33,473 nt of DNA, taken from contig CAIRSR010000091.1 of assembly GCA_903881315.1 (NCBI GenBank), positions 1-33,473 of the forward strand, read 5' to 3'. The notes under the pieces were generated by a model. That model saw only the letters and a list, made by a program, of their open reading frames with translations, did not search any database and had not been told where the DNA came from. Source of the stretch: an uncultured Thiotrichales bacterium (GTDB taxonomy: Bacteria; Pseudomonadota; Gammaproteobacteria; CAIRSR01). A program made the position numbers and the translations under genes. Below are positions 1 through 33,473 of the stretch, one piece after another (the first letter of the stretch is position 1; every line of letters starts with the position of its first letter).

Positions 1-3000
1 CTGCCCCCACGATAGTTGTCGGTGGTACCGGCACGGTCTCGGCAACCGGCGGGGCATCCGGGAACGCAGTAACCCTTACCTCGACGACAACCTCGGTCTG
101 TACCATCAGCGGCAGCACCGTCACTGGCGTCACTGCGGGCACCTGCACGATAGCCGCAAACCAAGCAAGCAGCACCAACTACAATGCCGCTACGCAAGTC
201 ACCCAGAACATCACCATTGGCCTCGGCAACCAGACCATCACCTTCGGCACCGCCCCGAGCGTAGTCGTCAACGGCAGCGGAACGGTCTCGGCAACCGGTG
301 GGGCATCGGGTAACGCCGTCACCTTCTCGGTTAACCCGGCGTCGGTCTCCGTCTGCAGTATCAGCGGGGCTACTGTTTCGGGCATCACCATTGGCAGTTG
401 TATCATCGACGCCAACCAGGCCGGTAACGCAAACTACAACGCCGCGAATCAGGCACAGCAAACCATCACCATCACAGGCCTAACCCAAACCATCAGTGCT
501 GTCGCCTTCGCCCCGAACACTATCATTGTAGGGAACACCACCACGGTCTCGGCCAACGGCGGAGGCTCAGGCAACCCGGTGACCTTCACGGTTGACCCTG
601 CCGCCACCACCGTCTGTAGCATCAGCGGCAGCACGATAACAGGCCTTACCGTTGGTAGCTGTATCATCGACGCGAACCAGACCGGCACCACCACCTATGC
701 CGCCGCGACCCAAGCACAGGCGACAATCACCGTCACTGGCCGCCCCCAGACCATCAGCGCCATCACCTTCACCCCGAGCACAGTCATCGCCAGCGGCACC
801 ACGACAGCCAGCGCAACCGGCGGGGCGTCGGGCAATCCGGTCACCTTCAGCTCCAACACAAGCTCGGTCTGTTCCGTGAACAGTAGCACTGGTGTGGTGA
901 CCATTTCGTCCACCGCTGCCGTAGGTAGTACCTGCACCATTGCCGCCAACCAAACCGGCAATTCCACCTATGCGGCTGCCACTACCGTAACCGGCAGTAT
1001 CGTCACCGTCCAGGCGATAACCATTACCGCAAACCCAAGCCCATCAACCTCCGGCACAATAAGCTGCACCAGTCCGGTCGCTACCGGCACTACCAGCACC
1101 TGTACGGTCACGCCCGGTTCCGGCAACTCCATCTCGAGCATCAGCGGCTGTAACGGCACCTCGTCGCGCACCTCCCCCTACACCACCGGTGCGGTCACGA
1201 GTAACTGTACGGTAACCGCAAGCTTCGGAACGTCTAAAACCGTCACGGCTACCGCAAGCCCTTCAGCAGGCGGCACAATTGTCTGTAGCCCGAGTACCGT
1301 CGCCTCCGGTACCACCAGCACATGTACCGTCGCGCCCAATTCCGGTTATGCCATCACCAACATCAGCGGCTGCAATGGCACAACAAGCAACATATCCCCC
1401 TACACCACCGGATCGATCACCAGCAACTGCACGGTAACCGCCACATTCGGCATCCTCATCACCACGACCGCAAGCCCGGCAGCGGGTGGCACAGTAACCT
1501 GTAGCCCTAATCCGGTCGCCTCTGGTAGCACCAGCTCCTGCACGGTCACGCCCAATACTGGCTACGCCATCTCCAGTTCTGGCGTTGCCATCAGCGGTTG
1601 CGGTGGCACCTCAACCAGCACCTCGCCCTACACCACCGGAACAATCACCAGCCCCTGCTCGGTAACCGCAAGTTTCTCGACCAGTTACACGCTCGCGGTC
1701 ACCACTGCCGGCACTGGTAGCGGCACCATCACCAGTAGCCCCGCTGGGATTAGTTGTGGCGCGACTTGCTCACACAGTTTTGCTAGCGGCACGTCAGTAA
1801 CCCTAACCGCCCAGGCAGCCTCGGGCAGCACATTCGCTGGTTGGAGCGGCGCTTGTTCAGGAACCAACAACGCTTGTTCCGTCACCATGAATTCCGCAAC
1901 GACCGTGGTCGCGAACTTTAGCCCCCCCACCAATTACACCATCACGGCCACTGCGAACCCTGCCGGATCCGGCACCGTGACCTGCGTCCCCGCTACGGTG
2001 GTCTCGGGCAGCACCAGCACCTGCACCGCGACACCCAATACTGGCTACGGTATCTCCAGCATCAGCGGTTGCAATGGCACCACGTCTACCACCTCACCCT
2101 ACACCACCGGCACAGTCACCGGTAACTGTACGGTAACCGCCAATTTCGCCTCGCTCACCGCGCTCACTATCACGAATGCGGGAACCGGTAGCGGCACGGT
2201 CACGAGCAGCCCAGCCGGCATCAACTGCGGGGCGACCTGTTCACAAAGCTTTACCCTCAACGCATCCGTCACCCTAACAGCCAGTGCAGCAACAGGCAGC
2301 TCGTTTGTTGGTTGGGGCGGCGCTTGTTCTGGCAGCAGCACTACGTGTACGGTCACAATGAGTTCCGCGCAAAACGTGACCGCGACCTTCAACCTCGGCG
2401 GCAACACGGTGACTGGCTCAGCAAGCGCAGGCGGCACCATCAGCCCGACCAGCGTTGTGGTAACGTACGGGAATACCCAGCAATTCACCCTAGCGGCAAA
2501 CACCGGCTACGCCATCGCTAGCGTTGGCGACAACTGCGGTAGTCAAGGCAGCTTGTCTGACAACACCTACACAACCGGACTCATCACCAGCGCCTGCACG
2601 GTGACCGCAAACTTCCTACAATCCCAAACCATCGGCACGGTTAGCTTCAACCAGACCCAGCTCGTCGCGGGCGGCACACCCGCCACAGCAACGGTCTCGG
2701 CCAGCGGCGGGGCATCGGGCAACACCGTTACCTTCACCAGCCTGACCACCGGCGTCTGCACCATAAGCGGCACCACCATTACCAGTGTCTCTGCGGGCAC
2801 CTGCACCATTGCGGCCAAACAGGCTGGCAACACAACCTACGCAGCAGCCCCCACGGCAACTGGCAGCATCACCGTTTTGCAGTCCCAGACCATCACCTTT
2901 GGCACAGCACCAACCCTGAACAATCGGGGTGCGGCAACCGTCAGTGCCAGCGCAAACTCAGGATTGTTGGTTGGCTTCTCAAGCACCACCACCAGCATCT

Positions 3001-6000
3001 GTAGTGTCGTTGACAATGGCAATGGCACCGCGACCGTCACCGGTGTCGCGGCTGGCACCTGCACCGTCAATGCCAATCAGTCAGGCAACAGCACCTACGC
3101 CGCCGCAACCCAGGTCTCGCCAAACTTCACCATAAACGCCACCACCGCCACCACCCAGACCATCACCTTTGTCGGCACCGCACCGACCCCGAATGTCGGG
3201 GGCAGCGGAACCGTCAGCGCCACGGCAAGCTCCGGATTGACGGTAAGCTATTCCCTAAGCACCACCGGCATTACCCTCGCAAACGCTACCTGCAGCATCG
3301 CTGACAATGGCAAGGGTAGTACGACGGTTACTGGTATCGCGGCGGGCACCTGCACCATCTACGCCAATCAGACGGGCAGTAGCACCTACCAACCCGTCCA
3401 GGCGTCACGGGCCGTCACGATTGGTAGCGCCACCGCTACTGCCCAAACCATCGGTGCCATCACCTTTGCCCCCAGCACCGTCACCGCCGGAGGAACCACC
3501 ACCGCGAGCGCTACCGCCACCTCGGGACTGGCCGTAACCTTCAGCTCGCTCACCCCGACCATCTGTTCTGTGAACAGCAGCAGCGGCGTTGTTACCGTCG
3601 TTGCCAACGCCCCGGAGGGCAACACCTGCACCGTTGCCGCCAATCAGGCGGGCAACGCGAGCTACGCAGTGGCCGCCCGGGTGACCAACAGCATTACGGT
3701 CGCAGGCAACACCCAAACCATTGGTGCTATCACCTTTACCCCAAACTCGCTCACAACCGGCGGCACCACAACCGTTAGCGCCACAGCAAGCTCAGGGTTG
3801 CCAGTCACCTTTACCGTCGATCCACTCTCGGTTGACTCACAAGGGCGCGTCGTCTGCACCATTAGCGGCACCACCGTGACTGGCCGCAATGCAGGTACCT
3901 GCTACATCGACGCCAACCAACCTGGCGGTTACAGCACCTATACCTACGCCGCCGCCAATCAGCAGCAGGGAACCGTCACGGTGACCAGCACCACCCAAAC
4001 CATCACCTTTGGCACAGCCCCAAGCCCGAGGATCAATGGCATCGGAACGGTCAGCGCCACGGCAAGTTCGGGATTGCCAGTAAGCTTCTCGTTAAGCAGC
4101 ACGAACAGCACCACCGCCAACAGCTACTGCAGCATTGTCGATAATGGCAATGGCACCGCGACCGTTACCGGTATCGCCGCTGGCACTTGCACGGTATACG
4201 CCACGCAAGCTGGCAACGGCGGCTATGCCCAGGCCCAGGCCTCACAAGCGGTCACGATTAGCAGCAGCACCGCCACCGCCCAAGCCATCAGCGCTATCGT
4301 TTTCAACCCAACCACCATCGCTGCAGGCGGAACCACCACAGTCAGCGCCACTGGCGGGGGTTCGGGCAACGGGGTTGTCTTCTCGAGTCTAACCCCAAGC
4401 CTCTGCACCGTAAGCGGCACCACCGTTACTGGCGTAGCGGCGGGCACCTGCACCGTTGCCGCCGACCAGAGCGGTAGCACCACCTACGCCCCAGCAACCG
4501 AGGTAACCAACAGCATCATTGTCCTCGCGCCCCAAACCATCACGTTTGGCCCCATCCCCACAGTAACCATCGGTGTAGCGCGCATCGTCAGCGCAAGCGC
4601 AAGCTCAGGACTCGCGGTGAGTTTCTCGCTGACGACTACGGGCACCACCCTCACAAACGCCTTCTGCCAAATCACGGATAGTGGCACCGGAATTGCCACA
4701 GTGACCGGTATAGCCGCGACTACCAGTGGCTGCACAATCTACGCCACCCAGGTTGGCAACAGCAGCTACGCCTCCGTACAGGCATCTTCGGCTATCACCA
4801 TCAGCGGGACATCAAGCCAAACCATCGCCTTCGGTACCGCACCAGTCATCACCGTTGGTGGCACCGGAACAGTCAGCGCCACCGCGAGTTCGGCGCTGGC
4901 GGTAACGCTAAGCTCAAGCACCCCATCCATCTGCACGGTAAGCGGCACTACCATAACCGGTGTGGCCGCAGGGACATGCAACATCACCGCGACCCAGCTT
5001 GGCAACGCGAGCTACGCAGGGACTACGGCAAACCAGAACCTTACCATCTACCCAGCAAGCCAGACCGTCACCCTCGGCACGGCCCCAACCGTCGCCGTCG
5101 GCAACACCGCAATGGCCAGCGCAACGGCCAGCTCTGGGCTCATGGTGAGCTTCTCGCTCAGCGCCACAAGCACCGTCCTTGCCAATACCTATTGCAGCAT
5201 CGTCGATAACGGCAATGGCACCGCTGCCGTAACCGGTTTGGCCGCGACCACCTCTGCCTCCTCTGGTTGCACCCTCTTCGCCAATCAGGTCGGCACCGCA
5301 AACTACACGGCCACCAGCAATTCCCAGCACATCAGCATCACCCAAACCACGCAGAGCGTCACCTGGAGCGCTGCGCCAATGGTCTCTATCAACCGATCTA
5401 ACCTGGTCAGCGCCACAGCAAGCTCGGGACTCACGGCAAGCTTCTCGACCACTACCACGACCATCTGCACCCTGGTCGACAATGGCAATGGCACCGCCAC
5501 AGTCACCGGTGTTGCCGCTGGCACCTGCACAATCACGGCAAGCCAAGCAGGTAACAGTAGCTATTCTGCTGCAACCGCGACCCTCACCCAGAGTCTCACG
5601 GTGACCGGCGCAACAACCCAGACTATCGGCACCATCACCTTCAGCCCAACCACCCTCACGGTGGGAGGCACCACAACCGCAAGCGCCACAGCGAGTTCAG
5701 GCTTAACCGCAACCTTCAGCTCGCTCACGCCTTCCATCTGTACTGTAGGGGCTAGTACCCTGAGCGCTGGGGTTTCTCGGGCGACAGTAACCGACGTCGG
5801 CGTTGGCACCTGCATCATTGCCGCCAATCAGGCAGGCAACACCACCTACGCCTTTGCAACCCAGGTAACCCAATCGATTGCGGTCACAACTGGCAGCACC
5901 ACCCAGACCCTGAGTGCAATCACCTTCACGCCAAGCGCACTCCTCGTCGGGGGCAACACCACAGTCAGTGCACGGGCAAGCTCAGGATTGATAGTGACGT

Positions 6001-6150
6001 TTAGCTCTACCACGCCGGCTACCTGCACCGTGAGTGGCAGCACGGTCTATGGCGTAGCAGCAGGCACCTGTAGCATTGTCGCGAGCCAAGCAGGCAACGC
6101 CATCTACGTGGGCGTCACTAGTACGACCACCATCAATGTTGGCATTAGCG
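1..6150 (+). repeat. Degenerate tandem coding repeats (Ig-like and InlB-B-like) of the PilY1 adhesin
   Basis: Two kinds of unit alternate in blocks. The first is about 80-95 residues and reads roughly QTI-x-F-x-P, TVSATASSGL, SxxxxSICxV, TVTGVAAGTCT, ANQxGNxxY. It occurs about 17 times, the first cut by the left edge, and nearly every copy keeps two Cys about 15-25 residues apart, suggesting one disulfide per domain. The second unit (1012-2620) is about 65-80 residues in seven copies. It has either SPYTTGxxTxxCTVTAxF or the CGATC, FxGWxGACSG, CTVTM pattern known from divergent InlB-B/bacterial repeats. Copies differ enough that they are not recent perfect duplications. Confidence 0.85.
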
Positions 6151-9100
6151 CGACCACCATCTCCGACGATTTTACCCAGGCCACCGATACCAACCTCTGG
6201 CAGCCATCGTATTACGCCTGTCTCACCGCCGGAACCTCGAGCAACAACTCGGTGCCAACCACGAGCAGCATCCCGGGTTGCAACTACACAACCCCCGATC
6301 AACCTGGTTTCGGCGCACTCCGGCTGACACCCGCAGCAACGAGTCAGCACGGTGCCATCGTATCCAATTACACCTTCCCCACCAACCAGGGCCTCCAGGT
6401 CACCTTTGTCAGCTACACCTGGGGCGGCGCAGGTAGCGGCGCTGGTAATGCAAACATGGGCGCTGACGGGATTTCGTTCTTCCTCATGGACGGTGCCGTT
6501 GGCACCACCTACTGGGGAACGCCGAACCTCGGCTCATGGGGCGGAAGCCTTGCGTATACCTGCTCGAATACGAACAATCCTTACACAGGCCTCACCGGCG
6601 CGTACTTAGGGCTCGGGATGGACGAGTGGGGTAACTTCCTGAACAGTGGCGACAATACCGCGAGCGGCGCTCCCGTAAACAGCACAAACACCTTTTACTC
6701 GGGGTCTTATTTCCAGGCCAATCGCATCGGTTTGCGCGGCGCGGGTAATGTAAGCTGGTATTGGTTGAATCAAAACTACCCAGCCCTCTACCCATCTAGC
6801 CTAAGTTCCGGCACCCAAGCAACCGCCGTCCAGAACACCTGTAAGACCGGCACCCTCTGGGATTACTCTACTGGCGTTGGCACGAACCTTAACATCACCG
6901 CGCAAAACGGTGGCCCAACGCTCTGGGATTATCCAGTAATCCAGAGCGGTTTCTCGGTGTTGCCAAACACTCAACCGATCGCCAAGCTGAGCGCGACCTC
7001 GCGCACCCAGGCAGTGCCGATGAAGTACCAGTTGTCGATCACGCCAGGTGGTCTGCTCAACTTCTCGTACAGCTACAACGGCGGCGGCTACCAGTCGGTA
7101 TTGACCAACTTCCCGATCACGGCAGGAAATGGCAACCTGCCCGACTCCTTCCGTTTCGGCTTCGCCGGCTCGACGGGTGGCGCTACGAATAACCACGAGA
7201 TCACCTGCTTCCTCGCGGAACCAACCGAATCGAGCAGTAGTGCGACGGTCAACAGCGTCGAGAGTGGTCAGGTACGCACCGGTACACAGGTCTATCTCGC
7301 CTCCTACAACCTAAACAGTTGGGCGGGGTCACTCGTATCTGACTCCATCACGGCGAATGCGAGTGGTGGGCTCAGTGTCGCCAAAATCTCTACCTGGGAC
7401 GGTAGCTGTACGCTGACCGGCGGGTCGTGCTCCAGCATGGGCACTGGCAGCAGTCCGGTCACCGTCGAGCCGTGGCAGGCGTCAACCGCAACCACCTCGA
7501 CCTCACCCATCCCGTCTCGCCAACTCGTGACCTGGAATGGCTCCAGAGGCGTGCCACTCGAATGGACAAATCTGACGGCGGCCCAGCAAAGCATCCTCAC
7601 CGCATCCAGCAGCGGCTCCCTCGGCCAAGATCGGCTCAACTGGTTGCGCGGCGACCGTAGCAATGAACAAACCTCCTTGCGCACCCGTTCTAGCGTCCTT
7701 GGGGATATTATTGACTCCAATCCAACCTGGATAGGCCCCCCCGCATTTGGTGGCACCCTCGCCACCCGGCTGAATGTCGTGTACGCCGGCAGCAATGACG
7801 GCTTCCTGCATGGCTTCAGGACTGGCCAAAACAATACGGACGGGAGTTACAACGCGACCTACAACGATGGCTACGAGGTGCTCGGGTTCATGCCCTATAG
7901 TGTGTTTACCAACAACAACCCGTCCCCCCTCCCCGCCGACGTTGTCAGCCTGACCCAACAACCCTATAACCATCAGTATTTTGTCGATGCCTCGCCCGGC
8001 AGCGGCGAGCTGTACTACACCGACAATACTGGTTCGCCAAACTGGCACACCTGGCTTGTGGGCGGGGTCGGGCCGGGCGGCCAGGAGATCTACGCGCTGG
8101 ATGTCACCGATCCCGCCACCTTCTCCGAGAGCAATGCGGCGAAACTCGTCATTGGCGACTGGACTCCCTCGACACTGACCACGCAGACCTGCATGAATGC
8201 GCTCACCAACTGTGGCAGTAATCTCGGCTACACCTACGGCACCCCACTGATTCGCCGCCTGCACAACGGTAGCTATGCGATAATCTTCGGCAACGGCTTC
8301 GATAGCAGCAGCGGGAAAGCGGGCGTATATATTGGTCTTATCAATGATCCTAGCTGCTCGGCTGCCTACACGAATACCAACGTCAACGTATGCGTAAAGT
8401 TTATCTGGCTAGACACCGGCACCGGTTCAGCCTCCGACCCGAACGGCATCGCCTACGTGTCGTCCGCTGACCTCGATAGCGACGGCCTAACCGACTACCT
8501 CTATGCGGGAGACCTGGAAGGAAACATCTGGCGTTTTGACCTCACGAGCACGGATCCGACACTGTGGGGGGCATCAACCTTTGGCCACACCTCAGCGGCA
8601 CCGCTGTTCACAGCAACAACGAATGCTGGCATCAGTGGAAGTGATGAACCCGTGTCCACCAAGATTGCCGTAACCGCAACCATCACCCCAGACGGGGCGC
8701 AGCGTGTACTCTTGGGAGTGGGTACCGGACGTGCGATACCGTTCACAGCAGCTACCGCCGAGATCTACGCCACCGGCACCCAGAGCGTCTACGGACTGTG
8801 GGATTGGGATATGGACGGGTGGAATAGCTCATCGGCCAATACCTTACGGGGCGTTGGCAACCTCCCTTACGCCTCTTTACCAGAGCAAGCGGCACCGTAT
8901 CGGACATTCACGCGCACCAGTCTTGCAACGGTCACGACCACCAACCCGACAACCACCACGCGGGCAGCAATTCCCGTCACGGTATGCTGGAATGGAAGTA
9001 CGTCGTGCGCCTCCGGCAACACGCAGTATGGGTGGATCTACGATTTGGCGTCTGGCAGTAACAATCTAGGGGAGCAGGTGATCTATAATCCCATCTTCTC

Positions 9101-9449
9101 CGGAGGAGAGTTGGTTGTGAACACCACCGTTCCTCCCTCGGCGAGTTCGATCAACCAATGTACACCTGCCTTACCAACCGGTTGGACGATAGCGTTCGAT
9201 ATGGCGTCCGGCGGTGCGCCACCAAACACGACGAACAACGTCTTCCCTGATTTCAATGGCAGCCTCGTCGCCAATGGCTCGCCGATCACGGGAACAGCGC
9301 TGAGTGCCGTCGGAACCCCGTACGTTGTTGCAATAGGCAGCAGCCAATACATCGTGAACCAAACCGTTAGCGGAACACCGGTGATTACCCAGTTCAACGC
9401 ACCGGGCGGCCTTACTGTTAAACTACTCTCATGGGGACAATTGCGGTGA
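1..9449 (+). CDS. pilY1: PilY1-type type IV pilus tip adhesin with Ig-like, InlB-B-like and lectin domains (5' end outside window)
   Basis: The reading frame is open from position 3 at the left edge to TGA at 9447-9449, so at least 3148 residues are visible and the start lies outside. Numbering from the first visible codon, the order is: about four Ig-like repeats (1-336), seven InlB-B-like repeats (337-872), thirteen more Ig-like repeats (873-2050), an L-type-lectin-like domain (about 2050-2405, with GADGISFFLMDG and GAYLGLGMDEWGNF), then the PilY1/PilC propeller (about 2415 to the end). Propeller landmarks are LNWLRGD, RSSVLGDIIDSNP, VVYAGSNDGFLHGF and GGVGPGGQEIYALDV, plus a calcium-loop motif DLDSDGLTD at 8469-8495. 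PilY1 proteins sit at the type IV pilus tip and act in adhesion and pilus dynamics. The following pilE supports the call. Most PilY1 proteins are 1000-1400 residues, so this one is exceptionally long. The C-terminal assignment is firm; what the repeats and lectin bind is unknown. Confidence 0.93.
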   Translation, partial: APTIVVGGTGTVSATGGASGNAVTLTSTTTSVCTISGSTVTGVTAGTCTIAANQASSTNYNAATQVTQNITIGLGNQTITFGTAPSVVVNGSGTVSATGGASGNAVTFSVNPASVSVCSISGATVSGITIGSCIIDANQAGNANYNAANQAQQTITITGLTQTISAVAFAPNTIIVGNTTTVSANGGGSGNPVTFTVDPAATTVCSISGSTITGLTVGSCIIDANQTGTTTYAAATQAQATITVTGRPQTISAITFTPSTVIASGTTTASATGGASGNPVTFSSNTSSVCSVNSSTGVVTISSTAAVGSTCTIAANQTGNSTYAAATTVTGSIVTVQAITITANPSPSTSGTISCTSPVATGTTSTCTVTPGSGNSISSISGCNGTSSRTSPYTTGAVTSNCTVTASFGTSKTVTATASPSAGGTIVCSPSTVASGTTSTCTVAPNSGYAITNISGCNGTTSNISPYTTGSITSNCTVTATFGILITTTASPAAGGTVTCSPNPVASGSTSSCTVTPNTGYAISSSGVAISGCGGTSTSTSPYTTGTITSPCSVTASFSTSYTLAVTTAGTGSGTITSSPAGISCGATCSHSFASGTSVTLTAQAASGSTFAGWSGACSGTNNACSVTMNSATTVVANFSPPTNYTITATANPAGSGTVTCVPATVVSGSTSTCTATPNTGYGISSISGCNGTTSTTSPYTTGTVTGNCTVTANFASLTALTITNAGTGSGTVTSSPAGINCGATCSQSFTLNASVTLTASAATGSSFVGWGGACSGSSTTCTVTMSSAQNVTATFNLGGNTVTGSASAGGTISPTSVVVTYGNTQQFTLAANTGYAIASVGDNCGSQGSLSDNTYTTGLITSACTVTANFLQSQTIGTVSFNQTQLVAGGTPATATVSASGGASGNTVTFTSLTTGVCTISGTTITSVSAGTCTIAAKQAGNTTYAAAPTATGSITVLQSQTITFGTAPTLNNRGAATVSASANSGLLVGFSSTTTSICSVVDNGNGTATVTGVAAGTCTVNANQSGNSTYAAATQVSPNFTINATTATTQTITFVGTAPTPNVGGSGTVSATASSGLTVSYSLSTTGITLANATCSIADNGKGSTTVTGIAAGTCTIYANQTGSSTYQPVQASRAVTIGSATATAQTIGAITFAPSTVTAGGTTTASATATSGLAVTFSSLTPTICSVNSSSGVVTVVANAPEGNTCTVAANQAGNASYAVAARVTNSITVAGNTQTIGAITFTPNSLTTGGTTTVSATASSGLPVTFTVDPLSVDSQGRVVCTISGTTVTGRNAGTCYIDANQPGGYSTYTYAAANQQQGTVTVTSTTQTITFGTAPSPRINGIGTVSATASSGLPVSFSLSSTNSTTANSYCSIVDNGNGTATVTGIAAGTCTVYATQAGNGGYAQAQASQAVTISSSTATAQAISAIVFNPTTIAAGGTTTVSATGGGSGNGVVFSSLTPSLCTVSGTTVTGVAAGTCTVAADQSGSTTYAPATEVTNSIIVLAPQTITFGPIPTVTIGVARIVSASASSGLAVSFSLTTTGTTLTNAFCQITDSGTGIATVTGIAATTSGCTIYATQVGNSSYASVQASSAITISGTSSQTIAFGTAPVITVGGTGTVSATASSALAVTLSSSTPSICTVSGTTITGVAAGTCNITATQLGNASYAGTTANQNLTIYPASQTVTLGTAPTVAVGNTAMASATASSGLMVSFSLSATSTVLANTYCSIVDNGNGTAAVTGLAATTSASSGCTLFANQVGTANYTATSNSQHISITQTTQSVTWSAAPMVSINRSNLVSATASSGLTASFSTTTTTICTLVDNGNGTATVTGVAAGTCTITASQAGNSSYSAATATLTQSLTVTGATTQTIGTITFSPTTLTVGGTTTASATASSGLTATFSSLTPSICTVGASTLSAGVSRATVTDVGVGTCIIAANQAGNTTYAFATQVTQSIAVTTGSTTQTLSAITFTPSALLVGGNTTVSARASSGLIVTFSSTTPATCTVSGSTVYGVAAGTCSIVASQAGNAIYVGVTSTTTINVGISATTISDDFTQATDTNLWQPSYYACLTAGTSSNNSVPTTSSIPGCNYTTPDQPGFGALRLTPAATSQHGAIVSNYTFPTNQGLQVTFVSYTWGGAGSGAGNANMGADGISFFLMDGAVGTTYWGTPNLGSWGGSLAYTCSNTNNPYTGLTGAYLGLGMDEWGNFLNSGDNTASGAPVNSTNTFYSGSYFQANRIGLRGAGNVSWYWLNQNYPALYPSSLSSGTQATAVQNTCKTGTLWDYSTGVGTNLNITAQNGGPTLWDYPVIQSGFSVLPNTQPIAKLSATSRTQAVPMKYQLSITPGGLLNFSYSYNGGGYQSVLTNFPITAGNGNLPDSFRFGFAGSTGGATNNHEITCFLAEPTESSSSATVNSVESGQVRTGTQVYLASYNLNSWAGSLVSDSITANASGGLSVAKISTWDGSCTLTGGSCSSMGTGSSPVTVEPWQASTATTSTSPIPSRQLVTWNGSRGVPLEWTNLTAAQQSILTASSSGSLGQDRLNWLRGDRSNEQTSLRTRSSVLGDIIDSNPTWIGPPAFGGTLATRLNVVYAGSNDGFLHGFRTGQNNTDGSYNATYNDGYEVLGFMPYSVFTNNNPSPLPADVVSLTQQPYNHQYFVDASPGSGELYYTDNTGSPNWHTWLVGGVGPGGQEIYALDVTDPATFSESNAAKLVIGDWTPSTLTTQTCMNALTNCGSNLGYTYGTPLIRRLHNGSYAIIFGNGFDSSSGKAGVYIGLINDPSCSAAYTNTNVNVCVKFIWLDTGTGSASDPNGIAYVSSADLDSDGLTDYLYAGDLEGNIWRFDLTSTDPTLWGASTFGHTSAAPLFTATTNAGISGSDEPVSTKIAVTATITPDGAQRVLLGVGTGRAIPFTAATAEIYATGTQSVYGLWDWDMDGWNSSSANTLRGVGNLPYASLPEQAAPYRTFTRTSLATVTTTNPTTTTRAAIPVTVCWNGSTSCASGNTQYGWIYDLASGSNNLGEQVIYNPIFSGGELVVNTTVPPSASSINQCTPALPTGWTIAFDMASGGAPPNTTNNVFPDFNGSLVANGSPITGTALSAVGTPYVVAIGSSQYIVNQTVSGTPVITQFNAPGGLTVKLLSWGQLR

Positions 9450-9952
9450 TTACATCCAGAACGAAAGGTTTTACCCTTATCGAGCTAATGATCGTCGTTT
9501 CGATCATTGCGATACTCGTTGTTGTCGCCTTTCCAAGCTACCAATCGTACGTGCTGAAATCGCACCGAACGGCAGCCATCAACGCGCTTTTGTATATCGC
9601 CGGACAGGAGGCAAACTATTACAATGCAAACAACGTCTATGCCACCAGCATTGCGGGGCTAGGTCTTGGCTATACCGATCCCTACACCGTCCCGTCGGCC
9701 AGCACCACCTACTACAAGGTCGCGGTGCAAGCTGGTTCTACCAGTAGCGCCTTCACTCTACAGGCAGTACCGCAGGGCGCTCAGACCAGCGACACTTGTG
9801 GCACCTACGCCTACACCAATCTCGGCGTTAAAATGCTCTACTCCGGGACTAGCGTGACCTATTCCAACACCGGCGCAGGAAACCAGGGCTCTGTCCCAGG
9901 AGGCACCGTAACCACCAGCGGCACAACGCTGTCTACTTGTTGGGGGAATTAG
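9446..9952 (+). CDS. pilE: Type IV major pilin-like protein (PilE/PilA family)
   Basis: This is a type IVa pilin with a short basic leader and the prepilin peptidase site KG|FTLIELMIVVSIIAILVVVAFPSY. Glu at mature position 5 and the hydrophobic N-terminal helix are both intact. Two Cys near the C-terminus (SDTCGTY and STCWGN) fit the pilin disulfide loop. Length is about 168 residues, normal for PilE. I prefer the GTG at 9446, which overlaps the pilY1 stop as GTGA, has GGGGA about 8 bases upstream, and gives the usual 8-residue leader MITSRTKG. The ATG at 9431 would add five residues but has no visible Shine-Dalgarno. A pilE directly after pilY1 is the common minor-pilin cluster order. It could be a minor pilin rather than the main subunit. 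Confidence 0.92.
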   Translation: MITSRTKGFTLIELMIVVSIIAILVVVAFPSYQSYVLKSHRTAAINALLYIAGQEANYYNANNVYATSIAGLGLGYTDPYTVPSASTTYYKVAVQAGSTSSAFTLQAVPQGAQTSDTCGTYAYTNLGVKMLYSGTSVTYSNTGAGNQGSVPGGTVTTSGTTLSTCWGN

Positions 9953-11070
9953 CCATTAAAACGGAGACGTTGTCCCACTTGGTGGTCGCGGATCTCTCTA
10001 AGGATGCGCGCACGGTACTCGCAGCAGCGAGGGTAATACTTGTCCCTCAGTTTGAGAACCTTCCTCCCACGGTGATCAGCGTTTCCTTGCCAACCTTCGC
10101 GCAGCAAGATGCGACAACGGCTCACTTCTCACAGTATTGCGCCTCACTGAAGTCTACGATTGCGGCAGCCGAAGAGCTTGGTCTCGTGCAGACCGAACTC
10201 GCGATCAATGCCTGTCGCGAAGGCCAGCGCAAGGTATTGGACAGCACCCTAAACCGCTCCTCCTCCGGTGAGATCTTTGCCGGCACGGTTTATCTACAAA
10301 AGTTGGACGGGGTTCTAAAATCGCTCCGGCACGAATTGTGTCACCGATTCTTAGCCAAGGTGGCTGCTGAATATCTCCAGAAGAAGATTGGCGAGATGTT
10401 TCCGGTAACGGCAGTCTTTGCGACACTGCCACTCAGCCCATTTAACCCGCTCAGTATCGTACGCGACATGATCGGAAAGATTGCGGTTCCAACCGAGAAA
10501 TCCGGGGCGCTCACCACCGAGGGTGAGATCGCCGCATTATGCCAGTCCATCTTCGCTATCATAGAAAACCATTTACGAACCGAGAGCACCACCGAGCACC
10601 TCCTCGACACCGCACTCGATCGGTGCGTCCTCACCATGATGAGCCTTGCTAAACGACTTCAGGACAACCAAGATCGCGAAAACAAACTCCGCGACGAACT
10701 CCAGGCACTCAAAGCAAGGTATCCTTTGTTTAAGCGGCTTGTCGTCCTAGCGGGCGAATACAATGGCGCGAAACAGGCCATCTCTCAACAACGAGAAGGA
10801 CTCGCCGAGGAACTGAAGTCACTAGAGAGCGCCTCTTTGTGGGTCGAAACCTTCCTCCGTGGTCTGGTCGAGCGGGTACTCTGTCCGTACCTTGTCAGGA
10901 CTCGCATTGTACAAACGGTCTGTGCGGAACACGCCGAGTTAGATGAGAAGCTCAACAACCTTGGCAACAATGCAAATAGTCCCATGGCTCGTGATCCGCA
11001 ACACCAAGAAGGACTTGCGATAACCGCCACCACTTCAGGCACCTGTAGCCTGTTGCCTGCCGTTGATTAG
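9937..11070 (+). CDS. Hypothetical, mostly helical protein downstream of pilE
   Basis: I do not recognise this protein. It is about 377 residues if it starts at TTG 9937, overlapping pilE by 16 bases. No ATG occurs in frame before about residue 154, so a non-ATG start is required; TTG 9970 behind GGAG is another option. There is no signal peptide and no clear membrane segment. The central to C-terminal part (about 220-300) is rich in Lys, Glu, Gln and Leu with heptad-like spacing (KRLQDNQDRENKLRDELQAL, REGLAEELKSLES) and probably forms a coiled coil. The N-terminal third is mixed and ends near a HELCHRF stretch that is not a complete metalloprotease motif. Codon use matches its neighbours. 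It may be cotranscribed with pilY1-pilE, but nothing ties it functionally to pili. Confidence 0.72.
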   Translation: MLGELAIKTETLSHLVVADLSKDARTVLAAARVILVPQFENLPPTVISVSLPTFAQQDATTAHFSQYCASLKSTIAAAEELGLVQTELAINACREGQRKVLDSTLNRSSSGEIFAGTVYLQKLDGVLKSLRHELCHRFLAKVAAEYLQKKIGEMFPVTAVFATLPLSPFNPLSIVRDMIGKIAVPTEKSGALTTEGEIAALCQSIFAIIENHLRTESTTEHLLDTALDRCVLTMMSLAKRLQDNQDRENKLRDELQALKARYPLFKRLVVLAGEYNGAKQAISQQREGLAEELKSLESASLWVETFLRGLVERVLCPYLVRTRIVQTVCAEHAELDEKLNNLGNNANSPMARDPQHQEGLAITATTSGTCSLLPAVD

Positions 11071-11103
11071 CGTATTTCTGCACGGTTAGCGACACTTTAC
11101 TCT

Positions 11104-12090
11104 ATGCGTATCGGTTCCCACCCTCTTTCGACTCCATTAGCCCTTGCTCCCATGGCTGGGGTGAGCGATCGCCCGTTTCGGGAACTCTGCCGACGGTTCG
11201 GAGCGGGGCTGGCGGTCTCCGAGATGGTATCCGCCAACTCCCTCTTGTGGGGAAGCACCAAAACCCGCCGTCGCGCTGATCATTCCGGCGAACCATCGCC
11301 ACGCTCCGTACAGATCGTTGGCCAAGACCCCTCCCTAATGGCCGCCGCTGCTCGCTACAATGTGGAACTCGGGGCGGATATTATCGACATTAACATGGGT
11401 TGCCCGGCCAAGAAGGTCTGCAATGTAATGGCAGGATCGGCCCTACTCAAAGACGAACCCCTGGTGGCACGGATCCTCACCGCCGTTGTGAAGGCCGTAA
11501 CGGTACCCGTAACGCTCAAGATTCGTACTGGTTGGGATAAAGAGCACCGCAACGGGCCCACCATCGCTCGCATTGCCGAGGAATGCGGCATCCAAGCGCT
11601 GGCGGTTCATGGGCGTACCCGCGCTTGTGGGTATTCTGGTGCGGCTGAGTATGATACTGTCCGCACCATTAAATCGACCGTGTCTATTCCGGTCATTGCC
11701 AACGGGGATATCTGTAGCCCCGAACAGGCGCGGGACGTGCTTCTGTACACCGCCGCCGATGGCATCATGATCGGACGTGCGGCACAAGGTCGGCCCTGGC
11801 TTTTTCAGCAGGTGCAGCACTTCTTAACGACCGGAAAACACCTCCCAAACCCCGCACCTACTGTAGTGCGGGACATCATCCTAGAGCATCTCGGCAATCT
11901 TTATGCCTTCTACGGAACGGCAACCGGATTGCTGGTGGCGCGTAAACATCTATCCTGGTATGTAAGAGGAACCCCTGGTGCGGGCGGGTACCGCGCTCTT
12001 GTTAATCGAACCAACACTATAGAACAACAGGTCGCGCTCACGCGAGACTACTTCGACCGCCTACTCGATGTGGAGGAACGTATCGTATGA
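11104..12090 (+). CDS. dusB: tRNA-dihydrouridine synthase B
   Basis: This FMN- and NADPH-dependent enzyme reduces uridine to dihydrouridine in the tRNA D-loop. At 328 residues it matches DusB length. The TIM-barrel start PLALAPMAGVSDRPFR, the catalytic-Cys motif DINMGCPAKKV (Cys100), TLKIRTGW, AVHGRTR, VIANGDI and GIMIGRAAQGRPW are all present and in order. The stop overlaps the fis start as ATGA (12087-12090), the classic dusB-fis pairing of Gammaproteobacteria. The 33-base gap upstream of the ATG shows no strong Shine-Dalgarno, so the start rests on family alignment. Assignment to DusB rather than DusA or DusC follows from the fis linkage and the MGCPAKKV motif. Confidence 0.96.
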   Translation: MRIGSHPLSTPLALAPMAGVSDRPFRELCRRFGAGLAVSEMVSANSLLWGSTKTRRRADHSGEPSPRSVQIVGQDPSLMAAAARYNVELGADIIDINMGCPAKKVCNVMAGSALLKDEPLVARILTAVVKAVTVPVTLKIRTGWDKEHRNGPTIARIAEECGIQALAVHGRTRACGYSGAAEYDTVRTIKSTVSIPVIANGDICSPEQARDVLLYTAADGIMIGRAAQGRPWLFQQVQHFLTTGKHLPNPAPTVVRDIILEHLGNLYAFYGTATGLLVARKHLSWYVRGTPGAGGYRALVNRTNTIEQQVALTRDYFDRLLDVEERIV

Positions 12091-12386
12091 ACCACCCGCC
12101 CATGGTGGAGCAACCAAACCCAGTCACATCATCGGTACCGACTGGTGCTGCGCCATTTGCCGCCTGCATATACGAGGCACTCGATCGGTATTTCATCGAT
12201 CTAGAAGGACAGCCGCCCAGCAATCTCTACCAACTGGTCATGAATGAGGTCGAACGCCCCCTTTTGAATGCCATCCTCACTCGCACCCACGGCAACCAAA
12301 GCAAGGCCGCGCACATGCTGGGCATCAACCGTGGCACACTGCGCAAGAAACTTATTCAGCACGGCCTAGACGTGATATTAGGATAA
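12087..12386 (+). CDS. fis: DNA-binding protein Fis
   Basis: Fis is a small homodimeric nucleoid protein that bends DNA and regulates growth-linked promoters. The protein has 99 residues, the normal Fis length. The C-terminal helix-turn-helix NQSKAAHMLGINRGTLRKKL (about residues 70-89) is close to the E. coli version. The preceding helix VERPLLNAILTRTHG fits the dimer core. The N-terminal 30 residues are Pro/Thr/Ser-rich and divergent, as usual for the mobile arm. It is translationally coupled to dusB by an ATGA overlap and lies 4 bases before purH, so the three genes are probably one transcript. Confidence 0.96.
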   Translation: MNHPPMVEQPNPVTSSVPTGAAPFAACIYEALDRYFIDLEGQPPSNLYQLVMNEVERPLLNAILTRTHGNQSKAAHMLGINRGTLRKKLIQHGLDVILG

Positions 12387-12390
12387 TTAG

Positions 12391-13947
12391 ATGATTACTC
12401 GCGCCTTACTCAGCGTTTCCGATAAAACTGGCATCCTTGCCTTCGCCCGCTCCCTCACGGAACTCGGCATTGAGGTAATCGCCACTGGCGGCACCGCACG
12501 GCTGCTCATCAACGCTTCCGTACCCGTTACCGAGGTCTCTGACTACACTGGTTTCCCGGAGATGATGGATGGACGCCTCAAGACCCTTCATCCTCGGATC
12601 CATGGTGGTCTATTGGGTCGTCGCGGCACAGATGACGCCGACATGGCAAAACACGGCATTGCCCCGATTGATCTCGTGGTTGTCAATCTCTACCCGTTTG
12701 AACAGGTGATCGCCCGCACCAATTGCCCACTCGCAGAGGCCATTGAGAACATCGACATCGGCGGGCCAACCTTGTTGCGCGCAGCAGCCAAGAATCACGC
12801 CTCGGTCACGGTGGTGGTAGATGCTGCGGACTACGAGCCTATCCTCGCCGAGCTACGCGAACAAGGAGAGGTGACGAGTGCGACCCGTTTCGCGCTTGCG
12901 GTAAAGGCATTCGAACATACCGCCCGTTATGACGGTGCCATTGCCAACTACTTGGGCAGCCGCGTAGGCGCAGGGGGGGCAACACCCTTCCCGCAGACGC
13001 TAAACCTCCAGTTCACCAAGGTTCAGGGCCTGCGCTATGGCGAGAATCCTCACCAACAAGCCGCTTTCTACCGCGAGCACGCCCTGCTCGAACCTGGTAT
13101 CGCCAGTGCTCATCAGATCCAGGGCAAGGAATTGTCCTACAACAACCTAGCAGATATCGATGCCGCCTTAGAATGCGCAAAGGCATTCGATGTGCCGGTC
13201 TGCGTTATCGTCAAACACGCCAACCCCTGCGGTGTGGCCGTGGGGGAAGACCTACAGAGCGCCTACGACCGCGCGTACCGCACCGATCCTACCTCGGCAT
13301 TCGGCGGCATCATTGCCGTGAATCGCCCGCTCAATCGCGCCGTTGCCACCAGCATTATCGAACGCCAGTTCGTAGAGGCCATCATTGCGCCAGAGATCCT
13401 GCCCGAAGCCCTGCCCATCCTCGCCACCAAGAAGAACGTGCGCGTGCTGGCCTGTGGCGACTGGAGCGGTGTGCGGAGTGGTGCGCTAGACTTCAAACGC
13501 ATCGTCGGCGGTTTACTGGTGCAGGATCGTGATCTTGGTCTAGTCGCAGAAGAGGATCTCCGCGTGGTCACCAAGCGCTCACCGACTGACGCCGAGCGCG
13601 CCGATCTCGCGTTCGCCTGGAAGGTCGTCAAATTTGTAAAATCTAACGCCATCCTGCTCGCCCGCGACGGCATGACCATCGGCATTGGCGCAGGCCAAAT
13701 GAGCCGCGTGTATTCCGCCCGCCTTGCCGTTTTAAAGGCCAGCGACGCCGGTCTCTCCACCCAGGGCACGGCACTTGCCTCAGACGCCTTCTTCCCGTTC
13801 CGCGACGGACTGGATCAGGCTGCCGAGATGGGGGTCAGCGCCGTAATCCAACCCGGTGGGTCAATGCGCGACGCAGAGGTCATTGCTGCCGCCAACGAAC
13901 ACAACATTGCGATGGTGTTTACCGGTATGCGTCACTTCAGACATTAA
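12391..13947 (+). CDS. purH: Bifunctional AICAR transformylase / IMP cyclohydrolase
   Basis: PurH carries out the last two steps of de novo IMP synthesis: formylation of AICAR by 10-formyl-THF and closure of FAICAR to IMP. At 518 residues it is the standard length. The N-terminal MGS-like cyclohydrolase domain has [22 protein letters not shown] and the [24 protein letters not shown] block. The C-terminal transformylase domain has [46 protein letters not shown] and [19 protein letters not shown] lies 7 bases before the ATG. It follows fis by 4 bases and precedes lpxH by 4 bases, consistent with a continuous operon. Confidence 0.97.
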
Positions 13948-13951
13948 CCGA

Positions 13952-14716
13952 ATGGCTACCTTATTTGTCTCTGACCTCCATCTCTCTGCGGAACGCAAGC
14001 CCGTTACGGACAGTTTCTTGGCGTTTCTCGCAGGAATTGCCCGAGAGGCGGAAGGTCTTTATATCTTAGGAGATCTTTTCGATCGGTGGCTCGGCGACGA
14101 TGCCGCGCAACCAGAGGACAGGCGGGTGCTAACCGCCCTGCGCACCCTCACCGCAAGCGGCGTTCCGCTGTGGGTTATGTCAGGCAACCATGACTTTCTC
14201 TACAGTTCACGCTTTGCGAGCGAAACTGGCTGCGAACTCCTCCCCGACCCGTATGTCCTAGACCTATACGGCACCAAAACCCTATTGATGCACGGCGACT
14301 TGCTCTGTACCAACGATATCCCCTATCAGAATTTCCGCAAGATGGTACGAGACCCCGCCTGGCAGGCGACGCAACTGGCAAAACCCGTTGCGGCTCGTTT
14401 AGAAATGGCGCGGGAGTTACTGTCGCTGAGTCACATCCACACCGCCGCAAAGGACGATGCAACCCTGGCCGTCAACCAAGACGCCGTAGAGTCGAGGCTA
14501 CGCGCTTATGATGCACAGCTCCTGATCCACGGACACACCCACCGCCCCAATCACCACTGCTTTTTGTTGGACGGGAAGGAGGCGCTACGCATCGTGCTAC
14601 CAGACTGGCACATGAACGAAAGCACTGGGAAGACAGACAAAGAAACGGGTTACGAACGGGGTGGCTACTTGCGGGTTACTGCGCACAAACGGGAAACACT
14701 GCCACTAACAAGCTAG
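13952..14716 (+). CDS. lpxH: UDP-2,3-diacylglucosamine diphosphatase
   Basis: LpxH hydrolyses UDP-2,3-diacylglucosamine to lipid X and UMP on the cytoplasmic face of the inner membrane, an essential step of lipid A synthesis in most Gammaproteobacteria. The calcineurin-like metallophosphatase motifs appear in order: SDLHL (Asp8, His10), GDLFDRW (Asp41), SGNHDFL (Asn79, His80), LMHGDLL and HGHTHRP. Length is 254 residues from the ATG at 13952, against about 240 in E. coli. The open frame extends upstream into purH, but that part has no family similarity and would overlap purH, so 13952 is chosen. The C-terminal 20 or so residues (ESTGKTDKETGYERGG) are longer than usual. Confidence 0.95.
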   Translation: MATLFVSDLHLSAERKPVTDSFLAFLAGIAREAEGLYILGDLFDRWLGDDAAQPEDRRVLTALRTLTASGVPLWVMSGNHDFLYSSRFASETGCELLPDPYVLDLYGTKTLLMHGDLLCTNDIPYQNFRKMVRDPAWQATQLAKPVAARLEMARELLSLSHIHTAAKDDATLAVNQDAVESRLRAYDAQLLIHGHTHRPNHHCFLLDGKEALRIVLPDWHMNESTGKTDKETGYERGGYLRVTAHKRETLPLTS

Positions 14717-14760
14717 ACATTACCGGAAACATCCCCACTTACGTGCGCCCCTTCAGGCCG

Positions 14761-14775
14761 CCCCGCTTCGCGGGG
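14761..14775 (+). terminator. Short GC-rich hairpin in the lpxH/sgp convergent gap
   Basis: CCCCGC-TTC-GCGGGG forms a perfect 6-bp stem, followed only by AATTT. It lies 45 bases after the lpxH stop and 87 bases beyond the end of the convergent minus-strand gene. It could end transcription from either side, but no real T-tract follows on either strand, so the assignment is weak. Nothing else stands out in 14717-14861. Confidence 0.35.
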
Positions 14776-14861
14776 AATTTCCGATAACATCCGCCTGCAA
14801 TCCTCACACACAGAGGCTTTGCGCCCCGTCTGCTTCCTTGCAGAGAACAGCTCTGCCGAAA

Positions 14862-15377
14862 TTACTTAGACGTGGTAGCAGGAGCAGCCACGGGAGGAGC
14901 AGCCACAGGAGCGGCTGGAGGATAACCGTACGCCGGGCCACCCCAAGCAGGAGCATAGCCATAGCCGGGAGGAGGATAGCCATAGCCGTTGTAGCCGTTG
15001 CCCCAGCCGTTGCCATTGCCGTAGCCGTAGCCGTTGCCATAGCCATTGCCGTAACCGTTACCATAGCCATTGCCATTGCCATTGCCATAGCCATTGCCGT
15101 AGCCGTTGCCATAGCCATTGCCATGAGCATTGCCACTGAAGCCGAAGCTCATGCCACCGCTGCCACCGCCGTCACCGAGCCAGTCGCCGCCGCCGCCGTT
15201 GCCCCAGTTACCACCGTTGCCCCAGTTGCCACCGTTGCCCCAGTTGCCATTGTTGCCCCAGTTGCCACCGTTACCATTACCCCAACCCGGACCCCACCAA
15301 GCATTGGCGGATACGGAAACAAGACTGCTCACGCCCAACAGGGCGGCAATTGCTACTGACCGAGTCAGCTTCTTCAT
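14862..15377 (-). CDS. Putative sulfur globule envelope protein (SgpA/SgpB-like)
   Basis: The protein has 171 residues. Residues 1-26 form a Sec signal peptide (MKKLTRSV, a hydrophobic core, SANA) with likely cleavage before WWGPGWGN. The mature part is almost only Gly, Asn, Tyr, Trp and Pro: four NWGNGG repeats (about residues 39-62), a GGMSFGFSGNAHG linker, GNGY/GNGN repeats (about 86-119), then a Pro/Ala/Tyr-rich tail. Sulfur globule proteins of purple sulfur bacteria share this build: a signal peptide, high Gly/Asn/aromatic content, and an FSGNA-type segment before GNGYG repeats. They coat sulfur deposited in the periplasm during sulfide or thiosulfate oxidation. GGGAGA lies 6 bases before the ATG. 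A generic glycine-rich cell-surface protein is the alternative. The carbon-fixation genes nearby favour the sulfur reading. Confidence 0.75.
   Translation of the reverse strand: MKKLTRSVAIAALLGVSSLVSVSANAWWGPGWGNGNGGNWGNNGNWGNGGNWGNGGNWGNGGGGDWLGDGGGSGGMSFGFSGNAHGNGYGNGYGNGYGNGNGNGYGNGYGNGYGNGYGYGNGNGWGNGYNGYGYPPPGYGYAPAWGGPAYGYPPAAPVAAPPVAAPATTSK
15021..15122 (-). repeat. In-frame 6/12-nt microsatellite coding for GN/GNGY repeats
   Basis: On the plus strand the pattern is repeated GTTGCC/ATTGCC and GTAGCC/ATAGCC hexamers, which read on the minus strand as alternating Gly-Asn and Gly-Tyr codon pairs. The period is 6 or 12 bases, so gain or loss of units keeps the frame. Third-base differences between copies show the array has diverged rather than being freshly copied. 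Confidence 0.8.
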
Positions 15378-15425
15378 GCAAATCTCCCGAATAATCGATT
15401 ACAGATTGGTGAGTGAAACGGCTAA

Positions 15426-15438
15426 TTGGTACTACCAA
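15426..15438. promoter_or_regulatory. Small palindrome in the sgp leader region
   Basis: TTGGTA-C-TACCAA is a perfect 6-1-6 inverted repeat, 49-61 bases upstream of the sulfur globule gene start. It could be an operator or a leader hairpin. A nearby minus-strand TAGAAT lies 19 bases beyond a TTGCGA, a poor sigma-70 spacing, so I do not call a promoter. Confidence 0.25.
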
Positions 15439-15526
15439 ATCGTTAGATCAAAGCATATCAGACACAAACTCCATAACGCACTCATTCTACCACCTTTTCG
15501 GCCACACTTCGCAAGTACCCCCTTCA

Positions 15527-15565
15527 GGGTAGACAACAATTACAGTAGGTGATTGGTGTCTACCC
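15527..15565. repeat. Long inverted repeat (14-bp arms, 11-nt loop) between fba and sgp
   Basis: The left arm GGGTAGACAACAAT and the right arm ATTGGTGTCTACCC pair over 14 positions with one mismatch, around the loop TACAGTAGGTG. It starts 29 bases beyond the fba stop on the minus strand and ends 150 bases before the sgp start. As RNA from the fba side it is a stable stem but lacks a following T-tract. It may be a 3'-end stabilising stem or terminator for the tkt-fba transcript, or a regulator site for sgp. Confidence 0.5.
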
Positions 15566-15593
15566 ACAAACGAGATACCTCACGCAAAAGGCA

Positions 15594-16658
15594 TCAACGA
15601 ATGCGAGGATTCAACTTGCCAGAGCTGTACTGCGCTGTCATCACCTCTAGCGACACTGGCTTCATCTTCGACGCCTGACCACTCGCGCCAAAGGCCTCGT
15701 AACGTAACTTGCAGAGATCCTTCATGGCCTTGGTAGACGCCTTCAGATACTTGCGAGGGTCGAATTCCTTAGGATTTTCAGCCATGAACTTGCGAATCGC
15801 ACCGGTCGACGACATCCGCAGGTCGGTATCGATGTTTACCTTGCGCACACCATGGCGAATCCCCTCCTGGATCTCCTCTACTGGCACACCGTAGGTCTGC
15901 CCCATATCCCCGCCAAATTTATTGATAATATGTAACCAATCCTGGGGGACTGAGGAGGAGCCGTGCATCACCAAATGGGTATCCGGGATACGCGCATTGA
16001 TCGCCTTGATGCGCTCAATGGCCAGAATATCGCCGGTAGGGGGGCGGCTAAATTTGTATGCCCCATGGGATGTACCGATAGCGATAGCCAGGGCATCCAC
16101 TTGGGTGTCGCGCACAAAACGAGCGGCTTCCTCGGGATCAGTGAGCAGTTGGGAGTGGTCTAATACCCCTTCAGCCCCCCCACCATCCTCTTCACCGGCA
16201 ATACCGGTCTCGAGTGACCCGAGACAACCGAGTTCGCCCTCGACCGACACACCACAGGCGTGGGCCAGCTCTACCACCGACCTCGTCACGCGCACGTTGT
16301 ACTGATAATCCGACGGGGTCTTCATGTCCTCGCGCAGCGAACCATCCATCATCACCGAGGAAAACCCAAGCTGGATGGAACGAAAGCATACCGCCGGGGA
16401 CGAGCCATGATCCTGGTGCATACACACCGGGATATGAGGCCACTGCTCAATAGCAGCCTCGATGAGGTGACGCAAAAAGGGCGCTCCCGCGTAACTACGG
16501 GCACCGGCTGATGCCTGGACAATCACCGGACTATCGGTTTCATCAGCCGCCTGCATAATCGCATGCATCTGCTCCATGTTATTGACATTAAAGGCCGGTA
16601 CTCCGTAACCATGTTCAGCAGCGTGATCCAACATTTGACGCAGGGCAATGAGAGCCAT
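15594..16658 (-). CDS. fba: Class II fructose-bisphosphate aldolase, Calvin-cycle subtype
   Basis: This zinc-dependent aldolase interconverts fructose-1,6-bisphosphate with DHAP and GAP; the CbbA subtype also makes sedoheptulose-1,7-bisphosphate in the Calvin cycle. The protein has 354 residues, typical of the CbbA/Fba subtype. Diagnostic stretches are [23 protein letters not shown] (metal site), [45 protein letters not shown] and [15 protein letters not shown] lies about 6 bases before the ATG. It is the last gene of the tkt-gap-pgk-pyk-fba cluster, 39 bases after pyk. The subtype is inferred from length and the EEDGGGAEG loop region. Confidence 0.95.
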
Positions 16659-16697
16659 GCTAATCTCCTGGGTTGAGGGGTGTGCTTAGAAGCAAGT

Positions 16698-18146
16698 TTA
16701 GTTCTCTTGGGTAACAGCCATGGCACCCACGCGCACGATCTTCATGGCGTTGGTACCACCTTGGACACCGATTAGGTCACCTTTTGTAATGATAACCAGA
16801 TCACCATCCTCCACCATGCGGCGGCTCAACAACTCTTGCACAGCGGCAAGGTTGATCTTGTTGTGATCTGTCGTAGAAATATCAAAGTGTACCGGATAGA
16901 CATCCCGATAAAGGGTGACCTTGCGCTCGGTCTCCACATGCGGAGTCAGCGCAAAAACGGGAATACCCGAGCTAATCCTTGACATCCACAACGGGGTGGA
17001 GCCAGATTCGGTGAGCGCGATAATCGCCTTCACACCCACATGATTCGCCGTATACATTGTGGCCATGGCAATGGCCTCATCGATTCGGGAGAAACACTGG
17101 TTCACCCGGTAATCGCTAGTCACCGCCAGACGCTGTTTTTCCGCACCAAGGCAGACCCTGTCCATGGCAGACACAGCCCGATCCGGATACTGTCCTACCG
17201 CCGTCTCCGCCGATAGCATAACAGCATCGGTACCATCTAGAACGGCGTTCGCTACGTCAAACACCTCAGCACGGGTAGGTACCTGGCTGTAGATCATCGA
17301 CTCCATCATCTGGGTGGCGGTAATAACCACCTTGTCCATGTTGCGGGCTCGATGGATGATGTATTTCTGCACTCCGGGCAACTCCGCGTCACCGATCTCC
17401 ACGCCGAGATCCCCGCGAGCGATCATGAGCGCATCAGAGGCCGCGATAATCTCATCGAGCGCGTCAAGCGCTTCCGCTCGCTCAATCTTAGCCACGATCC
17501 CGCCACGCCCTCCCGCAGCGCGCAACAAGGTGCGCGCATCCTCGAGATCCCTCGCGCATCGAGGAAAGGAGACCGCCACGTAGTCCGCCTGAAGGGCCGC
17601 AGCCGTCTCAATGTCAGTCTTGTCCTTCGCGGTGAGCGCAGGTGCCGAAAGACCGCCTCCTTGGCGATTGATGCCCTTGTTGTTAGAGAGTTCACCCCCC
17701 ATCACAACCCGGGTACGGATGGTGACACCCACCACCTCTTCTACGTGGAGAACGATGCGCCCATCATCCAACACCAAGACATCGCCACCACGGACATCAT
17801 TGGTCATCTCCTTGTAGGCAAGCCCGACCCGCTCCTCGGTGCCCGCTTCTTCCGCGAGCGAGGTATCTAGGGTAAATTCGGCACCTTCCTTCAGCATCAC
17901 CTTCCCGTTGCGAAAGCGCTCGATCCGCAACTTAGGGCCCTGGAGATCCGCCAGTACACCGACCTCTCGACCCCGTAGACGGGCAAGCCCCCGCACCTGT
18001 TCAGCAAGCGCGATGTGGTCGCTCGCACGTCCATGCGAGAAATTGATACGCACCACATCGACACCTGCATCAAGCATCCGCGCCAAAACCTTCGGGTCGC
18101 TCGTGGCGGGCCCCAATGTGGCGACAATCTTCGTTCTTCTTGGCAA
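16698..18146 (-). CDS. pyk: Pyruvate kinase
   Basis: The enzyme converts phosphoenolpyruvate and ADP to pyruvate and ATP. It has 482 residues. RRTKIVATLGPA, DVVRINFSHG, LADLQGPKLRI, KDKTDIE, VAKIERAEALD, MIARGDLGVEIG, ITATQMMESMI and GTDAVMLSAETAVGQYP are all present, and the C-terminal regulatory domain (about 355-480) ends GGTNAMKIVRVG. The start is TTG at 18146, supported by AAGAAGG about 8 bases upstream and by the family's N-terminal RRTKIVATLGP; there is no suitable ATG. The gene sits 55 bases after pgk and 39 before fba. A pyruvate kinase inside a Calvin-type cluster is common in sulfur-oxidising gammaproteobacteria and links fixed carbon to pyruvate. Confidence 0.96.
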   Translation of the reverse strand: MPRRTKIVATLGPATSDPKVLARMLDAGVDVVRINFSHGRASDHIALAEQVRGLARLRGREVGVLADLQGPKLRIERFRNGKVMLKEGAEFTLDTSLAEEAGTEERVGLAYKEMTNDVRGGDVLVLDDGRIVLHVEEVVGVTIRTRVVMGGELSNNKGINRQGGGLSAPALTAKDKTDIETAAALQADYVAVSFPRCARDLEDARTLLRAAGGRGGIVAKIERAEALDALDEIIAASDALMIARGDLGVEIGDAELPGVQKYIIHRARNMDKVVITATQMMESMIYSQVPTRAEVFDVANAVLDGTDAVMLSAETAVGQYPDRAVSAMDRVCLGAEKQRLAVTSDYRVNQCFSRIDEAIAMATMYTANHVGVKAIIALTESGSTPLWMSRISSGIPVFALTPHVETERKVTLYRDVYPVHFDISTTDHNKINLAAVQELLSRRMVEDGDLVIITKGDLIGVQGGTNAMKIVRVGAMAVTQEN

Positions 18147-18201
18147 AGCCTGCGCCTTCTTGTATAGACTAGGATGAGCAACCCTGCGCTAACCAGCAGA
18201 A

Positions 18202-19461
18202 CTAACAACTCGCGTGAGCCTCCGCGTCCAGACGATCCGGCTGCACGACCGATACACCCTTCGCTTTGGTGCCCGGTATCGTAACCTCTCCGCACTCTTC
18301 CAGGATAGCCACGGCAGGCAGCTTCTTGCCCTCTAGGAATTCGAGAAAGGCCCCGCCAGCCGTAGAGACGTAGGACACCTTATCGTAGATATTATACTTC
18401 TGGATAGCCGCGATGGTGTCACCGCCACCAGCCAAGGTAAACGCCGCAGTCTCAGCAATGGCCTCCGCGACAACCCGAGTACCCGCCCCGAATTGCTCGA
18501 TCTCGAACACGCCGACCGGCCCATTCCACACCACCGTACCTGCCGCGCGAATAATATCCGCGACAACCTTTGCGCTATCGGGGCCAATATCGAAGATCAT
18601 ATCGTCATCCGCCACGTCCGCCGCATTTTTTAGGACGGCTGGCTCATTGGCATCAAACTTTTTACCCACCACAACATCCGTAGCAATCGGGATGATGGCA
18701 CCACGCGCCTTCATCTTTTTGATGAGGCTTGCCGCGAGAGGCACCAGATCCTCTTCGCTCAAGGATTTCCCGATATTGCGACCATCCGCCTTCAGGAAGG
18801 TGTTGGCGATACCCCCGCCCACGATCAGCTGATCCACCTTTTCGGACAGCGCCTCTAGCACGGTGAGCTTGGTCGAAACCTTAGAGCCGCCAACAATCGC
18901 CACCATGGGCCGCTTGGGATGCGCAAGCGCCTTTTCTAGGGCAGACAGCTCTTCTGTTAGCAACATACCGGCACAGGCGATCGACGCAAACTTGGCGACA
19001 CCATGGGTGGAGCTTTGCGCACGGTGCGCCGTACCAAAGGCATCCATCACAAAAACGTCGCACAGTGCCGCATACTTCTTTGCGGTTTCATCGACGTTCT
19101 TTTTCTCACCCTTATTGAAGCGTACATTTTCCAGCAGCACCAACTCCCCTTCAGCCACGGTAAAGCCACCTTCCACCCAATCCTTGATGAGCCGCACGGG
19201 ACGCCCAAGTTTAGCTCCAAGATCTTCCGCCACCGGACGTAGCGAGTTTTCTTCGGAATATTCGCCCTCGGTCGGACGACCAAGGTGAGAAGTGACCATT
19301 ACCCTGGCCCCCGCCTTGATGGCATATTCAAAAGTACGCAACGCAGCACGAATCCGCGCATCCGAAGTAACCTTGCCATCTTTTATGGGAACATTGAGGT
19401 CAGCACGGATGAGGACACGCTTGCCACGTAGATCGATATCGGTGATCTTGATGACTGACAT
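18202..19461 (-). CDS. pgk: Phosphoglycerate kinase
   Basis: PGK phosphorylates 3-phosphoglycerate with ATP in the Calvin cycle or makes ATP in glycolysis. Family motifs are [87 protein letters not shown] and the [19 protein letters not shown] end block. The protein has 419 residues, while most bacterial PGKs are about 390. The excess is a C-terminal tail after AVAILEE, of roughly 28 residues, reading [13 protein letters not shown] and then [22 protein letters not shown] lies 6 bases before the ATG. It is cotranscribed with gap upstream and pyk downstream. Confidence 0.96.
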
Positions 19462-19532
19462 GAAAAAATTCCTTCGTCATACCCTCCCCTAGCACCAGGG
19501 GAGGGAAAAGAGGGAGAGCAGTAGCGGATGGA

Positions 19533-20549
19533 TTACTGAGCCGCCATCAACGCGAGGGTAGTATCTAACATACGATTCGAGAAGCCCCACTCGTTGTCGT
19601 ACCAAGACAACACCTTGACCAGGGTGCCATCGATCACACGGGTCTGACTGGCATCGTAGTTAGAGGACGCGGTCGTGTGATTGAAGTCCGACGACACCAG
19701 CGGCTCGTCGTTATACACCAAGACCCCCTTCAACTCATTCTCGGAGGCAGCCTTGAGGATGCTATCGATCTCTTTTTTGGAGGTAGCGCGTGCGGCGGTA
19801 AAGGTGAGGTCAACCACCGACACATTGATGGTGGGCACACGCATAGCAAAGCCGTCAAGCTTGCCATTCAGTTCGGGCAACACCAACCCCACTGCCGAGG
19901 CAGCGCCGGTCTTGGTGGGGATCATGTTCTGGGCTGCAGAACGCGCCCGATACAGATCCTGGTGATAGACATCGGTCAACACCTGATCATTGGTGTAGGA
20001 GTGAATGGTGGTCATAAGACCACGCACCACACCGATGGCATCGTGTAGAGGCTTGACCAAGGGTGCCAAGCAATTGGTGGTGCAGGAAGCGTTGGAGATG
20101 ACCTGATGCTCTGCCCGCAGCACATGATGATTGACACCGTACACTACCGTCGCGTCACATTCATTCTTGTCCGCTGGTGCCGAGATGATCACCTTCTTTG
20201 CGCCCGCCGTGATATGGGGCATGCACTTGGCCTTCGTGCGGAAGATACCCGTGCATTCCATCACCACGTCAACGCCGAGACTACCCCAAGGCAATTTAGT
20301 CGGATCGCGCTCGGAGAAAGAGCGAATCCGGTCGCCATTAACGACCAGGGCATCGCCATCTACTACCACCGTGCCATTAAACTTACCATGCACGGTATCA
20401 TGGCGGGTGAGATGAGCATTGATGTTGGCGTCACCAAGATCGTTAATGGCAACGATCTGAATCTCATTGGTGCGACCAGATTCATACAGCGCACGCAGAA
20501 CATTACGACCGATGCGGCCATAGCCATTGATAGCAACCTTAACAGCCAT
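19533..20549 (-). CDS. gap: Type I glyceraldehyde-3-phosphate dehydrogenase
   Basis: The enzyme interconverts glyceraldehyde-3-phosphate and 1,3-bisphosphoglycerate. From the ATG at 20549 it has 338 residues, starting [16 protein letters not shown], with GGAGA about 9 bases upstream. ATG 20555 and a longer open frame exist but fit the family worse. The active-site motif is [12 protein letters not shown] (Cys156) with His183 in [10 protein letters not shown]. The Asp in AINDLGD (Asp37) sits where NAD-preferring enzymes carry an acidic residue binding the ribose hydroxyls, so NAD preference is inferred. [12 protein letters not shown] closes the C-terminus. It lies between tkt (60 bases) and pgk (71 bases). 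Confidence 0.96.
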
Positions 20550-20609
20550 TTTCATTCTTCTCCGTAGAGGGTGGTGGTCGGTGATAATCAGCAAAAATCG
20601 TTTTTCTTT

Positions 20610-22607
20610 TTACAACAACCCCAGCACAGCATCGATCACTTTCTCCACTGTGAAGCCAAAGGTCTTGAACAAAATGCCAGCCGGTGCAGACTCACCGAAG
20701 TGGTCAATGCCAATGACGCACCCAGTGGTACCCACATACTTGTACCAACCATCGCGCACGCCCGCTTCTACTGCCACCCGGGCGCTGACCACCGCAGGCA
20801 GCACCGACTCGCGGTAACTGCTCTCTTGTGCATCAAACACAGTGCTTGCCGGCATCGACACCACGCGCACCCGCCGCCCCTGATCAGCAAGTGCCTTCTG
20901 GGCATCCATGGCAAGCTCCACCTCAGAGCCAGTCGCGATCAGGATGGCCTCTGGCGTCCCCGCGCAATCAGAGAGCACATAGCCGCCACGCCGGACATTG
21001 GCCAGAACCTCGGCGCTACGGCTCTGGTGACGCAGGTTTTGACGCGAGAAGATCAAACAACTCGGCCCCTTACGATGCAGGATCGCCTCTTTCCAGGCCA
21101 CCGCCGACTCAACCGCATCACAAGGCCGCCAGACCTGCATCCCGGGGATGAGACGCAAGGTCGCCGTCTGCTCAACCGGCTGGTGGGTCGGGCCATCCTC
21201 ACCAAGACCAATAGAATCGTGGGTATAAACGAAGATGCTCTGCACCTTCATGAGTGCAGCCATGCGCAAAGCATTACGCGCATACTCAGAGAACATCAAG
21301 AAGGTCGCGCCATAGGGAACAAACCCCCCATGCAGAGAGATACCGTTCATGATCGCTGACATGCCAAACTCACGCACGCCGTAGTACAGGTAATTACCAT
21401 CCGCATCGCTACTGCTCACCCCGCGCGATCCACTCCACAACGTAAGATTGGATCCTGCCAGGTCTGCCGAGCCTCCCAGCAATTCCGGCAACAGCGGCCC
21501 AAGGCCGTTCAAGGCATTCTGCGAGGCCTTACGCGAGGCGATAGTCTCGCCTTTTGCAATCACCGCTGCGATAAAGGCATCCGCATCCTCGGCAAAGGTC
21601 TCTGGTAACGCGCCATCCACCACCCGGCGCTCGAATTCCGCAGCGAGGGCCGGATAAGCGGCGCGATAGGCGGCAAAGCGAGTACGCCACTCGTCATCCC
21701 ACTGCTGCCCCTTGCCGCGTGCGTCAAACCCCTGGTAGACCTCTGCTGGGATCTCAAACGGCGGCAGGTGCCAGCCCAGGTTCTCGCGGGTCGCGGCGAT
21801 CTCGGCCTCACCCAGCGGGGCACCATGACAATCGTGGCTACCACAGAGGTTCGGCGAGCCAAACCCGATCACGGTCTTGCAGCAGATCAATGAAGGCTTA
21901 TTATCGACCGCACGCGCCTCTTCAACGGCACGCGCAATGGCCTCTGGGTTGTGACCATCGACGCCCGGCACCACATGCCAACCATAGGACTGGAAGCGAC
22001 CCGGGGTGTCATCGGTGAACCAGCCTTCGACGTGGCCATCAATGGAGATACCATTATCGTCGTAGAACACGATGAGCTTACCAAGACCGAGCGTCCCGGC
22101 CAGCGAACACACCTCGTGGGAGATGCCCTCCATGAGGCAGCCATCGCCAAGGAACACGTAGGTATTGTGATCGACAACCGTGTGCCCTGGCCGATTAAAC
22201 CGACCAGCGAGGATCTTCTCGGCGATGGCCATACCCACGGCGTTGGCGATGCCCTGCCCAAGTGGGCCGGTCGTGGTCTCTACCCCTGGGGTATAGCCGT
22301 ATTCCGGGTGCCCGGGCGTCTTCGAGTGCAACTGTCGGAACGACTTTAGATCGTCCACCGACAGGTCGTAGCCCGCGAGGTGCAGCAGGCTATAGATGAG
22401 CATGGAGCCATGACCGTTTGACAAAATGAACCGATCACGGTTGGCCCACTTCGGATTGGCCGGATTGTGGCGCAAAAAGTCGTTCCAGAGCACCTCAGCA
22501 ATGTCAGCCATACCCATCGGGGCCCCCGGGTGTCCGGATTTGGCCTTCTGGACAGCATCCATAGAAAGGACTCGAATGGCGTTGGCAAGCTCTCTACGCG
22601 ACGGCAT
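20610..22607 (-). CDS. tkt: Transketolase
   Basis: This thiamine-diphosphate enzyme moves two-carbon units between sugar phosphates in the Calvin and pentose phosphate pathways. Its 665 residues are normal for bacterial Tkt. Motifs include [46 protein letters not shown], the ThDP site [12 protein letters not shown] with [10 protein letters not shown], the Pyr-domain RYVxFG-like block [16 protein letters not shown], and [25 protein letters not shown] lies about 8 bases before the ATG. It is the first gene of the minus-strand cluster, so the promoter should lie in 22608-22800. Confidence 0.97.
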
Positions 22608-22687
22608 CTATACAATCTCCCGAATGTTGTTTGTCTGTAACATCCACGGGACAGACATGGACATTGAATACCCTCACATTCTTACCC

Positions 22688-22715
22688 ATTAAACACGTTA
22701 TAGGCAACTGCCCAA
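22688..22715 (-). promoter_or_regulatory. Possible sigma-70-like promoter of the tkt-gap-pgk-pyk-fba cluster
   Basis: Read on the minus strand, TTGGGC (22715-22710) and TTTAAT (22693-22688) are separated by 16 bases, with the -10 about 80 bases upstream of the tkt start. The -10 matches 5 of 6 and the -35 only 3 of 6. A CCAA-C-TTGG mini-palindrome overlaps the -35, which could be a LysR-type (CbbR-like) half-site, but this is speculative. Confidence 0.3.
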
Positions 22716-22804
22716 CTTGGCTATCTTTCTCACTTCTCGCTCGGATTTTCAAAACACAAAATTCCTAACAAAACTTAAACTTCTTCTAGGACAGTATCTT
22801 ATTC

Positions 22805-23074
22805 TTGCTCCTTCGGGCATATAGGGAAAAGGAGATAACCCACTGCCCTCCTCTGTCTCCTCATGAAGAGGTAGGCGTATACCCCGTCAATCACGAGCCC
22901 CTAGGGAAAGTATCTATCCCAGTCCCCCGACAAGGGAATGCTCGCAGCGCCTCCCTTGAAGAGGCATCGCTACCGTATCTGGTAACTATCGAGGAAATAG
23001 GCAAGGAAATGCTTTGCGCAGAGAGACCGTGGCAACGATGGACTATTCTTCAACGATATGCCATATTGGTGTAG
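22805..23074 (+). CDS. Doubtful small hypothetical ORF upstream of the nuclease-like gene
   Basis: The 89-codon frame opens at a TTG and contains only one ATG, near its end (GKEM). The product resembles nothing I recognise. Its second half, KVSIPVPRQGNARS and LPYLVTIEEIGKEML, looks protein-like rather than random. AAGGAGA at 22828-22834 has no suitable start codon behind it. A perfect 7-bp inverted repeat (CAAGGGA 22931-22937 and TCCCTTG 22952-22958) falls inside it. It could be a remnant of a longer gene, a small gene with a rare start, or non-coding. The stretch 22608-22804 shows only the tkt leader. Confidence 0.2.
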   Translation: MLLRAYREKEITHCPPLSPHEEVGVYPVNHEPLGKVSIPVPRQGNARSASLEEASLPYLVTIEEIGKEMLCAERPWQRWTILQRYAILV

Positions 23075-23214
23075 TAACATTCTTGCGCACCATTCACCCC
23101 TGTGAGCGGATTAAGACGCGGCGGTTCCTGCAAATAGCATCGCCATCGCCTCTCATAGAACATCTCGGCTCAATCCATACAGCAGTTTGTATTTCAGAGT
23201 AAGGTGGCACACCC

Positions 23215-23964
23215 ATGTATAGACGGATTATGCCTCGGGTATATGAGCTGGTCGATCTGAGCTTTAGAAACGCCCACCCCAACCCATATTTCTCGGATTG
23301 GGATGAGAAGTTGGCTACTCCGGAAAGTCAGGGAAGAAAAAAAACATGGCTAGCCCGCGAACGATCCTTTCAGCGACTCGACCGTGACGCTTGGCAGGTT
23401 ATAAAAGATGAAGCAAGTCCCTACCTCACTAAGCCGGATGCTAACGGTCGCGGGTATCAACAGTTGATCTCGATCCTAAATCAGACGTGGGCATACGAAT
23501 ACCTCGTTGATCTGGGTTGTTCGCAAGTCACCTTCATTAGAACAGAGAAAGACCAGAAAACCCCAGACCTCAGCGGCGATCTTAATGGGCTCAGGGTTCT
23601 ATGCGAGGTAAAGACACTCGGCATTTCTGATGACGAAACCAACCGCCGGAGTAACAAGTCAGGCGGAAGAACTTCCAATACACTTCCCAACGGTTACTTT
23701 AAGAAATTAGACTCCGCCATAGAACAAGCAAAGACACAGCTTGAGTCGTATGATGGTACAACAAACAGCAGACGCATCGTATTCATTGTTCCTGATTTTG
23801 ACGATTTTCTGGGCGAATACAAGGTCGATTACTTCAAAGAGATTGACCAACACCTCACCAGCCACCCTATTGGTGGCATCGAACTCGCTTTCTACAATCA
23901 CAAAACAGCCTTCCACCATCCTATCTCAATGAGCAGCGCCACTGCCATCAACGAACCTGACTAA
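23215..23964 (+). CDS. Orphan PD-(D/E)XK nuclease-like protein of unknown function
   Basis: The protein has 249 residues and no signal peptide. The stretch KTPDLSGDLNGLRVLCEVKTLG carries the P-D...(x)...E-x-K signature (PD about residue 121; EVK about 136-138), with hydrophobic strands around it as in the PD-(D/E)XK fold. Downstream, KLDSAIEQAKTQLES followed by RRIVFIVPDF fits the helix and strand that usually come next. The N-terminal 90 residues (YELVDLSFRNAHPNP, KTWLARERSFQRLD) are unassigned. AAGGTGG lies 7 bases before the ATG. No methyltransferase, helicase or defence partner is adjacent. The region is AT-richer than its neighbours, suggesting horizontal acquisition. The fold is inferred from motifs; any cleavage activity is unproven. 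Confidence 0.75.
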   Translation: MYRRIMPRVYELVDLSFRNAHPNPYFSDWDEKLATPESQGRKKTWLARERSFQRLDRDAWQVIKDEASPYLTKPDANGRGYQQLISILNQTWAYEYLVDLGCSQVTFIRTEKDQKTPDLSGDLNGLRVLCEVKTLGISDDETNRRSNKSGGRTSNTLPNGYFKKLDSAIEQAKTQLESYDGTTNSRRIVFIVPDFDDFLGEYKVDYFKEIDQHLTSHPIGGIELAFYNHKTAFHHPISMSSATAINEPD

Positions 23965-24072
23965 GGGAGCCGCAGACATAGGAACTCCCTCCTTACCCAA
24001 CATCAGCAAAGCCAGCCCTTCCTCGCCCTAATAATCGTCATCTCCTCTGATTCACATTCCACACTCACCAAT

Positions 24073-26769
24073 CTAATACTCTCCCAAACTCTTCACAGCA
24101 ATCTCATTGGTGTCGTTGGATAACACAGCGCCACGCAGTATCCCTTCTAATGCCTGACGCATCCCGTCACGCCGAACTGATTCATACCGCCGCCAATCGC
24201 TGAGGGCCTTGATAAGGCGTGACGCGACCTGGGGATTAAGCGGATCGATGGCAAGCACCTGCTCGGCGAGAAAGACATATCCCACACCACTCGGGTCATG
24301 AAAATTACTCGGGTTGCTATAGCAAAAGGCACCGATGGTCGCATAGACCTTATTCGGGTTGGTAATCCGAAAGTCGGGGTGGTTGAGTAGACCCTTCACC
24401 GTCTCTAGGGTGCCTGGCAGCCGTGAGGTCGCCTGCAGCGAAAACCACTTATCCAACACAATGGGGTAATGCCGCCAGCGATTGTAGAAATCCGCCAAAG
24501 CCGCTTCACGCTCAACACAATCCGCGTTGACCAGAAACCCAAGCGCTGCCATCGCATCGGTCATATTGGTAGCGGTTTGGAATTGCGTTACGCAAAGGGC
24601 GCGCACCTCATCGTCCGCAAGCTCCATCAAATAACCAAGACAGGCATTCTTGAGGCGTCGCTGCCCAATAGCGCGAGCGTCGTCTGGCTTAACGCCGTTC
24701 GCATTCTCTTGGTACAGCGCGAGAAACGCACTACGCAACACTTGTGCCAAGGATGTTCGTAGGAAACGACGGACGAGGTGGATTGCCGCCGGATCGATTG
24801 GCGCAACATGCTCCGACAGGTAGGCCTCTGAGGGAATAGCCAGCGCCTCGGCCAAGAAACGCGGATCGCGTATTCCCACCCCCACCGAAGATGCACCACT
24901 CGCCTCTTCGAGAAGACGGCCAAACGCACGCACCAACAACGGCGAGACAACGAGCGAACGACCCGCTGCATGATCAGCCAACAACCCTTTGATCAAACGC
25001 AACGCAAGCTGCTGCCCTGCCTCCCACCGGTTGAAGAGATCCCCATCCTCCGCCATCAGGAACGCGAGATCATCATCCGAATGCTCAACATCAAGATACA
25101 CCGGCGCAGAAAATCCCCGCAACAACGACGGCACCGGCGGAGAAGAGACCCCCACAAACTGAAAGACCTCACGCGCTTCCCGCAATTCCAGCACCCGCGT
25201 ACCCAATCCTTCTGGAGAATCTCCGCAAGCCAGACGGGCAGCGACACCAGGCGTCGGGTCAGTCGCTAGGCGTAGCGGCAGTTCCTTACCCGCACTATCC
25301 AGCAAACCCACCGCAAGGGGGATGTGGAAGGGTTCTTTGATCGGCTGCGTGGGCGTTGGCGGACAGCTCTGCTCAACGGTTAGGGTATAGGTCTCTGTGG
25401 GTGCATCATAATTGCCACGACAGCGAATGGTCGGTGTACCCGCCTGGGTATACCAACGCCGGAATTGACTTAAGTCTCGCTCCGAGGCGTCTTCAAGCGC
25501 CCGCACGAAATCATCGGTCGTGACAGCCTCGCCATCGTGGCGGGAAAAATAAAGATCTGTGCCACGACGAAAGTCCTCGGGTTGCAGCAGATTGCACGCC
25601 ATGCGCACAACCTCCGCGCCCTTCTCATAGACCGTCACGGTATAAAAGTTACTGATCTCCATGTACGAATCTGGCCGCACCGGATGCGCCAGCGGGCCCG
25701 CGTCCTCACGAAACTGGGCGGTGCGCAACCGCAGCACATCCTTGATCCGCTTCACCGGACGCGAGGTCATGTCGGCGGTGAATTCCTGGTCGCGAAAAAC
25801 AGTAAATCCCTCTTTTAGGGAAAGCTGAAACCAATCGCGACAGGTGACCCGATTGCCCGACCAGTTGTGGAAGTATTCGTGCGCAATGATAGCCTCGATG
25901 GCCTCATAGTCCTCATCGGTTGCCGTCTCTGGTTGCGCCAACACATAACGCGAGTTAAAGATATTGAGGCCCTTGTTCTCCATCGCGCCCATATTGAAAT
26001 CATCTACCGCCACAACCTGGTACACATCCAGGTCATACTCGCGACCATAGACCTCTTCATCCCAGCGCATCGCCTTTTTGATGGAGGCCATGGCGTGGGC
26101 GCACTGCCCCTGGTTCTGGTGTTGCACGTAGATATGCAGGGCTACCTCTCGCCCCGAAGAGGTGCGGTAGGTGTCGCTCACCCGTGCCAGAGATCCCGCC
26201 ACCAAGGCAAAGAGATACGACGGCTTGGGGAAGGGATCCACCCAGCGGGCATAATGACGCCCATCGGGGAGTTCCCCCACCTCTGCCGGATTACCGTTGG
26301 AGAGCAGCACAGGATAACGCACCCGATCCGCCCTGAGGGTGGTCGTGAACGGTGCCATGACATCAGGACGATCGAGGTAATAGGTGATCCGCCGAAACCC
26401 CTCTGCCTCGCATTGGGTGCAGAGGTTCCCACCAGAGGCATAGAGCCCCTCAAGGGCCGTGTTCTCTTTGGGGCACACCTCGGTTGTCACCTCAAGGGTG
26501 AACGCCTGCGGCACTTGATGGATCGTCAGGGACTCTGGTGCCACCAGATATTCATCGGCGTTCAGCTCGCGCCCGTCCAAGGCGAGACGGTGGAGTCTCA
26601 GCCCTTGGCCATCCAGTACCAAGGGCAATGGCTCGGTAGCGGCACGCCGCAGACGGATGCACGAGCGAACCACGGTCGCGCCGTCGTCTAGGTCGAAGGC
26701 GAGATCCAGCGCATCAACGACATAGACGGGCGGGGTGTAATCACGTAGGTAGGTAGTTTTTCGGTTCAT
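24073..26769 (-). CDS. pepN: Aminopeptidase N (M1 family)
   Basis: This zinc metallopeptidase removes N-terminal residues from peptides in the cytoplasm. From the ATG at 26769 it has 898 residues, against 870 in E. coli PepN. The exopeptidase motif MGAMENKGLNIFNSRY lies near residue 261, and the zinc site HEYFHNW with the distant Glu of LKEGFTVFRDQEF begins near 295. Both positions match E. coli PepN closely. The N-terminal KTTYLRDYTPP is typical. The ATG overlaps the stop of the upstream CYTH-CHAD gene as ATGA, so a TTG two codons earlier is less likely. No clear terminator is seen in 23965-24072. Confidence 0.96.
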   Translation of the reverse strand: MNRKTTYLRDYTPPVYVVDALDLAFDLDDGATVVRSCIRLRRAATEPLPLVLDGQGLRLHRLALDGRELNADEYLVAPESLTIHQVPQAFTLEVTTEVCPKENTALEGLYASGGNLCTQCEAEGFRRITYYLDRPDVMAPFTTTLRADRVRYPVLLSNGNPAEVGELPDGRHYARWVDPFPKPSYLFALVAGSLARVSDTYRTSSGREVALHIYVQHQNQGQCAHAMASIKKAMRWDEEVYGREYDLDVYQVVAVDDFNMGAMENKGLNIFNSRYVLAQPETATDEDYEAIEAIIAHEYFHNWSGNRVTCRDWFQLSLKEGFTVFRDQEFTADMTSRPVKRIKDVLRLRTAQFREDAGPLAHPVRPDSYMEISNFYTVTVYEKGAEVVRMACNLLQPEDFRRGTDLYFSRHDGEAVTTDDFVRALEDASERDLSQFRRWYTQAGTPTIRCRGNYDAPTETYTLTVEQSCPPTPTQPIKEPFHIPLAVGLLDSAGKELPLRLATDPTPGVAARLACGDSPEGLGTRVLELREAREVFQFVGVSSPPVPSLLRGFSAPVYLDVEHSDDDLAFLMAEDGDLFNRWEAGQQLALRLIKGLLADHAAGRSLVVSPLLVRAFGRLLEEASGASSVGVGIRDPRFLAEALAIPSEAYLSEHVAPIDPAAIHLVRRFLRTSLAQVLRSAFLALYQENANGVKPDDARAIGQRRLKNACLGYLMELADDEVRALCVTQFQTATNMTDAMAALGFLVNADCVEREAALADFYNRWRHYPIVLDKWFSLQATSRLPGTLETVKGLLNHPDFRITNPNKVYATIGAFCYSNPSNFHDPSGVGYVFLAEQVLAIDPLNPQVASRLIKALSDWRRYESVRRDGMRQALEGILRGAVLSNDTNEIAVKSLGEY

Positions 26770-28298
26770 TCCCAAAAACGCTGCTGGTTACAGAAGGTGG
26801 CCCACGCACTGTCAAAGTGCGCAAGATGCTGCTCGATCATGGCGGACTTCCAGCCCAACACCAGGTTGGCCGCCGGGTCGTCCGGGGCGACGCCCAAGGT
26901 GGTCAACAGGCCTTGCGCCACGACCGCATCGTTCAGCGTTCCCAGTATATCCTGTAATTGCGTCACGGCACGCAGGTAATCACGCACCATGGCTTCGGGA
27001 TACAGCTCCGCAAAAAACTCGCCTGCATAGCGCAGACGCTTACACAAGATCCGCAGACGATGACGCTCTTCTGCGGACAGCGCAAGAAAGTCATCCCCCC
27101 ACTGCCGAACCCGGGCATGGCGTCGCGCCAACAGGTTGGCCGCAAACCATCGCACCGGACGTTTCAGGTCACGGAGCCGCTTCGGTTCAACCAGAACACG
27201 CCAATCGCAGCGCGTACGCCACACCCCGATACCGAGCAAGAGTCGGGTATAACGGGCCGAGTTCACCGCCGCACGCGCTGTCTGGTAGGCGTGGGACTGC
27301 GCCTCGGCGGCACTACTCAAGAGGCTCGTGAGTGGCGCATTGTCTGGGAAATGGCCCGCCAAGACCTGCAGTGTATCTTCGAGAAAGACATCCCACTCAC
27401 GCGCGAGGGCAAGTTCGCCACTCAACCAACGCACCTCCGCATTGACCACCTCGCTCGCAGCACGCGGTATCACCGAGCGGAACAAGCCGAGACAAGAGCG
27501 CAGACGCCGTGTCGCTACCCGCATCTGGTGTACCCCTTCTGGGCCTTCCCCGTGCAGCACGGCAGGACTGTTCCCATGCAGGTGATCAAGACAGTGCTGG
27601 ACAATCACCTGAAACGCCTCTTCCACGGTATCCGCCGGTTTGAGCTTGCACACCCCAGCCTTGTAGGACAGTGGAGGCAGCGGAGGGGCCAAGAGGGCGT
27701 AGCCACGCGCCGCCTTACTGGTATTTTCGAGGTGTAGCGGCAACACCTCGGCAAAGGCATGTGCGACCTCGTACAGGCGTTGCACCGAACCCGCCTTTAG
27801 CTCTAGCTCGAGTTCACAGATAGGGCTACTGCGTTCGGGCGTTGATACCTGTCCGTAATCCGCCGCCAACTCGACGAGGCTGCCATCTGGGAAGGCCAGC
27901 ATCCAAGAGGTACGCCAGAAGTCCGTGGTAAACAACGGCTGCAAGGCCGCCCGCAACGTCGTATCGGCAAAGACAGACGCAAGTGCTGGTTCCGCATCAC
28001 AGTGGCCAAGGTCTAGCACCGGCTTCGGGATCTGCCATTCCCATTCGTTGCGGGTGTGCATCCCGGCACTGACCGCACCCGCCGTCTTTACGGTCTGGAT
28101 GAAGCGTTTTTTGATCCGCCGTATCCGCAACGCTACCCCCGCTACCGCTAAGCGTTGGTCAGGGGTATCGTAATAACTGTTGGTAAGATGATCCCGCGTA
28201 GCGCGACCTTGGGCATGCAGACGCACTATCGCTAAACGCGCAACCTTTCGCATGGCGCTACGGTCGAGCGCAAGTTTAAGCTCAGTTTCGACTGCCAC
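26766..28298 (-). CDS. ygiF: CYTH-CHAD protein, inorganic triphosphatase YgiF-like
   Basis: The N-terminal CYTH domain (about 1-205) starts MAVETELKLALD, containing the ExExK signature (Glu4, Glu6, Lys8) that binds metal-triphosphate; YYDTPDQRLAVAGVALRIRR and ICELELELKAG are further tunnel strands. The C-terminal CHAD domain (about 225-500) has His/Arg-rich helices, VHQMRVATRRLRSCL and HRLRILCKRLRYAGEFF, that bind polyphosphate in characterised members. E. coli YgiF has the same order and hydrolyses inorganic triphosphate. I prefer the GTG at 28298, which gives 510 residues and an N-terminus matching YgiF, over TTG 28316. It is coupled to pepN by an ATGA overlap. The exact substrate is inferred. 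Confidence 0.9.
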   Translation of the reverse strand: MAVETELKLALDRSAMRKVARLAIVRLHAQGRATRDHLTNSYYDTPDQRLAVAGVALRIRRIKKRFIQTVKTAGAVSAGMHTRNEWEWQIPKPVLDLGHCDAEPALASVFADTTLRAALQPLFTTDFWRTSWMLAFPDGSLVELAADYGQVSTPERSSPICELELELKAGSVQRLYEVAHAFAEVLPLHLENTSKAARGYALLAPPLPPLSYKAGVCKLKPADTVEEAFQVIVQHCLDHLHGNSPAVLHGEGPEGVHQMRVATRRLRSCLGLFRSVIPRAASEVVNAEVRWLSGELALAREWDVFLEDTLQVLAGHFPDNAPLTSLLSSAAEAQSHAYQTARAAVNSARYTRLLLGIGVWRTRCDWRVLVEPKRLRDLKRPVRWFAANLLARRHARVRQWGDDFLALSAEERHRLRILCKRLRYAGEFFAELYPEAMVRDYLRAVTQLQDILGTLNDAVVAQGLLTTLGVAPDDPAANLVLGWKSAMIEQHLAHFDSAWATFCNQQRFWE

Positions 28299-28402
28299 CG
28301 TCGTCCATCCCGTCAAGTAATGTCAGATTCGTTTTATTGCACATAGACAGCACCCAGGGCGACGGGTAACATGAATGAATGCCGCTGTCTACCGGAGAAA
28401 AC

Positions 28403-28867
28403 ATGCGCTATCTGATGCTACCCGTATTCGTGATCACGTTGGCCTTTGGTTCATGGCCCTACGTGCATCTTCTGCGCCTGGATCGCGCACTGATCCAGGA
28501 TGATCGCGTCGCCCTCACTGCTTTGCTGGATCTTGCGGCAATCCGCGCCGAACGCAAGCGCATCTTGGAATTACAGACGGCGGACGCACACAACCCGGTA
28601 AGCCACGCCCTGCACCAACTAGCCGCAGTCCTCCCCGGCAACGACACAGAGAGCACCGTGACCCTAAGCTGGGCGCGAGAGGTGTTGCGTCCGGTTCCGG
28701 CACAACCCAATGAGAACTACCCCTCGATCCTGCACTATTCAACCTTTGCCTTTTTCGAGGACTTTCAACACTTTCTCGTGCGCGAACGCAATCTTGGGGA
28801 GCACCCCATCCACATCCGCTGGACCCTCCAAGACTGGGTGTGGCGGGTAACGGCGATTTACGACTAA
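28403..28867 (+). CDS. DUF2939-like membrane-anchored protein of unknown function
   Basis: The protein has 154 residues. The first 20 or so (MRYLMLPVFVITLAFGSWPY) form a signal anchor, putting the rest in the periplasm. The following VHLLRLDRALIQDDRVALTALLDLAAIRAERKR matches the pattern of DUF2939 proteins (a YxALYRLxxALxxxDxxALxxLVDFxALR-like segment), which have no known function. GGAGA lies 5 bases before ATG 28403; ATG 28379 opens the frame earlier but has no such signal. It is transcribed away from ygiF and converges on the phosphoribulokinase homologue, with only 6 bases between the stop codons. Confidence 0.75.
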   Translation: MRYLMLPVFVITLAFGSWPYVHLLRLDRALIQDDRVALTALLDLAAIRAERKRILELQTADAHNPVSHALHQLAAVLPGNDTESTVTLSWAREVLRPVPAQPNENYPSILHYSTFAFFEDFQHFLVRERNLGEHPIHIRWTLQDWVWRVTAIYD

Positions 28868-28873
28868 GGCCGC

Positions 28874-29827
28874 CTACCGCTCCCGCTTGCGCTCCACCAA
28901 CTCTTGGATGCGGGGCGCACAGATGATCTCCAGCGCCTGCCGGAGGGCATCACCCGGGATCACGATGGTGTTGAGTCGAGACATAAACGAGTTGTGGATA
29001 CGGGAGAGCAGGTTCGGGAAATCGAACCGCTTTGGCTCCCGGAAGCGCACCACGATGACACTCTCGTTTGGCGTCGGCACATCCGAGGCGCTAAAGGGGT
29101 TCGAGGTATCCACCGTAGGAACCCGCTGGAAATTGATGTCGGTAAGGGAAAACTGCGGCACAATGTAGCGCAGATAATCCGGCATGTGGCGCAGAATGGC
29201 GGCCACTACCGCTTCCTCGCTAGCACCTTTGAACCTTACGTCGTTATGGATCTTTTGGATCCATTCTAGGTTGACGATTGGCACCACCCCGATCAGGAGA
29301 TCCACCCAGCGCGCCACGTCTACCCCGGCATCCGCCCGCGATTCTAGATTCATGCGCTCGCGGATAACCCGTGGGTTGTGCGACGGCCCCATTGAGCGCC
29401 GACTCCAAGAGGCCTCGATACAGCCACCATGCAGGCCCTCGTAGAATAATAGATCCGACTCAAGCGGGATCTCGCGCCAGGGGCTAAAGGTTCCCCGAGG
29501 GGCCTGCAGACGTTTTGCCATCTCGTCATCCTGCAGGTAATCCCGCACGAGACCGGTACCCGTGCGCGAGTATTCCCGGAACAGTCCCTCGAGACGATCG
29601 AAGAGGTTCGCTTCGGGGCCAAAGTGACTGATAGGCTGCCCAGTTACCCGGGACTCTGCACTTTTTTGTCTCATCGTAACGCGGTCATAACGACGGAAGG
29701 CGTTGCCCTCCACGTAGACCGCATTGATCCCGACTCGCCGAAAGATCTCTTGGAACGCGCACTTAACCGTTGTAGTACCCGCTCCGGAGGAACCGGTCAC
29801 CGCGACAATGGGATGTTTAATTGACAT
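28874..29827 (-). CDS. prk: Divergent phosphoribulokinase homologue
   Basis: Class I (proteobacterial) phosphoribulokinase phosphorylates ribulose-5-phosphate to ribulose-1,5-bisphosphate for Rubisco. The protein has 317 residues against about 290 in the family. Family features are the P-loop VTGSSGAGTTTV (residues 10-21), SHFGPEANLF, LLFYEGLHG (Glu130), VVPIVNLEWIQKIHND, DINFQRVPTVDTSNPF and SFMSRLNTIVIPG. Two active-site positions differ. The usual EGDAFHR is EGNAFRR here, so residue 42 is Asn instead of the catalytic Asp, and 45 is Arg instead of the His that contacts the sugar phosphate. About 28 extra residues rich in Arg and Ser (roughly 139-168) sit before VDLLIGVVP. GAGG lies 7 bases before the ATG. 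It may be a paralogue with altered or lost kinase activity. Confidence 0.9.
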   Translation of the reverse strand: MSIKHPIVAVTGSSGAGTTTVKCAFQEIFRRVGINAVYVEGNAFRRYDRVTMRQKSAESRVTGQPISHFGPEANLFDRLEGLFREYSRTGTGLVRDYLQDDEMAKRLQAPRGTFSPWREIPLESDLLFYEGLHGGCIEASWSRRSMGPSHNPRVIRERMNLESRADAGVDVARWVDLLIGVVPIVNLEWIQKIHNDVRFKGASEEAVVAAILRHMPDYLRYIVPQFSLTDINFQRVPTVDTSNPFSASDVPTPNESVIVVRFREPKRFDFPNLLSRIHNSFMSRLNTIVIPGDALRQALEIICAPRIQELVERKRER

Positions 29828-29953
29828 GCAGAGAGCCTCATGGTATGGGGGTGATGATTTTGTTCCTATCCCTACTCACCCTTCGGACGGACAGTGTACA
29901 TTGTGCGGCACTTTGAATTTGCGACTCAAGACACACCCTCACATATTGCCACG

Positions 29954-31537
29954 ATGAAAACTTCTCCACTACCTCCCGCCCTATACCGCGCCGCCCAAGT
30001 TCGTGAACTTGACCGCCGCGCCATCCAGGAATTCTGGATCCCGAGCGCGACACTCATGGCCCGCGCCGGCAAGGCCGCGTTCCAAGCACTGCGCCACCAT
30101 TGGCCAAAGGCCTCGCGGCTGACAGTCGTCTCAGGACTCGGTAACAACGCCGGGGATGGCTATGTCGTGGCGCGTCTAGCGCTAGAGGCTGGCCTTACGG
30201 TGCGGGTCTTTCAGGTCGGGGACGCCTCGCGCCTACAAGGGGACGCGCTGGACGCCTATAACGCCCTGTTGGCAACCGGACTTAGTCCAGCACCATTTAC
30301 CATGGGTTGCTTAGACGACGGGGGGGATGACGTCGTTGTCGATGCGCTACTCGGCACCGGACTGCGCGGCGAGGTACGCGCCCCCTTCCGCGACGCAATA
30401 GTCGCTGTCAACCACCACGACGTACCCACACTCGCGTTGGACATGCCGTCGGGCCTCTGTGCCGACACCGGCAACGTACTTGGCGTGGCGATTCGCGCTG
30501 CCGTAACCGTGACCTTCGTTGGCCACAAGCTCGGACTCTTCACTGGTGAAGGGCTCGAATACACAGGCCAGGTAGAATTCGCTGATCTTGAGATCCCGCC
30601 AGAGGTCTACCTCCCAATCACGCCGGTTGCCCGGTGTCTCGGGTTAGAGAACCTGCCACAGTGGCTGCCGCGCCGACCCCGAACGGCCCACAAGGGTCAT
30701 TTTGGTCATGTCGTCGTCATCGGCGGGGCCCCCGGCTATGCGGGTGCTGTACGTCTCGCGGCAGAGGCGGCAGCGCGGGTTGGGGCGGGGCTGGTGAGCC
30801 TCGCGACCCACCCAAGCCACGCCGCCCACCTTGCCGCTACGCGCCCCGAGATAATGGTTCACGCAGTTACAAACCGCGACGACCTCGCCGCTTTGCTCGC
30901 ACGCGCAACAGTAGTCGTCTTGGGCCCGGGGCTCTCGCGTGACGCATGGGCACTGCCCCTGTGGGAAGCCGCCCTCGCCGCACGGCTACCAACAGTAGTC
31001 GATGCGGACGCCCTGAACCTGTTGGCCGAACAAAACGGGGAGAGGCAGGACGCCGCCAATCACTGCATCTTCACGCCCCATCCGGGCGAGGCAGCACGGT
31101 TGCTCCGCTGTTCGTCCGCCGAAATTCAGGCGGATCGCCACGCCGCCCTCGCCGCTTTGATCAAACAATATGGTGGAACATGGGTGCTGAAGGGCGCCGG
31201 AACCCTAGTCGGCTCTGCTGGCGCAATCACAGGGCTATGCCCTATCGCCAATCCAGGTATGGCGAGCGGCGGCATGGGCGACGTGTTGGCCGGATTGCTC
31301 GGGGGATTGCTGGCACAAGGGGTGCCTGCCCTAGAGGCAGCAGGCCTAGGCGTCTGTCTCCACGCCGAAGCGGCGCTCCGTGCGGCTCTCGCCGGAGAAC
31401 GGGGGATGCTCGCAAGCGACCTGATGCCGCACCTCCGCGCCCTTGTCAACCCCGCACCGGACGCCGCTCCATTGCTGCGTAAAAACAAGAAAGACAAGAA
31501 AGCCAAACCACGCAAAGAAGGATGGCTCACCCTATGA
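29954..31537 (+). CDS. nnr: Bifunctional NAD(P)HX epimerase / ADP-dependent NAD(P)HX dehydratase
   Basis: Nnr repairs hydrated NADH and NADPH. The N-terminal YjeF_N/NnrE epimerase (about 8-215) has LYRAAQVRELDRRAI, SGLGNNAGDGYVVAR and DALLGTGLRG. The C-terminal NnrD dehydratase of the ribokinase-like fold (about 220-500) has KGHFGHVVVIGGAPGYAGA, VVLGPGLSRD, VVDADALNLLA, FTPHPGEAARLL, WVLKGAGTLVG and NPGMASGGMGDVLAGLLGG. ATG 29954 gives the normal distance to LYRAAQV; a GTG at 29894 would add 20 unrelated residues. The last 25 residues are unusually Lys-rich (RKNKKDKKAKPRKEG) and follow a Pro/Ala linker. The stop overlaps the wecB start as ATGA. Confidence 0.95.
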   Translation: MKTSPLPPALYRAAQVRELDRRAIQEFWIPSATLMARAGKAAFQALRHHWPKASRLTVVSGLGNNAGDGYVVARLALEAGLTVRVFQVGDASRLQGDALDAYNALLATGLSPAPFTMGCLDDGGDDVVVDALLGTGLRGEVRAPFRDAIVAVNHHDVPTLALDMPSGLCADTGNVLGVAIRAAVTVTFVGHKLGLFTGEGLEYTGQVEFADLEIPPEVYLPITPVARCLGLENLPQWLPRRPRTAHKGHFGHVVVIGGAPGYAGAVRLAAEAAARVGAGLVSLATHPSHAAHLAATRPEIMVHAVTNRDDLAALLARATVVVLGPGLSRDAWALPLWEAALAARLPTVVDADALNLLAEQNGERQDAANHCIFTPHPGEAARLLRCSSAEIQADRHAALAALIKQYGGTWVLKGAGTLVGSAGAITGLCPIANPGMASGGMGDVLAGLLGGLLAQGVPALEAAGLGVCLHAEAALRAALAGERGMLASDLMPHLRALVNPAPDAAPLLRKNKKDKKAKPRKEGWLTL

Positions 31538-32676
31538 CGGTTGTGCAGAAGCGGGTCATGACCATCTTCGGCACCCGCCCCGAAGCGATCAAGATGGCCC
31601 CGGTGATAACCAGCCTCCAAGCGCACCCGTCGTTGGAGTGCCAGGTGTGCATCACCGCCCAACACCGCGAGATGCTGGATCAGGTGTTGTCGATGTTCGC
31701 CATCCAACCCCACGTCGATCTCGGCCTGATGCGGCCAGGTCAGAGTCTTGCCGACCTCACGACGGCGGTCATTGGCGGCGTGGATCGGGTGCTCGCCGAG
31801 TTTCGTCCCGATCTGGTGCTGGTACACGGGGACACGACGACAAGCTTTGCCGCCACCTTAGCCGCCTTCTACCGCCAGATTCCGGTGGGTCATGTAGAGG
31901 CCGGGTTACGCACCCATGACTTCCGCGCCCCCTGGCCCGAAGAGATGAACCGCCGCGCCGTGGATATGCTAGCCACACTCTATTTTGCACCCACCCCCCG
32001 CGCCGCCGATAACCTCTTACGCGAAGGGGTGGCCGCAGCAGCCATTAGCGTTACCGGCAACACCGTCATCGACGCGCTGCTCACCGTGCTCGACTCGCTC
32101 CGCGCTGCTCCGACCATGCGTCATGCACTCGAACAGCGCTTTGGCTTTCTCAGCACCAATCGGCGCATCATCCTCGTCACCAGCCACCGTCGAGAAAATT
32201 TTGGGGAAGGTCTGGCCGGTATCTGCCGTGCCCTGCTACGGCTCGCCGATCGCGGCGATATAGAGATCGCCTACCTGCTCCACATGAACCCGCTGGTGCG
32301 CGAACCAGTCAAGCGCCTACTGGGGGGACACCCCCGCATCCACCTCATCGAGCCACTAGAATACCAACCCTTTGTCTATCTTATGGATCGCTCGACACTG
32401 GTGCTCACCGATTCCGGCGGCATCCAAGAGGAAGCGCCCTCGCTCGGTAAACCAGTCCTGGTGATGCGGGATAAAACCGAGCGACCCGAAGCCGTAGACG
32501 CCGGCACAGTTCGGCTAGTCGGTGCCCACGACGCTGAGCGCATCGTGCAAGAGGTTGCATCGCTGTTGGATGACAAGGATGCCTATGCGCGCATGGCAAA
32601 GGCCCACAACCCCTACGGCGATGGCCGCGCCGCCAGTAGAATCTTGGAGCGGATCCTGCACCACTTTTCTCTGTAG
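31534..32676 (+). CDS. wecB: UDP-N-acetylglucosamine 2-epimerase (non-hydrolysing)
   Basis: The enzyme interconverts UDP-GlcNAc and UDP-ManNAc, feeding ManNAc-derived sugars into surface polysaccharide. Family motifs are MTIFGTRPEAIKMAPV, ITAQHREMLDQVL, LVHGDTTTSFA, GHVEAGLRTHDF, PWPEEMNRR, ILVTSHRRENFG and the uridine-binding block TDSGGIQEEAPSLGKPVLVMRDKTERPEA. Length is 380 residues, standard. ATG 31534 overlaps the nnr stop as ATGA and has AAGGA about 11 bases upstream. ATG 31522 lies directly on that ribosome site, so it is less likely. No other polysaccharide gene is in the window, so the polymer served is unknown. Confidence 0.94.
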   Translation: MTVVQKRVMTIFGTRPEAIKMAPVITSLQAHPSLECQVCITAQHREMLDQVLSMFAIQPHVDLGLMRPGQSLADLTTAVIGGVDRVLAEFRPDLVLVHGDTTTSFAATLAAFYRQIPVGHVEAGLRTHDFRAPWPEEMNRRAVDMLATLYFAPTPRAADNLLREGVAAAAISVTGNTVIDALLTVLDSLRAAPTMRHALEQRFGFLSTNRRIILVTSHRRENFGEGLAGICRALLRLADRGDIEIAYLLHMNPLVREPVKRLLGGHPRIHLIEPLEYQPFVYLMDRSTLVLTDSGGIQEEAPSLGKPVLVMRDKTERPEAVDAGTVRLVGAHDAERIVQEVASLLDDKDAYARMAKAHNPYGDGRAASRILERILHHFSL

Positions 32677-33180
32677 TGCGATAGCGAGAGAGCGGGCGGC
32701 ACTGCTACGAACGATGTCTGCCGCCTGCCGCAGTCCATCGGCGATCCTGTAAGTCTCGCATGGGTTGGTACGCACACAAGCACCCCACAGATGTGACCAT
32801 ACCCCCACATGGCAATGCTTACCTGCACGGAGCCGACGAAGACGGTTGCCGAGGGGATGAGGCGTAAGGGGAAGCCACCCACAGGCAGTGTTTTGCGGAG
32901 GGACGCGCACGGAGCCATCGAAGGTTGGGGCAAGAGGTTATTCTGACCTTTTGGTGCCCCCTGCGGATATTCTCCTGTCACGATCACTTCATACCGCCCC
33001 CGCGCTTTACCATTATTGTTGGGGTGATAGAAATGTCGTATACAGCAGGATTATGTAAAGCTGAGGAGAGTTTTGTTTTCCTGGAACCAGTTTGGCCATC
33101 CTCTACGAGGAGCGCTTCACAAAAAGCCGCTCCTGAGATAAGGTATAACCTTTCCACAAAAACATCTCAAACACAAAAAT
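32677..33180. other. Gene-poor stretch after wecB, possibly an intergenic repeat module
   Basis: No convincing gene, ribosome site or terminator was found. Two overlapping minus-strand frames run through 32515-32987, but both continue into wecB antisense and lack a start signal. The part 32740-32990 has uniform composition and no codon bias I trust; such conserved non-genic blocks are often multicopy intergenic repeats. Composition turns AT-rich from about 33000 to 33180. Confidence 0.3.
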
Positions 33181-33241
33181 TCTGACACCCCCCGCGCCAT
33201 TCCTCGACGAAGGAGCACAAGGAGCGGAGCGAGTGCGACGA

Positions 33242-33311
33242 CCCCGCGTAACCGTAGGGGCAGGGCGTTTTGTCGGAGTCCGCAGCCTTATCGCGGGCGG
33301 AGACAAAATGC
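33242..33311. repeat. Structured hairpin element next to the insertion sequence
   Basis: GCGTTTTGTCGGAGTCCGC (33265-33283) and GCGGGCGGAGACAAAATGC (33293-33311) can fold on each other. An outer 10-bp stem includes one G-T pair, then comes a 5x5 internal loop, then a 4-bp CCGC/GCGG stem closing on a 9-nt loop. A CCCC/GGGG pair around GCGTAACCGTA precedes it. It ends 21 bases before the likely IS terminus. It resembles a small mobile or REP-like element; copy number cannot be judged from one window. Confidence 0.5.
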
Positions 33312-33332
33312 AAGGCATCCCGGCACGGCGTC

Positions 33333-33473
33333 CAGGGCAGCCTCATGAGAGAGCGAGGACGCGCTGAAGTGTGACATTGTCCCAGCCGACCTTTTTTCTC
33401 AACATATTGATGGATTCACGGGGACGCTGGGCGAGCCGGAGGAGATTGAGTGCGACATGACGCACGACGGCAA
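33333..33473 (-). mobile_element. End of an ISAs1-like insertion sequence (rest outside window)
   Basis: The probable terminus starts with CAGGGCAG at 33333 on the plus strand; CAGGG-type ends are usual in the ISAs1 family. The transposase stop codon lies 10 bases inside this end. The other terminus and any target duplication are beyond the right edge, so the boundary is provisional. Confidence 0.5.
33343..33471 (-). CDS. ISAs1-family transposase, C-terminal fragment (cut by window edge)
   Basis: The last 42 codons of a minus-strand frame enter from the right edge and end at TGA (33345-33343). They read AVVRHVALNLLRLAQRP, then INMLRKKVGWDNVTLQRVLALS. The pattern of Arg-His-x-Ala-Leu-Asn-Leu-Leu-Arg, followed by a Lys/Arg-rich turn and a Leu-rich end, is the usual C-terminus of ISAs1/H-repeat transposases with the IS4-like DDE fold. 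The catalytic residues lie outside the window, so whether it is intact cannot be said. Confidence 0.7.
   Translation of the reverse strand, partial: AVVRHVALNLLRLAQRPRESINMLRKKVGWDNVTLQRVLALS

Follow-up and report, generated by a model that had tools for sequence, protein, structure and literature searches.

The phosphoribulokinase-like locus

The window, i.e., the whole stretch of 33,473 nucleotides analysed here, is a contig of an uncultured Thiotrichales bacterium. Translation of its minus strand gives an uninterrupted open reading frame of 317 amino acids at 28874-29827, and the encoded protein contains the motifs ...YVEGNAFRRYDR..., P-loop GSSGAGTTT, YEGLHGG, and EWIQKIHND. The gene stands alone between a downstream DUF2939 gene that converges on it and an upstream NAD(P)HX epimerase/dehydratase gene in divergent orientation, and no convincing promoter or terminator pattern was found around it. 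Its features are given below; catalytic residues are numbered as in the Rhodobacter sphaeroides enzyme, and insert residues and Cys303 as in the window protein.

28874..29827, minus strand: phosphoribulokinase (PRK) paralogue, 317 amino acids plus stop (P0001), assigned by family profiles, with 1a7j as best solved relative by sequence and by fold
29768..29794, minus strand: P-loop GSSGAGTTT, residues 12-20, kept (translation) and conserved in the clade
29702..29704, minus strand: Asn42 in place of the catalytic-base Asp42 (translation, 1a7j alignment); Asp in 71/71 canonical PRKs and 14/28 clade members
29693..29695, minus strand: Arg45 in place of the ribulose-5-phosphate-binding His45 (translation, 1a7j alignment); His in 71/71 canonical PRKs and 0/28 clade members
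29531..29533, minus strand: Gln99 in place of R. sphaeroides His100 (1a7j alignment); His in 71/71 canonical PRKs and 3/28 clade members
29324..29407, minus strand: insert, residues ~141-168 (WSRRSMGPSHNPRVIRERMNLESRADAG), with a predicted helix at 152-161; absent from canonical PRKs
29228..29245, minus strand: residues 195-200, NDVRFK, with Arg168 replaced by Asn and Arg173 by Lys, and the catalytic Asp169 kept as Asp196 (translation, census)
28919..28921, minus strand: Cys303, newly invariant in the clade (28/28); Leu, Phe, or Ile in canonical PRKs

An earlier note on this DNA had recognized a PRK homologue in the reading frame, and the family profiles agree: the protein matches NCBIfam NF011997 (420 bits, above the equivalog cut-off of 362) and Pfam PF00485 over its full length. 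The closest solved structure by sequence is the class I PRK of R. sphaeroides (CbbP, 1a7j; E 1e-87), to which the protein is homologous from end to end, with an alignment gap exactly at the extra segment. An AlphaFold model (pLDDT 87, pTM 0.86) has the PRK fold, and its top Foldseek match is again 1a7j (E 1.6e-33, TM-score 0.93 by target length, 46% identity). Within the class I PRKs, the octameric family of proteobacteria, the window gene is a second, non-canonical copy that goes back to an old duplication or transfer. Uridine-cytidine kinases, d-glycerate 3-kinase, and pantothenate kinase were also retrieved by Foldseek; they are far more distant than 1a7j (10-17% identity) and have the P-loop kinase fold in common with the window protein, so this fold changes its acceptor in evolution. 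Another PRK-fold lineage, named cyanobacteria-specific PRK and set apart by its depositors (9qko, 9qkp, 9qkn), differs from the window protein (~20% identity, TM ~0.6) and belongs to a different clade; no literature on these three entries was found.

Active-site residues and the insert

In common with 1a7j, the window protein has the P-loop, Glu131, His134, Lys165, Asp169, Arg31, Arg234, and Arg257. It differs in six substitutions (Asp42 to Asn, His45 to Arg, His100 to Gln, Arg168 to Asn, Arg173 to Lys, and Arg187 to His), in a 28-residue insert after the Glu131-His134 loop, and in the new invariant Cys303. Asn42 and Arg45, the two of the six that the earlier note had pointed out, indeed fall on Asp42 and His45, as EGNAFRRYDR occupies the position of R. 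sphaeroides Asp42-Arg49. Because both residues recur in independent genomes of the same genus (G001, 83% identical) and the same family (G002, 79%), a sequencing error is ruled out, and because none of 71 standard PRKs lacks Asp42 or His45, so is chance. Mutation of Asp42 in the R. sphaeroides enzyme nearly abolishes its activity.

In R. sphaeroides PRK, His45 and Lys165 bind ribulose-5-phosphate and Arg168 binds ATP (PMC5241800). Of the contacts to ribulose-5-phosphate (His45, Arg49, His100, and Arg173, with roles taken in part from PMC5241800), only Arg49 is retained in the window protein. For Chlamydomonas PRK, the Asp57/His105 dyad has been described as the pair that acts as catalytic base (PMC9978339); we equate it with R. 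sphaeroides Asp42/His100 through the Tyr-x-His motif, and both residues of this putative equivalent are altered here. The alignments indicate that most contacts to ribulose-5-phosphate are gone from the paralogue, as is, in the lineage of the window, the whole of the proposed Asp-His catalytic dyad. We infer that in this organism the paralogue would not be an effective ribulose-5-phosphate kinase. The nucleotide/Mg half of the active site is kept, together with Arg31, Arg234, and Arg257, which we take to be the allosteric-site arginines. The earlier statement that ATP binding looks intact is mostly right, as the P-loop, Glu131, Lys165, and Asp169 are all present, but not entirely, because Arg168, described as ATP-binding (PMC5241800), is replaced by Asn.

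The inserted segment of about 28 residues that had been noted corresponds to residues ~141-168, which have no counterpart in 1a7j. This basic, conserved segment directly follows the Glu131-His134 loop and is the least certain part of the AlphaFold model (confidence 52-66). Trp141, Arg144, and Gly168 are found in all 28 clade members, Arg158 in 27, and His150 and Pro152 in 26.

A census of the 28 clade members against 71 standard PRKs separates what was given up from what was retained. Asp42, His45, Arg49, His100, Arg168, and Arg173 are present in 71/71 standard PRKs. In the clade, position 42 is Asp (14/28), Asn (8), Glu (3), or Ser (3), and position 45 is never His but Arg (17), Leu (10), or Tyr (1); Arg49 is retained in 18/28, His100 in 3/28, Arg168 in 17/28, and Arg173 in 3/28. 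Well kept are Asp169 (28/28), His134 (27/28), Glu131 (26/28), Lys165 (25/28), and the arginines 31, 234, and 257 (26, 23, and 27 of 28, respectively), and Cys303 is newly conserved in every member. Among the 107 invariant sites of standard PRKs, losses affect 7/10 acceptor and lid sites (chosen in part from PMC5241800) versus 15/97 others (Fisher p 5e-4). Where Glu131 is altered, Lys (YKGLHGG) or Asp (YDGMHGG) takes its place (L036, 10001-10978; L040, 10001-10963), a hint that some members may have lost metal binding as well.

By the NG86 method, dN/dS is ~0.12 for the close pair G087/G221 and ~0.04 for the window/G001 pair, where dS is saturated. In the same genomes, dN is 0.109 for the paralogue and 0.049 for the canonical copy, a roughly twofold difference in rate. 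Judged from the dN/dS ratios, purifying selection maintains the paralogue in autotrophs equipped with a standard PRK as well.

A standard PRK in the same genome

A whole-genome search revealed a canonical PRK of 290 residues on contig 28 of the same assembly (G000, bases 23998-24867). Unlike the window paralogue, with which it shares 53-58% identity across the two halves, it reads EGDSFHRYDR and KIHRDTAERG and has no insert, and it is likely the Calvin-cycle enzyme of the organism. The earlier note had proposed that a second prk with an EGDAFHR-like motif be sought, and EGDSFHR is the canonical form of that motif. The Rubisco large subunit is encoded on contig 151, which is neither the window contig nor the contig of the canonical prk. 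Since contig 28 carries the canonical copy, the window gene is not the sole prk of an apparent autotroph, one of two findings that would have overturned the proposal of a paralogue distinct from the working CO2-fixation kinase. The other, that motifs of the EGNAFRR type are common, does not hold either, as they occur in 0/71 standard PRKs. With the insert bearers forming a single clade as well, that proposal stands: on the evidence of its sequence, the window gene is a paralogue and not the working CO2-fixation kinase.

A clade of insert-bearing paralogues

The paralogue is part of a clade with at least 29 members, which is defined by the insert and by invariant Trp141, Arg144, Gly168, and Cys303, all of which the window protein has. 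A search of relatives yielded copies in the same genus (83%) and family (79%) and also in more distant families, and an alignment-based scan of a named genome collection added further insert-bearing copies in metagenome-assembled genomes (MAGs) labelled Thiotrichales, Acidiferrobacterales, Sulfuriflexus, Gammaproteobacteria, and Burkholderiales. Among 369 genomes of the class, a PRK-type match was found in 203 and an insert-bearing copy in 18; a search of 398 genomes of the phylum added one more such copy, which lies in a complete genome that also belongs to this class. In the same-family genome G003, the paralogue was not found, so it is dispensable even within the family. A plasmid origin was considered and rejected, as the best plasmid matches are below 60% identity. 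No description of an insert-bearing PRK paralogue was found in the open-licence literature.

A maximum-likelihood tree was calculated for 56 proteins after positions 42 and 45 and the columns of the insert had been taken out (a quick search, no bootstrap, unrooted); all 28 insert-bearing proteins lie on one side of a branch with an SH-aLRT of 99. The earlier note had proposed to see whether homologues sharing EGNAFRR and the insertion form a clade; those with the insert do, but Asn42 is not their signature: position 42 changes at least eight times on the tree among D, N, E, and S, and Asn42 was dropped as a hallmark because the residue varies. The constant features of the clade are the insert and the loss of His45. 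Separate from it, L011 (G056) and L135 (G205) form a divergent PRK-like group on a very long branch, in which EGDS(F/Y)HK is retained but the C-terminal half is altered and lacks the MSR motif.

A canonical PRK is also present in 27 of the 29 distinct host genomes, including five single-contig genomes that are 99-100% complete. Rubisco was found in 26 of the 28 distinct hosts tested (two handles being taken as one genome, by our own reading), including every host that is ≥90% complete and ≤5% contaminated, and many hosts have two Rubisco large-subunit genes. The hosts without a canonical PRK, G297 and G330, were set aside as evidence for a Calvin-independent role, both assemblies being incomplete (72% and 79%, respectively). 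Contig 1 of G297 (L126, L153, L154, L164) is a single-contig assembly of 2.5 Mb that carries the paralogue and in which canonical PRK and Rubisco were not found; should this assembly prove to be complete, it would point to a function beyond the Calvin cycle.

Gene neighbourhood

It had been noted that the gene is not beside Rubisco or the tkt-fba genes. This is correct insofar as Rubisco lies on another contig and other genes intervene, but the tkt-gap-pgk-pyk-fba cluster is located ~6.3 kb away on the same contig and strand. Over ~25 loci, no neighbour is common beyond close relatives save a few housekeeping blocks, and no conserved neighbour or operon joins the paralogue to prk or cbb genes; the context therefore names neither a substrate nor a partner. 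A conserved operon partner was rejected on the grounds that neighbourhoods vary between families, with the genes read there being mostly housekeeping, and PAS/GGDEF sensory neighbours, hinted at in three loci, did not recur as a pattern over the ~25. A similar housekeeping neighbourhood is found in a MAG labelled Burkholderiales (L077) and in Sulfuriflexus (L042/L157/L158), comprising SpoT, Gmk, and HemW-like genes and a Ser/Thr kinase with a PP2C phosphatase (identified by reading the sequences); this may reflect a shared ancestral location, a transfer, or a mislabelled MAG.

Elsewhere in the window, a secreted 171-aa protein with a signal peptide (14862-15377, minus strand) is extremely rich in Gly, Asn, and Tyr and gives the impression of a sulfur-globule protein of sulfur oxidisers. 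A 2956-aa repeat-rich protein with a PilY1-like C-terminal part (579-9449, plus strand), directly followed by a type IV pilin-like gene (9431-9952, plus strand), is a candidate giant, repeat-extended tip adhesin of the PilY1 type.

Possible functions of the paralogue

Although databases would label it phosphoribulokinase, the paralogue probably does another job. It is likely that the Calvin-cycle reaction has been abandoned, in favour of either a nucleotide-sensing pseudo-kinase subunit that gates PRK or a Calvin-tied kinase for another sugar phosphate. We tentatively favour, at somewhat less than even confidence, a regulatory partner of the canonical PRK octamer, one that binds nucleotides and has weak or no catalytic activity, or an ATP/NADH sensor in its own right. 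By this reading, the acceptor pocket would be remodelled or covered by the insert, and the paralogue might assemble with the canonical octamer and thereby tune the Calvin cycle, or alternatively achieve this by sensing ATP/NADH alone. This is consistent with the single origin of the clade, its purifying selection, the near-strict co-occurrence with canonical PRK and Rubisco, the whole-length similarity to the octameric 1a7j, and the concentration of losses at acceptor and lid sites while the P-loop, Lys165, Asp169, Glu131, and Arg31/234/257 are mostly kept. The variability of residue 42 would be odd for an essential base. A signalling role of PRK is documented in R. sphaeroides, where it is an intermediate in the nitrogenase-induced repression of cbb genes (PMC4806589). 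On the other side stand the retention of Asp42 in half of the clade and the lack of a conserved neighbour or operon with prk or cbb genes over ~25 loci. Moreover, the invariant Asp169 and the near-invariant P-loop and Lys165 fit an active kinase equally well or better, and the invariant residues of the insert could form a new substrate site.

The latter points suit a neofunctionalised kinase, a slightly less probable reading that is a serious contender, in which the ATP phosphate is transferred to another phosphorylated sugar or sugar acid. Arg144, His150, and Arg158 of the insert would make a new acceptor site together with Arg45 and Lys200, and in members lacking Asp42 the role of catalytic base would pass to another residue (e.g., Asp196 or His150). 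Purifying selection, the confident kinase fold (AlphaFold, Foldseek), the adjacency of the new invariant insert residues to the active-site loop, and the settling of position 45 on Arg or Leu without drift all speak for it. However, the occurrence of D, N, E, or S at position 42 is difficult to reconcile with a single conserved phosphotransfer, except if the base lies elsewhere, and no metabolic neighbour points to a substrate. A genuine ribulose-5-phosphate kinase isozyme of altered affinity or regulation, by analogy with the two Rubisco forms in some hosts, seems unlikely. The co-occurrence with Rubisco and canonical PRK, the two Rubisco large-subunit genes in many hosts, the conservation of Asp169, Lys165, Glu131, and His134, and the carbon-fixation redundancy described for two Acidiferrobacteraceae (PMC5024460) would fit such an isozyme, but His45 is lost in 28/28 members and His100 and Arg173 in 25/28 each, all being invariant in the canonical enzymes; Asp42 is also Asn in the lineage of the window, and no Rubisco genes lie close to the copy. 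That the gene is a functionless duplicate in decay is very improbable: catalytic residues are lost and the distribution is patchy, as in G003, but nearly all reading frames are intact with low dN/dS, new invariant residues extend across 28 sequences, and the gene is conserved over many families of the class. Between the regulatory partner and the kinase for a new acceptor, the balance is nearly even. We lean to the regulatory partner because of the variation at residue 42 and the near-strict co-occurrence with canonical PRK, and the new-acceptor kinase stays close because Asp169 is invariant and the insert residues are conserved.

Implications

PRK produces the substrate of Rubisco in the Calvin cycle and counts as one of the two diagnostic enzymes of that pathway; a paralogue of this kind can mislead autotrophy calls as well as arguments based on copy number. 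Because it passes the NCBIfam equivalog cut-off, annotation pipelines would label it phosphoribulokinase. A conserved paralogue in which the nucleotide and allosteric sites persist but the sugar-phosphate site is lost would give chemolithoautotrophs either a new level of regulation or a new reaction of sugar phosphates.
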